A stretch of DNA of 64,000 nucleotides from Sphingobacteriaceae bacterium (lineage in GTDB: Bacteria > Bacteroidota > Bacteroidia > Sphingobacteriales > Sphingobacteriaceae): contig JAQSWM010000001.1 of NCBI GenBank assembly GCA_029266635.1, positions 186,001 through 250,000 of the forward strand, given 5' to 3'. Below the pieces are notes generated by a model. The model had not been told where the DNA came from. It was given only the letters and a program-made list of their open reading frames with translations, and searched no databases. Below are positions 1-64,000 of the stretch, one piece after another. Within the stretch, counting starts at the first letter, position 1; every line of letters begins with the position of its first letter. The position numbers and the translations under genes were made by a program.

Positions 1-1665
1 CTGAACTCGGCTGTAGATGTAGACAGCCTGGTGGGATACGTGAACAACATTCCGCAAGGATATTATGTGGTAGGCTATAACGGTAGAAATATTTCGTTGA
101 AAGACATGCCGCAACGGGCGAAAGATGCTTTCGCGAACCTCGGCACCCTGATTATTAACAATGTAAATCCGGGAGAGCCTTATATGTTTTGGGGGCAGAA
201 AGGCGGCGCACCTGGAAGTGCTATCGAAAAAATCGCTGATCCTGCCTCTGCTACGCCCGCCCGAAGCCAGGTAATAAAATTTAATTATGAGTATCCTTTC
301 CCTTTCGACAATGGATCTTACACTTCAGAAAAAGCTGGTCCATCCCAGAAATGGAGTAAAGTGTTTTATAATTTTCTCAAAGAACCCGAAGACTCAATAC
401 AAATTTCATTGATTGGTGTCGAGGCAAATGGCGCAGAAACCGTGCTCGTGCCTAAAGCTCCGGCAGACTCTCTGGACCTGTCGACCATTGACGCAAGTAT
501 CTATCCCTACCTCCGGCTAAAAGTGGCAGTTTCTGATAACGTCAATCGTACTCCTGCTCAGCTTAAAGGATGGAAGTTTTTGTATCAGGAATATCCCGAA
601 GGCACCATCAATCCCGAACTTAAAAATGTCTTTTATGCTAAAACGATACAAGAAGGTGATTCTGTAAAATGGCAGCTGAGCTATCAAAACATATCCAAAT
701 ACACCACAGACTCTATTCAGCTTTATTACGAACTTACTAAAGCAGATCGCAGCACAACACGCAAATTTGTTAAGAGCTATGCGCCGCTAAACCCATCCGC
801 CAGTCTTACCGCAGATTTGAGGCTGCCTACACTGGGGCTCAAGGGCGCCAATGTTTTAAAGCTTGAATTCCTGCCCAAAAACCTTCGTGATTCTTACAAT
901 TTCAACAATTATCTTGCACAGAACTTCACGGTTCAAGCTGACGAAAAAGCGCCATTTGTAGATGTTGTTTTTGACGGAAAACACATTGTAAACAGCGAGA
1001 TCGTTTCGCCTTCTCCCGAGATATCTGTGAGCCTTTTGGATGAAAATACGTTCATTCTGCTGAACGATACAACTGTGCTCGACGTCTATATTAAACGTCA
1101 GGATGAGAGCACCTTCCACCGGGTTTCTTACTCATCAGGAAAACTGATTTTTGCGCCCGCAGGGTCTACATCGACCAACAAAGCAACCGTGATGTACAAG
1201 CCCGATAAACTCGCTGATGGAATTTACACGTTGAGAGTTGAAGGAAGGGATAAAACGGGCAACATAAATTTGACGAACAGTTACGAGATAGACTTTGAGG
1301 TGGTGAACGAGTCGGCAATAAGCAACTTTTATCCCTACCCTAATCCTTTTACCACCAGCATGAAATTTGTATTTACGCTTACAGGTGATAAGATCCCTGA
1401 CAAGATTCGAATACAAATCCTGACCATAACCGGGAAAATAGTGCGGGAAGTGCTGAAGGATGAATTGGGACCTTTGCGGATCGGAAACAATGTTTCAGCC
1501 TTTTCCTGGGACGGCACCGATCAATTTGGAGATCGGCTCGCTAATGGCGTTTACTTTTACAACGTGATGGTCGAGAATTCCGACAAAGCTGAAATCAAAC
1601 ATCGCCAAACCTCAGGAGATAAGTTTTTCAAGAATAATTATGGCAAGATTTATTTAATGCGGTAA
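1..1665 (+). CDS. C-terminal part of a large extracellular protein with FlgD-like tail (5' truncated)
   Basis: The reading frame is open from the first base, so the gene starts upstream of the window; about 554 residues are visible. The last ~90 residues (YPYPNPF, a 'TITGKIVREV' strand, then 'FSWDGTDQFGDRLANGVYFYNV') are a FlgD-Ig-like / type IX secretion-type C-terminal domain of Bacteroidota secreted proteins. The preceding part is beta-rich with Ig-like stretches. The first 60 residues, with an 'FWGQKGGAPGSAIEK' element, resemble the region after the catalytic domain in very large C25 (gingipain-like) proteins, but no catalytic domain is visible. I infer a surface or secreted protein, possibly a C25-family peptidase. 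Its stop abuts the stop of the convergent gene with no spacer. Confidence 0.6.
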   Translation: MNSAVDVDSLVGYVNNIPQGYYVVGYNGRNISLKDMPQRAKDAFANLGTLIINNVNPGEPYMFWGQKGGAPGSAIEKIADPASATPARSQVIKFNYEYPFPFDNGSYTSEKAGPSQKWSKVFYNFLKEPEDSIQISLIGVEANGAETVLVPKAPADSLDLSTIDASIYPYLRLKVAVSDNVNRTPAQLKGWKFLYQEYPEGTINPELKNVFYAKTIQEGDSVKWQLSYQNISKYTTDSIQLYYELTKADRSTTRKFVKSYAPLNPSASLTADLRLPTLGLKGANVLKLEFLPKNLRDSYNFNNYLAQNFTVQADEKAPFVDVVFDGKHIVNSEIVSPSPEISVSLLDENTFILLNDTTVLDVYIKRQDESTFHRVSYSSGKLIFAPAGSTSTNKATVMYKPDKLADGIYTLRVEGRDKTGNINLTNSYEIDFEVVNESAISNFYPYPNPFTTSMKFVFTLTGDKIPDKIRIQILTITGKIVREVLKDELGPLRIGNNVSAFSWDGTDQFGDRLANGVYFYNVMVENSDKAEIKHRQTSGDKFFKNNYGKIYLMR

Positions 1666-2586
1666 TCAAATGCGATCAATGAGCTGGAATACACGCTTAA
1701 ACCGGTTTCGAACAGCCGAATACCTAATAATGAAATAAGGTCTAAGTTGTGGATTAAAGTAGGATTTGAAGTTGGCAATACCTTCCATATTTGCACCACA
1801 GAAGTCTATCTCTTTGTGGCCCTGGCTAAAAAGAGTTTCGATCATATACTGGTAAAGGAAAGTATGAGCATATTTTTCGCTACGGCTTATTGGATTTAAA
1901 GCGAGCATGTATGCCTTTAAAAGTTTCTTATCTAGCAATACCAGGTTACTACCCAAGCAAATGTCAGCTCTATAGAGGCTGAAGGCTCTTAAATACCCCC
2001 GTTCTGCTAAAGCTGTAAACAAAGACATGAATGCCTTCGTCTTTTTTGCCGAGTACCCCAAACTGCGAAGGAACCGAATGTTGACCCTTACTGAAGTGGC
2101 ATCTGGAACCTGAGCAATACAATTGTAGCTTTCAACATTCTTGTGTTTAAGATTTTTCTCAATGCTATAATGTGCTTGGAGTCCGGGTGTCTTGATATAA
2201 GTGTATCTGTTCTCAACCTGAAAACCTTGCCAAATGAACGGTCGAACGTCGGTAACTTCAACACTAAAGCGTAGAGCAATCCGGTAAAAAGACGCTTTCA
2301 GAGAAGTTAGAAGTTGCTTTAATACTTCCAGCCTATCGCGTTCATCCATAGCATCTGAAACCCACAAAGGCGAATAGGTAAAATTTTCTGGCAAAACGAT
2401 GCTTCTTCCTTTCACGAAGACGGCTATAGCCACCGCTAACTTGCCTTTCTTTTTTAGAACATAGTACTTTATGGAAACCTTAAAGGAATTTGCTACTGCG
2501 CTGAGATAATCAGGTTGAAAAAATACTGGCAGCGGCTCAAGTTCCAGAGCCTGCGCCCATTCTGCCTCGCTGATTTCAGTAAGCAT
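1666..2586 (-). CDS. FemAB/GNAT-like acyltransferase
   Basis: 306 residues. The C-terminal half (residues ~170-290) has the pattern of a GNAT_6/FemAB-type acyltransferase: a helix-rich segment, 'FLYQYMIETLFSQGHKEIDFCGANMEGIANFKSYFNPQL', then a terminal strand. The 'DFCGAN..GIA.FK..F' element is the most family-like part and is also seen in peptidoglycan-bridge and cellulose-type acyltransferases. The N-terminal half is a degenerate repeat of the same fold. No signal peptide, so cytoplasmic. The substrate cannot be read from sequence. It lies 11 bases downstream of the sugar dehydrogenase gene and may be co-transcribed with it. Confidence 0.6.
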   Translation of the reverse strand: MLTEISEAEWAQALELEPLPVFFQPDYLSAVANSFKVSIKYYVLKKKGKLAVAIAVFVKGRSIVLPENFTYSPLWVSDAMDERDRLEVLKQLLTSLKASFYRIALRFSVEVTDVRPFIWQGFQVENRYTYIKTPGLQAHYSIEKNLKHKNVESYNCIAQVPDATSVRVNIRFLRSLGYSAKKTKAFMSLFTALAERGYLRAFSLYRADICLGSNLVLLDKKLLKAYMLALNPISRSEKYAHTFLYQYMIETLFSQGHKEIDFCGANMEGIANFKSYFNPQLRPYFIIRYSAVRNRFKRVFQLIDRI

Positions 2587-2597
2587 CCCTACTCGCT

Positions 2598-3698
2598 TTA
2601 TTTACTGCTACTCAGCACCAACAGCTTATCATTAGATCCGTTCGAAGTTATCAGGTACACTTTCCCATCAGGTGCCACGCACACATCCCGTAAGCGTCCA
2701 TGCTCAAACCTAAAATACGTGGATACCGATTCGACCTTATCCCCTGCCGCGTTTAGTTTTAGTTGATATAAACTGCTGCCCTTCAGCGTAGCCATTAGTA
2801 AAGAGTTTTTCCATTGCGGGAAAAGTGAGCCGTTGTAATAGTCCAGCCCGCAGGTTGCAATGGTTGGCGTCCAGCGGTAAATGGGCTGCGCTATGTTGTT
2901 AGCCGCACAGAACTCCTTTTCATCAGCCTCATCGCATACACCCCTAACCTTGGGCCAGCCATAGTTGCGCCCTTTGTGGATAATATTGATTTCGTCATCA
3001 GTGTCAGGACCATGCTCTGAACTGTATAGTTTTCCTTTTGCATACACCAGTCCCTGGGGGTTACGGTGACCGTAGCTCCAAACGGGGCTGCCCTTGGTGG
3101 GATTGTCTGCAGGAATGCTGCCGTCGAGGTTGATGCGGAGGATTTTGCCGTTCAGAGAGCTGAGCTTTTGCGGGTTGGACTGGTTTGACGCATCGCCTGT
3201 AGTGATATAAAGCTTTCCGCCGACAATGAGCAAGCGACTACCATTGTGGATGTTTGCCGCGGCAATGTTGTCCAAAAGCGTATGTGGTTCTGTTAAGGTG
3301 TTGTTCTTATAGGTGTACCGCACAACTTTGCCAAAAGATGAACCGTCTTTCCGATAGTCATATTCCACATATACATAAGGCGTTTTGCTGAAGTTAGGAT
3401 GCAAAGCCATGCCCAATAAACCACCCTCGCCTTTTTCATAAACATCGCTGATGGTTATCAAAGGGTAAACCTTCCCGCTTGCCGGATCAACTCTGCTCAC
3501 CCTTCCGCCCCGCTCGGTCATCCACAGCATCTTGTCTGGTCCCCAGACCAGCTCCCACGGGAACCTGAGCTCGTCATTTAACACCTTTACGTTAATCCCG
3601 GCGGCATTGCCCGGAACATCTTCCCGGGATTTGGGGCTGTTACTGCAAGAAAGGCAGACAATCAAGGCAGACACTGAAGTGAGGATGAAGCTTTTCAT
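2598..3698 (-). CDS. PQQ-dependent sugar dehydrogenase-like lipoprotein (GSDH family)
   Basis: I start at the ATG at 3696-3698. It gives a clean lipoprotein signal (MKSFILTSVSALIVCLSCS, lipobox ending at Cys19); an in-frame start 84 bases upstream would bury that signal and run into mutS2. The ~366-residue product carries glucose/sorbosone dehydrogenase beta-propeller features: 'LRFPWELVWGPDKMLWMTERGGRVSRVD', 'GMALHPNF', 'NIHNGSRL', 'YGHRNPQGL', 'SEHGPDTDDEINI', 'NYGWP', ending 'GRLRDVCVAPDGKVYLITS'. These enzymes oxidise soluble sugars with PQQ in the periplasm. No PQQ biosynthesis gene is in the window, so the cofactor source is unknown. Confidence 0.85.
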   Translation of the reverse strand: MKSFILTSVSALIVCLSCSNSPKSREDVPGNAAGINVKVLNDELRFPWELVWGPDKMLWMTERGGRVSRVDPASGKVYPLITISDVYEKGEGGLLGMALHPNFSKTPYVYVEYDYRKDGSSFGKVVRYTYKNNTLTEPHTLLDNIAAANIHNGSRLLIVGGKLYITTGDASNQSNPQKLSSLNGKILRINLDGSIPADNPTKGSPVWSYGHRNPQGLVYAKGKLYSSEHGPDTDDEINIIHKGRNYGWPKVRGVCDEADEKEFCAANNIAQPIYRWTPTIATCGLDYYNGSLFPQWKNSLLMATLKGSSLYQLKLNAAGDKVESVSTYFRFEHGRLRDVCVAPDGKVYLITSNGSNDKLLVLSSSK

Positions 3699-3729
3699 TT
3701 GCGTGTTTACGATATGTGAAAGATACGAT

Positions 3730-6093
3730 CTATTTGAAAAAAACGTAGGTAATGCCATCTCCGCCCCTGTCGGCATGCTCATCTTCCACGTGGCTAACCT
3801 GCGAATATTTGCGCAGGTATTCGCGTATTAGCTTGCGCAGGATGCCGTCGCCTTTGCCGTGTATCACTTTGAAGCTGGGGAAATTCATCATCAATGCCCT
3901 GTCGAGGTATTTTTCTATTTCAAATAGCGCCTCTTCGCCACGCATGCCCCGCACATCAATCTCAGGTTTGAATTGAGCAATGCTTTCGGTGATCTGGGAT
4001 GAATATGAGCGCCGGGTTTCTTTCGGCACATCCCTGGAAGCGATCTTTTGTAATCTTTTACGTTTAACAACGGATCTCAGTTCGCCGATAGCCAGCACCA
4101 CATTATCCTTCATGATCTCCGTCACCAGGCCTATTGTTTCAGAGTCTTGTAGTTTAACCCAATCCCCTTTGGCAAGTTCGGTTTCTTCAAACGGCACAGG
4201 TTTTGGTTTCTCACGCACCTGGTTTTTATTCAGTTCAACCTGGAGGTTTTCCCTGAGCTTTTGCGTTTTTTCCTTGTCGGCTTTGCTTTCCTTTATTTCG
4301 GCGATGGTATTTTCAATTAGCTTATTGGCATTCCGGATGATATTCTGCGCCTCCAGCTTAGCCTCCTTCAATATGCCTTTCTTGTTTTCTTCCAGGTAGG
4401 CTTTCAACTTCTGGTTTTCAGCCAGCAAAGCTTTAGCGCTCCGTTCCTGTTTTTCAGCCGCAACTCTCGTATCGAGCAATTGCTTTTTATCACGTTCAAG
4501 ATCAACAAGCAGCGTATCCACTTTCTTTTGCTGAACGCCGATCTTATTTCTCGCAGCCTGGAGCACCTGTTGCGGCAAACCAATTTTCTGCGCTATTTCA
4601 AATGCGTACGAGCTCCCCGGCTTCCCCATCTCTAATATGTAGAGCGGCTTCATTTCCGCGTTATTGAACAGCATGGAAGCATTTTCAAGCCCTTCGGCCG
4701 CATTGGCGAAAACCTTCAGATTGGAGTAGTGGGTTGTGATGACGCCCTTAACCTGCTTCTTGTTCAGCGATTCCAGTACAGCTTCCGCGATGGGCCCGCC
4801 GAATTGCGGATCTGTGCCGGTGCCGAATTCGTCAATCAGGATCAGCGTTTTGGAATTTGCATTTTCCACGAAGTGCTTCATCTTGGAAAGATGTGCGCTG
4901 TACGTGCTCAGGTCGCTTTCGATGGACTGATCGTCGCCGATATCAGCAAAAATCTGCTTGAAAATCCCAACTCTCGAATGTTCATCAGCCGGAATTAACA
5001 AGCCTGCCTGCACCATCAACTGCAGCAGCCCAACCGTTTTCATACAAACAGATTTACCTCCGGCATTAGGTCCCGAAACCACAATTACCCGGTCAACAGT
5101 ATCGATCTTTATATTCAGCGGCACCACAGTTTGCTGCTCCTTTTTCATATTCAGCAGCAAAAGCGGATGACGGGCGTTCACCAGGTTGATGGAAGGCTCC
5201 TGCACAACTTCAGGCATTTCTGCTTCAATATCTATGGCAAACAAAGCCTTAGCACGTACGAAATCAAGCTTGGTAAGAAAGCTGTGATAGGAAAAAAGCA
5301 GCGGCACAAAAGGCCGGAGCTCGTCGGTGAGGGCTCTTAATATCCTGATGATTTCACGTCTCCTGTCAAATTCCAGGTCGCGTAGTTTGTTGTTTAACTG
5401 AAAAACCTCTTCTGGTTCTATGTAAGCGGTTTGCCCGGATGCTGATTCGTCGTGGATAAAGCCTTTCAGCTTTCGCTTGTTTTCCGCCAGGATCGGGATG
5501 CACATGCGGCCTTCGCGGACGGTGAGGCTGCCGTCTGCGGTCCAGCCATTATCGCGGGCAGCTTTGAAGATCTGGTCTACTTTTTTCCTGGCTTCAATTT
5601 CAGCCTTGCTAATGGCTGAGGTGAGTTCTTCAAGTTCTCTGGAAGCGTTGGGTTTGATCTTTCCCTTCGCATCAATTACCTGCTCAATTTGTCTTAAGAT
5701 TTTCTTCTCTACCGGCAAATGCTCGAACAGCGCTTCGAGACCGGGGTATATTCCCTCCCGCTGATTGAAGTAATTGATGACCGCAAAAACTGTTGTGAGC
5801 GAAAGCAGCACCTGGAAAAACTCATCTTCGCTCAAAAACGTTCCTTCAAGCCGGGCTTTTTCAGCCAGGACCTTGATGTTGTAGAAGTTATGAATCGGAA
5901 GCTGAGAGTCGTTCTGAAGGATGTTTTTGAACTCCTGTGCCTGCTTGAGGAATTTGGCAATCTGTTCAAAATTAGACATCGGTTGGATCTTGTCGACCAT
6001 TCCACTGCCCATCTCACTTAGGCAATGTGCCTTGATGAGTCCCTTTATCTCTGTAAATCCTAACTTATCTGTCGCGTTGCCCGGGTAGATCAT
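3730..6093 (-). CDS. mutS2: Endonuclease MutS2
   Basis: 787 residues, the usual MutS2 length. Order: MutS-like clamp and lever helices; Walker A 'GPNAGGKS' near residue 340; the DEFGTGTDP Walker B/signature region near 430; a long charged coiled coil (about 510-620); a KOW-like linker; and a C-terminal Smr domain ('IDVRGMRGEEAL', 'KVIHGKGDGILR'). The N-terminal mismatch-recognition domain of MutS is absent, as expected. Family members bind branched DNA or collided ribosomes and act in recombination control or ribosome rescue. It follows the DUF4296 lipoprotein gene by 20 bases and ends 31 bases before the start I chose for the sugar dehydrogenase. Confidence 0.95.
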   Translation of the reverse strand: MIYPGNATDKLGFTEIKGLIKAHCLSEMGSGMVDKIQPMSNFEQIAKFLKQAQEFKNILQNDSQLPIHNFYNIKVLAEKARLEGTFLSEDEFFQVLLSLTTVFAVINYFNQREGIYPGLEALFEHLPVEKKILRQIEQVIDAKGKIKPNASRELEELTSAISKAEIEARKKVDQIFKAARDNGWTADGSLTVREGRMCIPILAENKRKLKGFIHDESASGQTAYIEPEEVFQLNNKLRDLEFDRRREIIRILRALTDELRPFVPLLFSYHSFLTKLDFVRAKALFAIDIEAEMPEVVQEPSINLVNARHPLLLLNMKKEQQTVVPLNIKIDTVDRVIVVSGPNAGGKSVCMKTVGLLQLMVQAGLLIPADEHSRVGIFKQIFADIGDDQSIESDLSTYSAHLSKMKHFVENANSKTLILIDEFGTGTDPQFGGPIAEAVLESLNKKQVKGVITTHYSNLKVFANAAEGLENASMLFNNAEMKPLYILEMGKPGSSYAFEIAQKIGLPQQVLQAARNKIGVQQKKVDTLLVDLERDKKQLLDTRVAAEKQERSAKALLAENQKLKAYLEENKKGILKEAKLEAQNIIRNANKLIENTIAEIKESKADKEKTQKLRENLQVELNKNQVREKPKPVPFEETELAKGDWVKLQDSETIGLVTEIMKDNVVLAIGELRSVVKRKRLQKIASRDVPKETRRSYSSQITESIAQFKPEIDVRGMRGEEALFEIEKYLDRALMMNFPSFKVIHGKGDGILRKLIREYLRKYSQVSHVEDEHADRGGDGITYVFFK

Positions 6094-6113
6094 GCCTCAA
6101 TAATCGTTAGCGA

Positions 6114-6590
6114 CTAACTAATTTCAAGCGGCCTTGTAATCCGCTTTTTCAATATAGAGTCGGCTTTATTCTCACCATTGGCTTTTTTAATAGAATCTTG
6201 CCTGCGCTTCTCCGCCTTGGTGATCTCCTTTTCTGCCTTCAAAGTCTCAGCATTAAGGCGTCTTTCCTCCACTTTCTCTAAAGTGTCGAGCTTTGTTTTT
6301 ACGGATGCATAAACCTCGCTTAACGTTTTCGGCTGTAAGCTGTAATATTTCAAGCTCCTGGTAAATCGAGTTGAATCCGTATTATATTTTTTAAAAGCTG
6401 ATAGATATAGCTGCGGACCAACCTTGTTAGCCGAATCCTGCGGAAGCCCGGCAATATACCCATCCACAAGCTGCAAGTCGGTAATTAGATTGGTCATATC
6501 ATCTTTCCGGATAATCCCTTTCGGAGTATTGTCAGAACTGCAGCCTGCCCAAAAAATGAGAATTAAAAAACCCGGTATTAAGCGCTTCAT
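6114..6590 (-). CDS. DUF4296 lipoprotein
   Basis: 158 residues. The N-terminus (MKRLIPGFLILIFWAGCSS) is a lipoprotein signal with the acceptor Cys at position 17. The segment 'LITDLQLVDGYIAGL...YLSAFKKYNTDSTRFTRSLKYYS' is typical of DUF4296, a small Bacteroidota lipoprotein domain of unknown function. The last ~50 residues are a Lys/Glu-rich helix, probably a coiled coil. It is divergent from the YggS gene, with 41 bases between the start codons, and upstream of mutS2. A TATTTTTG element on the minus strand at 6617-6624 fits a -7 box for it, but I see no good -33 partner. Confidence 0.8.
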   Translation of the reverse strand: MKRLIPGFLILIFWAGCSSDNTPKGIIRKDDMTNLITDLQLVDGYIAGLPQDSANKVGPQLYLSAFKKYNTDSTRFTRSLKYYSLQPKTLSEVYASVKTKLDTLEKVEERRLNAETLKAEKEITKAEKRRQDSIKKANGENKADSILKKRITRPLEIS

Positions 6591-6631
6591 TTATTAATTT
6601 AGCCGTTTAAAAGGTTCAAAAATACACATAA

Positions 6632-7324
6632 ATGAGCATTGCGTCTAACTTATTGGCACTTAAGAAAGAAGTTGAAGAAGAGGGCGGAGCGAAATTAATT
6701 GCCGTTTCAAAAACCAAATCGCAAGCTGAAATTCAGGAAGCCTATGATGCCGGGCAACGTGTTTTTGGAGAGAACCAGGTCCAGGAATTAGTTGACAAGT
6801 ACGAGGCTTTGCCAAAAGATATTGAATGGCATCTGATCGGGCATTTGCAATCTAACAAGGTCAAATATATTGCACCATTTATCAGCCTCATCCACTCTGT
6901 AGACAGCCTGAAGCTCTTGCAGGAAATCGATAAACAGGCTGCAAAAAACAAACGTGTGATAGACTGCTTGCTGCAAATTTATATCGCTGATGAAGACACG
7001 AAATTCGGGCTGGGGCACGATGAAGCTATTGAATTGCTCAGGAGCGAAGAATTTGCGGCTTTGAAAAATGTGCGGATTGTTGGTGTGATGGGGATTGCCA
7101 CAAATACGAAGAACGAAAAGCACATCAAAGAAGAATTTTACGAGCTCAACACCTTCTTTCATGGATTAAAAGCCAGCTTTTTCAGAAAAGAGGCGTCATT
7201 CAAAGAGATTTCCATGGGTATGTCCAGCGACTATAAAGTTGCTATTGAAGAAGGCAGCACCATGGTGCGCATTGGAAGCACTATTTTCGGCCAGCGGATC
7301 ATCCCCCACTGGAAAAACAATTAA
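6632..7324 (+). CDS. YggS/PLPBP-family pyridoxal-phosphate homeostasis protein
   Basis: 230 residues, a standard single-domain alanine-racemase-N fold protein. The PLP lysine is Lys27 in 'IAVSKTK'. Other family marks are 'FGENQVQEL', 'WHLIGHLQSNKVKYI', 'SVDSLKLL', 'GVMGIAT' and the phosphate-binding 'SMGMSSDYKVAIEEGSTMVRIGS'. The family binds PLP and buffers amino-acid and keto-acid pools without a proven catalytic reaction. The gene ends 4 bases before the acetyltransferase start and heads a four-gene plus-strand run. Confidence 0.95.
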   Translation: MSIASNLLALKKEVEEEGGAKLIAVSKTKSQAEIQEAYDAGQRVFGENQVQELVDKYEALPKDIEWHLIGHLQSNKVKYIAPFISLIHSVDSLKLLQEIDKQAAKNKRVIDCLLQIYIADEDTKFGLGHDEAIELLRSEEFAALKNVRIVGVMGIATNTKNEKHIKEEFYELNTFFHGLKASFFRKEASFKEISMGMSSDYKVAIEEGSTMVRIGSTIFGQRIIPHWKNN

Positions 7325-7328
7325 CCTT

Positions 7329-7811
7329 ATGTACATTAGCCTTCGCAGAGCAGAAAAAAAAGACTGCGCCCAACTTTTAGAACTGATAAATGAGCTCGCC
7401 GTTTACGAGCGGGCTCCGGACGAAGTGACCGTTACACTGCAGGAGTTTGAGGAAGCCGGCTTTGGCGAAAATGCCGTGTGGAAAGCCTTTGTTGCTGAAG
7501 CCGACGGGGCGATAGCCGGCTTCGCTCTCTATTACATCCGCTACTCAACCTGGAAAGGCTGTCGGTTGTACCTGGAAGATTTTATTGTGACCGAGAGTAT
7601 GCGCCGCTATGGAATAGGAAAAATGCTGTTTGATCGCGTAATTCGCGAAACTAAAGAGAAGGGCTACAAAGGAATGGTGTGGCAGGTGCTCGACTGGAAC
7701 GAACCCGCCCTCAACTTTTATAAAAAATACAACTCTTCCGTCGAAACAGGATGGCTCAATGCATCGTTAAGCCTTGAGCAAGTAAAAGAACTTCACGATG
7801 CAGGTTTATAA
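7329..7811 (+). CDS. SSAT-like GNAT N-acetyltransferase
   Basis: I start at the ATG at 7329, 4 bases after the YggS stop; an earlier in-frame start would lie inside yggS. The 160-residue product matches the spermidine/spermine (or thialysine) N-acetyltransferase branch of GNAT: 'LYYIRYSTWKGCRLYLEDFIV', the acetyl-CoA loop 'RRYGIGKMLF', and 'VWQVLDWNEPALNFYKKY'. The likely acceptor is a primary amine such as a polyamine or a lysine analogue. Its last 14 bases overlap the aspartate kinase start, suggesting translational coupling. A link with the lysine/threonine pathway is possible but not shown. Confidence 0.85.
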   Translation: MYISLRRAEKKDCAQLLELINELAVYERAPDEVTVTLQEFEEAGFGENAVWKAFVAEADGAIAGFALYYIRYSTWKGCRLYLEDFIVTESMRRYGIGKMLFDRVIRETKEKGYKGMVWQVLDWNEPALNFYKKYNSSVETGWLNASLSLEQVKELHDAGL

Positions 7812-9054
7812 ATTTGGTGGTGCTTCTGCAAAAGATGCTGATGGTGTAAGAAATATCGCCCGGGTTGTGGGCTTAAAGCCCGATGGCGGGCTGCTTATCG
7901 TGGTTTCGGCGATGGGGAAAACCACGAATGCTCTTGAAGACCTTACCAATGCTTATGTAGATCGGAAAGATACAGAAGAGATTTTCAACGAGATTAAGGC
8001 TTATCACGAGGGGATCATGGACGGCTTGTTTGAAGACAGAAACCATCCGGTTTATGATGAAATTGCAAACACCTTTGTAGAAATTGATTGGATATTAGAA
8101 GAGGAACCGCATGATGACTACGGTTTTATTTATGATCAGATCGTTTCAATTGGCGAACTGGTTTCTACTAAAATTGTGAGCGCTTACCTGAATCATACTG
8201 GGCTGGCGAACCAATGGATTGATGCCCGGAATTTCATCCACACAGACAATAGCTACCGCGAAGGACAGGTGGATTGGGAGAAAACCCGGACCTCAGTTAC
8301 TGCTGCCAACCTTTCATGCGATAACAAAACCTATGTTTCCCAGGGATTTATCGGCGGCACTTCAGAAAACTTCACTACCACACTTGGCCGGGAAGGGTCG
8401 GACTATACAGCTGCAATTTTTGCAACCTGCCTGGGTGCAAAGGCTGTTACTATCTGGAAAGATGTGCCCGGGGTCCTAAACGCTGATCCTAAGCTCTTCC
8501 CCGACACCAATAAATACGAAGAGTTATCCTATTACGAAGCTCTGGAAATGACTTACTATGGTGCTACCGTTATCCACCCAAAAACCATAAAGCCACTACA
8601 GAATGCCTGCATTCCCTTGTATGTAAAACCCTTCTCCGCTCCCACTGAACCAGGAACGGTTATCCACAACATAAAGCCTGCAGCTATTTTACCGGCAATT
8701 ATTGTCAAGAGCAGACAGTCGCTTTTTTCCCTATCTACTAAAGATCATTCGTTCATTACTGAAGCACACTTAAGCAGCATTTTTAAGTGTTTCTCGGAAA
8801 ACCACATTCGTATTAACCTGATGCAAAACTCGGCGCTAACCGTTTCAGTGTGCTTTGATTGGGATGAAAGAAGATATAAAAAACTCATCGCGAAGCTCAA
8901 CGAGGATTACAAGGTTAAGTACAACACGGGGCTGGAATTACTAACGGTGCGGCACTATCAAAAGGAGATTATCCTGAAACTGGTAGCAGGAAAAACCATC
9001 TATCTGGAGCAGTTAAACCGCAATACTGCACAGTATGTTGTAAGAGGTGAATAA
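7798..9054 (+). CDS. lysC: Aspartate kinase
   Basis: 418 residues, a monofunctional aspartokinase. The N-terminal amino-acid kinase domain opens with 'VYKFGGASAKDADGVRN' and has 'VVSAMGKTTNAL', 'GGTSENFTTTLGREGSDYTAA' and 'TIWKDVPGVLNADPKL'. The C-terminal regulatory part contains one recognisable ACT-like repeat ('LFSLSTKDHSFI...INLMQNSALTVSVCFD') and a shorter second one. It catalyses ATP-dependent phosphorylation of L-aspartate, the first step to lysine, threonine and methionine. There is no fused homoserine dehydrogenase. It overlaps the gene before it by 14 bases and the gene after it by 8 bases. Confidence 0.93.
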   Translation: MQVYKFGGASAKDADGVRNIARVVGLKPDGGLLIVVSAMGKTTNALEDLTNAYVDRKDTEEIFNEIKAYHEGIMDGLFEDRNHPVYDEIANTFVEIDWILEEEPHDDYGFIYDQIVSIGELVSTKIVSAYLNHTGLANQWIDARNFIHTDNSYREGQVDWEKTRTSVTAANLSCDNKTYVSQGFIGGTSENFTTTLGREGSDYTAAIFATCLGAKAVTIWKDVPGVLNADPKLFPDTNKYEELSYYEALEMTYYGATVIHPKTIKPLQNACIPLYVKPFSAPTEPGTVIHNIKPAAILPAIIVKSRQSLFSLSTKDHSFITEAHLSSIFKCFSENHIRINLMQNSALTVSVCFDWDERRYKKLIAKLNEDYKVKYNTGLELLTVRHYQKEIILKLVAGKTIYLEQLNRNTAQYVVRGE

Positions 9055-10243
9055 AGCTATCCTCCGTGCTGATGTCCAGCAATTTATCAACGACCATTTA
9101 AACACTGATCCTGCGAAAATAGCCTTGGGCAAAAGCCCCTTCGCTGATGTCAGCCCCGCGGAGCTTGCCGAGCAGATTGACAGCAAAAAACGTTGCGAGA
9201 AGAAGCTGCCCACCTGGTTCAATACACCGGGCATTTACTATCCATCTAAGTTAGCGATTGAGCAAACCTCGTCAGAGATCGCTACAATCTACAATTCCGG
9301 TTATGTTGCAGGAAAAAACATCGTTGATCTTACTGGCGGGTTTGGGGTAGATAGCTTTGCTTTTGCCCAATTGAATTTCCACAATGCAGAGCGACGAAGG
9401 CGGGTTATACACTGTGAGCTAAATGCTGAACTGTCTGCCATCGCGAAGCATAACGCGGGGGTGCTAAACGTGCCGAACATCGAATTTCTTAACATCGATG
9501 GACTGGATTACATTCGCGAAACACGGCAAAGTATTGACGCAATATTTATTGACCCGTCCCGCAGGGTGAAATCACAAAAAGTTTTTTTCCTGAAAGATTG
9601 TGAGCCGGATGTAGTTACAAACCAGGATTTGCTGAACAAAGCACCCCAGATCGTAATTAAAACTTCCCCGTTGCTAGACATTACCTCTGGTTTAAGGGAG
9701 CTTAAGAATGTGAAAAAGGTGGTCGTTATTAGTATTAAGAACGATGTAAAGGAATTGCTTTGGATAGTAGAGCGTGGATTTACGGGTGATCCGCAGATAG
9801 AATGTGACATGATTTTTGAGGATCATAGCAGTTCTACAAGCTTCTATCAACACCAGGAAAAATTGATCATGCTACCTGGCTACTCCGATCCGCTCACTTA
9901 TTTATACGAGCCGGACGCAGGTATTTTGAAAGCCGGCATGTTCAAAATAACCGCAGTACAGTTTGGCTTATCCAAACTGGATAAAAACACCCATTTGTAT
10001 ACATCAAATGAGCTAAATGAACAGTTTCCCGGAAAGAAATTTGTGGTAAATAAGATCATGGATTATAAAGTTTTCAGCAAAAGCCCCGATATTAAAAAGG
10101 CAAACATCATCTCTAAAAACTTCCCTTTAACACCTGCCGAACTAAAGAAGAAACACAAGTTGGAAGATGGCGGAGACGGATTCCTTTTTTTCTGCCGTGT
10201 AAATGGCGAGCAGCTTAAAGTGATTTGGGCAAGGCGGGCTTAG
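9047..10243 (+). CDS. SAM-dependent methyltransferase with THUMP-like C-terminal domain
   Basis: 398 residues starting at GTG (9047-9049), inside the end of lysC. The Rossmann SAM site is 'NIVDLTGGFGVDSFAFAQ' (about residues 89-106), followed by 'HCELNAELSAIAKHNAGVL' and 'AIFIDPSRR'. The last ~60 residues ('NIISKNFPLTPAELKKKHKLEDGGDGFLFF') match the THUMP-like domain of Bacteroidota methyltransferases of this type. The DPSRR motif in place of a catalytic N/DPPY suggests an RNA-type substrate, but the target is unknown. Last gene of the run starting at 6632. Confidence 0.82.
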   Translation: MNKAILRADVQQFINDHLNTDPAKIALGKSPFADVSPAELAEQIDSKKRCEKKLPTWFNTPGIYYPSKLAIEQTSSEIATIYNSGYVAGKNIVDLTGGFGVDSFAFAQLNFHNAERRRRVIHCELNAELSAIAKHNAGVLNVPNIEFLNIDGLDYIRETRQSIDAIFIDPSRRVKSQKVFFLKDCEPDVVTNQDLLNKAPQIVIKTSPLLDITSGLRELKNVKKVVVISIKNDVKELLWIVERGFTGDPQIECDMIFEDHSSSTSFYQHQEKLIMLPGYSDPLTYLYEPDAGILKAGMFKITAVQFGLSKLDKNTHLYTSNELNEQFPGKKFVVNKIMDYKVFSKSPDIKKANIISKNFPLTPAELKKKHKLEDGGDGFLFFCRVNGEQLKVIWARRA

Positions 10244-10255
10244 CATTAATGCCAT

Positions 10256-10281
10256 AAAAAAAGCCCGCCACATGGACGAGC
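10256..10281 (-). terminator. Rho-independent terminator of the cold-shock gene
   Basis: Read on the minus strand, GCTCGTC, a 5-nt loop, then GGCGGGC form a 7-bp stem with two G:U pairs, followed directly by seven T. It lies 25 bases after the csp stop codon. Confidence 0.7.
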
Positions 10282-10305
10282 TTCAATTCTTTATGGTTGA
10301 TTAAC

Positions 10306-10503
10306 TTATACTTTCTTCACGTTAACAGCTTGTAAGCCCTTGCGGCCTTCTTCTGTATCATATTCTACATTGTCATTGTCGCGGAGGCTGTTTACGCCGC
10401 CTTGAACATCCTTAAAGTGAACGAAGATTTCTTTTCCATCTTCGCCAACAATAAAACCATAACCTTTTTGGGTGTTAAACCATTTTACTTTTCCTGTTGC
10501 CAT
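10306..10503 (-). CDS. Cold-shock domain protein
   Basis: 65 residues. RNP1 'KGYGFI' and RNP2 'IFVHF' are both present in the order MATGKVKWFNTQKGYGFI ... KEIFVHFKDV, the classic CspA-type OB fold that binds single-stranded RNA and DNA. No second domain or tail. It is expressed alone: its own terminator follows, and the likely promoter is about 93 bases upstream of the ATG. That gives a long 5' leader, as is usual for cold-inducible csp mRNAs, although cold induction is not shown here. Confidence 0.97.
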   Translation of the reverse strand: MATGKVKWFNTQKGYGFIVGEDGKEIFVHFKDVQGGVNSLRDNDNVEYDTEEGRKGLQAVNVKKV

Positions 10504-10595
10504 AAATTGATTAGTATTAAGTATTTCGCCAGCAAGCTTTACATCCAGATCCGGTGAATTCCGGGTTAACGACCTAAATGCCTTTTAGCTTATAT

Positions 10596-10603
10596 CAAAT
10601 ATA
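10596..10603 (-). promoter_or_regulatory. Probable -7 box for the cold-shock gene
   Basis: On the minus strand this reads TATATTTG, an exact match to the Bacteroidota -7 consensus TAnnTTTG. A TTTTC stretch lies at about the right distance upstream as a weak -33. It predicts a 5' leader of roughly 85 nt before the csp ATG at 10503. Confidence 0.5.
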
Positions 10604-10639
10604 TAATTACTGGGTTAGAAAAGTAAAAATTAAATTTTA

Positions 10640-11275
10640 TTATTTGTTCGGTTGAGGTGTCATCCTTAGATACGGCTTAATCTCGCGGAAGCCTTTAGGA
10701 AACTTACCCGGAATGTCCTCAGTTTTGATTGCAGTCGAAACCACTACATCCTCTCCATCTTTCCAATCGGCTGGAGTAGCCACACTGTAGTTAGCAGTTA
10801 ACTGTAAAGAATCAATAACTCTCAGAATTTCCATAAAGTTGCGACCAGTCGAAGCCGGATAAGTGATCATCAGTTTGATGGTTTTATCAGGTGCGATGAT
10901 GAAGACGGAACGCACTGTGGCTGTCATCGAAGCGTTCGGATGGATCATGTCATAAGCCTCGGCAATCTTGCGGTCATGGTCAGCCACAATTGGGAAATTA
11001 ACTTCTACACCTTGGGTTTCGTTGATATCCTGGATCCAGCCATGATGGCTATCTACCGGGTCAACACTTAAAGCGATAACTTTTGTATTCCGCTTTGCAA
11101 ACTCATTGTTCAATGCTGCAGTGCGGCCTAACTCTGTTGTACAAACCGGTGTATAATCTGCAGGGTGCGAAAAAAACACTACCCAGCTATCTCCTGCATA
11201 TTCATAAAAATCAATTTCCCCTTGAGAGGTCATCGCTTTGAAGTTTGGCGCCTTGTCGCCTAATCGTAAACCCAT
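10640..11275 (-). CDS. 1-Cys peroxiredoxin (Prx6-type)
   Basis: 211 residues. The peroxidatic cysteine is Cys45 in 'HPADYTPVCTTELG'. It is the only cysteine in the protein, so there is no resolving Cys and reduction must come from an external thiol. The C-terminal extension ('WKDGEDVVV', 'KTEDIPGKFPKGFREIKPYLRMTPQP') is the Prx6-family dimerisation arm. It reduces H2O2 and organic hydroperoxides in the cytoplasm. The region upstream carries two close inverted repeats (11312-11326 and 11332-11352) that could be operators. The gene stands alone, with the csp unit downstream. Confidence 0.93.
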   Translation of the reverse strand: MGLRLGDKAPNFKAMTSQGEIDFYEYAGDSWVVFFSHPADYTPVCTTELGRTAALNNEFAKRNTKVIALSVDPVDSHHGWIQDINETQGVEVNFPIVADHDRKIAEAYDMIHPNASMTATVRSVFIIAPDKTIKLMITYPASTGRNFMEILRVIDSLQLTANYSVATPADWKDGEDVVVSTAIKTEDIPGKFPKGFREIKPYLRMTPQPNK

Positions 11276-11311
11276 GGTGATCTAATTAAAATTAATGACT
11301 CAATTAATATT

Positions 11312-11352
11312 CTACTAAGTTAGTAGATAATGAAATTGCGTAAAGCAATTTC
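11312..11352. promoter_or_regulatory. Two adjacent inverted repeats upstream of the peroxiredoxin gene
   Basis: CTACTAA-G-TTAGTAG (11312-11326, 7-bp arms) is followed six bases later by GAAATTGC-gtaaa-GCAATTTC (11332-11352, 8-bp arms). Neither is followed by a T-run on the minus strand, so they look less like a terminator of the DUF72 gene than like protein-binding sites or an RNA hairpin in the prx leader. No regulator can be named from the sequence. Confidence 0.4.
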
Positions 11353-11361
11353 TTTGTAAAT

Positions 11362-12279
11362 TTAAAACAAACCTCTTGGCGTGGGAAGAAATTCGGGCGG
11401 GTCTAAGGATATCCCTAAGCGCTCGTTGATCTTTTTCACGGTGTAATCAGCTAATATCGGCGTGTCCTTCTCGTCATGCTGATGCAAAAAGAAATAGACG
11501 GACTGAAGCCCACTTTCCACCCAAGTACCAATACGCTCAACCCATTCATCGATTCGTTTAAAATCTGTAGGATGTAAGCCGTTGCCAACGAAGCGGATAA
11601 AGGCATGCGGAGTACTTAATTCCATGTGGACGCAATCTCGCCTGCCACTGGCATCAGTAATAGCTGTTCCTTTTTTCAAAGCATACAGCATATCGAAAAG
11701 ATCTTTCCTGGCGATAGCATCAGAGAACCATTCTTTATGGCGCACTTCAACAGCAACGTCCAGATCAACAGGAAGATCTTCGAGGTATGCCTTTAGAACA
11801 TCAAAATTCTTCGGACCGAAATTATCACTGAGCTGAATAAAGGGAGTGCCCAAATACGGACCGAACTCAGAAATACTTTCCAAATAACGGGTAGTCTCTT
11901 CCGCTGCATTTTTCAGGCGCCTGATGTGGGTGATACCTTGCGTGAACTTCGGGGAAAATTTGAAGTCAGAACGTTGCGCTTCTACTTTTTCCCTCCACTC
12001 CCTGATTTGCTCTTTCTCAGGCATCTTGTAGAAAACAGCATTCAACTCAATACTGTTAAAATGCTTCGCATATTCGTCCAGGAACTTTGCTTCCTTAGTT
12101 TTTTCAGGATAGATCATTCCTACCCATTCCTTTCTCCCCCACTTGGCGCAGCCGATATACACCTCGGGCTTAGCGGGTTTGGTTGATTCGGATAAGACGT
12201 TTTGGGTGAGGGCGGTATCCGGCGGAAGTGTAAAATCTACGAGCGGGAACTCTGTATTGGGAAGAAGGCCAAAATCCAT
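11362..12279 (-). CDS. DUF72 family protein (YecE-like)
   Basis: 305 residues, TIM-barrel-like. Family marks: 'VYIGCAKWGRKEWVGMIYPEKTKEAKFLDEYAKHFNSIELNAVFY', 'FSPKFTQGITH', 'YLGTPFIQLSDNFGP', 'DVAVEVRHKEWF', 'AFIRFVGNG', 'VYFFLHQHDE'. DUF72 proteins are widespread, usually 240-310 residues, and have no established reaction. The first ~40 residues before the domain are extra and look unstructured. Upstream lie the terminator and coding region of the ribosomal protein operon, so it is probably transcribed separately. Confidence 0.9.
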   Translation of the reverse strand: MDFGLLPNTEFPLVDFTLPPDTALTQNVLSESTKPAKPEVYIGCAKWGRKEWVGMIYPEKTKEAKFLDEYAKHFNSIELNAVFYKMPEKEQIREWREKVEAQRSDFKFSPKFTQGITHIRRLKNAAEETTRYLESISEFGPYLGTPFIQLSDNFGPKNFDVLKAYLEDLPVDLDVAVEVRHKEWFSDAIARKDLFDMLYALKKGTAITDASGRRDCVHMELSTPHAFIRFVGNGLHPTDFKRIDEWVERIGTWVESGLQSVYFFLHQHDEKDTPILADYTVKKINERLGISLDPPEFLPTPRGLF

Positions 12280-12322
12280 GATTTACTTATTAGTAGACGA
12301 ATATGGGAAAATGTTAACTAAC

Positions 12323-12350
12323 AAAAAAAGGGAACCACTTAGTGATTCCC
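12323..12350 (-). terminator. Terminator of the thrS-infC-rpmI-rplT operon
   Basis: On the minus strand: GGGAATCAC, loop TAA, GTGGTTCCC (9 bp, one G:U), then seven T. It sits 24 bases downstream of the rplT stop. Confidence 0.85.
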
Positions 12351-12374
12351 TTTTCGATATTTTTATCAAAGCTT

Positions 12375-12719
12375 TTACTTTACAGCTTCAACGATTGCAG
12401 CGAAAGCAGCCGGCTCATTCATCGCTAAATCAGCTAAAACTTTACGGTTCAAACCGATCTCTTTAGCACCTAATTTACCAATGAACTGAGAGTAAGAAAG
12501 GCCATGTGCACGAGCTCCTGCGTTAATACGCTGAATCCACAATGCTCTGAATTCTCTTTTCTTGGTTTTACGGTCGCGATAAGCGTACTGTAAACCTTTT
12601 TCTACTGTGTTTTTCGCAACGGTGTAAACCTTGCTTCTTGATCCCCAATAGCCTTTGGCTAAATCTAAGATCTTTTTCCTTCTTCTTCTTGACGCTACTG
12701 CGTTAACCGAACGTGGCAT
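12375..12719 (-). CDS. rplT: 50S ribosomal protein L20
   Basis: 114 residues, full length. It begins [18 protein letters not shown] and carries the L20 signatures '[17 protein letters not shown]', '[23 protein letters not shown]' and 'YSQFIGKL'. L20 is an early 23S rRNA assembly protein and, in other bacteria, represses its own operon. It is last in thrS-infC-rpmI-rplT, and an unusually GC-rich spacer precedes it. Confidence 0.99.
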
Positions 12720-12732
12720 GTTGTGTTGTTTT

Positions 12733-12778
12733 TGGCTGCGGCGTCCGCCTGCTGGCGAAACTTAGGGCCGGTGACCTG
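12733..12778 (-). promoter_or_regulatory. GC-rich structured spacer ahead of rplT
   Basis: About 46 bases between rpmI and rplT are roughly 70% G+C by my count, against AT-rich flanks. On the minus strand they contain a tight hairpin CGCC-AGCA-GGCG (12746-12757). This could be a ribosomal-protein (L20-type) control element. I could not match it to a described leader family. Confidence 0.3.
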
Positions 12779-12791
12779 GTTAATTAATTTG

Positions 12792-12992
12792 TTATTTACC
12801 GATTGCGAGCATCCGTTTCACGTTACCCATGTCAGCATCTGATACCAGGCTGCTTTGACCAAGGTTACGCTTACGTTTTGTCGACATCTTGGTTAAGATG
12901 TGGCTCATGAACGCATTGTTGCGTTTGATTTTACCTGTTCCAGTAAGCTTAAAACGCTTTTTAGCACTGGAATTGGTTTTCATTTTTGGCAT
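12792..12992 (-). CDS. rpmI: 50S ribosomal protein L35
   Basis: 66 residues, full length: [20 protein letters not shown], then '[24 protein letters not shown]'. Basic, as expected for L35. It lies 22 bases after infC and upstream of rplT, the conserved infC-rpmI-rplT order. Confidence 0.98.
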
Positions 12993-13014
12993 ATACTTCG
13001 TTGTTATTTAGTCT

Positions 13015-13587
13015 TTATTTCTTTCCTGCATTTTTAGGAGCAACGGTTAAAAACATCCGTTTTCCCTCTAACTTAGGAAGCTGTTCTACTTTACCAACAT
13101 CTTCAAGTGCCTGCGCAAATTTTAAAAGAAGGATTTCGCCCTGCTCTTTGTAAACTATCGCTCTGCCCTTGAAATGCACATAGGCTCTAACCTTCTCACC
13201 CGACTCAAGGAACTTAATTGCGTGTTTCAGCTTAAATTCAAAATCGTGTTCGTTGGTGTTAGGACCGAAACGTATTTCCTTAATTACCGTTTGTTTCGCA
13301 TTAGATTTGATCTCCTTCATCTTCTTCTTCTGCTCGTAAATAAACTTGTTATAGTCTATTACACGGCAAACAGGAGGAACAGCGTTCGGCGATATTTCAA
13401 CAAGATCTAAATCCTGTGCCTGAGCTATCGCGTAAGCTTCTCTAAAAGGATAAATACCAACTTCAACATTATCACCAACCAACCGCACTTCAGGTGCTCT
13501 GATAAAATCGTTGATTTTGTGTTCTGCTTCTTTCTTTTTAAACGGAGGGCGTGGGCCCCTGTTAAAGCCTGGTTTACCTAATGCCAA
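13015..13587 (-). CDS. infC: Translation initiation factor IF-3 (TTG start)
   Basis: 190 residues. The N-domain opens 'HKINDFIRAPEVRLVGDN' and the C-domain holds 'IRFGPNTNEHDFEFKLKHAIKFLESGEKVRAYVHFKGR'. IF-3 binds 30S subunits and proofreads start codons. No ATG is available upstream of the conserved N-domain in this frame. The best start is TTG at 13585-13587, giving a basic leader MALGKPGFNRGPRPPFKKKE typical of Bacteroidota IF-3. A non-ATG start fits the known habit of infC in other bacteria, where IF-3 discriminates against its own rare start codon. The gene lies 11 bases after thrS. Confidence 0.97.
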   Translation of the reverse strand: MALGKPGFNRGPRPPFKKKEAEHKINDFIRAPEVRLVGDNVEVGIYPFREAYAIAQAQDLDLVEISPNAVPPVCRVIDYNKFIYEQKKKMKEIKSNAKQTVIKEIRFGPNTNEHDFEFKLKHAIKFLESGEKVRAYVHFKGRAIVYKEQGEILLLKFAQALEDVGKVEQLPKLEGKRMFLTVAPKNAGKK

Positions 13588-13598
13588 ATGTTGTTTTG

Positions 13599-15524
13599 TT
13601 AAACGGTTATTTCTTTAATTAACTGATCCTTAAAACTTTGAATATCCATACTGCCCAAATCTCCCTCGCCGTGCTTCCGAACTGAAACAATATTCTCGTT
13701 CATTTCCTTCTCGCCGATGATGAGCATGTAAGGGATTTTCTTAATCTCGGCATCACGTATTTTTCTGCCGATCTTCTCGTCCCTCAAGTCAATCAAGCCG
13801 CGAATATCGGTATTATTAAGCGATTCTAAAACTTTTTTTGCATAATCTTCATACTTCTCAGATATCGGGAGGATGATAAATTGCTCCGGCGTAAGCCATA
13901 ACGGGAAGTTGCCTGCGCAATGCTCAATTAGCACTGCCACAAAGCGTTCCAGAGATCCGAACGGTGCACGGTGTATCATAACCGGGCGATGTTTGGCATT
14001 GTCGCTGCCGGTATACTCAAGCTCAAAACGCTCCGGTAAATTATAATCCACCTGGATGGTTCCAAGCTGCCATTTTCTGCCCAGCGCATCCTTCACCATA
14101 AAGTCCAGCTTCGGGCCATAGAAAGCCGCTTCCCCCAACTCTACAACAGTGCGCAAGCCCTTTTCTTCCGCAGCTTCTATAATTGCGCTTTCGGCTAATT
14201 GCCAGTTTTCATCAGAACCGATGTATTTGGCTTTGTTATTCGGATCCCGAAGGGAAACTTGTGCTGTATAATCTTCAAAACCAAGTGCTTTGAAAACATA
14301 CAGAACCAGGTCTATTACTTTTTTGAACTCTTCTTTCACCTGATCCGGGCGGCAGAACAAGTGGGCATCATCCTGAGTGAAGCCCCGAACGCGGGTAAGC
14401 CCGTGCAGCTCGCCGCTTTGCTCGTAGCGATAAACCGTTCCAAACTCCGCATAACGTACCGGAAGATCTTTATAAGAGCGTGGCTTCGACTTATAAATCT
14501 CGCAATGGTGCGGGCAGTTCATTGGCTTAAGGAAGAACTCCTCTCCCTCTTGCGGCGTTTTTATTGGCTGAAAAGAATCCGCTCCGTATTTCTCGTAGTG
14601 CCCGGAAGTGATGTACAGGTTCTTATGCCCGATGTGCGGCGTAATAACCTGCTCATATCCGGCCTTCACCTGCGCTCTCTGCAGGAAACTTACGAGTTTT
14701 TCGCGTAATGCGGTGCCTTTCGGAAGCCAGAGCGGAAGCCCCATGCCCACCTTTTCCGAAAACGTAAACAGCTCAAGCTCTTTCCCGAGTTTCCGGTGAT
14801 CGCGTTTTTTGGCTTCTTCGATCATGTGAAGATAGTCCGTCAACTCGCTCTGCTTAGGGAAAGTTACGCCGTAAATACGGGTTAACTGCTTGCGGCTCTC
14901 GTCGCCACGCCAGTAAGCTCCCGCAACATTCATCAGCTTTACGGCTTTGATAAATCCCGTGTTTGGGATGTGCGGGCCACGGCACAGGTCTGTGAAATTG
15001 CCTTGGGTATAAAAAGTGATGGAGCCATCAGGCAAATCCTTGATCAGATCAAGCTTGTATTCATCGCCCTTCTCTGTGAAGTATTCAATTGCTTTAGCCT
15101 TTGAAACAGGCTTACGCACGTATTCCGACTTGGTTTTTGCCAGCTCTAATATTTTATCTTCAATCTTCTTGAAATCATCGGAAGAGAACTCTCTGTCGCC
15201 AAAGTCCACATCGTAGTAGTAGCCTGTTTCAATAGCGGGACCGATACCAAATTTGGTTCCGGGGTAAAGCGCCTCAAGTGCTTCTGCCATTAAGTGGGCA
15301 GACGAATGCCAGAACGTGGACTTGCCGTCGGCATCATTCCAGGTAAGCAATTTTACCTGCGAATCTTCTTCAATGGGGCGGCTGGCATCCCAAACTTGTC
15401 CGTTAACTTCGGCTGCCAAAACATTCCGTGCGAGCCCTTCAGAAATTGACAATGCAATCTGGTGAGAAGATGTTCCCTTTTCATACTGACGAACAGTTCC
15501 GTCAGGGAGAGTAATGTTGATCAT
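13599..15524 (-). CDS. thrS: Threonyl-tRNA synthetase
   Basis: 641 residues. Order: TGS domain (1-60: '[23 protein letters not shown]'); editing/SAD domain with '[17 protein letters not shown]' and '[18 protein letters not shown]'; class II catalytic core with Zn ligand Cys in '[37 protein letters not shown]' and '[16 protein letters not shown]'; and the C-terminal anticodon-binding domain. It charges tRNA-Thr and clears Ser-tRNA-Thr. First gene of the thrS-infC-rpmI-rplT operon. The ~65-nt leader contains a tRNA-Thr anticodon-arm mimic (15563-15581), suggesting feedback control. Confidence 0.98.
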
Positions 15525-15562
15525 TTACGACTATGATTTAAATCTTGTTAAAAAAGTTGGTC

Positions 15563-15581
15563 GATCGCATACAAAGCGATC
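15563..15581 (-). promoter_or_regulatory. thrS leader hairpin resembling a tRNA-Thr anticodon arm
   Basis: On the mRNA strand a perfect 6-bp stem (GAUCGC paired with GCGAUC) closes a 7-nt loop UUUGUAU. In tRNA numbering 32-38 this places U at 33, UGU at 34-36 (the threonine anticodon reading ACA) and A at 37. The hairpin ends 38 nt before the thrS AUG. E. coli thrS is repressed by ThrRS binding anticodon-arm mimics in its leader; the same logic here is inference from the sequence. Confidence 0.55.
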
Positions 15582-15594
15582 TTGTTTTCAGCAG

Positions 15595-15602
15595 CAAAAA
15601 TA
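15595..15602 (-). promoter_or_regulatory. Probable -7 box of the thrS operon
   Basis: On the minus strand this reads TATTTTTG, an exact TAnnTTTG match. A good -33 TTG is not evident. It would give a leader of about 65 nt that includes the anticodon-like hairpin. Confidence 0.45.
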
Positions 15603-15630
15603 TGATTAAAAATTTATTGGTAAAGATTGA

Positions 15631-16359
15631 TCAGACATTCCCCCAGCCATGCGCCAGCACATCAGCAATGTGCATGGTTTTAATGGGAAGCTGATTTTTG
15701 TCGATATAAGCCTGCAGGTGCAGCAAACACGATGCATCAGTAGAGATGATGTATTCGGCTTCCATTTCAAGCGCATTATCAATTTTCTGCTGTGCCATAG
15801 CGCTGGAAATCCCTTCAAACTTCACCGCGAAGGTTCCACCGAAACCGCAACACGTATCAGTGTCTTTCATCTCAACCAAATCCAGTCCGTGAACTTTAGA
15901 AAGCAATTGCCGCGGCTCTGCCTTAATTTTGCACTCACGCAAGCCGCAGCAGGAATCGTGGTAAACAGCCCTTCCCTCAAGCTCAGCTCCGAAATAATCC
16001 TTTTTAAGAATATTGATCAGGAAATCTGAAAGTTCATGAATGTTGTTTTGGATGTTGCGGCATTTATTATGAACTGCTGTATTGGTAAACAGGTCATTAT
16101 AATAGTTTTTAACCATCCCCGTGCAGGATGCCGAAGGCGAAACTATGTAGTTGATCTCTGTAAAATCGCTTAGAAATTTACTCCCCACCGCTTTGGCTTC
16201 ATCCCAAAAACCGGCATTGAAAGCAGGCTGTCCGCAGCATGTTTGTTCGGGATTATACGACACCTTGCAGCCAGCTTTTTCCAAAACTTTTACAGTGTTA
16301 AAAGCTGTATCTGGATATAACTGGTCTATAAAGCAAGGGATAAATAGCTCAACTTTCAT
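15631..16359 (-). CDS. LutA-like (Fe-S)-binding CCG-domain protein
   Basis: 242 residues made of two cysteine-rich CCG domains. The first has 'FIPCFID', 'EQTCCGQPAFNAGFWDEA' and 'SPSASCTGMVKNYY'. The second has 'YHDSCCGLRECKI', 'DTCCGFGGTFAVKF' and 'STDASCLLHLQAYI'. This is the LutA/YkgE (GlcF C-terminal) family of lactate or glycolate oxidation, probably binding an Fe-S cluster or mediating electron transfer. LutB and LutC are not adjacent. It is the gene upstream of thrS on the same strand. Confidence 0.9.
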   Translation of the reverse strand: MKVELFIPCFIDQLYPDTAFNTVKVLEKAGCKVSYNPEQTCCGQPAFNAGFWDEAKAVGSKFLSDFTEINYIVSPSASCTGMVKNYYNDLFTNTAVHNKCRNIQNNIHELSDFLINILKKDYFGAELEGRAVYHDSCCGLRECKIKAEPRQLLSKVHGLDLVEMKDTDTCCGFGGTFAVKFEGISSAMAQQKIDNALEMEAEYIISTDASCLLHLQAYIDKNQLPIKTMHIADVLAHGWGNV

Positions 16360-16409
16360 GTGAGCGCAAAGTTAGAAGGAAAAGCGAAAGCAGGAAGGGC
16401 GATGCGATA

Positions 16410-17723
16410 CTAAATTACCGCTTTGGCAGAGCCGATGGGCTTTATCCTCAACATTGAAAGCAGTAGTATCAGCCCCGCTAAAAAGAACACCACCAGGAAC
16501 ACAGCCGAGTTGCGCATATTGCCTGTAAACTCTTCGATGTAGCCGAAACTGAACAAGCCAATCACAATGGCGATCTTCTCCGTCACATCGTAAAAGCTGA
16601 AGAAAGATGTGGTATCGGCTGTGCTTTCTGGGATGAACTTGGAATAGGTTGATCTTGAAAGGGACTGAATGCCGCCCATGATCAAACCAACGATCGCGGC
16701 AAGCCCGTAGAACTGATATTCATTTTGAATGAAGTAAGCGCACAGGCAAGCTCCTATCCAAATGATCACTACTCCTATCAACACCTTGATGTTGCCATAT
16801 TTCTTTGCAAAAACCGACATGATATAAGCACCAAGGATAGCTACGATCTGAATTATGAGAATAGTCGCAATCAGTTTTGCAGCTCCAAGTTTCAAAATCT
16901 TCTCACCAAAATTAGCTGCCACTAGCATAATGGTTTGTACGCCCATGGAGTAGAAGAAAAATGCAAACAAGTAGCGTTTCAACATTTTCATTTCCCTGAT
17001 CTGCGCCCAGACCTTAGCCAGCTCATCGAAGCCGCCACGGACTATATTCTTGTTTATTTTTCCATGATTGGGATTTCCTTTCGGCAACACAGCGAACGGA
17101 ATCTGGGCAAAGCCAATCCACCACAAGCCCACCAGTAAAAACGAAAGTCGGGCAGGAAGTGTTCCGTCAGTTATGCCAAAAAGCTCGGGCTTCAGCACAA
17201 ATACAAAACAAACAATCTGCAAAAGCACGCTTCCCACATATCCGTAAGCAAAGCCGCGAGCGCTTACCCTGTCCTGCTCATCCACTGTAGCGATCTCGGG
17301 CAGATAAGAGTTATTGAAAAGCACACCACCAATGTAGCCCATCGCCGCAAGAGCAAACAGGATCACGCTACTTTCAAGGGTATCAAGTTTGAAGAAAAAC
17401 AATCCGCAACACGCCAGTCCGCCCATATAAGTGAATCCTTTCATGTAGGTCTTCTTGTTGCCTTTGTAGTCGGCAGTAGAAGAAAGGATGGGAAGCAAAA
17501 GCGCCATAACCAAATAGGCAACGGCAAGAGCGTAGGTGGAAAGAGCCGTGTTCACAAACTTATGCCCGAAGAACATTACCTTATCGCCATGTTCTTTTGT
17601 AGTGGTGATGATGGTGTAATAAGCGGGAAAAATAGTGGATGTGATAACGAGGTTGTAAGCGGAATTCGCCCAATCAAACATCGCCCAGCCACGAATGATT
17701 TTCTTATTGTTCTTCTGCTCCAT
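16410..17723 (-). CDS. MFS transporter, UMF1 (Atg22-like) family
   Basis: 437 residues with about 12 membrane segments. The start 'IRGWAMFDWANSAYNLVITSTIFPAYY' is the hallmark of the UMF1 / Atg22-like branch, and 'GLIMGGIQSLSRSTYSKFIPE...TSFFSFYDVTEKIA' is its second conserved block. An inner-membrane carrier, possibly for amino acids or other small solutes as in Atg22; the substrate is unknown here. It lies 54 bases after another MFS gene on the same strand. Confidence 0.88.
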   Translation of the reverse strand: MEQKNNKKIIRGWAMFDWANSAYNLVITSTIFPAYYTIITTTKEHGDKVMFFGHKFVNTALSTYALAVAYLVMALLLPILSSTADYKGNKKTYMKGFTYMGGLACCGLFFFKLDTLESSVILFALAAMGYIGGVLFNNSYLPEIATVDEQDRVSARGFAYGYVGSVLLQIVCFVFVLKPELFGITDGTLPARLSFLLVGLWWIGFAQIPFAVLPKGNPNHGKINKNIVRGGFDELAKVWAQIREMKMLKRYLFAFFFYSMGVQTIMLVAANFGEKILKLGAAKLIATILIIQIVAILGAYIMSVFAKKYGNIKVLIGVVIIWIGACLCAYFIQNEYQFYGLAAIVGLIMGGIQSLSRSTYSKFIPESTADTTSFFSFYDVTEKIAIVIGLFSFGYIEEFTGNMRNSAVFLVVFFLAGLILLLSMLRIKPIGSAKAVI

Positions 17724-17777
17724 GCGGAACTAAAGTAGATAAAAGAAAAGGATGCAAGAAATAACTATGGTATAGCC

Positions 17778-18962
17778 CTACACAATCCGTTTTGCCTCCG
17801 CACCACTTTTATAAACTACTAACAGATAGAACAGGGCAACAGCACAAATTCCGGCTACTACATAAAACACAGATGGAATAGTCCTTACCTGATCGGTAAA
17901 CATAAAGCCCGCGAGCAACGCTCCAAGCCCAATGCCAGCCTCCAGCGAGATATACATGGTAGCCATGGCTTTCCCGCGGTGTTCCGGATGGCTTAAATCG
18001 CTGGTCCAGGCGGTAACTGCGGGCGAAAGCATCCCGGTAGAAACCCCATAAACCGCAGAAGCGGCGAGCAAAGTAAATGCAGAATCTGCAATGCCAATGA
18101 GCCACAAAGCTATCGCAAGCAATGCTAAAGCCACTTTCAAAACCTTTACCCGGCCATACTGGTCAGACACCCTCCCGGACACGAACCGTATCAGCAGTGA
18201 GGCAAGGGTAAACACCATAAAAAATAGGCCCTTGTTGGTTACGCCAAGATGATCGCCCCAGTCGGGAATGAGCGTGAGGATTGCGCCGTAACTCACGTAA
18301 CTTAAAAATGTAATGAGTGCAGCGGGGAAAACTCGCATATCGAACACATCTACCCACTTGATCTTCAGCAAGGCGAAGCTAAAATCCTGTTTGTCGGGCA
18401 AAGTCTCCTTCATCCTCATCAATATCGCAATAGAGAGCAAAGCAAAGATTGAAGAACAGTAGAATAATACATTGATAGAATAATAAGCAGAAATAGCACT
18501 GCCAATTGCCGGACCGATTGCCAAGCCCGTGCTGAAACACAAGCCGTGTATGCCCATTGCTTCGCCCCATCTGTTTAGCGGCACAATGTCAGCAACGTAT
18601 GCCGCCGTCGCGGTGGGTTTGAATCCGGTAGAAAAACCGTGAAAAAGCCTGAGGAGAAGAAAGCCTGAAACAGTTGCCAGCAATGGATACAGGAACCCAC
18701 ATACAAAACAAACGATAGATCCAACAGCCATCACCGGCACCCGCCCGACTGTATCAGTAAGCTTTCCGCTAAAAGGGCGGGATATTCCTGCAGTGAGGGT
18801 AAAAAGTGCAATGATCAACCCTTTATATTCTGCTCCACCCATGCGTGCCAGGTATGAGGGAAGCTCAGGAATCAGCATATTAAAGCTAGCTGAAAACAGG
18901 AAAGAACTAAGACAAACTAAGGTAAACTGGAGGGTATAAATGGAGGGCTGTTTTGCTTGCAT
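17778..18962 (-). CDS. MFS transporter (drug/sugar efflux-type)
   Basis: 394 residues, 12 predicted membrane segments. Motif A appears in the loop between TM2 and TM3 ('RPFSGKLTDTVGRVPVMAVG') and again after TM8 ('RFVSGRVSDQYGRVKVLKV'). 'GFSTGFKPTATAAYVADIVPLNRWGEAMGI' resembles motif C of proton-driven antiporters. The substrate is unknown. A TAGCTTTG box on the minus strand at 18973-18980, 11 bases before the start codon, would give an almost leaderless mRNA. Divergent from the M16 peptidase genes. Confidence 0.85.
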   Translation of the reverse strand: MQAKQPSIYTLQFTLVCLSSFLFSASFNMLIPELPSYLARMGGAEYKGLIIALFTLTAGISRPFSGKLTDTVGRVPVMAVGSIVCFVCGFLYPLLATVSGFLLLRLFHGFSTGFKPTATAAYVADIVPLNRWGEAMGIHGLCFSTGLAIGPAIGSAISAYYSINVLFYCSSIFALLSIAILMRMKETLPDKQDFSFALLKIKWVDVFDMRVFPAALITFLSYVSYGAILTLIPDWGDHLGVTNKGLFFMVFTLASLLIRFVSGRVSDQYGRVKVLKVALALLAIALWLIGIADSAFTLLAASAVYGVSTGMLSPAVTAWTSDLSHPEHRGKAMATMYISLEAGIGLGALLAGFMFTDQVRTIPSVFYVVAGICAVALFYLLVVYKSGAEAKRIV

Positions 18963-19041
18963 AGCGAAGCCGCAAAGCTATAAATTATGAAATTAGGGAT
19001 TGGAAACGAATTACTATATTGAAACCCTAAATTATCACGAT

Positions 19042-20424
19042 ATGAATAGAAAACTTACCAGGTTGATTTACCTGTTCTCGGCATTTGCTTTTTGTAGCGT
19101 TGCCGCACAGGCGCAACACCGCCTTCCCGATGGCTATTATTGGAAAAAGCTTGATAACGGCTTAGAGGTGGTTGTAATTGAAAATAGTAAAGTTCCGCTA
19201 GCCACGGTGGAAATTGCGGTAAAAAACGGGGCATACACAGAAGGCCCTGAGTATAGCGGGCTCTCACACTTATTTGAGCACATGTTCTTCAAAGCGAATA
19301 AGGAATATCCCGATCAGGAGAAGTTCTTAAAACGCACACAGGAACTTGGCGCTATCTGGAACGGAACCACGGACGTTGAGCGGGTAAATTATTTCTTCAC
19401 GTTTGAAAAAGACAGCCTTGATGCAGGGCTGAAGTTCATGAATGCGGCGATTCGTTTCCCAATTTACCGCGAAGAAGACATGAAGAAAGAGCGTCCGGTT
19501 GTGGATGGCGAGTTTCAGCGGGCGGAAAGCGATCCGGGTTTTCAGGTCTGGTATGAATCTCAAAAATACCTGTGGGGAGATTTGCTTACGCGAAAAAATC
19601 CTATCGGCGATCATAACGTAATCAATACCGCAACTCCGGAGAAGATGATGACGATCAAGAACAAATATTATTTCCCCAATAATAGCTTGCTCATCATCTG
19701 CGGAGATGTGAAACATGAAGATGCCTTCAAAAGGGCACAAAAAATCTTTGGCGACTGGCAGAGCAGCGGCTTTAATCCGCATGAAAAATACCCAATTCCT
19801 GATTTCAAGCCTCTCTCAAAAAGCGAGTTCTTTGTTAAAGAATCTTCCATCGCCGAGGCTCCGATCATGATGTACACCTGGCAGGGACCGTCTTACAAAA
19901 CAGATTCGGCAGCAACCATTGCAGCAGATGTTTTTTCAACTATTCTTGGCCTTAATTCATCAAAGTTCAAGCAGGCACTGATTGACAAAGGCTTAGCCAG
20001 TAGCGCCGGTTTGTATTACTCGACCCTTCGCTACACCGGGCCAATCGAAATGGACATACAACCTAATCCTGGTAAACTGAAGGAATGCTTTGATGAAGTG
20101 AATAAACAGATCAGCATGTGGAGCAGTTCTGATTACTTTACAGACGAGCAGTTAGCGGATGCAAAAGCAATTCTTTTACGCAACAACCTGCGTCAGCAGG
20201 AAAAACCATCCTCTCTCGCAAGCCAGCTGAGTTACATGTGGTGCAGCACTTCTTTTGAATACGGAACTGACATTAACAGCAATTATCAGAAAGTTACGCG
20301 GGCAGATATTAAAAGGTACATAGACACCTATATTAATCAAAAGCCTGTCGTAGCCGGCATAATTTTGAAGCCGGAGCTGAATAAACAAGCCAATGTTGAG
20401 TCGTTCTTTGTTGCTAATAAATAA
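19042..20424 (+). CDS. M16 zinc metallopeptidase (catalytic partner)
   Basis: I start at the ATG at 19042, which gives a proper signal peptide (MNRKLTRLIYLFSAFAFCSVAAQAQ) rather than a start 42 bases upstream. 460 residues. The inverted zinc motif HxxEH is H76-L-F-E79-H80 and the third ligand is Glu157 in 'VVDGEF', 76 residues on, as in active M16 enzymes. Exported, so periplasmic or outer-membrane associated. It pairs with the next gene (12-base gap), whose product lacks the zinc motif; active/inactive pairs are normal for bacterial M16B. Confidence 0.93.
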   Translation: MNRKLTRLIYLFSAFAFCSVAAQAQHRLPDGYYWKKLDNGLEVVVIENSKVPLATVEIAVKNGAYTEGPEYSGLSHLFEHMFFKANKEYPDQEKFLKRTQELGAIWNGTTDVERVNYFFTFEKDSLDAGLKFMNAAIRFPIYREEDMKKERPVVDGEFQRAESDPGFQVWYESQKYLWGDLLTRKNPIGDHNVINTATPEKMMTIKNKYYFPNNSLLIICGDVKHEDAFKRAQKIFGDWQSSGFNPHEKYPIPDFKPLSKSEFFVKESSIAEAPIMMYTWQGPSYKTDSAATIAADVFSTILGLNSSKFKQALIDKGLASSAGLYYSTLRYTGPIEMDIQPNPGKLKECFDEVNKQISMWSSSDYFTDEQLADAKAILLRNNLRQQEKPSSLASQLSYMWCSTSFEYGTDINSNYQKVTRADIKRYIDTYINQKPVVAGIILKPELNKQANVESFFVANK

Positions 20425-20436
20425 CCTATCCACATC

Positions 20437-21768
20437 ATGAAAATTAAAATACATTATATAATAGCTGCTTTGAGCCTAAGTGTTTCGGCAGCGATGGCCC
20501 AGTCTCCGGCTTATGAGACTATGGTGAACGGAGTTAAAGTAATTGTTCAGCCGAGCGGAAACGCCATAGTGGAAATACAAGCCGTGGTGAAGGGCGGTGT
20601 GCAAAATTATTCTGCTGAAAAGGCGGGCATTGAAGCTTTGGCATTTTCGGCGCTGACGGAATGCGGAACGGAAAAGCAGGATAAAAACAGCTTCAAAAAC
20701 AAGTTAGATAAAGTGAGCGCTCAGATGTATGGCTCATCCGGAAAGGATTATTCTGTGTTCAGGATGAATTGCATCAAGTCTGACTTCGATGTGGTTTGGC
20801 CACTGTTTGTGGAGGCTTTAACGATGCCAAAGTTTGATGAAAAGGAGTTTGCTCGGATTAAGCAGGATGCGATTACCAATCTGAAGGCGCAGGAATCCCA
20901 GCCTGACGCTGCTATCGACAATTATGCCAACAAGGTTGCTTTCGCCGGAAGAGATTATGCGAAAAACCCTAATGGCACAGTCGAAAACATCCAAAAACTA
21001 ACTGCTGCAGAAACTAAAGCTTACTACAAATCTATTCTTAACAGCGGAAGAATGACGATTGTGGTTGTGGCAGATCTTCCAAAAGCTGAGATAGAAACCA
21101 AAGTTGCCGGATTATTGAGTGGAATTAAGCCGGGCACCCCGTTTGCGCTGAAGAAATCCTCGTTCAGAATTTACAAAAACACCTTCGCGGCTACACCAAA
21201 GGAACTTGCCACCAATTACATTGAAGGTGTAACGAGCGGGCCACAGCCAGGCACACCTGAGTTTGATGCATTCAACGTAGCCATGAGAATTTTCGCCGAC
21301 AGGCATTTCCTGGAGGTGCGCACCAACAATGGGCTCTCCTACGCTCCGCAGGCATGGTTTAGCAATGGATCTACTTCGGTGGCTAAATTTGCTGTTTCCA
21401 CCACAGAACCCAATAAGTACATAGCTGTGTTTGACAAACTCGTAGATAAGCTCAAAACAGACGGCTTTACCGCAGATGAAGTGAAGAATATGAAAAACAC
21501 CTACCTCACCAGCTTCTATTATAAACAGGAAACCAATGCGGCTCAAGCATCTTCATTAGTTGCAAACGAGGTAGTCCACAACAATTGGAAACGATCCCTA
21601 AGCCTGGCTGATGATGTGAAAAAATTAACCGTTGCGGACGTAAATAATGCTTTCAGGAATTTTATAGGCAATACCACCTGGGTTTACCAGGGCGATCCTA
21701 AAAAAGTAGATCCTTTAAACTTTACTAACGGCACGCTCAAAAAGGGCAGCAATCCTGTGAGCAACTAA
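20437..21768 (+). CDS. M16 peptidase-like protein lacking the zinc motif
   Basis: 443 residues with a signal peptide (MKIKIHYIIAALSLSVSAAMAQ). The M16 fold is clear ('VNGVKVIVQPSG', 'KAGIEALAFSALTECGTE', 'RTNNGLSYAPQAW'). The HxxEH position reads 'EALAFSALTE', with no histidine and so no zinc site. The C-terminal 'R..N.LSY' element, which contributes to substrate binding in trans, is retained. I infer it forms a heterodimer with the preceding catalytic subunit. A strong terminator follows. Confidence 0.9.
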   Translation: MKIKIHYIIAALSLSVSAAMAQSPAYETMVNGVKVIVQPSGNAIVEIQAVVKGGVQNYSAEKAGIEALAFSALTECGTEKQDKNSFKNKLDKVSAQMYGSSGKDYSVFRMNCIKSDFDVVWPLFVEALTMPKFDEKEFARIKQDAITNLKAQESQPDAAIDNYANKVAFAGRDYAKNPNGTVENIQKLTAAETKAYYKSILNSGRMTIVVVADLPKAEIETKVAGLLSGIKPGTPFALKKSSFRIYKNTFAATPKELATNYIEGVTSGPQPGTPEFDAFNVAMRIFADRHFLEVRTNNGLSYAPQAWFSNGSTSVAKFAVSTTEPNKYIAVFDKLVDKLKTDGFTADEVKNMKNTYLTSFYYKQETNAAQASSLVANEVVHNNWKRSLSLADDVKKLTVADVNNAFRNFIGNTTWVYQGDPKKVDPLNFTNGTLKKGSNPVSN

Positions 21769-21794
21769 GCCATAACTACAACCTTATCGCAAAA

Positions 21795-21821
21795 GCCTGT
21801 GCAGAAGTCACAGGCTTTTTT
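21795..21821 (+). terminator. Terminator after the M16 pair
   Basis: GCCTGTG, loop CAGAAGT, CACAGGC, then six T; 26 bases after the stop of the second M16 gene. Confidence 0.9.
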
Positions 21822-21942
21822 ATTTCAACGAAGCCCATTACCTCGATAATTCACCCTTGCTTACAGTTAAACAATTATAATTATAGAAAGCAAACAAGTT
21901 CAATTATGGCGGCGTTATATCTGCAACTACCATGAAGCCTAT

Positions 21943-22485
21943 ATGCAGATTACAGATCAAACATTAGCCCGCGTTGCCTGTCAGCACAAGGCCATAAAAG
22001 ATTATATAGACCACTTGCCTCCTAAGGCAATTTACAACAGAATTCAGAGCAATGAGTATTCTATCCATGAAACTATTGCTTATCTTACCCGATATCACCA
22101 CGTTTTTTTAGAACGCCTTAACTGCATTAAAAAAGAGGTAAATCCATTTTTTGAAGTTTACAAACCCGATGAAGACTCTATCTTCCCCTTCACAAACGCA
22201 AAAACCACAGGATCTCTTCTTCATGAGTTGTATCGGCTTAGAAATGAAATATGCCAGTTTTTAGAAGCACTTGAACCTTCCGACTGGAAGCGTGTGGGCA
22301 CCCATGCGGCTCTGGGCAGGCTTGATGTGAGCCAATGGCTTGAATTCTTTCTACTTCACGAGTCGAACCAACTCTTTAAAGTATTTAAAATGTCTGGCAG
22401 TTTCTGGACTACTGAGTTTAGCAGTGAGAACAACATTATCCACTTGCCGCGAATAAATAATCAACTCAGCGAGATGGCAGGATAG
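21943..22485 (+). CDS. DinB-like four-helix protein
   Basis: 180 residues, all-helical. 'YSIHETIAYLTRYHHVFLERL' and the C-terminal 'LDVSQWLEFFLLHESNQLFKVFK' match the DinB/DUF664 superfamily, whose members hold a metal with histidines from helices 2 and 4. The usual third ligand, normally in a HxxxH on the last helix, is not obvious because Asn follows the final 'HES', so metal binding is uncertain. Proposed family roles include thiol-dependent S-transferases. The gene stands alone between two terminators. Confidence 0.72.
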   Translation: MQITDQTLARVACQHKAIKDYIDHLPPKAIYNRIQSNEYSIHETIAYLTRYHHVFLERLNCIKKEVNPFFEVYKPDEDSIFPFTNAKTTGSLLHELYRLRNEICQFLEALEPSDWKRVGTHAALGRLDVSQWLEFFLLHESNQLFKVFKMSGSFWTTEFSSENNIIHLPRINNQLSEMAG

Positions 22486-22506
22486 AGTTGGAAACATGAT
22501 TCTAAT

Positions 22507-22538
22507 GAAAGAAGCAAGCCGAATGGCTTGCTTCTTTC
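22507..22538 (+). terminator. Long hairpin terminator after the DinB-like gene
   Basis: A perfect 14-bp stem (GAAAGAAGCAAGCC / GGCTTGCTTCTTTC) with a GAAT loop, 21 bases after the stop codon. The downstream T-run is short (ATTTTA). The ~220 bases from here to glnII are AT-rich and hold a possible -7 box TACTTTAG (22694-22701) but no gene. Confidence 0.75.
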
Positions 22539-22758
22539 ATTTTACACCTATTCCAGAGCAGAAACAAACAATAAATAAACAAAAATTAACCATTTATCTC
22601 ATGTAAAGTCGGAAATGAACCTACTTTATGGATAAATTTTAGTAAAAAGCTTAAAATTTTCACGGTATTATTTAGAAATTGTCAAAATATATTTACTTTA
22701 GCCAATATTATTTCACAACAAACAACTAAATACATTAAATAAATCTTCAAATAAGTAA

Positions 22759-23763
22759 ATGGCTAAACTTGAGTACATCTGGCTTGACGGCTACAAGCCG
22801 ACACAAAGCCTTCGCAGCAAAACCAAAATTGAAAAAGACTTCAGCGGCAAACTAGAAGATTGCCCGAACTGGAGCTTTGACGGATCTTCCACACAGCAGG
22901 CACCCGGAGGCTCGTCTGATTGTGTTTTGAAACCGGTTTTTATCTGTGCGGACCCGCAACGGAAAGATGCTTTTCTAGTGATGTGCGAAGTACTTGATTC
23001 TAGCGGAAATCCTCATGAATCAAACGGGCGTGCCACCATCGAAGACGATGACAACGATTTTTGGTTCGGTTTTGAACAGGAATATTTCCTCTGGGACGAT
23101 GAAACCAATAAGCCTCTTGGCTTCCCTTCACGTGGATACCCTGCACCGCAAGGCCCATATTACTGCTCAGTTGGTGCAAAGAATGCATATGGGAGAGAGA
23201 TTGTGGAGGAACATCTTGATGCCTGCATAGAAGCAGGATTGAATGTTGAGGGAATTAACGCTGAGGTTGCTGCCGGACAGTGGGAATTTCAAATTTTCGC
23301 TAAAGGAGCCAAGGAAGCTGGCGATCAAATTTGGATTGGACGTTACTTGCTAGAACGAATCGGTGAAAAATACGGAGTGTCAATCAACTGGCATTGCAAG
23401 CCTCTTGGCGAGCTTGACTGGAATGGTTCAGGTATGCATGCAAACTTCTCGAATTCAATTTTAAGATCTGCGGGCAACAAGGAAACTTACGATAAAATCT
23501 GCGAGGCTTTCCGTCCGGTTGTTAAAGAGCACATTGACGTGTACGGCGCCGACAATCACCTGCGTTTAACAGGCAAGCACGAAACAGCATCTATAAACGA
23601 CTACAGCTATGGCGTATCGGACCGCGGCGCATCCATCCGCATCCCGCTTGTTACCGTGCAAAAAGGCTGGAACGGTTACCTGGAAGATCGCAGGCCGAAT
23701 TCTGCTGCCGACCCATATAAAGTTGCAGCTCGTATTATTAAAACTGTAAAATCAGCAGTCTAA
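22759..23763 (+). CDS. glnII: Type II (eukaryotic-like) glutamine synthetase
   Basis: 334 residues, the length of GSII rather than bacterial GSI (~470) or GSIII (~720). Marks: 'IWLDGYKPTQSLRSKTK', 'CPNWSFDGSSTQQAPGGSSD', 'FGFEQEYFLW', 'GINAEVAAGQWEFQI', 'GSGMHANFSN', 'NDYSYGVSDRGASIRIP' and 'YLEDRRPNSAADPYKVAA'. It makes glutamine from glutamate, ammonia and ATP in the cytosol. GSII occurs in a minority of bacteria, including rhizobia, actinomycetes and some Bacteroidota. The 273-bp upstream region suggests its own regulated promoter; no regulator gene is nearby. Confidence 0.96.
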   Translation: MAKLEYIWLDGYKPTQSLRSKTKIEKDFSGKLEDCPNWSFDGSSTQQAPGGSSDCVLKPVFICADPQRKDAFLVMCEVLDSSGNPHESNGRATIEDDDNDFWFGFEQEYFLWDDETNKPLGFPSRGYPAPQGPYYCSVGAKNAYGREIVEEHLDACIEAGLNVEGINAEVAAGQWEFQIFAKGAKEAGDQIWIGRYLLERIGEKYGVSINWHCKPLGELDWNGSGMHANFSNSILRSAGNKETYDKICEAFRPVVKEHIDVYGADNHLRLTGKHETASINDYSYGVSDRGASIRIPLVTVQKGWNGYLEDRRPNSAADPYKVAARIIKTVKSAV

Positions 23764-23783
23764 ACCAGCTTCCGGCTTATAAA

Positions 23784-23806
23784 AGCTCCCTCGAGGAGCT
23801 TTTTTT
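23784..23806 (+). terminator. Terminator of glnII
   Basis: AGCTCC, loop CTCGA, GGAGCT, then a run of T, 20 bases after the glnII stop. It separates glnII from the glutamine-synthetase-like gene downstream. Confidence 0.9.
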
Positions 23807-23895
23807 ATGCAACCTGCCAGGCAAAGGCTTTCTGAGTTTATGAGAAACGTATACAGCGATAAATTCAATTATATTTAGGGCTTAAGCTTCCAGCC

Positions 23896-25251
23896 ATGGA
23901 CAAACAGCAGATTTCAGTTTTCATAAAGGAGCACCATACTGATAAAATCAAGTTCGCGTTTGCAGACATCGACGGAATACTTCGCGGAAAAACAATCAGC
24001 ACGAAAAAGTTTTTAGCCGGTCTTGATGATGGATATGGCTTTTGCGATGTGGTTTTCGGATGGGACAGCGCAGACGCTCTCTACGATAATGGCGAATTGA
24101 CGGGATGGCACACGGGTTATCCCGATCAGCCTTGCCACATAGACCTTGCCACTTTCCGTACTATCCCCTGGCAAAATGATCAGGCATTCTTTCTGGCTGA
24201 CTTTAGCCGGCACGATGGCAACGATCTTCCTGTCTGCCCTCGCAGCCTTTTGAAGCGAATTGCCCATCAATGTGATGAAATGGGATATCATGCTGAGTTT
24301 GCCCAGGAATTTGAATGGTTCAATTTCAATGAAACCCCCAAAACTTTTCAGGAGAAACAGTTTTCAAACCTGGAGCCCCTCACTCCCGGCATGTTTGGCT
24401 ACTCAATCCTTCGCACGTCACTACATTATGACTACTACAATGATCTTTTTGACTTGCTGGGAAAATTTAATATCCCAATCGAAGGGCTGCATACCGAGAC
24501 TGGTCCCGGAGTTTATGAAGCAGCTATAGATCATTGCGGCATTGTGGAAGCGGCAGACAGAGCTGTGTTGCTAAAAACGGCAGTAAAAGAAATTGCTTAT
24601 AAGCACGGCATTATGGCATCTTTTATGGCAAAATGGAACAGCGGCCTGCCTGGGTGCAGCGGACATATCCATCAAAGCTTATGGACAAAAGACCAGTCAA
24701 AAAACCTGTTCTACAACACTGAAAATAAGTATGATTTAAGTGAATTGATGGAGCATTACATTGCAGGGCAATTGCATTGCCTCCCTTACATTCTGCCTAT
24801 GTATGCTCCAACGACAAATAGCTATAAAAGATTAATTGAGGGCGCATGGGCACCTACAACGGTAAGTTGGGGCTTTGAAAACCGCACCACAGCCTTGCGG
24901 GCTATTGGCTCATCGCCAGCATATTGCAGGTTAGAGACCCGTGTTCCGGGATCTGATAGCAATCCATATTTAGCTATGTCGGCAGCATTGGCTTCCGGAT
25001 TATATGGCATCAGGCACAAACTGCCTTTACAAACTCCGCCGCTGGCTGGGAATGCCTATGCTGATAAAAGCGTAACTAAGCTTCCGAAAAATTTACTCGA
25101 TGCAACAAACGCAATGAAAGATTCCGCCATAGCGAATGAACTGTTCGGAGATTCTTTTGTGGATCACTTTTGCAATACACGCATTTGGGAAAGCCGCCAG
25201 GATTCCGGTGAGGAGAATTGGGAACTAAAAAGATATTTTGAGATCATTTGA
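23896..25251 (+). CDS. Glutamine synthetase-family ligase (PuuA/GlnT-like)
   Basis: 451 residues, GSI-type fold but not a housekeeping GlnA. Conserved catalytic elements remain: 'AQEFEWFNF' (first metal Glu), 'GLHTETGPGVYEAA' (two metal Glu), 'GCSGHIHQSLW' (His), 'NSYKRL...WAPTTVSWGFENRTTALR' (Arg) and 'RLETRVPGSDSNPYLAMSAAL'. The VPGSDxNPYL form is typical of gamma-glutamyl-amine ligases rather than GlnA. It likely joins glutamate, through gamma-glutamyl phosphate, to an amine. First gene of a tight three-gene unit with a kinase-like and a HAD protein (gaps of 10 and 1 bases). The true substrate is unknown. Confidence 0.85.
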   Translation: MDKQQISVFIKEHHTDKIKFAFADIDGILRGKTISTKKFLAGLDDGYGFCDVVFGWDSADALYDNGELTGWHTGYPDQPCHIDLATFRTIPWQNDQAFFLADFSRHDGNDLPVCPRSLLKRIAHQCDEMGYHAEFAQEFEWFNFNETPKTFQEKQFSNLEPLTPGMFGYSILRTSLHYDYYNDLFDLLGKFNIPIEGLHTETGPGVYEAAIDHCGIVEAADRAVLLKTAVKEIAYKHGIMASFMAKWNSGLPGCSGHIHQSLWTKDQSKNLFYNTENKYDLSELMEHYIAGQLHCLPYILPMYAPTTNSYKRLIEGAWAPTTVSWGFENRTTALRAIGSSPAYCRLETRVPGSDSNPYLAMSAALASGLYGIRHKLPLQTPPLAGNAYADKSVTKLPKNLLDATNAMKDSAIANELFGDSFVDHFCNTRIWESRQDSGEENWELKRYFEII

Positions 25252-25261
25252 TCAGGCGTAA

Positions 25262-26296
25262 ATGGATTATTTTTCAATTATATCGAAAGCCTGGGAAGGA
25301 TACGACCCATCAAAGAAGATTCTTCGGATTGATGATATTAGTGCCCAGGTATCAACAAACCACGTTTTCAGGATCCGATATGATGATGGAGACATCATAA
25401 TTGCCAAATTATCTTACTTCGGGAAATATGAGCACTTCAGAGAAGATCACCGTATCATCCATTCCCTTTCAAACAACCTCCTCTACCCTTTTGAAAATTT
25501 ACTTGCCAAATCACTTTTAAAAAACAACCGTGTTTACACATGCCGCTACAAGCATGGAAAGGAAGATGCATGGGTGGTTTTTTACAACCCGGTTCGTGTG
25601 CAGCAACGCATGCCCCGCAGATTGGATGAGCGGCACATCCGGAAATTTGGCAAACAGATAGGCAAATTCCACAAAGCATGCGCAAGGGTGAAGAATGTAC
25701 TTCCAAAATCTTCCAAAACATTGCGCACAGACATCCAGGCATTAAAAGAGCAGCTCGAAAGAAATCCGGAGCAATTTGGCTCCCAGGCAAATTGCAATCT
25801 TCTGAAACATCATTGCGAGCAGTTTATAAAGAACCGGGCCAAGCACAATCCCGGCTCTTTCGACATTTTGCCCGTCTTTATCGATTGGAACATTGGAAAC
25901 TTCTCTGTCACCAATAAGCTTGAATTGTACTCACGCTGGGATTATGACTGGTTCAGGATGAGCTATCGTGTGTTAGACTTCTATTTTTTCAGCCGGGTGG
26001 TTTCCGACATCGGCGACCGCACCGTGTTCAGCTACCTTATTGACCCACTTATGGAACCGCGTTTCATTATGTTTCTGGAGGAATACAACAAAGTGAACCC
26101 GCTTACGGCCAACGAAATCAGGTTCCTAAAGGAGATGTATCGCTTTTTCATCTTAAACTATGTGATCAAGGATGGTAACTACTTTTTCCATGAGCAGTAT
26201 GCGGAAAAACTACAGAGAGAAGCCTACGAAATCTATCTGCCTTCAGTAGAAAAGTTCGATGTGCAGCCAATTATTGACGCTCTAAAACTGAAGTAA
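25262..26296 (+). CDS. APH-fold (aminoglycoside/choline kinase-like) protein
   Basis: 344 residues. The N-lobe reads 'STNHVFRIRYDDGDIIIAKL', with the ATP-binding Lys in 'IIAKLSYFG'. The catalytic loop is 'PVFIDWNIGNF': Asp208 and Asn213 keep the DxxxxN spacing of APH enzymes, but the usual His of H-G-D is replaced. The metal Asp is in 'SRWDYDWFRMSYRVLDFYFF' (Asp227 or Asp229). I infer an active but divergent small-molecule kinase, perhaps acting on the amine or gamma-glutamyl product of the neighbouring ligase. Not a resistance gene on this evidence. The next start lies one base after its stop. Confidence 0.72.
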   Translation: MDYFSIISKAWEGYDPSKKILRIDDISAQVSTNHVFRIRYDDGDIIIAKLSYFGKYEHFREDHRIIHSLSNNLLYPFENLLAKSLLKNNRVYTCRYKHGKEDAWVVFYNPVRVQQRMPRRLDERHIRKFGKQIGKFHKACARVKNVLPKSSKTLRTDIQALKEQLERNPEQFGSQANCNLLKHHCEQFIKNRAKHNPGSFDILPVFIDWNIGNFSVTNKLELYSRWDYDWFRMSYRVLDFYFFSRVVSDIGDRTVFSYLIDPLMEPRFIMFLEEYNKVNPLTANEIRFLKEMYRFFILNYVIKDGNYFFHEQYAEKLQREAYEIYLPSVEKFDVQPIIDALKLK

Positions 26297-26297
26297 C

Positions 26298-27146
26298 ATG
26301 GATATCCACGATTTCAAGTCTGTAGTAAAAAATTATCAGGCAGTCTTCTTTGATGCGTTTGGAGTGTTAAAGAATTATGACGGATTAGTTCCGGGCATCA
26401 CCAATACGTTCGACTATCTAAAAGCCGAAAAAAAAGAGTTCTTCATTGTTACCAACGATGCCTCTCGCAGCCCCCAACAACTTGCAGAAACCTACCATAA
26501 CTTAGGGCTACATGCAATAAATGCTGATCATATCATCTCCTCAGGAATGTTAGCCAAAGAGTTCCTGGACCTCAAAGTGCATAATGGCATTGTTGCCTAT
26601 CTCGGCCCTGCCAACTCTGCACATTACATTGAAAGCTCAGGCCTGCACACCATGCCAATCAGCGATGTGAATAGTAATAACATGGAAAACGTAAGCGTGT
26701 TGGTGTTTCTTGATGATGAAGGTTTTGACTGGTCGTCTGACTTGAACAAAGCCATAAACCTATTGCGGAAAAAGCCAATTCCGGCAATCATCGCAAATAC
26801 TGATTATGCTTATCCAAGAACGGCAAATGAAGTTGCTATCGCGATTGGTGGTATCGCTAAAATGATCGAAACTATAGTAGGCCGTGATTTTATCCGCTTT
26901 GGAAAGCCAGACTCACAAATGTTCATGTTTGCCTATGATATTGTAAGAAGCCGGATTCCGCTTGCTAAGAAAGACATTCTGATGGTGGGCGACACTTTGC
27001 ACACTGATATTCTGGGTGGGAATAAATTTGGTCTGGATACCGTTTTGGTTTTTTCCGGGAACACACTGGAGCACCAGGCGGAAACGAGGATAAATTCCAC
27101 GGGTATTGTGCCAACTTACATCTGCCGGGATGCAGTGGTTGGATAA
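26298..27146 (+). CDS. HAD-IIA family hydrolase-like protein
   Basis: 282 residues with a NagD-type C2 cap. Motif I is 'VFFDAFGVLKNYDG': nucleophile Asp19 is present but the acid/base Asp two residues on is Phe21. Motif II is 'IVTNDASRSP', motif III Lys is in 'RFGKPDSQMF', motif IV is 'MVGDTLHTDILGG'. A similar bulky residue at the second position (DxW) occurs in a known HAD-IIA subgroup, so this may be an altered phosphatase or a non-hydrolytic protein. It is the last gene of the ligase/kinase/HAD unit and follows the kinase stop after one base. Confidence 0.82.
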   Translation: MDIHDFKSVVKNYQAVFFDAFGVLKNYDGLVPGITNTFDYLKAEKKEFFIVTNDASRSPQQLAETYHNLGLHAINADHIISSGMLAKEFLDLKVHNGIVAYLGPANSAHYIESSGLHTMPISDVNSNNMENVSVLVFLDDEGFDWSSDLNKAINLLRKKPIPAIIANTDYAYPRTANEVAIAIGGIAKMIETIVGRDFIRFGKPDSQMFMFAYDIVRSRIPLAKKDILMVGDTLHTDILGGNKFGLDTVLVFSGNTLEHQAETRINSTGIVPTYICRDAVVG

Positions 27147-27211
27147 TTAACCGAAAGTCAAACTAAATCCCGTTCGAGGCATTTATATGTTCATCACCAA
27201 AAACGATAACG

Positions 27212-28384
27212 TTGCCTGAAAATAATTCCCTCGAACCCGTTCATGCGAGCAGCCGTGTAGCTATTATCGATATTTTAAGGGGCTGGGCACTACTTGGAGT
27301 TGTGATCATAAATTACACGGTGTTCTTAGGTTTATCAAAAAATCCGGGCGCATACCACAATGATGTAACTGCTAAGGCGGTGCATGCATTTTTAAATCTG
27401 GTGTTCGTCTCCAAATCCTGGACACTGTTAAGCTTTCTTTTTGGCTACGGTTTCGCAGTGCTGATCAGAAACCTTCAAAACAAAGCATTAAATCCCGTCC
27501 CTTTCTTTCTCCGGAGAATGTGGTGGCTTTTCGTTTTGGCACTCATTAACAGCGCTCTGTTCTTTGGTGATATTTTGAAAGACTATGCTTTAATGGGCAT
27601 AATTCTACTTTTCTTCAACAAGCTTAGTGGAAAGGCGACTTTGGTGATTGCCGTACTGCTTCTTGCAATTGTTCCTGTCGCCAATGCTGTTGTGAGCCGC
27701 ATTTTTCCCGCATCTGATCACATGGCCTCCTTATTGCCCATGCTACGCAGCTCCAACATTATTGACGTGGTAACTTTTCATTTGAAAGCAACCTATTACC
27801 AGGAAGTCATACAACCCAATTATGCGATAACTATCCACCTGATGATGTTTGCTTGCGGCTTATTCGGATTCTCTGCTTTCAAATTTGACCTGTTCAGCCG
27901 GATACAAAAGAAGCCGGGATTATTAAAAAGCATCTTCTGGTATAGCCTTGCTGCTAAAGTTGCACTGACAATAGCTGTTTATCTGCTGAATAAGATAAAA
28001 CTCGATGTCATACATTACTACAATCCGCAATACCTGGGGGTAGCAGCAACTGTAATCTGCATCGTATCGGGGATTTACTGGCTCTTCTTGTGGGGCAAAG
28101 CCGATAGAATCATGAAGTACCTGGAAGCCATCGGACGAATGACACTCACTAATTATATCGTGCAAAATATAGTTTCGCTATTGATATTCTCCGGAGCTGG
28201 ATTTGCAGTTTTGAATGCACATCATCCTGCATTTTATGTTGGAATAGCCTTACTAGTGTACGTTGTTCAGGCTTTGTTCAGCCGATGGTGGCTTTCTCGA
28301 TATCAATTTGGCCCAATAGAGTGGATCTGGCGGCAGTTGTGCTATCAAAAACATCTTCCTCTTAGAAAATCAGGAGCTTCTTGA
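27212..28384 (+). CDS. DUF418 integral membrane protein (probable TTG start)
   Basis: 390 residues, about nine membrane segments. 'VAIIDILRGWALLGVVIINY' near the N-terminus, 'SLLFGYGFAVL'-like text, and the C-terminal block 'YLEAIGRMTLTNYIVQNIVSLLIF...FSRWWLSRYQFGPIEWIWRQLCYQK' are the DUF418 signatures. The family sits in the inner membrane; its function is unproven. No ATG exists in frame before the first membrane helix, so TTG at 27212 is the best start. The 65-base gap from the HAD gene leaves its membership of that operon open. Confidence 0.83.
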   Translation: MPENNSLEPVHASSRVAIIDILRGWALLGVVIINYTVFLGLSKNPGAYHNDVTAKAVHAFLNLVFVSKSWTLLSFLFGYGFAVLIRNLQNKALNPVPFFLRRMWWLFVLALINSALFFGDILKDYALMGIILLFFNKLSGKATLVIAVLLLAIVPVANAVVSRIFPASDHMASLLPMLRSSNIIDVVTFHLKATYYQEVIQPNYAITIHLMMFACGLFGFSAFKFDLFSRIQKKPGLLKSIFWYSLAAKVALTIAVYLLNKIKLDVIHYYNPQYLGVAATVICIVSGIYWLFLWGKADRIMKYLEAIGRMTLTNYIVQNIVSLLIFSGAGFAVLNAHHPAFYVGIALLVYVVQALFSRWWLSRYQFGPIEWIWRQLCYQKHLPLRKSGAS

Positions 28385-28402
28385 AAGCTGTTGGTAATAA
28401 TA

Positions 28403-28431
28403 TTTTGATATAGTATAAATTAATATCTTTA
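28403..28431 (+). promoter_or_regulatory. Promoter of the nitrilase gene
   Basis: TTTTG at 28403-28407 (-33-like), a 16-base spacer, then TATCTTTA at 28424-28431 (TAnnTTTG with one mismatch). It lies 21 bases before the ATG. Confidence 0.5.
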
Positions 28432-28452
28432 CCTGAAAGCACAGGCTACCAC

Positions 28453-29232
28453 ATGAGCATTTTAAAGATCACAACCTTCCAGGCGTATCTTTTTTGGGAA
28501 AATATTGATAAAAACCTTCAAAACTTATCATTACGGCTGTCGTGGATCAGGGAAAAGACCGATCTTATTGTTCTGCCCGAAATGTTCAGCACTGGTTTCA
28601 GCATGAACGCCCCAACACTTGCCGAAGAGATGGGCGGCAAAACGATGTCGTGGATGCAGGAGCAGGCTGAAAAATTCAATTGCGTAGTAACCGGTAGTAT
28701 CATCGTCAAAGAAAAAGGAAAGTTTTATAACAGATTGATCTGGATGCGGGCTGATGGCTCGTACGAAACCTACGATAAACGTCACCTGTTCGGCTTAGGC
28801 AAAGAAGACCAGGTTTATACAGCAGGCACAAAAAAGCTTTTTGTAGAGCTAAACGGATGGAAAATCTGCCCCATCATCTGCTACGACCTTCGTTTCCCGG
28901 TTTGGTTGCGAAACACTCCGCCAGAATACGATATGCTTTTAGTCATCGCGAGCTGGCCGGAAAAACGCTCTTTGCATTGGCGCACGCTTATCCCGGCACG
29001 GGCTATAGAAAACCAGGCTTACGTGGTTGGTGTGAACCGAATGGGGCACGATGGCAATGAAGTTTATCACTCCGGCGATTCTATGTGCATAGATCCGAAT
29101 GGCAATACGGTCTATTACAAGCCCAACGATGAGGATCTTTATACGTTTTCTATTTCCAGCGAAGAAGTTGAAAAATGCAGAAGGGCTTTCCCGTTCTTAA
29201 AAGATGCGGACAGTTTTAAACTGAAGATGTAA
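28453..29232 (+). CDS. Nitrilase-superfamily omega-amidase (YafV-like)
   Basis: 259 residues. The catalytic triad is in place: Glu43 ('LPEMFSTGF'), Lys109 ('YDKRHLFG') and Cys143 ('IICYDLRFPVW'). 'YDKRHLFGLGKEDQVYTAG' and 'LVIASWPEKRSLHWRTLIPARAIENQAYVVGVNRMG' fit the YafV / omega-amidase branch, which hydrolyses alpha-ketoglutaramate, alpha-ketosuccinamate or deaminated glutathione. It therefore belongs to glutamine carbon salvage or metabolite repair in the cytosol. Convergent with the E2 gene, leaving only 6 bases between stops. Confidence 0.9.
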   Translation: MSILKITTFQAYLFWENIDKNLQNLSLRLSWIREKTDLIVLPEMFSTGFSMNAPTLAEEMGGKTMSWMQEQAEKFNCVVTGSIIVKEKGKFYNRLIWMRADGSYETYDKRHLFGLGKEDQVYTAGTKKLFVELNGWKICPIICYDLRFPVWLRNTPPEYDMLLVIASWPEKRSLHWRTLIPARAIENQAYVVGVNRMGHDGNEVYHSGDSMCIDPNGNTVYYKPNDEDLYTFSISSEEVEKCRRAFPFLKDADSFKLKM

Positions 29233-29238
29233 GTTCGC

Positions 29239-30594
29239 TTAGATCTCGCGGTTGAAGTCCCAGCTCTCCAGATAGTCCGCCACCTTCCGCACGAAAGATC
29301 CGCCCAAAGCACCGTCCACCACGCGATGATCATACGACAAAGAAAGGAACATCATATGCCGTATACCAATCATATCTCCAAACTCGGTTTCAATAACAGC
29401 AGGTTTTTTCTTGATTGCCCCTACTGCTAAAATTGCAACCTGCGGCTGATTGATGATCGGGGTTCCCATCACGTTTCCAAACGAGCCCACATTGGTAATT
29501 GTAAACGTGCCGTCTTTCACCTCGTCTGGTTGAAGCTTATTGTTGCGGGCACGGTTTGCAAGATCATTTACAGCCTTTGTGAGCCCAACCAGGTTCAACT
29601 GGTCAGCGCTTTTTATCACCGGCACAATCAGGTTTCCAGAAGGAAGCGCTGTTGCCATACCGATGTTAATATCCCGTTTCTTGATAATTTGCGTTCCGTT
29701 TACCGAAACATTGATCATCGGCAGATCTTTAATTGCTTTTGCCACCGCTTCAATAAAAATCGGAGTAAAAGTTATTTTCCCGCCTTCGCGTTTTTCAAAG
29801 CTGTTTTTTACACGCTCACGCCACTTCACCATATTGGTTACATCAGCTTCTACAAAAGATGTTACATGTGGCGAGGTCTGTTTGCTGTTCACCATATGCT
29901 CGGCAATGAGCTTGCGCATACGGTCCATTTCTATGATTTCATCTCCACCCGATACTGAAGTAACTGGCTTGACCGGTTCAGACCTCTGAGCTGAAGGCTG
30001 TTGAACCTGGGCTTTCGGAGCTTGTTTGGGTTCTTCCTGCTGCTGGGGAGCAACGGAGCCACTCCTGGTTTTTAGATATTCCAGAATATCCTGCTTAGTT
30101 ACCCTTCCCTCCGTTCCTGTCCCCTGGATTTTATCCAGTTCGCTTATCGCGATATTTTCCTCCGCGGCAATGCTGCGTACCAGTGGCGAATAAAAGCGTT
30201 GAGATTCTGAAGTATTCTCAACCGGGGTTTCTTTTTCAAGCTGGCTTAAGCCCGGGATATCCTGCGCAATGGAGGCTTGGGGAACAGCCTGAGCTTCCTC
30301 CACCGCTTTTTCAGCCTTTACAGCAACTTCTTCCTGCTCACTTCCACCTTGCCCTGCCGTTTCTATGATGGCAATTACATCTCCCACCTGCGCAACGTCA
30401 TTTTCAGCAAACAACTGCTTTACCAATTTGCCGCTAACGGGCGAAGGAACTTCAGAATCTACTTTATCAGTAGCGATTTCCAATACCGAATCGTCTTCCC
30501 TGATTACATCTCCAGGATTTTTTGTCCACTTGATGATGGTGGCTTCGGTAACGCTTTCGCCCATTTTTGGTAGCAGAAGTTCATATTGCGCCAT
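29239..30594 (-). CDS. 2-oxo acid dehydrogenase E2 (dihydrolipoyl acyltransferase)
   Basis: 451 residues. One N-terminal lipoyl domain with lipoyl-Lys44 in 'EIATDKVDSE'; a Gln/Glu/Pro/Ala-rich linker; a peripheral-subunit-binding domain ('FYSPLVRSIAAEENIAISEL..IQGTGTEGRVTKQDIL'); and a catalytic domain ending in 'LSLSYDHRVVDG', where His and Asp of HxxxDG are present. Moves acyl groups from E1 to CoA. A single lipoyl domain and the overall sequence suggest a branched-chain or 2-oxoglutarate complex rather than pyruvate dehydrogenase, but E1 and E3 genes are not adjacent, so I leave the substrate open. Confidence 0.92.
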   Translation of the reverse strand: MAQYELLLPKMGESVTEATIIKWTKNPGDVIREDDSVLEIATDKVDSEVPSPVSGKLVKQLFAENDVAQVGDVIAIIETAGQGGSEQEEVAVKAEKAVEEAQAVPQASIAQDIPGLSQLEKETPVENTSESQRFYSPLVRSIAAEENIAISELDKIQGTGTEGRVTKQDILEYLKTRSGSVAPQQQEEPKQAPKAQVQQPSAQRSEPVKPVTSVSGGDEIIEMDRMRKLIAEHMVNSKQTSPHVTSFVEADVTNMVKWRERVKNSFEKREGGKITFTPIFIEAVAKAIKDLPMINVSVNGTQIIKKRDINIGMATALPSGNLIVPVIKSADQLNLVGLTKAVNDLANRARNNKLQPDEVKDGTFTITNVGSFGNVMGTPIINQPQVAILAVGAIKKKPAVIETEFGDMIGIRHMMFLSLSYDHRVVDGALGGSFVRKVADYLESWDFNREI

Positions 30595-30659
30595 AGAGAT
30601 GTTGTTTTGGGTTAGTGTATCTCAGCAAAAGTAACTCTTTTTTTTTAGCCTAAAGCGGC

Positions 30660-31919
30660 TCAGCTATCACCCTCTTGCAGATCGGCTTTTATCAAATCCA
30701 AAAGCATGACAAACGCACTTACTGCAGACCGTTGAATATTTTGAATACGCTTATTACCGAACTGAAATCTTTTGGCAACAACCTGATGTTTGTTCGCCAC
30801 ACTGATCCAAACCGTTCCAACGGGCTTCTCGGGCGTGCCGCCATCCGGACCGGCGATTCCCGTCACCGCGATTGCATAATCAGATTTATAGTTGAGAATT
30901 ACTCCACCCGACATTTCCTTCGCGGTTTCTTCGCTGACAGCGCCGAAACGGTCCACGGTCTCTGTTTTCACACCTAACATAGATTGCTTTACCTCGTTAG
31001 AATATGAGATTGCTCCGCCCAGGAAAACACTGCTGCAACCCGGATGTTGGGTGATCACATGAGAAATATATCCGCCGGTGCAGCTCTCGGCTACAGCCAA
31101 GGTTAACTTGTTTGCGTCCATCAAGTCGAGGATGGCTTTTTCGAGCGGCTTATCTACGTCAGTGATCAAATACTTAGAAATGCGTTCCTTCAGCTGCGAT
31201 TTATGCACATTGATTTGTTCAGTCAGCTCTTCGGCATTTTGCCCAAAGCCGCTGAGCCGCAGCCTTACCTGGCCAAGATTTGGGAGATACGCAAGTTTAA
31301 TATGTGAAGGCAGTGAATCTTCTATATCTGCAATCTGCTCAGCCAGAAAAGACTCCCCCACTCCTGCTGTTAACAGGGTTTGGTGGACTATCGCCGGCAA
31401 GGTGAATTGCTTCCTTAAACGCGGAAGAGCTTCTTCCTCCATCAGGTACATCATTTCAAACGGAACTCCCGGCATTGAAATAAACACCTTTCCCGATTCT
31501 TCAAACCACATTCCCGGTGCTGTGCCATTTTTGTTCAGCAAAACGGTGCAGTTTTCAGGAACATCTGCCTGGCGGATATTTACCTCAAGCATCGGGCGGT
31601 TATACTTGGCGAATATTCCCTCAATGATTTCCAAGCTCGCTTTATCCTGCTTCATCCCAACACGGAAGTATTCCGCTAAAGTCTTTTTGGTGATATCGTC
31701 TTTAGTAGGGCCGAGCCCGCCTGTAATGATGATTACATTAGCCCTTGCTGAAGCTTCGTCAAGAGCTTTTAGAATGTGTTGCCGATCATCCGATACGGAA
31801 CTGATTTGCTTTACCGCGATGCCAATTAGATTTAACTGCTGCGCAATCCATGCCGAATTTGTATCCACAATCTGACCGATGAGGATTTCATCGCCAATAG
31901 TTATGATCTCTGCTAACAT
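30660..31919 (-). CDS. CinA-like NMN deamidase / competence-damage protein
   Basis: 419 residues, full two-domain CinA. The N-terminal molybdopterin-binding-like domain has 'AEIITIGDEILIGQIVDTNSAWIAQQLNLIGI', 'IITGGLGPTKDDITK' and 'PGVPFEMMYLMEE'. The C-terminal amidase domain has 'LAVAESCTGGYISHVITQHPGCSSVFLGGAISYSN' and 'AVTGIAGPDGGTPEKPVGTVWI'. The family deamidates nicotinamide mononucleotide (PncC activity) and hydrolyses ADP-ribose-type substrates. The start codon is one base from the end of the lptD gene, so the two are probably co-transcribed. Confidence 0.95.
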   Translation of the reverse strand: MLAEIITIGDEILIGQIVDTNSAWIAQQLNLIGIAVKQISSVSDDRQHILKALDEASARANVIIITGGLGPTKDDITKKTLAEYFRVGMKQDKASLEIIEGIFAKYNRPMLEVNIRQADVPENCTVLLNKNGTAPGMWFEESGKVFISMPGVPFEMMYLMEEEALPRLRKQFTLPAIVHQTLLTAGVGESFLAEQIADIEDSLPSHIKLAYLPNLGQVRLRLSGFGQNAEELTEQINVHKSQLKERISKYLITDVDKPLEKAILDLMDANKLTLAVAESCTGGYISHVITQHPGCSSVFLGGAISYSNEVKQSMLGVKTETVDRFGAVSEETAKEMSGGVILNYKSDYAIAVTGIAGPDGGTPEKPVGTVWISVANKHQVVAKRFQFGNKRIQNIQRSAVSAFVMLLDLIKADLQEGDS

Positions 31920-31920
31920 T

Positions 31921-34530
31921 CTAGAAGTTATTGTAGTAATCGCGACGGCGGCTCAGTTTCAGATCCTGCAAAATAGAAGCCTTCACACGCAGGTCAACGC
32001 TATAGCTTTGATATTGCCCAAACGGAACCCATCTGAAGGAAAGGTCCCAGCAATGTAAATCACGATAAATAGAGAATTGTGTAAGGCTTAATCGCTTCGT
32101 TTGAAAATCAAGTCCCGATGTATATTGCACCTTCCACTTCTCAGTAACACTGAAATCTCCGTAGAAGTTAAGCGTGTTGTTGATGGCCGAGGTTAGCCCC
32201 GGTCGTGAGTAGTTAAAACTGTAAGCCGCACTAATATTCCATGGCACATTGAAATCTACGAATGCGTTTGGATCGCTGCTGATACGGTTTAATGCTTCGT
32301 TTTGCGCAGGAGTCATGGATGCTCTATTTGCCGTAGCCTGCTGCATGTTCTGCGACCGGCTTTTTGCTGCCTCAGAATTGAAGCTAAAGTCAAAAGATAA
32401 TCCAAAGTTTGTCAGGCGAGCTAAACCGCCATTTCGCAAAAGGTACCGGTCAATTCTGTTCCCGGTGGCATCGAGCTGATAAGGATCAAAAGAGCCATGA
32501 AAGTTGACTCCAAATTTTTGCTTGAAAAAAGAAGTGCGGCCGTTGAAGCTGATTTCCGAAAGCCGAAATGAAGATGCTGCCAGGTTATAGCTCCCGTTAA
32601 ACGATAGCCCTTCGATAATTGGGATTTTTATCGGGGCGTTTGAGGTATCGCTTTTCGAGCGGACTTTTGCTTCTATGTTGTTATCCAGAGAGAATCCTAC
32701 TGCTCCAAACCTGCCAGCACTCGGGCCTCCGTAGAGTGTTCCCTCGTAAATTGAGTAACTAAGATCTGAAGATCCTACAGGAGCGCTGTCATACTGTCTG
32801 AAGAAGCCGTATTTCGACTGCGAGAAATCCGGGCGATAGTTCAGGCTGACGCTCGGCGTCATAACATGGCGCAAAGCCATCAAATTACCTTTTTTGAAAT
32901 TTTTAATTCCGTAAACTTTCGTGCTCAGGCCAGTGCTGAGGCTATAGTCGTAAGCTCGGCTAAATCCTGAAACAGTATCTGTAACGGTTGGTTGTCCAGC
33001 TAGGTATCCTTTTCTGAAAGTTTGCAAATACCACTTCTCGCTGTAATTCACGCTCGAGTTAAACTGAAAATACTTGAATGCATTCAGAGACAAACTCACG
33101 GGAATATTATGTTGAACACCATTTACGAAGTTTCTCATGCTGCCAGGCTTAAACAGCAGATACTCTTTTGTGCTGATGCTGTTGCTTCCCTGCAGGCTGT
33201 AGCCAACGGAAAGCCGCTGATACCATTTCTGCTCACCAACCCTGTCCTTCTTATCAAAAGGGCTAATTGTCGACATATTCAGACTGAATTCCGGTAGCCT
33301 GAGCGTGATATTCTTGGTAGCAAAATCCTGACTGTGCGATAAAGCGGATGTGAAATTAAATAAACCATTTGCAAAGGTTTTGCCGTAGGCAATACTTGAA
33401 CTTGTGTTGTTCCTGGTAAGCTGATTGACATCATACGTGCCGCCCGCTGCAGTTGTTGAATAGTAGCTGCTTGTACCAAAATTTACGCTTGCACTGAATG
33501 TTGTTCCAGGATTTGCCTCGGTGCGCTGGCTGTGGGACCATTGCACATTGAAATCTTTCTGTGGCTTGTACTGAGGAGTTCCTTCCACTCCGAGGCGGGT
33601 TGAAGCAAATCGAAAATTCAGTGACCCATCGTATTTGTAGTTTTTGCGGTAGCGAGCCAGGGTGCTCAATTCATAAGAGCCCTTACTGTATAGTGATCCT
33701 CGCACCTCGGCATCCCATAAATCTGTTAAGCCGATGTAATAGCCCAGGTCGTTCATGTAAAAACCTCTCGTGGGATCTTCGCCGAAAGACGGGAATAAAA
33801 TACCCGAAGCTCTTCTGTTTGTTTTTGGGAAAAAACCGAACGGAATAGCCGCCGGAAAAGGAATATCTTCAATTTCTAAATAAGCAGGTCCGGTAATTAT
33901 CTGCTTTTCTGTAACCATGCCCTTCAAAATGTGTATCCCAAAATGCGGGTGCGGCAGATTGCATGTACTGTAAACTCCGTTTTTGAAGAAGCCTTCGTCG
34001 AATTCATTTTTTTTAAATTGGGCTGCCTGCAAATATCCTCCTTCTACTTCGGTGAAAACGCCGTAGGTCTTTCCCTTTTTAGTTTTGAAGTTGAACACGA
34101 GAGAATCAGTTGTAGCCGGAGGTTCGGAACCTTGCTTCAAAATTGGACGGCCACGATAGCGATGTGTTTTAGGGTCTATAACTCCCGTTGCAAAAACCAG
34201 GTTGTTCTTTTGATCGAGTCGCACAAAATCAGCGTCCAACTCAAAATCCTCATAACTGATCCTCCCTTTGCCATACAGGTACACCATATTATTCTTCCGA
34301 TCGAACCGAATTGAATCTTCTGCACTATATTTGACCTCTGAATTTAAGCCTTTTGATGAGCCGGGCTTTATAGCAATAGTATCAGTCTGAGCCCGTTTGG
34401 CTGTATCGGCGTAGGCAGTTTTGCCAGCCGTTGATGCAGGCTGTTGTGCATACAAGCTTGCAGAAGCAAGAAGCAGCACAATTAAAAAGTTATATCTGAT
34501 TAAATAAGAGGTAGAAAAGTTCAAAGTCAA
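31921..34530 (-). CDS. lptD: LptD-like LPS-assembly outer-membrane protein (TTG start)
   Basis: 869 residues. Signal peptide near the N-terminus ('NFLIVLLLASASLYAQ'); an OstA/LptA-like beta-jellyroll (about residues 65-150: 'AEDSIRFDRKNNMVYLYGKGRISYEDFELDADFVRLDQKNN'); then a long outer-membrane barrel with the LptD marks 'YSTCNLPHPHFGI', 'IPFGFFPKTNRRASGILFPSFGE' and 'GFYMNDLGYYIGLTDLWDA'. It inserts lipopolysaccharide into the outer leaflet. There is no ATG in frame after the upstream stop; TTG at 34528-34530 is the first possible start. Divergent from the murein amidase gene and followed by cinA. Confidence 0.9.
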   Translation of the reverse strand: MTLNFSTSYLIRYNFLIVLLLASASLYAQQPASTAGKTAYADTAKRAQTDTIAIKPGSSKGLNSEVKYSAEDSIRFDRKNNMVYLYGKGRISYEDFELDADFVRLDQKNNLVFATGVIDPKTHRYRGRPILKQGSEPPATTDSLVFNFKTKKGKTYGVFTEVEGGYLQAAQFKKNEFDEGFFKNGVYSTCNLPHPHFGIHILKGMVTEKQIITGPAYLEIEDIPFPAAIPFGFFPKTNRRASGILFPSFGEDPTRGFYMNDLGYYIGLTDLWDAEVRGSLYSKGSYELSTLARYRKNYKYDGSLNFRFASTRLGVEGTPQYKPQKDFNVQWSHSQRTEANPGTTFSASVNFGTSSYYSTTAAGGTYDVNQLTRNNTSSSIAYGKTFANGLFNFTSALSHSQDFATKNITLRLPEFSLNMSTISPFDKKDRVGEQKWYQRLSVGYSLQGSNSISTKEYLLFKPGSMRNFVNGVQHNIPVSLSLNAFKYFQFNSSVNYSEKWYLQTFRKGYLAGQPTVTDTVSGFSRAYDYSLSTGLSTKVYGIKNFKKGNLMALRHVMTPSVSLNYRPDFSQSKYGFFRQYDSAPVGSSDLSYSIYEGTLYGGPSAGRFGAVGFSLDNNIEAKVRSKSDTSNAPIKIPIIEGLSFNGSYNLAASSFRLSEISFNGRTSFFKQKFGVNFHGSFDPYQLDATGNRIDRYLLRNGGLARLTNFGLSFDFSFNSEAAKSRSQNMQQATANRASMTPAQNEALNRISSDPNAFVDFNVPWNISAAYSFNYSRPGLTSAINNTLNFYGDFSVTEKWKVQYTSGLDFQTKRLSLTQFSIYRDLHCWDLSFRWVPFGQYQSYSVDLRVKASILQDLKLSRRRDYYNNF

Positions 34531-34546
34531 TAATTGCTTTAACGGT

Positions 34547-34573
34547 CAAAATTAATGAAAATAATACCATCAA
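34547..34573 (-). promoter_or_regulatory. lptD promoter overlapping the divergent amidase start
   Basis: On the minus strand TTG (34571-34573), a 16-base spacer, then TAATTTTG (34547-34554), an exact TAnnTTTG. The -33 element lies inside the first codons of the divergent amidase gene, whose ATG is at 34555. Confidence 0.5.
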
Positions 34574-35352
34574 GACGAGTAGCGGCGGGCTTTGCAGCCG
34601 TGTTTTTTTGCAGCCTGCTGGTATCGTTCACCAATAACTTACAAACAGATACTTATCGTATAAGGACCATCGTAATTGATGCGGGGCACGGTTCCGATAT
34701 CCGCGGTGCAAAGGGCAGCCACGCTCGCGAAGAAGTTGTCACCCTTCAGGTAGCTCTGAAACTTGGCAAGGCGATCCAGGATAATATGAAAGATGTAAAA
34801 GTAATCTACACCCGCACTTCAGACCTGAGCGTACCTCTTTACAAGCGCATAGACATCGCCAATAAGGCAAAAGCTGACTTGTTCATCTCCATTCATTGTA
34901 ATTCGATAGTAAATAACAGAAGCACAACCCGGGGCGTAGAGACGATGGTAGCAGGCACGGCAAGGCTCGGCGAACAAGACCTGGCTCTTCGCGAAAACGC
35001 CGACATTCTCCTGGAAAAAGACTACAAGAAAAACTACAAACAACCTATTATCGATCCGGAGGATATGATTGTGTTCAACATGATGAAGCAAAATCTTCGC
35101 TTGCAGAGCATACGATTGGCAACACTCATCCAGGACGAATATGTAAAAACCGGGAGGATAAACAGAGGAGTGAAAGAACAGCCTCTTGCAGTTTTGCAGC
35201 CTGCTGGCATGCCCGCTGTGCTTACAGAAATCGGTTTTATCAGTAACCCAGAGGAAGAAGATTATATCAGCTCTGAAGCCGGGCAGACAGAAATTGTGAA
35301 CTGCCTTTTTAACGCAATACAGGCCTACAAGAAACAATTAGAAATTCAATAA
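34555..35352 (+). CDS. N-acetylmuramoyl-L-alanine amidase (Amidase_3), copy 1
   Basis: 265 residues with an N-terminal signal (PSRRVAAGFAAVFFCSLLVSF). Zinc-amidase residues are present: His in 'VIDAGHGSDIRGAKG', Glu in 'HAREEVVTLQVA', His in 'DLFISIHCNSI' and catalytic Glu in 'PAVLTEIGFISNPEEE'. It cleaves the MurNAc-L-Ala bond in the periplasm. Compared with its neighbour it lacks the ~20-residue insertion ahead of 'TRGVETMVAGTARLGEQD'. It lies next to lptD, a second amidase and an MCE protein, an envelope-maintenance neighbourhood. Confidence 0.95.
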   Translation: MKIIPSRRVAAGFAAVFFCSLLVSFTNNLQTDTYRIRTIVIDAGHGSDIRGAKGSHAREEVVTLQVALKLGKAIQDNMKDVKVIYTRTSDLSVPLYKRIDIANKAKADLFISIHCNSIVNNRSTTRGVETMVAGTARLGEQDLALRENADILLEKDYKKNYKQPIIDPEDMIVFNMMKQNLRLQSIRLATLIQDEYVKTGRINRGVKEQPLAVLQPAGMPAVLTEIGFISNPEEEDYISSEAGQTEIVNCLFNAIQAYKKQLEIQ

Positions 35353-35536
35353 TGCCCCGGTTATAGACGGGTTGTGGAAAAAAACGGCTTTTTTTGCCTC
35401 GGCATATATATAATTTAGTGAATCATCGTTTTAGTAGCGTGCTGCATGAAGTGATGAGCGTGCCGTATATTTTAAAAAGATCTTTTGTCGGGCACTTTCC
35501 GGCTTAGAATATTGGGGACTTAAATTCTATACTACA

Positions 35537-36409
35537 TTGAAAAGACTTCTATCTGGCTTTACTGCTTTGATGCTATGCCTGCCTTTAGTGTCATTCAAAG
35601 ACGATCCAACCAAACCTGCTCCTGCTAAGTACAGAATAAAAACTATTGTTTTAGATGCAGGGCACGGCGGCAAAGATGGGGCAACCCACGGCTTAATTTC
35701 CAGGGAAAAAGATTTGACGTTAAAGACCGCCATCAGTTTAGGAAAAGCTATTGAAGCTAATATGCCCGACGTTAAAGTTGTGCTTACCCGGACAGAAGAC
35801 GTATTCATTCCGCTGTACGAGCGCATGAATATCGCTAACGACTTAAAAGCCGATTTATTTATTTCCATCCACGTAAATGATATGCCGGTAGAAAGCCACC
35901 GCGTAATATCATCTTACAAACGTGATAAGCATGGCAAAAAGATACCTGTTTATACTACAGTAACACGAAAAGCCACTTCGACCAGAGGTGTGGAAACCTT
36001 TGTTGCGGGATCTGCCAGGCTAAAAGAACAGGACGTGGTTCTGCGGGAAAATGCTTCCATCTTGTTAGAAAAGGATTACAAGGACAATTATGATGGGTAT
36101 GACCCCAATGATCCTGAGAGTGTGATCATCTTAAACCTGCTTAAAAACTCCTTCCGCGAACAAAGCATCCGGCTCGCTACTGCCATACAACAAGAATACA
36201 TCAAGACTGGGCGTGTCGATCGAGGCGTACAGGAACAAAGCCTGGCAGTGCTAAGACATGCAGGGATGCCTGCAGTGCTCACAGAAATAGGTTTTATCTG
36301 TAATCCTGAAGAAGAACGCTACATGAATTCGGAAGCAGGTCAAAACGAAATCGTAACTTCGTTGTTAAACGCAATTCAGGCCTACAAGAAGCAGGTTGAA
36401 TTCGAATAA
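35537..36409 (+). CDS. N-acetylmuramoyl-L-alanine amidase (Amidase_3), copy 2 (TTG start)
   Basis: 290 residues and clearly a paralogue of the preceding gene. It starts at TTG 35537 with signal peptide MKRLLSGFTALMLCLPLVSF. Zinc and catalytic residues are intact: 'LDAGHGGKDGAT', 'SREKDLTLKTA', 'DLFISIHVNDM', 'MPAVLTEIGFICNPEEE'. A basic insertion (about residues 115-150, 'SSYKRDKHGKKIPVYTT') precedes 'TRGVETFVAGSARLKEQD' and may change localisation or substrate access. The 184-bp gap upstream holds no gene; MlaD follows after 17 bases. Confidence 0.95.
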   Translation: MKRLLSGFTALMLCLPLVSFKDDPTKPAPAKYRIKTIVLDAGHGGKDGATHGLISREKDLTLKTAISLGKAIEANMPDVKVVLTRTEDVFIPLYERMNIANDLKADLFISIHVNDMPVESHRVISSYKRDKHGKKIPVYTTVTRKATSTRGVETFVAGSARLKEQDVVLRENASILLEKDYKDNYDGYDPNDPESVIILNLLKNSFREQSIRLATAIQQEYIKTGRVDRGVQEQSLAVLRHAGMPAVLTEIGFICNPEEERYMNSEAGQNEIVTSLLNAIQAYKKQVEFE

Positions 36410-36426
36410 CTCATAACGAAGGCATT

Positions 36427-37374
36427 TTGAAAAAAATCACTAACGAAACAAAGGTTGGCGTACTCGCCATTGTGGCAATTATTATCCTGATAATAGGATA
36501 CAGTTTTCTAAAAGGCAATGACGTTTTTTCGAGTGAAAACGAGTTTTATGCCAGGTACGATGAAGTTAGCGGGCTCGGCGTTTCCAAGCCAGTATTGGTA
36601 AATGGCTTTCAAATCGGCCGTGTGTCAGCGCTTACCCTGCAGCCCAACGGCCAAATACTTGCTCAGTTCAAAGTAGATCCAAAATACGAAATTCCAAAAA
36701 ACACCATAGCCCGTCTCGCCAGCACAGATCTTCTCGGCGGAAAGGCCATCATTTTTGAGCTGGGAACCAGCAGGCAATTTGCTGCCGATGGTGATACGCT
36801 AAATGCCAATATGCAAAAAAACCTGTTGGAGCAGGTGCAGCCATTGCAGAAAAAAGCAGAGCAGATGATCGGCAGGCTCGATAGCATATTAAGTTCCATG
36901 AACGCAACCTTAAGCCCCGCCTTCCAGAAGAACTTCAACAGTAGTTTTGAAAGCATCGCTCATACCATGAAAACGTTGGAGGGCACAACCAAAACAATGG
37001 ATGGGCTGGTAACCTCACAAAGTCCGCGAATTGCGAGTATGATGGCAAACCTGGAGTCTATCACCGCCAATTTTAAAAACAATAACGAAAAAATAACTTC
37101 TATCCTGACTAACATTAACCAGGTTACAGACGAAGCTGCTAAAGCAAATTTCTCGCAAACCATGTTGAACGCTAACAAAGCAGTTGCCGATTTACAAGCT
37201 ACCATCACAAAGGTGAATAGCGGGCAGGGTTCTTTGGGGTTATTGCTGAACGACAATAAGCTCTATGATAATCTGAATAGCTCTGCGGCAAACCTCAATA
37301 ATTTGATGATAGATCTGAAAGCTAATCCTAAGCGCTACGTGAGCTTCTCTGTTTTCGGAGGCAAAAAAGATTAA
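36427..37374 (+). CDS. MCE/MlaD-family lipid-transport protein (TTG start)
   Basis: 315 residues starting at TTG 36427. One N-terminal membrane anchor ('VGVLAIVAIIILIIGYSFLKG'), then an MCE domain ('YARYDEVSGLGVSKPVLVNGFQIGRVSALTL', 'IARLASTDLLGGKAIIFELG'), then a long helical tail with repeated Asn/Lys-rich segments. It is the periplasmic substrate-binding part of a Mla-type phospholipid transporter. The ATPase and permease are not in this window. Co-oriented with the second amidase (17-base gap), near lptD. Confidence 0.9.
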   Translation: MKKITNETKVGVLAIVAIIILIIGYSFLKGNDVFSSENEFYARYDEVSGLGVSKPVLVNGFQIGRVSALTLQPNGQILAQFKVDPKYEIPKNTIARLASTDLLGGKAIIFELGTSRQFAADGDTLNANMQKNLLEQVQPLQKKAEQMIGRLDSILSSMNATLSPAFQKNFNSSFESIAHTMKTLEGTTKTMDGLVTSQSPRIASMMANLESITANFKNNNEKITSILTNINQVTDEAAKANFSQTMLNANKAVADLQATITKVNSGQGSLGLLLNDNKLYDNLNSSAANLNNLMIDLKANPKRYVSFSVFGGKKD

Positions 37375-37377
37375 TTT

Positions 37378-38289
37378 TTAAAGACTGAAAGTTTGCCCTT
37401 CGATAGCTAATTGCGTGTTGGTAAATACGGTACGGCTCTCATCCAGCAATGGAATTAAATCGCGGTAGCGGGCAGAAAAGTGCCCTATTAATAATTGGCG
37501 AGCTCCGGCGGCTTTTGCTACTTCGGCTGCCTGAAGGGCTGTTGTGTGATAGGTCTCGGTTGCTCTCTCAAGCATATCATGCATGAAGGTAGCTTCGTGG
37601 TACAGCGTATCCACATCTTTAATGTTATCCAGATATTTCCAGCTACAAAGAGTATCTGAACAATAAGCATAGCAACGGGGCTTATCCGGCTCCATTGTAA
37701 GCTCCAGCGCCTTATGAACCATTCCCGCATTGTCTACATAATCAAGGCCTCTTTTTAAGCTCGGGATGAATTCCTTTGGGATATTCAGCGCCTCCACTTT
37801 CTCTTTTATCGCCTTGCGAAGTCTTTTCTTTTGGATGAATTTAAAACCTGTGCAGGAAATGCGATGGTTCAGAATAATCGACTCTATCTTAATGTCACTG
37901 TTCTCAAATATCTGTCCGCTTTGTTCCGGGTTTATAGCCTGGAAGATCAAGGGATAGCGGAGTTCGGTTTCGGAATGCCTGAACTGCACTTCAATAATTT
38001 CCTGCAGCGCCGCCGGACCGAAAACATACATCGGCTTGGTTCTGCCGTTCAGGTGCAATGAAGAGAGAAGGCCAACGAGCCCCAGGTAATGATCACCATG
38101 AAGGTGGCTGATGAAAATGTGGTTGATGCGCTGGGCCTTTAGCCCGTATCGCAAAAGCTGTAGCTGCGTGCCTTCGCCGCAATCTATCAGATAGAAATGC
38201 TCATTGATATTGAGCAGCTGAGAACTTGGATTTCTGTTAAAGATTGGAGTTGCCGAACTGCTGCCCAGAATTGTTACCTCGAACGTCAT
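37378..38289 (-). CDS. rnz: Ribonuclease Z
   Basis: 303 residues. Metallo-beta-lactamase fold with 'TILGSSSATPIFNRNPSSQLL', motif II 'FISHLHGDHYLGLVGLLSS', and the C-terminal 'DTLYHEATFMHDM', 'TTALQAAEVAKAAGARQLLIGHFSARY'. It trims the 3' end of tRNA precursors. The exosite ('IKEKVEALNIPKEFIPSLKRGLDYV') is shortened, as is usual in bacteria. It lies 3 bases from the convergent mlaD stop and downstream of the STAS gene, with which it probably forms an operon. Confidence 0.96.
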   Translation of the reverse strand: MTFEVTILGSSSATPIFNRNPSSQLLNINEHFYLIDCGEGTQLQLLRYGLKAQRINHIFISHLHGDHYLGLVGLLSSLHLNGRTKPMYVFGPAALQEIIEVQFRHSETELRYPLIFQAINPEQSGQIFENSDIKIESIILNHRISCTGFKFIQKKRLRKAIKEKVEALNIPKEFIPSLKRGLDYVDNAGMVHKALELTMEPDKPRCYAYCSDTLCSWKYLDNIKDVDTLYHEATFMHDMLERATETYHTTALQAAEVAKAAGARQLLIGHFSARYRDLIPLLDESRTVFTNTQLAIEGQTFSL

Positions 38290-38337
38290 GCAGTAGGTTT
38301 ATCGGCAAAGTACGATGTTTGTGTTTAGAAGAAACGC

Positions 38338-38715
38338 TTATTTAACTTCCTTTTTCAGCTCTTTCTCTATCTCTTCCATGAAGATAAGATCGATGCCTTC
38401 TTCCACGTTTTTCACAATGGTTAGTACATTGTCTAACTGAGAAATAGTAACAAGCCTTGATGTGTTGTCATTTAAGCCGGTGATGATGAAACTTCCACCA
38501 GAGTTTTTGCAAATCCGGTGGCCTACAAGCAGGCTGCTAAGGCCAGAAGAATCCGAATATTTTACAGCAGAGAGATCGATAATAACATTGCGCTGCCCCT
38601 CTGTATTGATCAGGATCAATTCAGATTTTAGTTGAGGCGAGATCAAGCTGTTGAGCTTAGGCTCGTTCAGCTTGATTAATATATATTTCTCATGCTTATC
38701 AACTGTAAATTTCAT
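38338..38715 (-). CDS. STAS-domain anti-sigma-factor-antagonist-like protein
   Basis: 125 residues, one STAS domain. The phosphorylatable-serine region reads 'IDLSAVKYSDSSGLSSLLVGHRICK', which keeps the D-S-S-G-L form of SpoIIAA-type antagonists. The C-terminal ~20 residues are an acidic/basic helix ('LIFMEEIEKELKKEVK'). No anti-sigma kinase is adjacent, so its partner is unknown. Positioned between purC and rnz on the same strand. Confidence 0.88.
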   Translation of the reverse strand: MKFTVDKHEKYILIKLNEPKLNSLISPQLKSELILINTEGQRNVIIDLSAVKYSDSSGLSSLLVGHRICKNSGGSFIITGLNDNTSRLVTISQLDNVLTIVKNVEEGIDLIFMEEIEKELKKEVK

Positions 38716-38765
38716 ATCCCTTTTCCCTTTTAGTGATTTATCACAATATTAAAGATTTTTTCGAT

Positions 38766-39710
38766 TTAATTCAAACGGTTCAAAAATTCACGTATGTTGC
38801 TTTCAATTCGCTTCAAGGGTTCTGTTGCATCGACTTTTCTAAAGGCTTCACCGGTGATATGTTCGTACAACTCAATATAGCGTTCTGAAATGGAATTCAC
38901 TACTTCGGGTGTCATCTCCGGCACAACCTGCCCATCTTTGCCTTGGAAACCATTTTCAATCAACCATTTCCTTACAAACTCTTTCGATAGCTGGCGCTGT
39001 GGCTCGTTTGAAGCCTGCAACTCCTCGTAGCCATCTTTATAAAAATATCGCGAAGAATCGGGAGTATGAATTTCATCAATCAGGATAACCTTTCCATCGG
39101 CTTTGCCAAATTCGTATTTGGTGTCCACAAGGATGAGCCCTCTTTCGGCGGCCATCTCTGTCCCGCGGGCAAAAAGCTGCCGGGTAAACTGCTCCAACTG
39201 CACGTAATCTTCCTCAGAGACAATATTGCGGCGAAGTATTTCTTCTCTTGATATATCCTCATCATGCCCAACGGACGCCTTTGTGGTAGGCGTGATAATC
39301 GGCTCAGGCAGCTTATCATTCTCCTTCAATCCCTCGGGCAGTTTCACTCCGCACACCTCACGCTTGCCTGCGTTGTACTCCCGCCACGCATGCCCTGCTA
39401 AATAGCCCCGGATCACCATTTCCACTTTAAATGGTTTACAAATGCGCCCAATGGTGACGCTTGGATCGGGAACGTCGATCACCCAATTAGCTACGATATC
39501 TTGCGTAGCATTTAAAAACTTCGCAGCAATCTGGTTAAGCACCTGCCCTTTAAACGGGATCGGCTCCGGCAGCACCACGTCGAACGCGGAAATCCTGTCG
39601 CTCACCACCATCACTAAAAACTTGTCTTGTATCGTATAAACATCCCGAACCTTGCCCTTGTAAAAATTGGTTTGACCGGGGAACTGGAAGTGTGTTTCTT
39701 TAATTGCCAT
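38766..39710 (-). CDS. purC: Phosphoribosylaminoimidazole-succinocarboxamide synthase
   Basis: 314 residues, the longer form of SAICAR synthase. Marks: '[47 protein letters not shown]', '[19 protein letters not shown]', '[15 protein letters not shown]', '[11 protein letters not shown]' and '[14 protein letters not shown]'. It condenses CAIR with aspartate in purine synthesis. Its ATG overlaps the phoH stop (TAATG), so translation is probably coupled to phoH. Confidence 0.97.
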
Positions 39711-40675
39711 TACTGGATGTCTCCGTATGCTCTGAGAATATTTTTTACTAGTTTATGTCGTACAACATCCTCTCCGGTAAGGTAGATGATGTCGATGCCT
39801 TTGATATCGCCGAGTATCCGCAGCGCAGTGTGCAGCCCCGATTGTTGCTTTTTTGGAAGGTCAATTTGGGTTACGTCGCCGGTTACGATGAACTTAGCGG
39901 TTGGGCCCATGCGGGTGAGGAACATTTTCAACTGCATATCGGTTGAGTTCTGAGCCTCGTCAAGAATTACGAAACAATTGTCGAGCGTACGCCCACGCAT
40001 AAATGCCAAGGGAGCAATCTCAATGGTGCGGTTTTCCAGATACACCTTCAGCTTTTCTGCCGGGATCATGTCATCCAGGGCGTCATACAACGGGCGCAGG
40101 TAAGGGTCGATTTTTTCCTTGAGATCGCCGGGCAAAAAGCCGAGGTTCTCCCCTGCTTCAACAGCTGGGCGAGTTAAGATAATACGCTTAATTTCTTTGT
40201 TTTTCAAGGCTCTTACAGCCAGAGCAACTGCCGTGTAGGTTTTCCCTGTTCCGGCAGGGCCAATGGCAAAGATGATGTCGTTCTTATTGATGCTCTCAAC
40301 CATCTTTCGCTGGTTGGCGGTACGAGCTTTCACTACTATCCCGTTAGGCCCAAAAACTATTGCCTCGCCCCCGGCTGCAGACGGCCTTTCCGCCACTTGC
40401 TCTCCAGGCGTGCTGGCCGAATGAGTAGCGCCAAGTATATGCTCCAGATCATTGCCTGAAATGGTTTGGAATTTCTCTACGTGATCAATTATTTCAACAA
40501 ACCGAAGGCTGAATGCCGCCAGTTCCGCTTCATCGCCCAGTACTTTGACATCGCTGCCCCTGGCTACAATTTTAAGCTTCGGAAAATGCTTTTTTATAAT
40601 TTCAAAATGTTCATTATTTGATCCCCACAGTACCAAAGGGTTGATGTTTTCAAGGCTCAGTTTTAATTCGTTCAA
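39710..40675 (-). CDS. phoH: PhoH-family ATPase (TTG start)
   Basis: 321 residues. Walker A '[22 protein letters not shown]', '[34 protein letters not shown]', '[24 protein letters not shown]' (Walker B) and '[20 protein letters not shown]' are the PhoH core. The family are cytoplasmic ATPases linked to RNA metabolism; an N-terminal KH-like segment is present. The first available start after an in-frame stop is TTG at 40673-40675. One-base overlap with purC. Confidence 0.95.
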
Positions 40676-40776
40676 GATGTGGTATTTTTAGTTCCTGGTA
40701 TTTTTGTGCGATTAAAATTCAATATTTGCACAGGCTAGGCCTATCGCAAGATTAACAATAAATATTCACATTTTTA

Positions 40777-41568
40777 ATGGCAATTATAACACTTACAACC
40801 GACTTGGGCTACAAGGATTTTTACCAGGCAGCCCTGAAAGGAAGTATTTTGAAATTGCTGCCGGATGTGAATTTAATCGATATTACTCACAGTATTTCTG
40901 CATTCAACATTCCTCAGGCTGCATTCGTTTTAAAAAATGCATACCCATATTTTCCGGCTGCTACTGTGCACCTTATCGGGATTGATTCTGTGTTCAATGA
41001 AAACACCCGATACCTGGCCCTGAAGTACAAAGGGCACTACTTTGTGGGCTCCGACAATGGCATATTTTCCCTGCTTCTGGAGGAGGATCCTGAAGAGGTT
41101 GTGGAGCTGAACATTATGCAAGATCTGAAATTCCTCCACTTCCCTCTCACTGACATTTTCGCCAAGGCATCCGCACATCTGGCTAAGGGTGGCAAGTTGT
41201 CTGAGATAGGGATTCCAGTCACCGAACTGGAAGAAAAAGTACATTTGCAGCCGGTTATTGAGCGGGATGTCATCCGCGGAAGCGTGATTTACGTGGACTC
41301 ATTTCAAAACGTAATCACTAACATCACCAAGGACCTTTTCAGCAACATTCAGCGCAATCGGGAGTTTACTTTGTATTTCAGGAAGAATGAATCTATATCG
41401 CAGCTCAGCTGGCACTACAATGAAGTGCCTGAAGGCGAGAAACTTTGTCTTTTCGGCATCAGCAACCATCTTGAGATTGCCATAAATAAAGGGAATGCAA
41501 GCGGGTTGCTGGGCTTGCACCTGGGCGATATTGTACGTGTAGAGTTTTATCCGCCTATAGCGGTATGA
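40777..41568 (+). CDS. SAM hydroxide adenosyltransferase (DUF62 family)
   Basis: 263 residues. 'MAIITLTTDLGYKDFYQAALKGSIL', 'LIDITHSISAFNIPQAAFVLKNAYPYFP', 'VHLIGIDSVF', 'YFVGSDNGIFSLLL' and 'VIYVDSFQNVITNI' are the signatures of the DUF62 family. Members split S-adenosylmethionine with water to adenosine and methionine; related enzymes are SAM fluorinases and chlorinases. The short FxxVITNI loop fits the hydrolase rather than a halogenase, which carries an extra loop. Plus-strand unit with the next gene (19-base gap). Confidence 0.9.
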   Translation: MAIITLTTDLGYKDFYQAALKGSILKLLPDVNLIDITHSISAFNIPQAAFVLKNAYPYFPAATVHLIGIDSVFNENTRYLALKYKGHYFVGSDNGIFSLLLEEDPEEVVELNIMQDLKFLHFPLTDIFAKASAHLAKGGKLSEIGIPVTELEEKVHLQPVIERDVIRGSVIYVDSFQNVITNITKDLFSNIQRNREFTLYFRKNESISQLSWHYNEVPEGEKLCLFGISNHLEIAINKGNASGLLGLHLGDIVRVEFYPPIAV

Positions 41569-41587
41569 TGTTTGGTAAATTTATCTG

Positions 41588-42079
41588 ATGAAAAATCTTC
41601 TGTTCATACTAATCATGGTTGTTTCGTTTTCTGCAAAAGCGCAGTTGAGCGTGCAGGAATACAAAGCGCAAAGCAAGAAAATAAGCGAGTTGGTTGATGA
41701 ACGAAACGCCAAATTTGAAGAATATCAAAGCAGCCTGGCAAAAAAGAGCGGCATTTTTGGCGGCAAGACCAAGAAAGATCTCGAACGCTCCATAGAATTG
41801 CTGACCCAAACCGTGGAAGCGGATAATCAGATACTTCAGGAAACGCAAGCCTTGCTGAACTATAAGCCGACAGAGCGCACCAGATCCGACACAAAGCTAA
41901 CTAACAAGAGTACTACGGCTCTCAGGGATTCAATCGCTGCGCTTCGGCAAAACAATTTACTGTTAGCAGAGCGGGCGATGGCGGTGAAAAAGGAGAAAAA
42001 TAACTACACCACCGTAATGCTTCTGCTTGGGCTGGCAGGTTTGGTACTCCTGTTATCATCTCTGCGCAAAACAAAATAA
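41588..42079 (+). CDS. Exported coiled-coil protein with C-terminal membrane anchor, unknown function
   Basis: 163 residues, not recognised as a named family. Signal peptide MKNLLFILIMVVSFSAKA-Q; a helical, charged central part with coiled-coil character (about residues 25-130: 'SKKISELVDERNAKFEEYQ' ... 'LRQNNLLLAERAMAVKKEK'); and a single hydrophobic segment at the end ('VMLLLGLAGLVLLLSSLRKTK'). I infer a periplasmic protein anchored in the inner membrane by its C-terminus. It is 19 bases after the SAM hydrolase gene and probably shares its promoter; no functional link is evident. Confidence 0.7.
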   Translation: MKNLLFILIMVVSFSAKAQLSVQEYKAQSKKISELVDERNAKFEEYQSSLAKKSGIFGGKTKKDLERSIELLTQTVEADNQILQETQALLNYKPTERTRSDTKLTNKSTTALRDSIAALRQNNLLLAERAMAVKKEKNNYTTVMLLLGLAGLVLLLSSLRKTK

Positions 42080-42169
42080 TACACTTTCAAGTTCCGTTCT
42101 GGGATACGCCCTCCTAAAACACTACTTTTATTTTTTGCTGATTTCGTGCGAATACGGTTATTATATTAA

Positions 42170-43555
42170 ATGAGATTGACTATTTGGGGTGCAGCACGGC
42201 AAGTAACCGGCAGCATGCACCTGTTAGAACTTGAGAACTACAAAATACTGATTGACTGCGGACTTGATTATGAACGCGATACTTACCAGGAAGAAAACGC
42301 AGAATTTCCGTTCAGGCCGGAAGAAATAGATATTGTAATACTTACCCATGCCCACATAGACCATTCGGGCAACTTGCCCACGCTTGTGCGGATGGGCTTT
42401 AATGGCCAGATACTCTGCACACCACCGACTGCCGACTTAGCCGAGCTGTTGCTCCTGGACTCGGTAAACGTTTTCCTGAGAAGAGAGAACAAGCGCCACG
42501 GCAAACGGCGCAGCAAAGGCGGCCCAAAACCTCTTTATCTTCAAAAGCATGTAATGGACACGGTGGAGCGGTTTGTGACAATCGGCTTCCATAAATCTTT
42601 TCGGTTAAATGGCGATGTAGAGCTTGAGTTTGTGCCCGTTGGCCACTTGCTTGGCGCTGCAGCGGTTGTGCTGACGGTAAAAGAACATGGTTCTGAGCGG
42701 AAGATTGCCTTTACAGGCGATATCGGACGGAAAGGGTATCCTGTGCTTACCGATCCCGAGCCTATCCCACAGGTTGATTTTCTTGTTTGCGAATCTACTT
42801 ACGGCGGCCGTTTTCACACCAGCGAGAACACCATCGAAGAAACACTTACTAAAATCATTCGCGAAACCTGCGTAAAAAATCCTGGAAGGCTCATTATCCC
42901 GGCTTTCAGCATTGGCCGCACGCAATCGCTGGTTTACAGCCTGAACAGAATTTTCAGCAAAGGGCTGCTTCCGCCAGTAAAGATTTTTGTCGACAGCCCA
43001 CTTGCCAGCCATGCCACAAACGTTTACCGGAAGCACCACGCTCTGCTCAACGAAGATTCTCAGGAATTTTATCGCCAACAAGGAGACGAATTCGAGTTCG
43101 ATAACCTGGAATATGTAAAAGGCATGAACGAGAGCAAGGAACTTTCCAACTATCTGGAGCCTTGTGTGATCGTATCGTCAGCAGGAATGCTGGAGGGCGG
43201 GCGTATACAAGACCACCTTTTCTACAATATTCAGAATTACTACTGCACCATTTTGTTCATCGGATATTGTGCGAAGGGAACGCTGGGGCACAGATTGTTG
43301 CGTGGCGATCCTGTTGTACACCTCCGCGACCGTGAACTATCAGTTTATGCAACAATCAAAAAAACCGACCAGCTAAGCGGGCATGGCGACCACAACGATT
43401 TGATGGGAACCGTAAGATCGCAGGACAAAGAGAAGCTACAAAGGGTTTTTCTGGTACATGGTGAAGATGAAACCCTAAATGCTTTTGCGTCTGCTTTGCA
43501 GAATGAAGGCTACAAAGTTTCCATTCCTAACAAAGGCGAAGTTTTCGAACTTTAA
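42170..43555 (+). CDS. Beta-CASP metallo-beta-lactamase ribonuclease-like protein
   Basis: 461 residues. MBL motifs: 'ILTHAHIDHSGNLPTLVRMG' (HxHxDH), 'PVGHLLGAAAVVL', 'FTGDIGRKGYPVLTDP'. The beta-CASP insertion follows ('LVCESTYGGR', 'IPAFSIGRTQSLVYSLN', 'IFVDSPLASHATNVYRKH', 'CVIVSSAGMLEGGRIQDHLF') and the C-terminal RNA-specificity motif 'QLSGHGDHNDL'. This is the CPSF73/YciP-like family of RNA-processing nucleases. Its stop overlaps the stop of the convergent DUF1015 gene by 4 bases. Confidence 0.93.
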   Translation: MRLTIWGAARQVTGSMHLLELENYKILIDCGLDYERDTYQEENAEFPFRPEEIDIVILTHAHIDHSGNLPTLVRMGFNGQILCTPPTADLAELLLLDSVNVFLRRENKRHGKRRSKGGPKPLYLQKHVMDTVERFVTIGFHKSFRLNGDVELEFVPVGHLLGAAAVVLTVKEHGSERKIAFTGDIGRKGYPVLTDPEPIPQVDFLVCESTYGGRFHTSENTIEETLTKIIRETCVKNPGRLIIPAFSIGRTQSLVYSLNRIFSKGLLPPVKIFVDSPLASHATNVYRKHHALLNEDSQEFYRQQGDEFEFDNLEYVKGMNESKELSNYLEPCVIVSSAGMLEGGRIQDHLFYNIQNYYCTILFIGYCAKGTLGHRLLRGDPVVHLRDRELSVYATIKKTDQLSGHGDHNDLMGTVRSQDKEKLQRVFLVHGEDETLNAFASALQNEGYKVSIPNKGEVFEL

Positions 43556-44787
43556 TCTATCTGGTGTATTAACAAACCAGCCAGGAATTTCGGTTCAAAC
43601 CATGTGGATTTTGGAGGCATCACCTCGCCAGCGTCTGCGACGGCAAAAAGCTGATCAATTGCAGTTGGAAAAAGAGTAAATGCAACATCAAATTCGCCTT
43701 TGTCGACCTTGACGGCGAGATCTTCGGGCGGAACATTTCCTCCCACGAAGCTCATCCTATCGTCTGTTCGTGGATTGCTGATTCCGAAAACAGGTTCGAA
43801 AATCCGGTCCTGAAGAATACTCACATCAAGCGTGTCAACGGGGTGCAACGACTGGTAAGTTTGTGACCTGGCTTTTAATAATTGCCATTTACCTTTAAAA
43901 TACATCCCAAACTCATGGATTTGTTGCGGTTTGCAGTCAATGGGCTGCTCTTCGAAGTCGAAATCCGGCGAAAGCCTTTGCAACAGCGATTCCACGCCCA
44001 ACTCTCCAACGCTCTTTACCAGCCGATTGAATTCAAGTATCCTTAACTGATCTGTAGCCATGTAAACACTGCTAAAAAAGTTGTATTCCTCGGTACCTCG
44101 ATGTTTCAGATTCAACTTCCGGCGTTCTATACCAGCCGTACAAGCTGCAGCCGCACGATGGTGGCCATCAGCAATGTAAGTCGCTTTCATATCTGCAAAC
44201 AAGGTTGTCAACTTTTCAACTTTGCTATTATCATCTATTTTCCAGAGGAGATGCCTGGCATTTGCCGCCATGAAGTCGAGCAGAGGCTTTGCATTTACAA
44301 CATCTGCTATTAGCTCTTCGACTGAATTATTTGGACGATAAGCGATAAGTACCGGATTAGCATCTATGCCGGTTTGCTGAAGATATTCGATCAGGTTTTT
44401 CTCTCTTTCAGCACGGGTGAGCTCGTGTTTCTTGACAGTATTATTGAGATAATCGTCGATGGATGTAAGTGTCCATAGCCCGGTTTGGCTCACTCCCGCC
44501 CGCTCAATTCGGTAAACATAAATTGCAGGCTTATCATCTTTAACTAAAACCCCACGTTCCAAAAATTCATCAAAGTTTTCATTGATCTTCTTGTATGCCA
44601 GTTCCTTTTTAGACCCTCGCAGATATGGATTCTCCACATCGGGAACCAGCATATTTGCGTACGATACGGGATTTTCCTTCACAATAACTTTCGCGTCCCG
44701 GATGGTCAGGGTTTCCAAAGGCAGCACTACCTCAGCGGCAAATTCTGCTGCAGGATGAATTCCAACAAAGGATTTAATAGTGGGCAT
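43552..44787 (-). CDS. DUF1015 family protein next to serine biosynthesis genes
   Basis: 411 residues spanning the whole DUF1015 domain: 'NPVSYANMLVPDVENPYLRGSKKELAYKKINENFDEF', 'ADGHHRAAAACT' (near residue 205), 'NRLVKSVGEL' and 'FTLFPTAIDQLFAVADAGEVMPPKSTWFEPKFLAGLLIH'. The DGHHR motif resembles the catalytic loop of ParB/sulfiredoxin-fold phosphotransferases, some of which act on serine. It lies downstream of serA and serC, with a terminator between; serB is not in the window. A role in serine or phosphoserine metabolism is inference from context. Confidence 0.85.
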   Translation of the reverse strand: MPTIKSFVGIHPAAEFAAEVVLPLETLTIRDAKVIVKENPVSYANMLVPDVENPYLRGSKKELAYKKINENFDEFLERGVLVKDDKPAIYVYRIERAGVSQTGLWTLTSIDDYLNNTVKKHELTRAEREKNLIEYLQQTGIDANPVLIAYRPNNSVEELIADVVNAKPLLDFMAANARHLLWKIDDNSKVEKLTTLFADMKATYIADGHHRAAAACTAGIERRKLNLKHRGTEEYNFFSSVYMATDQLRILEFNRLVKSVGELGVESLLQRLSPDFDFEEQPIDCKPQQIHEFGMYFKGKWQLLKARSQTYQSLHPVDTLDVSILQDRIFEPVFGISNPRTDDRMSFVGGNVPPEDLAVKVDKGEFDVAFTLFPTAIDQLFAVADAGEVMPPKSTWFEPKFLAGLLIHQID

Positions 44788-44850
44788 AGTTCAGCAATGT
44801 ATGCAATAACAAGTATTGAATGCAATTGTTAAACCCAAAAGCCATTAACG

Positions 44851-44885
44851 AAAAAAGCACAGGAACCGAAGTTCCTGTGCTTTTT
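44851..44885. terminator. Bidirectional terminator between serA and DUF1015
   Basis: A perfect 10-bp stem GCACAGGAAC / GTTCCTGTGC with loop CGAA, flanked by six A and five T. It lies 20 bases after the serA stop and would also stop readthrough on the plus strand. Confidence 0.9.
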
Positions 44886-44905
44886 CATATTCGAATTTCG
44901 TCAGC

Positions 44906-45856
44906 CTATTTGTTGAAGAAATCTATAATTAAGTTGGCAAGCTCCACGCCTATCCGCTCCTGAGCTTCGTTGGTTGCGGCGCCAATGTGCGGGGTCAAAG
45001 AGATTCTTGGATGAGTTAGTATCTCGGCACGTGGAGTTGGTTCATTATCGAAAACATCCAGACCTGCAAAACTTACTTTCCCAGAATTCAGGGCTTCAAC
45101 CAAAGCGAGCTCATCGATAGTGCCTCCGCGGGAGCAGTTCACAATCCCTACGCCCTTTTTCATCAAATCAAACTCTTCTTTTCCTAATATCGGCTTTGCC
45201 GCGAATGGAGTGTGAAGGCTGATGAAATCTGCCTGTTCGATCAACTCAACAAAGGTCGCCTGCTTTACGGGAAGCTTGATGCTTGCGCCACCGGCAAAAG
45301 ATAGTTCAAGCTCAGACGGCACATCCGTAAGATCGTAAGCCAGAACATTCATGCCCAGGCTCAAAGCAACTTTAGCAGTTTCCCTGCCAATGCGCCCAAA
45401 ACCCACAATCCCAATGGTTTTGCCCCTAAGCTCAACACCCTTGGCATAAGCCTTTTTCAGGTCGTTGAATTTAGAACCTCCTTCCACAGGCATTTTGCGG
45501 TTAGCATCCAATAAAAATCGCACACCTGCAAACAGATGAGCAAATACCAATTCGGCAACAGAAAGCGATGAAGATTCCGGAGTGTTGACAACTGCGAGCC
45601 CTTTTTCGCGGGCGTATTCAACATCGATGTTATCCATTCCCACGCCGCCGCGACCAATTAATTTCAGGCTTGGAGTAGCATCAATAAGGTCTTTGCGCAC
45701 CTTAGTTGCACTTCTAACGGTGATTGCGTCGTAATTCTTAAGTTCTGTTGCAAGCTGATCTTGCGGGATATTCTGAGTATCTACCTGAAAACCTGCTTTT
45801 TCAAGCATTTCTTTGCCTACCGGATCAATTCCGTCGTTAGCGAGAATTTTTATCAT
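44906..45856 (-). CDS. serA: D-3-phosphoglycerate dehydrogenase (short form)
   Basis: 316 residues. D-isomer 2-hydroxyacid dehydrogenase with the NAD site '[28 protein letters not shown]', catalytic Arg/Glu/His in '[14 protein letters not shown]' and '[19 protein letters not shown]', and substrate loop '[33 protein letters not shown]'. The C-terminal ACT regulatory domain of long SerA forms is missing, so feedback by serine through ACT is unlikely. Assigned to serine synthesis because serC is directly upstream (75-base gap). Confidence 0.9.
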
Positions 45857-45931
45857 TTGTACCTGATGAGAATTGAAGTCACGAAGGTTCGCTCCGCGAC
45901 TGCTTGTTAATTAATGTTGTAAGAAATACGT

Positions 45932-47002
45932 TTATCCTTTTTGCTGATCTGCAAAATCCCGCATAGCGTCTATCAGCACATGCACGCTTGTAATAGGAAG
46001 TGCATTGTAAATAGATGCCCTAAAGCCGCCAACGCTCCTGTGCCCCTTCAATCCAACAATATCTCTGTCTTCCACAAACTTCAGGAATGGCTTTTCAAGT
46101 TCTGGATTCTCCATCACAAAGCACACATTCATGCGGGAGCGATCTTCCACCTTGCAAGTACCTTTGAACAGCGGATTGCGGTCTATCTCCTCATATAAAG
46201 CACGTGCTTTCGCGATGTTTTCTTTCTCCAACTCAGCAACTCCACCCTTGGACTTTACCCAGCGCAGGTTCAGCATTGCCACATAGATGGCAAATACCGG
46301 CGGTGTGTTATACATCGAACCACCGTCAATCTGAACTTTGTAGTCAAGCATTGATGGGATTTTACGATCCACTTTCCCTAATAAGTCGTCTTTTACTATT
46401 GCGATTGTCAAACCCGCCGGACCGATATTTTTCTGAGCCCCGGCGTAGATCAAACCAAAGTCTGCGACATTGATTTGGCGGCTGAGGATGTCGGAAGACA
46501 TGTCACACACCAACGGAACCGAACTTTTCGGAAACGCATGAATCTCGGTACCGTAAATTGTATTGTTAGAGGTTACATGCAGATAAGCTGAATCGGCGGG
46601 CACCTCGAAATCTTTGGGGATGTATGTGTAATTGGCTTCTTTAGAAGATGCAACCACATTTACATTGCCAAACAATTTGGCTTCTTTGATTGCTTTGCTC
46701 GCCCAAACGCCTGAATCCAGGTACGCAGCAGTCTTGTCGCTGCCGAGTAAATTCTGAGGCACCATAGAAAATTGAAGGCTCGCTCCGCCTTGCAACAGAA
46801 CAACAGAATATCCTTCCGGCACGCCCATCAACTCCTTGATCAAACGCACAGTTTCGTCTACAACAGCCTCGAACTCCGACGTACGATGCGATATCTCAAG
46901 AATAGACAAACCTGTTCCGTTGAAATCCAGTACAGCCTGAGCGGCTTGTTTAAAAACTTCCTGTGGCAGGATACATGGTCCTGCGCCGTAATTGTGTTTC
47001 AT
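45932..47002 (-). CDS. serC: Phosphoserine aminotransferase
   Basis: I start at the ATG at 47000-47002, giving the conserved N-terminus [17 protein letters not shown]; an in-frame ATG 24 bases upstream would add eight non-conserved residues. 356 residues, class V aminotransferase. PLP Lys is in '[22 protein letters not shown]'. Other marks: '[20 protein letters not shown]', '[19 protein letters not shown]', '[17 protein letters not shown]' and '[20 protein letters not shown]'. It makes 3-phosphoserine from 3-phosphohydroxypyruvate. Confidence 0.97.
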
Positions 47003-47051
47003 GTATTGATTATATTGATAAGCCAAAATTAGAAGAATTATATTTATAACA

Positions 47052-49481
47052 CTATTTGTTTTTCAATTTTGCAATAATTTTAAAATTAAGCTGACGGGAT
47101 GTTAAATAATTGGGTATTGCGTACTGGTTGTTGTCAACATCTTTTATCCACAAATATGATACCGTGTTGTTGATGTTGAGCAGATTAAACACCTCGGTAT
47201 ACGCAATTACATTGTGAAAGTATTTTTTCAAAAAGGCAGGCTTGTGAGCGCATTCAGGATCCAGAAAATCTTTAGAAAAACCAATATCGACCCTTTTGTA
47301 GGCTGGAATTTTAAACACGTCCCGGTAACGCTCAGCATCGGGTGGACTGGCAGGTAAGGCTGAGCCAAACAGCACATTCAGGTGCACTTTATACGTGGGG
47401 CTTTTCAGCAGCTTATCCTGGAAAAAAATTGAAAAGTTCACCCGTTGATCTGTTGGCCGCTTCAAATATCCGGGCTCAACCCGAAGCACATTTCCTGAAG
47501 CATCTTTTTGCAGATAAAAATCATCTTTGATGTCTTCCTCTGTTTTCATTAAAGATAGCCTGAAAGAAGATGTGAGCCCCTGCACAAACTCGCCGCTCAC
47601 GCTAAAATCAGCACCCGCAGCGTAGCCTTTCGCCTCCTGATCAGAATAATACCGGATGCGTAAGTTCTCGATATTGTACGGAGTTAATTTATCGAGTTTC
47701 TTGTAATACAATTCCGAAGTGAACTTCAGGGATGTGCCCAGCCCAGTAAAGGCGTAATCAGCTCCCGTGAGGAAATGAAGTGAACGCTGGGCTCTCGCCG
47801 AAGGGTTCAAGGATCCATCAATATTGCGCAGTTCGCGATAAAACGGCGGCTGGTTGTAAGACCCGGCGGAGAAGCGCAGGGCAAGGTTTTCTTTGCTGGC
47901 TGGGCGATACAAAAGGCTCACACGCGGGCTCACCAGGAATTCGCTGGTGTATGAATTATAACTACTCCGCACCCCAGCTAACATCGAAAGTAGCTGCGAG
48001 AATTCATATGTACTTTGCACATAAGCCGTCACCTTATTCATTGTGACGTTGTTATCCGCATTCACCACATCGTTAAACACCAACGGACCAGGATTATTCG
48101 GCAATGTGTAACCCGCAGAATCACTCAACGAATATTCATGTAATTTATCTACGATAGCTGAGCGTTCCAGCCTTGTGCCAAATTGCAAATAAGAATGTTT
48201 TTGTTGCAGATAGCCCCTCAGTTCTGTGCTGTACAATGTTGCGTTAAGACTATTTCGGGCGTGGTCCGTGTAAGAGCCAATGCCGCGGTTCGTTTTCGCC
48301 TCGCCAAAGCCCGGCACTTTTTGGACTTCTGAAAAAATGTAGGAGCCGTTTATGTCAAAAGTTTCCTGTTCAAAAGCATCAAAAACAGAGCTGATCCATT
48401 TGATATTAAAACGATCAGATGCTTTGTACAGAAAGGTCAGTGCGGCCATGCTGGTCTGGTAGCGGTCGGCTTCGCTGCCTTCGTAATCTACATCGAGCTG
48501 CAGGACTTTTTCTTGTGTACCGAAAGTAGTTTGCCGGCTTTCGGGCGTTAGCCCAAAACGGCTCAGGTTATATCCCGCCAATGCGGAAAAACTAAGTTTC
48601 GGATTAATCTGCAGTCCGTACAAAGCCTGGAAATCATAAAAGTGCGGACGGTAAGTGCCTTTGGTCTCCTGCGATTTAAGAATATTCTGATTCGCTTTAT
48701 CGCGGATGCCCAGCAAATAATATCCTTTCCTGTTGTTTGTGGGAGATTTCACTGAGGCCGATAAGCCGAGCAAGCCTCCGCTGATAACTGTTTCCATTGT
48801 GTCGGGCTGCGCATAGCGGACATCAAGCACCGAGGAAAGCTTATCACCATACTTTGCTTCAAATCCGCCCGCCGAAAAGCTCACTCGGCTAGTCAGCTCG
48901 GGATTTATAAAACTCAATCCTTCCTGCTGGCCATTGCGCACCAGTAAAGGGCGATAAATTTCGATATCATTGATGTATACCAGGTTTTCATCAAAATTGC
49001 CGCCCCGCACAGAGTATTGAGAACTTAACTCGTTATTGGATGAAACCCCCGGGAGGGTTTTCAAGATCGATTCAAAGTTCCCCGAAACAGTTGGAAAATC
49101 TCTCAGCAGCGCAGGATTGATCGACGCCGCACTACTTACACGGTTACTATTTGCATCCACCTTCACATCGTCAAGCGAACGTACATCCCTCGCAAGCACC
49201 ACATCCTGCCTGAAGATTTGCCCCTGCTCAAAGTGAACTTCAAATGTCCTGCTAAGGTATCCTGTCGATGAAAAGGAAATTTTTAGGTTTCGGGAACTTG
49301 TGGGAATGGAATAATAGCCGGATTTGTCGCTCTGCGAAACAGATTTGGAGTTTTGTATTTTAACAGTAACTCCCTCCAGAGGCTCACCAAGTTCATTCTT
49401 GATTATTCCTGTTATACTGCGGTTCTGGGCTACAGCGATGCCGCCAACAAACACCAGTATAAGCAGCAAGAAATATCTCAT
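47052..49481 (-). CDS. TonB-dependent outer-membrane receptor
   Basis: 809 residues. Signal peptide [19 protein letters not shown]; carboxypeptidase-regulatory-like (CarboxypepD_reg) domain ('[25 protein letters not shown]'); plug ('[89 protein letters not shown]'); and a 22-strand-type barrel ending '[12 protein letters not shown]'. It has no SusD-like partner, so it is not a glycan SusCD pair; its ligand is unknown. The start is 6 bases from the end of rpe. Confidence 0.92.
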
Positions 49482-49487
49482 GAACGA

Positions 49488-50159
49488 TTAAGCTTGAAAT
49501 ACCTCAGGAGAAGTGCGCTTTAATTCTGCTATCGCGTCCGTTGGGTTTGCGTGAGAGAAGACGGAGTTTCCAGCCACCAGCACGTTTGCACCAGCTTTTA
49601 AAAGCGCCTGCGAATTCTTGCTGCTGATGCCACCATCAACTTCAATAAACAAAGAATCATTTTTGCCTGCAGCGAGAGCCTTGAGTTTGCGAATTTTAGA
49701 ATACGTATTCTCAATAAATTGCTGTCCGCCGAAGCCCGGATTTACCGACATGATCAGCACCAAATCAAGCTCATGGATAATATCTTCCAGCACGCTGACC
49801 GGAGTGTGCGGATTTAGCGAAACCCCTGCCTTACATCCCGCCTGCTTTATAGCCGTAATTGTGCTGTGGAGGTGGGTACAGGCTTCATAGTGTACTGTAA
49901 TCACATCAGCACCTGCATCCTTGAACTGCTTAATGTAGCGCTCAGGATTTACGATCATCAGGTGTACGTCCAAGGGCTTTTTGGCATGTTTGGCTATGGC
50001 CTGAAGAACAGGAAATCCGAAAGAGATATTAGGCACGAAGACACCATCCATAATGTCCACATGAATCCAGTCAGCTTCGCTGTTGTTAATCATTTCAACG
50101 TCTTGGCGAAGGTTGGCAAAATCTGCCGATAAGACCGACGGGGCAATCAGGTGCTTCAT
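49488..50159 (-). CDS. rpe: Ribulose-phosphate 3-epimerase
   Basis: 223 residues, TIM barrel. 'IAPSVLSADFANLRQDVEMIN', 'DWIHVDIMDGVFVPNISFGFPVL', 'LDVHLMIVNPERYI', 'ALIMSVNPGFGGQQFI'-like text ('VLIMSVNPGFGGQQFI') and 'IEVDGGIS' include the metal His and Asp residues. It interconverts ribulose-5-P and xylulose-5-P. Followed by the TonB receptor gene after 6 bases and divergent from the TMEM175-like gene. Confidence 0.97.
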   Translation of the reverse strand: MKHLIAPSVLSADFANLRQDVEMINNSEADWIHVDIMDGVFVPNISFGFPVLQAIAKHAKKPLDVHLMIVNPERYIKQFKDAGADVITVHYEACTHLHSTITAIKQAGCKAGVSLNPHTPVSVLEDIIHELDLVLIMSVNPGFGGQQFIENTYSKIRKLKALAAGKNDSLFIEVDGGISSKNSQALLKAGANVLVAGNSVFSHANPTDAIAELKRTSPEVFQA

Positions 50160-50231
50160 GTCTCAAATATAGAATTTTTGCAGTTTGCCGGACCAGCTAA
50201 ACTGTTAGTGAATTGTGGTATCTTGGCTCTA

Positions 50232-50813
50232 ATGAATAAAAATCGTCTGGAGGCTTTTAGCGATGGCGTAATAGCTATTATAATCACCATTATGGTGTTG
50301 GAACTGAAAGTTCCTCATAGTTCAGCAATTGCAGACCTCCGCCCGCTTATTCCTGTAATCCTAAGCTATGTGATCAGCTTTATCTATGTTGGCATTTACT
50401 GGAACAACCATCATCATATGCTTCAGGCGGTTACAAATATCAACGGCCGCATCCTCTGGGCTAATTCACATCTGCTTTTCTGGCTCTCGCTTGTGCCCTT
50501 TGTAACCGCATGGATGGGCGAAAATCATTTCGACATCTGGCCAGTGGCATGTTACGGCTTTGTACTTTTGATGAATGCCGTCGCCTATACCATACTTTTA
50601 AAAACCCTGGTGAACTATCATGGAAAAGAATCAACTCTTGCTAAAGCAGTTGGCTCAGACGGTAAGGGCAAGATCTCGCTGGTGCTCTATTGCACAGGTA
50701 TTGCAACGGCCTTTATTAATGAATGGATCAGCCTGGCTCTGTACATACTCGTGGCGATCATTTGGATAGTACCAGACAAACGGATTGAAACCAAGCTTGC
50801 ACACAAAGATTAG
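50232..50813 (+). CDS. TMEM175-family (DUF1211) potassium channel-like protein
   Basis: I start at the ATG at 50232 (MNKNRLEAFSDGVIAI); a start 81 bases upstream would overlap rpe. 193 residues, six membrane segments, with the family motif 'RLEAFSDGVIAIIITIMVLELK' in helix 1 and 'ILSYVISFIYVGIYWNNHHHML' in helix 3. Bacterial homologues form tetrameric, potassium-selective, weakly gated leak channels. Its stop overlaps the stop of the convergent lipoprotein gene by 4 bases. Confidence 0.88.
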   Translation: MNKNRLEAFSDGVIAIIITIMVLELKVPHSSAIADLRPLIPVILSYVISFIYVGIYWNNHHHMLQAVTNINGRILWANSHLLFWLSLVPFVTAWMGENHFDIWPVACYGFVLLMNAVAYTILLKTLVNYHGKESTLAKAVGSDGKGKISLVLYCTGIATAFINEWISLALYILVAIIWIVPDKRIETKLAHKD

Positions 50814-51577
50814 TCGGACTGTTTCCCTCCCACGTTCACCACAATGCCAAAGCTCAAAACAGAGTTTCCGGCTGTAAGAAACTCTCGCTTTTTTAAGCCA
50901 AAGTTGCTCCCGCTTGTGTATTGTAACTGAACGGCAGGAAAAATTCTATAGCGGGTGAAGAAGACCGGCTCCAGGAAAATATTGTCTTCTGTTGGCTGAG
51001 CGATGCCGTTGCGTGTAAAGTCTTTCATGTTTACATAGCTGATCCGCAGTGCTGTTCCATAACTGATGGGGAAAGTCTTGCCAAACAGCTTAAAGTCCCC
51101 CTTATCCTTTGAACTATAGTTTACCTGTGCAAACCATTTTCCGAACTTAGCTTCCTGCCTGTCGGATGTTATCCCAGCTGAAGTTTCATTGCGAAAAGTG
51201 CGGTCACTGTTGCCACTGCCAAAGCCTGTGTATACTTCAAGAATGCGGTTGTTCTCTGCACCAAAAGTTGTAAAGTATCCGGCGCCCGTTTCAAGCAGGT
51301 TATGTTTAAAATCCTTATTCTTTCGCTCACTGTTCATGATTGAGCCGTTCAGCAAGATTCCAATATGATCGGCAACGGCATAGGCACTATTAAAGCTGGT
51401 GTTGCCTTTTAGGGTGATGTGGGCATCGGCATTCAATTCTCCTTTTGCACTCAGCATGGGTGTGTTGGGCACGTTGGGGATGTAGGCGGACGAGCAGGCG
51501 GATAAGAAAAACATCCCGCCAAGGGCTGCAAAGATGTTTATAAAAGCTTTAGATAGAATAAGTGAATGGTTGAACAT
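50810..51577 (-). CDS. Putative outer-membrane beta-barrel lipoprotein, unknown function
   Basis: 255 residues, no named family recognised. The N-terminus (AFINIFAALGGMFFLSACSS) is a lipoprotein signal with Cys28. After it come alternating beta-strand patterns ('LETGAGYFTTFGAENNRILEVYTGFGSG', 'WFAQVNYSSKDKGDFKLFGKT', 'LEPVFFTRYRIFPAVQLQYTSGSN') ending in a strand 'NSVLSFGIVVNVGG', typical of a small outer-membrane barrel. Transcribed alone. Confidence 0.65.
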   Translation of the reverse strand: MFNHSLILSKAFINIFAALGGMFFLSACSSAYIPNVPNTPMLSAKGELNADAHITLKGNTSFNSAYAVADHIGILLNGSIMNSERKNKDFKHNLLETGAGYFTTFGAENNRILEVYTGFGSGNSDRTFRNETSAGITSDRQEAKFGKWFAQVNYSSKDKGDFKLFGKTFPISYGTALRISYVNMKDFTRNGIAQPTEDNIFLEPVFFTRYRIFPAVQLQYTSGSNFGLKKREFLTAGNSVLSFGIVVNVGGKQSD

Positions 51578-51671
51578 AGATAAAGTGAACGCATTAGAAT
51601 TGGCAATATTCTCATGCGAAATAAGGAAGCGCCGGAAAAATAACTAACATGTCTTGAAAAAACGCGACAAC

Positions 51672-51702
51672 AAAAAAGGCTGCCTCTTCAGGCAGCCTTT
51701 TT
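51672..51702. terminator. Terminator after pnp
   Basis: GGCTGCC, loop TCTTCA, GGCAGCC, flanked by six A on the left and five T on the right, 2 bases after the pnp stop. Usable in both directions; for pnp the A-run supplies the U tail. Confidence 0.92.
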
Positions 51703-51704
51703 GA

Positions 51705-53852
51705 TTATCCAGCAGTTTCTTCTTTCTTTTCTTCCGGGCGTGGAGGCCGTGGAAGAAGAGCTTTTCTCGAAAGCTTGAATTTACCTTGTTTGTCGATATC
51801 GAGAAGTTTCACCCGCACTTCATCACCAACCTGGAAGATACCGTCCATAGTCTCGTAACGTTTCCAGTCGATTTCTGAAATGTGAAGCAATCCATCTTTG
51901 CCAGGCATAATCTCAACGAAAGCACCAAACGGCATAATTGACTTAACCTTACCTTCGTAGATTTCGCCAACTTCCGGCTTAGCAGCGATGGCTTTGATAC
52001 GCCCAACAGCTTTGTCAATAGCGTCTTTGTTATCAGCAAATATCTCAACGATACCCTGGTTATCTTTTTCTTCGATAGAAATAGTAGCGCCAGTTTCACG
52101 CTGCATTTCCTGAATGATTTTTCCACCTGGCCCGATAACCGCACCAATGTATTCTTTATCGATTCTAAGTGTAACGATCCGTGGAGCGTGTGGTTTGTAA
52201 TCTTCACGAGGCTGAGAAATGGTTTTCTTCATCTCATTCAGGATGTGCAAACGTGCTTCTTTAGCTTGCTCTAATGCTGCAGTTAACACTTCCCAACGCA
52301 AACCATTAATCTTCAAGTCCATCTGGCAAGCCACAATACCTTTTTCAGTACCTGTAACTTTGAAGTCCATATCGCCCAAGTGATCTTCGTCTCCAAGGAT
52401 GTCGCTAAGGATGGCGTATTTACCATTTTCAGGATTTGTGATCAAGCCCATCGCGATACCAGAAACCGGAGATTTGATCTTAATACCGGCATCCATCAGT
52501 GCTAGCGTTCCGGCACAAACCGTTGCCATAGATGATGAACCGTTTGATTCCAAAATATCGGATACTATACGGATGGTGTATGGGTTTTCTTCAGGAAGCA
52601 CTTTCTTCAATGAGCGCATAGCCAGGTTACCGTGACCAATCTCGCGACGGCCGGCACCCCGGTTAGGGCGAACCTCGCCAGTTGAGAAACCAGGGAAGTT
52701 ATAGTGTAAAAGAAATTTATTGTATCCGTTGATGAAAGCACCATCAATCATCTGCTCATCGCTTTTAGCGCCGAGGGTAACAGAAGTCAAAGATTGTGTT
52801 TCGCCACGTGTAAATACTGCCGAACCGTGAGCTGCTGGCAAATAGCCAACTTCACTCCAGATAGGGCGCACAGTCCGTACATCGCGACCATCCAAACGCA
52901 TTCCTTCGTCTAATACAAGATTACGGATTGCATCGTACTGCACATCATGGAAATATTTTTTAGATAAGAATCCGGTTACGTCATCAATACCTTCACCTAA
53001 AGAAGCGATGAAGTCCATCAAAATCTCACCGAACTTATTGCCACGCTCATGCTTAGGCAACTGAGACTTAGCTACAGCATAGACTTTATCGTAAGTTGCT
53101 GCAAAAACTTTATCTCTTAGTTCAGGATTGCTTTCCTCGTGGCTGTACTCACGTTTTGTAGTTTTGCCAACCATCTCAGCCAGCTCTTTTTGAGCCTGAA
53201 CCTGTATTTTGATAGCATTGTGAGCAAACTCGATAGCTTCCACCATTTCAGCTTCAGATATCTCACTGCACTCTCCTTCAACCATTCCGATGTCATTTGC
53301 AGATCCGGCAACGATGAACTCCAAAGTAGCACGCTCTAAATCGCTTCTTAACGGGTTAATCACTAATTGTCCGTCAATTTTCGCCACACGCACTTCAGAT
53401 ATTGGGCCGTTGAACGGGATATCAGAAACTGCAAGAGCAGCAGATGCAGCTAATCCCGCAAGGCTATCCGGCATAATATCTTTGTCAGCCGAGATCAGAG
53501 AGATCATCACCTGGGTATCTGAATGATAATCTTCAGGGAACATTGGGCGTAGCGCACGATCAACCAGGCGGGAGATTAAAACCTCGTAATCTGATAAACG
53601 TGCCTCGCGGCGTAGAAATCCTCCGGGAATGCGGCCTGTAGCAGCGTATTTCTCCTGATAATCTACAGATAATGGCAAAAAGTCTGTTCCCGGCTTTGCG
53701 CCAATAGATGATACAACAGTTGCAAGCAACATTGTATCGCCCATTTTTACTACTACAGAACCATCGGCTTGTTTGGCCAGTTTGCCTGTCTCGATCTCGA
53801 TCATACGGCCATCGCCCTGATCAAATGTTTTTTTAATTGCGTTATAACTCAT
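51705..53852 (-). CDS. pnp: Polyribonucleotide nucleotidyltransferase (PNPase)
   Basis: I start at the ATG at 53850-53852 ([31 protein letters not shown]), not the ATG 39 bases upstream. 715 residues: two RNase PH domains ('[12 protein letters not shown]', '[15 protein letters not shown]', '[11 protein letters not shown]'-like text reading '[17 protein letters not shown]', '[21 protein letters not shown]', '[15 protein letters not shown]'), a KH domain ('[21 protein letters not shown]') and an S1 domain ('[29 protein letters not shown]'). Phosphorolytic 3'-5' RNA decay. Downstream of rpsO, the widely conserved rpsO-pnp order. Confidence 0.98.
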
Positions 53853-53922
53853 GTTTATTTGATATTGATGCGCTTTTCCTCTTTTGAGCACATCGTGTTT
53901 TATGTGGTGTTGTTTTTAATGC

Positions 53923-53957
53923 AAAAATAAAAAGCCACCCCGAGAATTGAGATGGCT
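53923..53957 (-). terminator. Partial terminator between rpsO and pnp
   Basis: On the minus strand AGCCATC pairs with GGTGGCT (7 bp, one G:U) and is followed by TTTTTATTTTT. It lies 21 bases after the rpsO stop and would attenuate readthrough into pnp. Confidence 0.65.
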
Positions 53958-53977
53958 TTTTTGTGCTTTGTTCAGAT

Positions 53978-54256
53978 CTATTTAATTATATCTCTTAACT
54001 CTAAAGCTTTGATGATTGCACGATAACGGTTGATATCTTTTTTGTAAAGATACGCCAGTATCGCACGGCGCTTACCAACAAGTTTTTGAAGAGATAATTG
54101 CGTAGAAAAATCTTTCTTGTTCTTTTTCAAATGCCCGGTTAAATGAGCAATACGAGAAGTAAATAATGCTACCTGTCCTTCTGCAGAGCCTGTGTCGGTT
54201 GCACTTTTGCCATGTTTGGCGAAAATGTCTTGTTTGTACTCAGTACTTAAATACAT
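53978..54256 (-). CDS. rpsO: 30S ribosomal protein S15
   Basis: 92 residues, full length. 'DTGSAEGQVALFTSRIAHLTGHLKKNKKDFSTQLSLQKLVGKRRAILAYLYKKDINRYRAII' is the S15 helical core that binds 16S rRNA. Followed by a hairpin and pnp. Confidence 0.98.
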   Translation of the reverse strand: MYLSTEYKQDIFAKHGKSATDTGSAEGQVALFTSRIAHLTGHLKKNKKDFSTQLSLQKLVGKRRAILAYLYKKDINRYRAIIKALELRDIIK

Positions 54257-54345
54257 TACTTGAATAATATTAAAGCGTAAAAAATTTGTTAATTGGCTGC
54301 AAAGATAGGGTTTGCCAACCAGTTGTGCAAGCTGAGCAATAACAA

Positions 54346-54381
54346 TTCAGCCCCGAGCTTTATCACAAACCCGGGGCTGAA
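54346..54381 (-). terminator. Hairpin terminator after the FKBP gene
   Basis: A 9-bp perfect stem TTCAGCCCC / GGGGCTGAA with an 18-nt loop, 21 bases after the FKBP stop. The U tail on the minus strand is weak (TTGTTATT), so termination may be partial. Confidence 0.6.
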
Positions 54382-54402
54382 AAATTATCTGAGGCTCTAC
54401 GA

Positions 54403-54900
54403 CTAATGACCGGAGTGGCCGTCAACGCCGTGAGCGTGGCCGTGGGCAAGCTCGTCAGCAGTGGCTTTGCGCACTTCAAGGATTTTGCCTTTAAAATGCA
54501 GGTCCTGTCCCGCCATCGGGTGATTCAAATCAACGGTAACAGAAATCTCGGTTACTCCTGTAACCCGTGCCTGGAACTGGTGGCCTTGATTGTCTTGTAA
54601 AGGCAAAATAGAACCTACCTCTGGTAGGTCATTTCCCTGGAACATATCTATCGGCAGCTCTGCGATGGCGTTCTCGTCTTTTTCGCCGTAAGCATCGCCA
54701 GCTGTTAATTCAAAATCATACGTATCGCCAACGCTTAAATCTTGCAAGTTCTCTTCAAATTTTGGCAGCATCATACCAACTCCATAAAGAAATACTAAGG
54801 GGTTTTCTTCAGTAGCTTGTTCAACGAATTTTTCTTCTCCGTTTTCATTTGTGTACAAATCGTACGTAAGCGCAACTACGCTTTCTTGTTCAATATTCAT
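54403..54900 (-). CDS. SlyD-like FKBP peptidyl-prolyl isomerase
   Basis: 165 residues. The FKBP domain with an inserted-in-flap (IF) chaperone domain is recognisable: 'ESVVALTYDLYTNENGEEKFVEQATEENPLVFLYGVGMMLPKFEENLQDLSVGDTYDFELTAGDAYGEKDENAI' then 'ITVDLNHPMAGQDLHFKGKILEVRKATADEL'-like text. The tail 'HGHAHGVDGHSGH' is a histidine-rich metal-binding stretch, as in E. coli SlyD. Cytoplasmic (no signal). It lies 48 bases downstream of the DUF255 gene. Confidence 0.93.
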   Translation of the reverse strand: MNIEQESVVALTYDLYTNENGEEKFVEQATEENPLVFLYGVGMMLPKFEENLQDLSVGDTYDFELTAGDAYGEKDENAIAELPIDMFQGNDLPEVGSILPLQDNQGHQFQARVTGVTEISVTVDLNHPMAGQDLHFKGKILEVRKATADELAHGHAHGVDGHSGH

Positions 54901-54948
54901 GTTTTGATTTAATTATATCTTAGGAGAAGAAAATAGAATTTATCCTGC

Positions 54949-56961
54949 CTAAGTTGTTTGTTTTAATGCTTCGGTAACAGTTGTAACGGGCAACTGACAG
55001 GTTCTGTTTTTACAGATATAAATTTTAGTAGTGTCGCTCCATTTGTCTTGCAGCAAAGGTAATGTTCCTGTTGTGCCGCCCAAAACTATTTTGTTTGGGA
55101 TGTAATGTTGCTCCAGTTCTCTCCTTTTTTCCTCAGCTTTCTCACCGGTAATCGCAATTTCATAAATCCCGAAAACTTCATTCAAAAGAAGCGAAGCCCA
55201 GTTTGAATAAGATGAGCCGTAGCTTTTAATGTGAGGAAATACGTTCTGAAGCATTTGCCGGGCGTGCTGCAAATAAGAATCATCGTCAAAGAAATGGCCC
55301 AGCTTGTAAAAGTTGTGTGCCATGGCTGAGTCTGAGGATGAGATCACGTTGTCCATCACCTCAAACTTGCGTGCGATAAGCTTTTCATCCTTAGCGGAGG
55401 TGTAAAACATCATGCCTGTTTCAGGATCCTGGAAGTGGGCGAGAGCATAGTTCGCCAGTTCCCGTGCGTGGGAAAGCCAACTCTCATCAAATGTAGCTTC
55501 ATACAGCCCGATGAAGCCGTCTATCACAAATGCATAATCATCTAGGAAACCCGTCCCCTCCTGCCCTTTTTCTGAGTTCGGCTTGTATAATCGCTTTACT
55601 GAATGATCATTCCCAACGAGATTCTGCAGGATGAACTTTCCATTCCTCAACGCCATATCTAAAAACTCCCGTTCACCAAACGCCCGATATGCATCTGTGA
55701 GTCCTTTCAGCATTAAGCCATTCCATGAAGCTAAAATTTTATTGTCGAGCCCTGGACGTATTCGCTTATCGCGATGTTGCACAACCTTCTCCTTCGCCTT
55801 ATCAACCCATTGCAGCAGCTCCTCTACAGGCATTTTCAACATGCCTGCAAGAGTCTCATCGTCATGCTTACGGAAGAACACGTTGGTGTGCTCTTCTTCC
55901 CAGTTACCATCGGGAGTTACATTGAAGTAGATACTGAAAATCTCCTCGTCTTCGCCTAAGATCTCCTTCAGCTCTGCTTTCGTGAAGGTATAAAACTTAC
56001 CTTCCACGCCTTCGCTGTCAGCGTCGAGAGCAGAATAGAATCCATCCTTAGGTGATGTCATCTCCCGCTTGAGCCATTCTACCGTTTCATAAACCACCTT
56101 GCGGTACAGCTCATCTTTGCAATATTGATATCCTTCAGAATACAGGCTGACTAGCTGTGCATTATCGTAAAGCATTTTTTCAAAATGCGGAACGTGCCAG
56201 CGATCATCAACGGAATATCGGGCAAAGCCGCCGCCCATGTGGTCATAAATACCGCCAAAAGCCATTTTTTCCAGCGTGAGCCTTGCGGCGATGTTGGCAG
56301 CATCATCTTTCATCAGGTGAGCATACCGCAACATGAAAGTCCAGTTGTTGGGCAGCGGAAACTTGGGAGCACGATTGTATCCGCCTTCTGCCATATCGAA
56401 GGAGCGCTTCCATGGATTGAATATCTTTTCAAGATCTTGTTTAGTGTAAGCCGCCGTTTGATCAACAAAGGCGAACTTTTCGGTTTCTCTAATCCCTTCC
56501 GACAGTCTGACCGCGTATTCCTCGGCTTCCTCAGGCATATCCCTCCAAAATTCTGCAAGGTTAAATAATAGATTTTTCCAATCTTCCTTCCTGAAATAAG
56601 TGCCTCCGTAGATCGGGCGCTGATCTGGGAGGCAAAAGCAATTCAAAGGCCAGCCGCCACTACCTGTCATCAGTTGCACCGCAATCATATAGATTTGGTC
56701 GATGTCCGGGCGCTCCTCTCTGTCAATCTTTACACAGATAAAGAAATCGTTCATGATTTTTGCCACCTCTTCATCCTCAAAGCTTTCATGCTCCATCACG
56801 TGGCACCAATGGCAGGCGGAATAGCCAATACTTACTAGGATTAGCTTGTTTTCTTCCTTTGCTTTGCCTAAAGCTTCCGGTCCCCACGGATACCAGTTTA
56901 CCGGATTGTGCGCATGTTGCTGGAGATAAGGAGAAGTTTCGTTGATGAGTTTATTCGGCAT
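54949..56961 (-). CDS. YyaL-like thioredoxin-domain protein (DUF255)
   Basis: 670 residues. The N-terminal thioredoxin-like domain has '[49 protein letters not shown]', with the CxxC pair at Cys50 and Cys53. An (alpha/alpha)6-barrel follows ('[14 protein letters not shown]', '[35 protein letters not shown]', '[22 protein letters not shown]'), resembling glycoside-hydrolase/epimerase toroids. The family (YyaL, spermatogenesis-associated protein 20) has no confirmed reaction. Cytosolic. Confidence 0.9.
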
Positions 56962-57075
56962 TTCTGATGGGTTCTGTTTATGCGCTGTGAGTTGCGTGAT
57001 GTGGGTTGTAAAGGTAAAAGTTGAAGAGACGAAAAGTTTTTATAGTTTTAAAATTCACAAATCCTTGATTACAGT

Positions 57076-57098
57076 CATGCTGAGGCACTCGAAGCATG
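57076..57098. repeat. REP-like short hairpin element
   Basis: CATGCT, an 11-nt spacer, then AGCATG, in a 'gctgaggcactcgaag' context that resembles extragenic repeats scattered in Bacteroidota genomes. It lies in the 174-base gap between the DUF255 and epimerase genes. Only one copy is in this window, so its repetitive nature is unverified. Confidence 0.35.
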
Positions 57099-57135
57099 TT
57101 TCTGAGGTTCGAGGACTTCAGTTGTCTAAACCCTC

Positions 57136-58233
57136 ATGAAGATCACACATATCGAAATATATCGCTTCAGCATCCGTATGGAGCCATTTGTTATCGCCAC
57201 TGGCACCATGCATTTTGCTCAGAATGTATTTATCCGGGTTTACACCGATGAAGGTTTCTATGGCGTCGGCGAGTGCTCTGCCTTTCCGATGATAGTTGGG
57301 GAAACACAGGATACCTGCCTGGCGATGGCAAAGCATTTCGCAACGATCTGGAAGGGAAAAGACCCGCTGGACATCCCCGCAAGGATGCAGGAACTTGATG
57401 ATTTCACCGCCCGAAACACCACAATTAAAAGCGCCTTTGACATGGCGTTGTATGACATTTCTGCCAAGGCTGCGAAAATGCCACTCTATAGGTTTTTGGG
57501 CGGCACTAGGCGTGAAATTGAGACAGACATCACTGTTGGGATTTCCGAACCGGAAACAATGGCTCAGAAAGCTTGGACGTTTGTAAATCAGGGTGCAAAA
57601 ATCCTAAAAATCAAGCTTGGCAAAGTACCTGAAGACGATGTGAATCGTATTAAACAAATCAGAGAGGCTGTTGGAAAGAACGTGAAAATCCGTATCGACG
57701 CCAACCAGGGCTGGAGTTTTGATCAGGCGGCGAATGCCTTAACCCGGATGGAAAAATATAATATCGAGTTTTGCGAGCAGCCCATGCGTGCGCACAACGA
57801 CCGCTTCCTGCCAGAGTTAATCGCCCAAACTTCAATTAAAATAATGGCAGACGAAAGCTGCTACAGTCATTTCGATGCAGAACGCTTGATTGAAGATAAA
57901 GCCTGCGACTATATCAACATTAAGTTTTCGAAATCCGGCGGGATTCTGGAAGCTCTGAAAATCTATAAAACGGCTTCAGCAGGAAAAATTCCATGTATGA
58001 TTGGCGGAATGCTCGAGAGCCGTATCGCTCTGAGCGCAAAACTTCACTTTGTTTATGCATGTCCCGAAATAAAGTTCTACGACATGGATACCTGTATGCT
58101 GGGCCACTTGGAAGACCCAGCCACAGGCGGTGCTTTTTACAAAGGTTTTTTCCTCGACATCCACGAGGCACCGGGCATTGGTGCTGATGCGGACGAGGCA
58201 TTTTTAAGTAAGTGTGAAAAATTCACATTTTAG
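57136..58233 (+). CDS. Dipeptide epimerase (L-Ala-D/L-Glu type), enolase superfamily
   Basis: 365 residues. Mandelate racemase/muconate-lactonizing fold: 'NVFIRVYTDEGFYGVGECSAFP' cap, KxK acid/base pair in 'AKILKIKLGK', metal Asp in 'VKIRIDANQGWSFDQA', Glu in 'EFCEQPM', Asp in 'IKIMADESCYSH', and the second base Lys in 'YINIKFSKSGGI'. The 'DTDITVGI'-like barrel strand ('IETDITVGISEPE') and terminal 'DMDTCMLGHLEDPA' fit the dipeptide epimerase branch acting on murein-derived L-Ala-D-Glu. Faces a dipeptidase gene; their stop codons overlap by 4 bases. Confidence 0.9.
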   Translation: MKITHIEIYRFSIRMEPFVIATGTMHFAQNVFIRVYTDEGFYGVGECSAFPMIVGETQDTCLAMAKHFATIWKGKDPLDIPARMQELDDFTARNTTIKSAFDMALYDISAKAAKMPLYRFLGGTRREIETDITVGISEPETMAQKAWTFVNQGAKILKIKLGKVPEDDVNRIKQIREAVGKNVKIRIDANQGWSFDQAANALTRMEKYNIEFCEQPMRAHNDRFLPELIAQTSIKIMADESCYSHFDAERLIEDKACDYINIKFSKSGGILEALKIYKTASAGKIPCMIGGMLESRIALSAKLHFVYACPEIKFYDMDTCMLGHLEDPATGGAFYKGFFLDIHEAPGIGADADEAFLSKCEKFTF

Positions 58234-59603
58234 CTTTTGCTCAACTCAGCAAAGTATTTGTGGAACAGCGGAATAGTTTCAATACCTTTTAAGAAGTTGG
58301 CTATATCCAACTTCTCGTTTGGCGAATGAAGATTGTCGCTGTCCAGCCCGAAGCCCATCAGTACAGTTTTTATACCAAGTTCCTGTTCAAATAAACTCAC
58401 GATCGGAATACTTCCGCCACCACGAGTCGGAATCGGCTTTTTGCCGAACGCCTCTTCAATAGCCTTTTCTGCTGCTTTGAAAGCAACGCTATTCGTTGGC
58501 GTAACTACCGGCTCGCCGCCATGATGCGGAGTGACTTTTACCTTTACATATTTTGGAGTGATAGACTCGATGTGTTTGGTAAACAACTCGGTTATCTTAT
58601 CAGAACTCTGATTTGGCACAAGCCGCATTGATATCTTCGCGGTAGCTTTTGAAGGCAGAACGGTTTTGGCTCCTTCGCCGATGTATCCTCCCCAGATCCC
58701 ATTAACTTCTAAGGTCGGGCGGATGCCAGTGTGCTCGATGGCTGTGTAGCCTTTCTCGCCCCAAAGCTCGTCCACGCCCAGATCTTCTTTATATTCCTGT
58801 TCATCAAATGGAGCTTTGTTCAGTTCCTCACGATCTTGCGCACTTAATTCCTGTACATCATTGTAAAATCCGGGAATTGTGATGTGGTTGTTTTCGTCGT
58901 GTAGTGAGGCAATGATCTTAGCTAGGATTGTGGCGGGGTTGGCTACAGCGCCGCCGTAAACACCGGAGTGGAGGTCGCGGTTTGGACCGGTAACTTCCAC
59001 TTCCAGGTACGAAAGCCCACGAAGGCCTGTTTCCAGCGACGGATTCTCGAGGCTGATCATCGAAGTATCAGAAATCAAAACCACATCCGCTTTCAGGCGC
59101 TCTTTGTTCTCTTTAACGAAGATTCCAAGATTGGAAGAACCAACTTCCTCCTCTCCCTCAATCATAAACTTGATATTACATGCAAGCGATCCGGTTTTAT
59201 CCATGAGCTCAAATGCTTTTACATGCATGTAAAACTGCCCTTTGTCATCGCAGGCACCGCGGGCATAGATTTTGCCATCGCGAACGGTGGGTTCGAAGGG
59301 TGGAGTTTTCCATAGATCGAGCGGATCGGGCGGTTGCACATCGTAGTGGCCATAGACCAACACAGTAGGCAGGGAGGGATCCACTATCTTTTCACCAAAG
59401 ACAATCGGATAACCACCGGTTGGGCAAACCTCAACATTTTGAGCACCGGCCTCTTTGAGCTTTTCTGCCACAAAGTCGGCGGTTTTTAATACATCGTTTT
59501 TATACTTCGGATCTGCACTAACAGAGGGAAATCGCAACAAAGCAAATAATTCCGCCAGAAAACGGGATTGGTTTTCCTCAATATACTTGGTGATATGTTC
59601 CAT
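58230..59603 (-). CDS. M20-family dipeptidase
   Basis: I start at the ATG at 59601-59603 (MEHITKYIEENQSRFLAEL); an upstream in-frame start adds seven odd residues. 457 residues. Metal sites: 'VLVYGHYDVQPPDPLDLW', 'YARGACDDKGQFYMHVKA', 'FMIEGEEEVGSSNLG', 'VLISDTSM', and the C-terminal 'LHSPNEKLDI'. A dimerisation domain sits in the middle. The family (M20 / carnosinase-like) cleaves dipeptides in the cytosol. Its convergent neighbour is a dipeptide epimerase, suggesting shared use of cell-wall peptides. Confidence 0.93.
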   Translation of the reverse strand: MEHITKYIEENQSRFLAELFALLRFPSVSADPKYKNDVLKTADFVAEKLKEAGAQNVEVCPTGGYPIVFGEKIVDPSLPTVLVYGHYDVQPPDPLDLWKTPPFEPTVRDGKIYARGACDDKGQFYMHVKAFELMDKTGSLACNIKFMIEGEEEVGSSNLGIFVKENKERLKADVVLISDTSMISLENPSLETGLRGLSYLEVEVTGPNRDLHSGVYGGAVANPATILAKIIASLHDENNHITIPGFYNDVQELSAQDREELNKAPFDEQEYKEDLGVDELWGEKGYTAIEHTGIRPTLEVNGIWGGYIGEGAKTVLPSKATAKISMRLVPNQSSDKITELFTKHIESITPKYVKVKVTPHHGGEPVVTPTNSVAFKAAEKAIEEAFGKKPIPTRGGGSIPIVSLFEQELGIKTVLMGFGLDSDNLHSPNEKLDIANFLKGIETIPLFHKYFAELSKS

Positions 59604-59684
59604 AAATATCCTAATAAACGGCAAAGATATTAATCCCGTTTAGATGTAAAGCCTCGGCATAAAATTCTCCTAAGTGCTTAGTAT

Positions 59685-59861
59685 CTAGTCCCAGCTTGCC
59701 GCTTCTTTTGAAGAAGAGGTTCCCTGCAACCTATTTACATCATCCTGATGTTGTTTGATAACCTGTGCTTTTTCAGGAGCGTTTACAACTTGTTCTTTGG
59801 AATTTGCTGCGAAACCAACTGCAACTAAAACTACAGCGGCTGCTAATATTAACTTTTTCAT
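59685..59861 (-). CDS. Small secreted protein ending in WD (array member 6)
   Basis: 58 residues. The N-terminus [20 protein letters not shown] is a secretory signal without the lipobox Cys found in its five neighbours. The remainder is short and hydrophilic ('KAQVIKQHQDDVNRLQGTSSS') and ends in 'AASWD', echoing the 'GNWD' end of the array. It is the last member on the minus strand, 29 bases after the next. I infer a diverged relative of the lipopeptides. Function unknown. Confidence 0.6.
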   Translation of the reverse strand: MKKLILAAAVVLVAVGFAANSKEQVVNAPEKAQVIKQHQDDVNRLQGTSSSKEAASWD

Positions 59862-59890
59862 GTTTTCTGTTTTTAAGTATGATGTAAAAT

Positions 59891-60103
59891 TTATTCTATA
59901 TCCCAGTTGCCGTTGTCTTTCTGGTCGCCCACTACTTCCGGGTTGTCATTAGTTGGCTGATCAGCTACTACGTCCCAATTGCCGTTATCTTTTTGATCGG
60001 CTACTATTTTGCTTTTTACTGATGGAGTAGCTACTTCTTCTTTTTTGCAAGCGGTGATGCTCAATGTTGCTATTGCGATGATGGCTAAGATTAATTTTTT
60101 CAT
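59891..60103 (-). CDS. Small lipoprotein with duplicated DQKDNGNWD motif (array member 5)
   Basis: 70 residues. Lipoprotein signal MKKLILAIIAIATLSITAC, acceptor Cys19 followed by KKEE, a charge pattern like the Bacteroidota surface-export signal for lipoproteins. The body reads 'ATPSVKSKIVADQKDNGNWD', then 'VVADQPTNDNPEVVG', then a second 'DQKDNGNWD' and a final IE. The middle segment looks like a decayed third copy. It resembles a precursor with repeated core peptides. No domain family recognised. Confidence 0.7.
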   Translation of the reverse strand: MKKLILAIIAIATLSITACKKEEVATPSVKSKIVADQKDNGNWDVVADQPTNDNPEVVGDQKDNGNWDIE

Positions 60104-60136
60104 GCGATGTGGATTTAAAGCTTTAGTTGATGATGA

Positions 60137-60349
60137 TTAATGAATGTCCCAGTTGCCGTTATCTTTCTGGTCGCCTACAAGGTTCAGAGTATCGCTAATT
60201 GTCTGATCAGCTACTACGTCCCAATTGCCGTTATCTTTTTGATCGGCTACTATTTTGCTTTTTACTGATGGGGTAGCTACTTCTTCTTTTTTGCAAGCAG
60301 TGATGCTCAATGTTGCTACCGCGATGATGGCTAAGATTATTTTTTTCAT
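60137..60349 (-). CDS. Small lipoprotein with duplicated DQKDNGNWD motif (array member 4)
   Basis: 70 residues, nearly identical to member 5 in signal and repeat layout: MKKIILAIIAVATLSITAC, KKEEVATPSVKSKIVA, 'DQKDNGNWD', spacer 'VVADQTISDTLNLVG', second 'DQKDNGNWD', ending IH. The variable spacer between conserved repeats suggests that the repeat, not the spacer, is under constraint. It lies 33 bases before member 5. Confidence 0.7.
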   Translation of the reverse strand: MKKIILAIIAVATLSITACKKEEVATPSVKSKIVADQKDNGNWDVVADQTISDTLNLVGDQKDNGNWDIH

Positions 60350-60384
60350 GGTTATTGATTTTTATGTTAGTGAATGATTGTTGG

Positions 60385-60519
60385 TTAGTCCCAGTTGCCG
60401 TTATCTTTCTGATCAGCGACAATTTTGCTCTTTACAAATGGCGTGGCTACTTCCTCTTTTTTGCAGGAGGTGATGCTCAATGTTGCTACTGCGATGACGG
60501 CTAAGATTAATTTTTTCAT
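60385..60519 (-). CDS. Mini-lipoprotein ending in DNGNWD (array member 3)
   Basis: 44 residues, too short for most gene callers. Signal MKKLILAVIAVATLSITSC (Cys19), then a 26-residue mature peptide beginning C-KKEE and ending 'KIVADQKDNGNWD', with a single motif. By my count it differs at only 5 of 135 coding bases from member 2, which begins 170 bases upstream. It would be a surface or periplasmic lipopeptide. Expressed with its neighbours from the promoter at 60993-61022. Confidence 0.65.
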   Translation of the reverse strand: MKKLILAVIAVATLSITSCKKEEVATPFVKSKIVADQKDNGNWD

Positions 60520-60554
60520 GGTTATTGATTTCTATGTTAGTGAATGATTGTTGG

Positions 60555-60689
60555 TTAGTCCCAGTTGCCGTTATCTTTCTGATCAGCGACAATTTTGCTC
60601 TTTACAGATGGCGTGGCTGTTTCCTCTTTTTTGCAGGATGTAATGCTCAATGTTGCTACTGCGATGACGGCTAAGATTAATTTTTTCAT
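60555..60689 (-). CDS. Mini-lipoprotein ending in DNGNWD (array member 2)
   Basis: 44 residues. Same signal as member 3; the mature part starts C-KKEETATPSVKSK and ends 'IVADQKDNGNWD'. Together with member 3 it forms a 170-bp direct tandem duplication that includes the intergenic spacer (one difference seen there). Five base differences across the coding units are concentrated before the conserved C-terminus. Confidence 0.65.
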   Translation of the reverse strand: MKKLILAVIAVATLSITSCKKEETATPSVKSKIVADQKDNGNWD

Positions 60690-60726
60690 GGTTATTGAAT
60701 TTTGAGTTTTGATAGATAATTGTTGG

Positions 60727-60861
60727 TTAGTCCCAGTTCCCGTTGTCTTTCTGATCGGCTACGGTTTTGCTTTTTAGTGATGGAGTTGCGGCTTCTTCCT
60801 TTTTGCAGGAGGTAATGCTCAATGTTGCTACTGCGACCACGGCTAAGATTAATTTTTTCAT
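60727..60861 (-). CDS. Mini-lipoprotein ending in DNGNWD (array member 1, promoter-proximal)
   Basis: 44 residues from the ATG at 60859-60861, where the lipoprotein signal MKKLILAVVAVATLSITSC begins; the longer open frame upstream has no such signal. The mature peptide starts C-KKEEAATPSLKSK and ends 'TVADQKDNGNWD'. It is first in the array, about 130 bases downstream of the promoter -7 box, and divergent from the TPR-DHp gene. Confidence 0.68.
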   Translation of the reverse strand: MKKLILAVVAVATLSITSCKKEEAATPSLKSKTVADQKDNGNWD

Positions 60862-60992
60862 GACTTCTGCTTTTTTTAGATTGATGATTGTAACTAATAA
60901 TATTATTGCCAATTGATGCCTTCTTGTAAAAAAGCCCAATTTTCTAATGTTTCGATGGTAGTTTAGACAATTGCTTTTGGTGGTAACTTCCT

Positions 60993-61022
60993 CAAAGTTA
61001 TATATTTAACGTCTCCCTACAA
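60993..61022 (-). promoter_or_regulatory. Promoter of the lipopeptide array
   Basis: On the minus strand TTG (61020-61022), a 19-base spacer, then TAACTTTG (60993-61000), an exact TAnnTTTG at a standard spacing. It predicts a leader of about 125 nt before array member 1. No other good promoter is visible between the members. Confidence 0.65.
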
Positions 61023-61038
61023 CGTTTAAACTGGAAAA

Positions 61039-61065
61039 TTGGATTTTTTTGTAAACATATATTTG
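61039..61065 (+). promoter_or_regulatory. Promoter of the TPR-DHp gene
   Basis: TTG at 61039-61041, a 16-base spacer, TATATTTG at 61058-61065 (exact TAnnTTTG), 24 bases before the ATG. It sits back to back with the array promoter; only 16 bases separate the two -33 elements, so one regulator bound there could affect both. Confidence 0.55.
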
Positions 61066-61089
61066 TAAGTTGCGTAAAAGTTAACCCTG

Positions 61090-62559
61090 ATGAGCAAATT
61101 ACAAGCTTTTCTATTCCTTGCTTTCCCATCTTTTCTTCTGTATTTCAATTGTTATGGCACGAACTACAGCAGGTTAGCTGAGGTCAAGATCGACTCTAAT
61201 AGGGTAATAGAACTGAATACATTAGGTTACAAAGCCCGTTTAACTGATCCTTCACAAACTATCAAATATGCAGACCAGGCTCTCGAAATGGCCGAGGATA
61301 TATCATTTACGAACGGAGTTGCTGAAGCGTACCGGATAAAGGGAATAGGTTGGTATTATAAAAACCAAACCGGATTAGCCATTCAAAACTACTTAACTGC
61401 ACTTCAATACTTTACTCAAGCAAATAATGGTACAGGAATCGCCAGGGTAAACAACAATATCGGAGTTCTCTATCACGATGTAGACTATGATAAAGCTCTT
61501 GAATATTTCCAAAAGTCACTTGAATTGTCGGAAAGATATGGCATTCAGGACCTCACCTCAGGACTGTATCTAAATATAGGTACCATTTACCAAAAGAAAG
61601 GTAATTACAACACTGCGCTTAACTTCTTTAAAAAAAGCTACGACTCTTTCAATAGGCTTGGCATCGCTGTGGGTTCAATTCAGTGTCTCCAAAACATGAG
61701 CATTGTTTACAAAGACTTACGGCAGTTGGACAAAGCTGAATCTTATGCTATTCAGGCTATTCAAAAAGCAAAAGAAAACGACCTAAATATTACCGTAGCT
61801 GGCACTAACCTGACATTGAGCAAAATTTATATTATTGAAGGCAAATATGATCAGGCTGAACAAGCGATAAAAGAAGGTCGGGCGTACTCTGACCTTCTTA
61901 AAGATGAAAAGTTGCAATATGACTTTTTATACAATGCATACACTTTAGAAGAAAGCAGAAAGAACTACCACCAGGCACTACAATATTTAAAAGAGGTCTA
62001 CAAGACTGATAGCACCAATTATAATAACAATGTATCTACCCGCATTGCTCTGTTACAGGAACAGTCCAAGAGAAGGGCTCAGCAACAGGAAAATTTACTG
62101 TTGAAAGAAAAGCAGAAGTACAGCAAGATCCTAATTCTATCAACTATAGTCGGGTCGGCATTGCTGGTAATCGTCATAGTATTACTATTCAGAGACGTTC
62201 GCAAAAAAGCACTTAACAACAAACAACTTACGGCTTTGAACGCTGAAATCTCTTCGAAAAAAGAAGACCTTGATCGAATAAACCACAATTTAGAGGATAT
62301 CATAGACGAACGCACCAACGATCTTAGAATTAAAAACAAGAAGCTATCTGATTACTCCTCTCACCTCTCTCACCAAATCCGCGGACCGGTAGCTACGTTG
62401 AAAGGGCTTATGAACCTTGAACGCGAAGGGTTGATAGAAAAGGAGGAATTTGTGCAGCAAGTTGAAAAATGCGTGAACGACATTGATGATAAAATCCTAA
62501 ACATCAATGAAATGCTGCATGACCCAAAACAATACGGCTTCCGGAACGCTCAGCAATAA
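61090..62559 (+). CDS. TPR sensor with transmembrane helix and DHp domain, no kinase ATPase domain
   Basis: 489 residues. Signal peptide (~1-23); about six TPR repeats (residues ~40-310, e.g. 'NIGVLYHDVDYDKALEYFQKSLEL'); one membrane helix (~347-368, 'ILILSTIVGSALLVIVIVLLF'); a coiled coil (~370-415); then a DHp-like segment 'SHLSHQIRGPVATLKGLMNL' with His428 in the phospho-acceptor position. The chain stops about 60 residues later at a normal stop, with no HATPase_c domain and no sign of a frameshift. The TPRs should face the periplasm. Such a protein cannot phosphorylate itself, so it may take phosphate from another kinase or act by binding. Divergent from the lipopeptide array. Confidence 0.85.
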   Translation: MSKLQAFLFLAFPSFLLYFNCYGTNYSRLAEVKIDSNRVIELNTLGYKARLTDPSQTIKYADQALEMAEDISFTNGVAEAYRIKGIGWYYKNQTGLAIQNYLTALQYFTQANNGTGIARVNNNIGVLYHDVDYDKALEYFQKSLELSERYGIQDLTSGLYLNIGTIYQKKGNYNTALNFFKKSYDSFNRLGIAVGSIQCLQNMSIVYKDLRQLDKAESYAIQAIQKAKENDLNITVAGTNLTLSKIYIIEGKYDQAEQAIKEGRAYSDLLKDEKLQYDFLYNAYTLEESRKNYHQALQYLKEVYKTDSTNYNNNVSTRIALLQEQSKRRAQQQENLLLKEKQKYSKILILSTIVGSALLVIVIVLLFRDVRKKALNNKQLTALNAEISSKKEDLDRINHNLEDIIDERTNDLRIKNKKLSDYSSHLSHQIRGPVATLKGLMNLEREGLIEKEEFVQQVEKCVNDIDDKILNINEMLHDPKQYGFRNAQQ

Positions 62560-62646
62560 CCAGAGCCCACCTCGCTTTTTAAAACCATTATTAACTAAAA
62601 CCGACCTCAAATTTCTAATTTAGCGGTTTAGAAAGCAGGAGAGATT

Positions 62647-64000
62647 TTGGAATATTTACAGGGTTTAAATCCTTCACAATTAGCGGCAGTAGAGCAGACA
62701 GAAGGTCCGGTGATGATAGTTGCCGGAGCTGGTTCTGGCAAAACAAAGGTGATTACCTGCCGCGTTGCCCACCTCATTACAAAAGGTGTTGACCCGTTCA
62801 ACATTCTTGTGCTTACCTTCACCAACAAAGCCGCCAAAGAAATGCGTGAGCGTATCATGAAGGCAGTTGGGCCAGAGGCAAAAAACATTTGGATGGGTAC
62901 CTTCCACTCTGTTTTTGCCAAGATCTTACGGGTAGAAGCGGATAAAATAGGCTACCCACATAACTTCACGATTTATGATACCGACGACAGCAAAAGCCTC
63001 ATCCGGGCTATCCTTAAGGAGCAGCAATTAGACGACAAGCTTTACAACGCGAACTTCGTTTACAACCGCATCTCATCTGCAAAGAACAACCTGATCTCTT
63101 TTACAGAATACCAGCAAAACGAACATATCCAGGCTGAAGATTTTTCAAGCGGCCGCGGAAAGCTGGGCGAACTTTACCAAATCTATGCTCAGCGTTGCTT
63201 TAAAGCCGGAGCGATGGACTTTGACGACCTCCTTTTCAAAACAAACGTACTTCTGCGGGAGCATCCGGAGGTGCTATACAAATACCAGAACAAGTTCCAT
63301 TATTTGATGGTGGACGAATACCAGGATACCAACTTTTCGCAATACTTAATTGTCAAAAAACTGGCTGCAAAAAACGAAAACATCTGTGTGGTAGGCGACG
63401 ACGCTCAAAGCATTTACGCTTTCCGCGGAGCCAACATCCAGAACATCCTGAACTTTGAAAAAGATTATCCTGACCTCAACGTATTCAAATTGGAGCAGAA
63501 CTATCGCTCTACGCAGAACATCGTCAACGTTGCCAACAGCATCATCGCCAACAATAAAAATCAGTTAAAGAAAACGGTTTTTTCGGAAAATGAGACTGGC
63601 GATAAAATCCGTGTTGTCCGTGCATTCAGCGATAATGAAGAAGGTAAAAACGTAGCGGAGGAGATTGTTCAGCAGCGCTCGTCAAACGGCGGCAAATACC
63701 ACGACTATGCCATCCTCTATCGCACCAACGCACAGTCAAGAGCAATGGAGGAGGCGCTCAGGAAGCTCAATGTCCCCTACAAAATTTACGGCGGACTCTC
63801 CTTCTATCAAAGAAAAGAGATCAAAGATTTAATTGCGTATTTCCGTCTCACCTTTAATCCCAACGATGAAGAGGCGCTGAAACGGGTAATCAATTATCCA
63901 CGCCGTGGGATTGGCGACACCTCTGTAGAGCGCATCATGATTGCCGCCGACCAGAACAACATCACACTTTGGGAAGTAATAATTGATGCCTCAAAATACC
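62647..64000 (+). CDS. UvrD/PcrA-like DNA helicase (3' truncated, TTG start)
   Basis: About 451 residues visible; the frame stays open to the end of the window. Superfamily 1A helicase: Q motif 'LEYLQGLNPSQLAAV', Walker A 'IVAGAGSGKTKVIT', 'VLTFTNKAAKEMRERI', 'WMGTFHSVFAKILR', 'FDDLLF', Walker B 'YLMVDEYQDTNFSQY', 'VVGDDAQSIYAFRGANIQNILNFEKDY', 'LEQNYRSTQNIV' and 'ILYRTNAQSRAMEEAL'. It unwinds DNA in repair and replication restart. No ATG is in frame after the stop at 62629; TTG at 62647 follows AGGAG (62637-62641) at a 5-base spacing. Confidence 0.93.
   Translation, partial: MEYLQGLNPSQLAAVEQTEGPVMIVAGAGSGKTKVITCRVAHLITKGVDPFNILVLTFTNKAAKEMRERIMKAVGPEAKNIWMGTFHSVFAKILRVEADKIGYPHNFTIYDTDDSKSLIRAILKEQQLDDKLYNANFVYNRISSAKNNLISFTEYQQNEHIQAEDFSSGRGKLGELYQIYAQRCFKAGAMDFDDLLFKTNVLLREHPEVLYKYQNKFHYLMVDEYQDTNFSQYLIVKKLAAKNENICVVGDDAQSIYAFRGANIQNILNFEKDYPDLNVFKLEQNYRSTQNIVNVANSIIANNKNQLKKTVFSENETGDKIRVVRAFSDNEEGKNVAEEIVQQRSSNGGKYHDYAILYRTNAQSRAMEEALRKLNVPYKIYGGLSFYQRKEIKDLIAYFRLTFNPNDEEALKRVINYPRRGIGDTSVERIMIAADQNNITLWEVIIDASKY

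What the first reader, a model, noticed from the sequence alone, without database searches (positions are those of the whole stretch)
59685..60861. Tandem array of six tiny secreted/lipoprotein precursors with a conserved DQKDNGNWD core
Five lipoproteins of 44 or 70 residues and one 58-residue secreted relative lie head to tail. Signals are nearly invariant, the mature parts are only ~26 or ~52 residues, and the C-terminal motif DQKDNGNWD is kept in all five lipoproteins and duplicated in two. C-KKEE after the lipobox resembles a surface-export signal. The layout (constant export leader, short mature part, repeated conserved core, tandem copies) is like families of peptide signals, toxins or repeated-core peptide precursors. 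I know no described family with this motif. Function is inference.
Basis: partly seen in the sequence, partly recalled or inferred. Interest (0 to 1): 0.85.

Follow-up and report, generated by a model that had tools for sequence, protein, structure and literature searches.

The report
Peptide signal precursors beside likely receptor
A row of tiny secreted proteins carrying copies of one short peptide sits back to back with a membrane sensor gene, and relatives of the pair recur in about 150 related bacteria, so this is probably an undescribed peptide signal and its receptor in a bacterial group where almost no peptide signals are known.

Summary
The array is real: five 44/70-aa lipoproteins plus a 58-aa secreted sibling, with seven exact DQKDNGNWD cores found nowhere else in the genome. 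Divergent from the array (61090-62559, +) is a 489-aa sensor: signal peptide, periplasmic TPR domain, one TM helix, and a HisKA domain with an invariant His but no ATPase domain. It is single-copy in nearly all genomes that have it.

I found orthologues in Sphingobacteriaceae. Of 153 distinct orthologue loci, 151 (152 after one manual correction) carry divergent short secreted precursors; 39 loci of other TPR kinases carry none. In relatives the same place encodes alpha-factor-like precursors with up to 37 head-to-tail cores. Cores end in Asp, differ between species, are near-identical within a genome, and change almost only at synonymous sites. The sensor domain diverges far faster than the output domain, and more so where cores differ. 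The predicted sensor fold matches peptide-binding TPRs, including Rap-Phr complexes.

Best reading: a peptide-ligand/TPR-receptor signalling pair. It resembles RRNPP quorum sensing but has a transmembrane receptor, in Bacteroidota. Binding, processing and output are inferred. No description was found in the open literature searched.

The parts
60727..60861 (-). precursor lipoprotein 1 (44 aa), nearest the sensor gene; core ADQKDNGNWD at the C terminus
60555..60689 (-). precursor lipoprotein 2 (44 aa), one core
60385..60519 (-). precursor lipoprotein 3 (44 aa), one core
60137..60349 (-). precursor lipoprotein 4 (70 aa), two cores
59891..60103 (-). precursor lipoprotein 5 (70 aa), two cores
59685..59861 (-). 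secreted sibling (58 aa, no lipobox), ends ..EAASWD; siblings of this type close 67 of the arrays and usually share the penultimate residue of the array's core
61090..62559 (+). divergent sensor ('fam2', 489 aa): signal peptide, periplasmic TPR domain, TM helix, coiled coil, HisKA domain without HATPase
61192..61989 (+). TPR domain of the sensor (about residues 35-300), proposed peptide-binding part
   Evidence: Pfam TPR_12 7.8e-30; pLDDT mostly 93-98; Foldseek matches to LGN, KLC, Rap-Phr
62128..62190 (+). TM helix of the sensor (residues about 347-367)
   Evidence: hydrophobic stretch ILILSTIVGSALLVIVIVLLF in the translation
62347..62496 (+). HisKA-like domain; codon of invariant His428 at 62371-62373; no HATPase_c domain follows
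60993..61022 (-). Bacteroidota-type promoter-like site (TTG-N19-TAACTTTG), ends 131 nt upstream of the first precursor ATG
   Evidence: similar sites in 59 of 151 loci toward the precursors, 2.7 expected

Best explanation
The locus encodes a short peptide signal and its receptor. Several precursor genes (lipoproteins, plus a secreted sibling) carry one or more copies of a C-terminal core of about 8 residues, here QKDNGNWD, ending in Asp. The precursors are exported by the Sec route; the lipoproteins carry a surface-export-like CKKEE. The core, freed by proteolysis or exposed at the C terminus, binds the periplasmic TPR domain of the divergently encoded transmembrane sensor. The sensor passes the state on through its His-bearing dimerisation domain, which lacks its own ATPase and so must work with another kinase or act allosterically. 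Peptide and TPR domain diversify together, giving species-specific codes. Shown here: locus anatomy, selection on the core, strict pairing, co-divergence, predicted receptor fold. Inferred: processing, binding, downstream output, and whether the signal passes between cells or is self-sensed.
For: (1) Pairing: 151 of 153 distinct loci. Same-strand ORFs gave 2 of 162 and shuffles 5 of 162. (2) Specificity: 39 loci of other TPR kinases, inside and outside the family, have no divergent array, and full-length precursor matches are found only in genomes with the sensor. (3) The pair stays together in a quite different neighbourhood, without the usual M20 peptidase neighbour (L041). (4) Multi-core secreted precursors with up to 37 cores at the same position. 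(5) Core pN far below pS in 108 of 108 loci with at least 3 cores; in the window pN 0, pS 0.60. (6) Sibling and array share the penultimate residue in 53 of 67 loci; shuffled mean 29, maximum 39. (7) TPR identity 0.485 against 0.729 for the cytoplasmic part; at equal cytoplasmic identity TPR identity falls as cores differ (0.753 to 0.586 at 90% or more; partial r -0.30, lowest of 500 permutations -0.19). (8) Predicted TPR fold resembles LGN, KLC and Rap-Phr peptide complexes. (9) Promoter-like sites point to the precursors in 59 of 151 loci against 2.7 expected.
Against: No binding, peptide or expression data. TPR folds are generic scaffolds, so the Rap match is weak evidence by itself. The sensor lacks an ATPase domain and no conserved response regulator or target sits nearby. 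No dedicated protease or exporter travels with the pair. Some cores are followed by extra residues (for example GTWD-GRSDSLSNP) and some loci have degenerate cores (L151, L152). G232 has three sensor copies with no clear precursor seen. The covariation tests are only partly corrected for phylogeny, and the core definition biases pN downward.
Confidence: 0.72

Rival explanations
1. The precursors are ligands of the sensor, but as a cell-internal monitor of secretion or lipoprotein trafficking (in the manner of NlpE or RcsF), not as a signal between cells.
For: Many are lipoproteins with an export-type motif; the sensor's TPR domain is predicted to face the periplasm.
Against: Many relatives use only soluble multi-core precursors. 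Core sequence differs between species while receptor and core co-diverge, which a trafficking monitor would not need. Up to 37 cores per precursor looks like dosage of a released peptide.
Confidence: 0.2
2. The precursors are modified peptides or toxins (RiPP or bacteriocin), and the TPR protein regulates them or gives immunity.
For: Multi-core precursors occur in RiPPs; weak below-threshold hit to a chryseobasin-related RiPP model (20 bits, cut-off 40).
Against: The hit covers mainly the signal peptide. No maturase, transporter or immunity gene travels with the pair in any of the fully read neighbourhoods, including L041 where the pair has moved alone. Cores lack Cys in most species.
Confidence: 0.05
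3. The precursors are small surface or structural lipoproteins or repeat proteins, adjacent to the sensor only by regulation.
For: Lipoproteins are abundant in Bacteroidota, and repeat proteins can be structural (general knowledge).
Against: Strict one-to-one pairing, near-zero amino-acid change in the core, receptor-core co-divergence, and core repeats of only about 8-12 residues.
Confidence: 0.03

Closest known systems
RRNPP/RRNPPA quorum sensing (Rap-Phr, PlcR-PapR and relatives; Bacillota)
   Same: Adjacent genes for a small Sec-exported propeptide and a TPR receptor of 250-500 aa; short peptide codes; tandemly duplicated pheromones are known there (PMC11343458); fold match to Rap-Phr complexes.
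   Different: Here the receptor has a signal peptide and a TM helix, so its TPR is predicted to face the periplasm, with a HisKA output; the phylum is Bacteroidota; precursors are often lipoproteins, in arrays of up to 10 genes, or single proteins with up to 37 cores.
Yeast alpha-factor precursors
   Same: Secreted precursor with head-to-tail copies of one short core (resemblance of layout, from general knowledge).
   Different: No relation; a bacterial system with a TPR receptor instead of a GPCR.
FimS-type TPR sensor kinases of Bacteroidota (NF053520)
   Same: TPR sensor, TM helix, kinase-like cytoplasmic part; weak profile match (65 bits, cut-off 600).
   Different: No HATPase domain; paired with peptide precursors.
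Enterococcal lipoprotein-derived sex pheromones
   Same: Signal peptides born from lipoprotein precursors (general knowledge).
   Different: There the pheromone comes from the signal sequence; here the conserved core is the mature C-terminal part.

Membership tests
RRNPP quorum sensing | Propeptide is a small protein (10-100 aa; PMC10075063) | tested here: met
   44, 58 and 70 aa in the window; some relatives have 158-553 aa multi-core forms
RRNPP quorum sensing | Propeptide secreted by Sec and matured by peptidases | tested here: inconclusive
   Signal peptides are clear in sequence; maturation not testable
RRNPP quorum sensing | Receptor 250-500 aa with TPRs | tested here: met
   489 aa, TPR_12 7.8e-30; about 445-493 aa in relatives
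RRNPP quorum sensing | Propeptide and receptor genes directly adjacent | tested here: met
   151 of 153 distinct loci
RRNPP quorum sensing | Receptor is intracellular | tested here: not met
   N-terminal signal peptide and one TM helix after the TPRs, so the TPR domain is predicted to be periplasmic
RRNPP quorum sensing | Peptide binds the TPR domain | not testable with these tools
   Only fold resemblance
Two-component sensor histidine kinase | HisKA plus HATPase_c domains | tested here: not met
   HisKA only (E 0.0015, below Pfam cut-off) with invariant His428; no HATPase; all orthologues end about 60 aa after the His
PG1828 family lipoprotein (NF050142) | Score above curated cut-off of 50 bits | tested here: not met
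   At most 31.3 bits, mostly the signal-peptide region
Chryseobasin-related RiPP (NF050125) | Score above cut-off of 40 bits and a neighbouring maturase | tested here: not met
   At most 20 bits; no maturase conserved nearby

The most novel reading that the evidence does not exclude
A peptide-signalling system of Bacteroidota not described so far: multi-gene, multi-core peptide precursors read by a periplasmic TPR receptor that signals through an ATPase-less HisKA domain, with species-specific peptide codes co-evolving with the receptor across Mucilaginibacter and other Sphingobacteriaceae.
Probability: 0.6. Interest if true: 0.93.

Novelty: new variant of a known kind. Interest (0 to 1): 0.87.

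Why it matters
To my knowledge, peptide signals read by TPR receptors are established only in Bacillota and their mobile elements; the RRNPP survey cited here searched Firmicutes only, and I found no such system reported for Bacteroidota. If true, about 150 genomes already supply matched peptide-receptor pairs with readable codes, so specificity can be tested at once with synthetic 8- to 10-residue peptides. The sensor would also be a case of a kinase-like receptor without its ATPase. The pairs could serve as orthogonal signalling parts in environmental bacteria.

Tried and rejected
Pfam and NCBIfam searches of the precursors gave only signal-peptide matches below cut-offs. The first genome-contig scan, using the five near-identical lipoproteins alone, found nothing because the patterns were too narrow; the sensor alignment found 80 loci. 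Tested whether other TPR kinases carry such arrays: they do not. The M20 dipeptidase and the UvrD/MurA neighbours are constant chromosomal neighbours but not part of the unit, since the pair moves without them (L041). Searches for the motif and for such a system in open papers gave nothing. A peptide-receptor complex could not be modelled with the tools here.

Full report
Observation. The five lipoproteins are 84-91% identical to the first over their common part. Invariant stretches include the lipobox Cys with KKEE and the C-terminal ADQKDNGNWD. The core occurs seven times, all in this array; a degenerate 27-nt search of the 3.6-Mb genome, allowing three mismatches, gives only one further hit, with three mismatches. 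Compared codon by codon, core and CKKEE show synonymous change (pS 0.60) and no amino-acid change, while the spacer shows pN 0.097.

The neighbour. Divergent from the array is a 489-aa protein: signal peptide, about seven TPR helix pairs, one TM helix, a long helix, and a short HisKA-like domain with an invariant His (H428) but no ATPase domain. I call it the sensor. Nearly every genome that has it has one copy; G232 has three.

Relatives. Among 301 genomes of the family, 121 gave strong matches; most are the ~480-aa form, and the weakest are longer TPR kinases of some genomes, not orthologues. Named relatives are Mucilaginibacter, Daejeonella, Hufsiella, Arcticibacter, Pararcticibacter, Paradesertivirga and some Pedobacter, which are Sphingobacteriaceae or unclassified relatives. 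Outside the family, matches are more distant (E about 1e-62 or weaker) and none has precursors beside it. I read the DNA upstream of 162 sensor loci. 160 had at least one short ORF with signal peptide running away from the sensor; after removing duplicates, 151 of 153. The same scan on the other strand hit 2 of 162 and on shuffled DNA 5 of 162. Other TPR kinases: none of 39.

Precursors. Loci hold 1-10 precursors, 623 in all, of which at least 270 have a lipobox. Two types mix freely: lipoproteins with one to three cores, and secreted proteins with many cores head to tail, such as DKRTVGTGDLN x11 (L127), AKQDVGQADL x17 in one protein (L101), NKKDVGTAD x5-8 (L092) and 37 cores in one 490-aa protein (L094). 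The usual core is K-x-D/N/T-hydrophobic or T-G/A/S-T/S/Q/N-A/W/G/Y/F-D, and short precursors usually end exactly at this Asp. In 108 loci with three or more cores pN is below pS in all (median 0.037 against 0.636), with the caveat that cores were picked by similarity. The 58-aa sibling at the window array's end is itself a recurrent part: in 67 loci such a sibling closes the array, and its penultimate residue equals that of the array's core in 53, against 29 by shuffling. Several of the mismatches arise because my rule took a later Asp than the core's own.

Pairing is functional. In Pedobacter sp. BS3 (L041 and L160, same contig) the sensor, a lipoprotein and a sibling lie together with none of the usual neighbours. 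Full-length precursor matches occur in sensor-bearing genomes; in 30 genomes without the sensor the matches are signal peptides of larger lipoproteins. The TPR part averages 48.5% identity between orthologues, the cytoplasmic part 72.9%. At equal cytoplasmic identity, loci with different cores have more different TPR domains. This is the pattern expected if peptide and receptor specificity change together; the test controls for relatedness only through the cytoplasmic domain.

Structure. The predicted sensor (mean pLDDT 85.5; TPR mostly 93-98) matches solved TPR proteins that bind peptides: LGN, kinesin light chain, RapF, RapI, Rap-Phr complexes of phi3T and pLS20. TPR folds are generic, so this only shows that a peptide-binding groove is plausible.

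Expression. A Bacteroidota-type promoter-like site (TTG-N19-TAACTTTG) lies upstream of the window array; such a site alone is near chance in the window, but 59 of 151 loci have one pointing to the precursors against 2.7 expected, and only 1 points to the sensor.

Mechanism. Most likely the exported cores, released or displayed, are ligands of the TPR domain. The lipoprotein form has C-KKEE, which fits the published export signal C-X-K-(D/E)2-X (PMC5080379), so part of the peptide may be surface-displayed. How the signal is passed on inside the cell is unknown: the sensor keeps the His but lacks the ATPase.

Known systems. The system meets three of the five published RRNPP criteria outright (size, TPR receptor of 250-500 aa, adjacency; PMC10075063). 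Sec secretion is met by sequence, but maturation could not be tested. It fails the defining intracellular location of the receptor, so I do not file it as RRNPP; it works like one. Tandem pheromones in one propeptide are known in Bacillota (PMC11343458). No paper in the open library describes this motif or such a system in Bacteroidota; subscription journals were not searched.

Noticed in passing
L331 605-8723 (G070): A four-gene block (1092, 330, 797 and 479 aa; the 330-aa product looks like a metallo-beta-lactamase-fold protein) lies directly beside a part of the array that has been separated from its sensor; the arrays seem to be sites of rearrangement or insertion.
   Followed up: no
L334 6856-7014 (G136): A lone 52-aa lipoprotein with a CRGCSGGWD core lies upstream of a LytS-type histidine kinase and a LytTR response regulator, not beside the TPR sensor: possibly a second signalling branch or the missing output.
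   Followed up: partly
L241 898-3794; L248 892-2643: Daejeonella-type genomes hold the closest paralogue of the sensor, a full-length TPR kinase; in L241 it has His_kinase and HATPase_c domains beside a LytTR response regulator, which may hint at the ancestral output.
   Followed up: partly
L335 110-3212; L336 46-1503 (G232): Three sensor copies in one genome, two in tandem, with no clear precursor; a 31-aa ORF with VNGYWD lies 320 nt upstream (L335 3531-3626).
   Followed up: partly
L084-L086, L091, L095: Daejeonella relatives carry cysteine-bearing cores (CRGCGDWD, CTGCGAGWD) followed by variable tails, unlike the Cys-free cores elsewhere.
   Followed up: no
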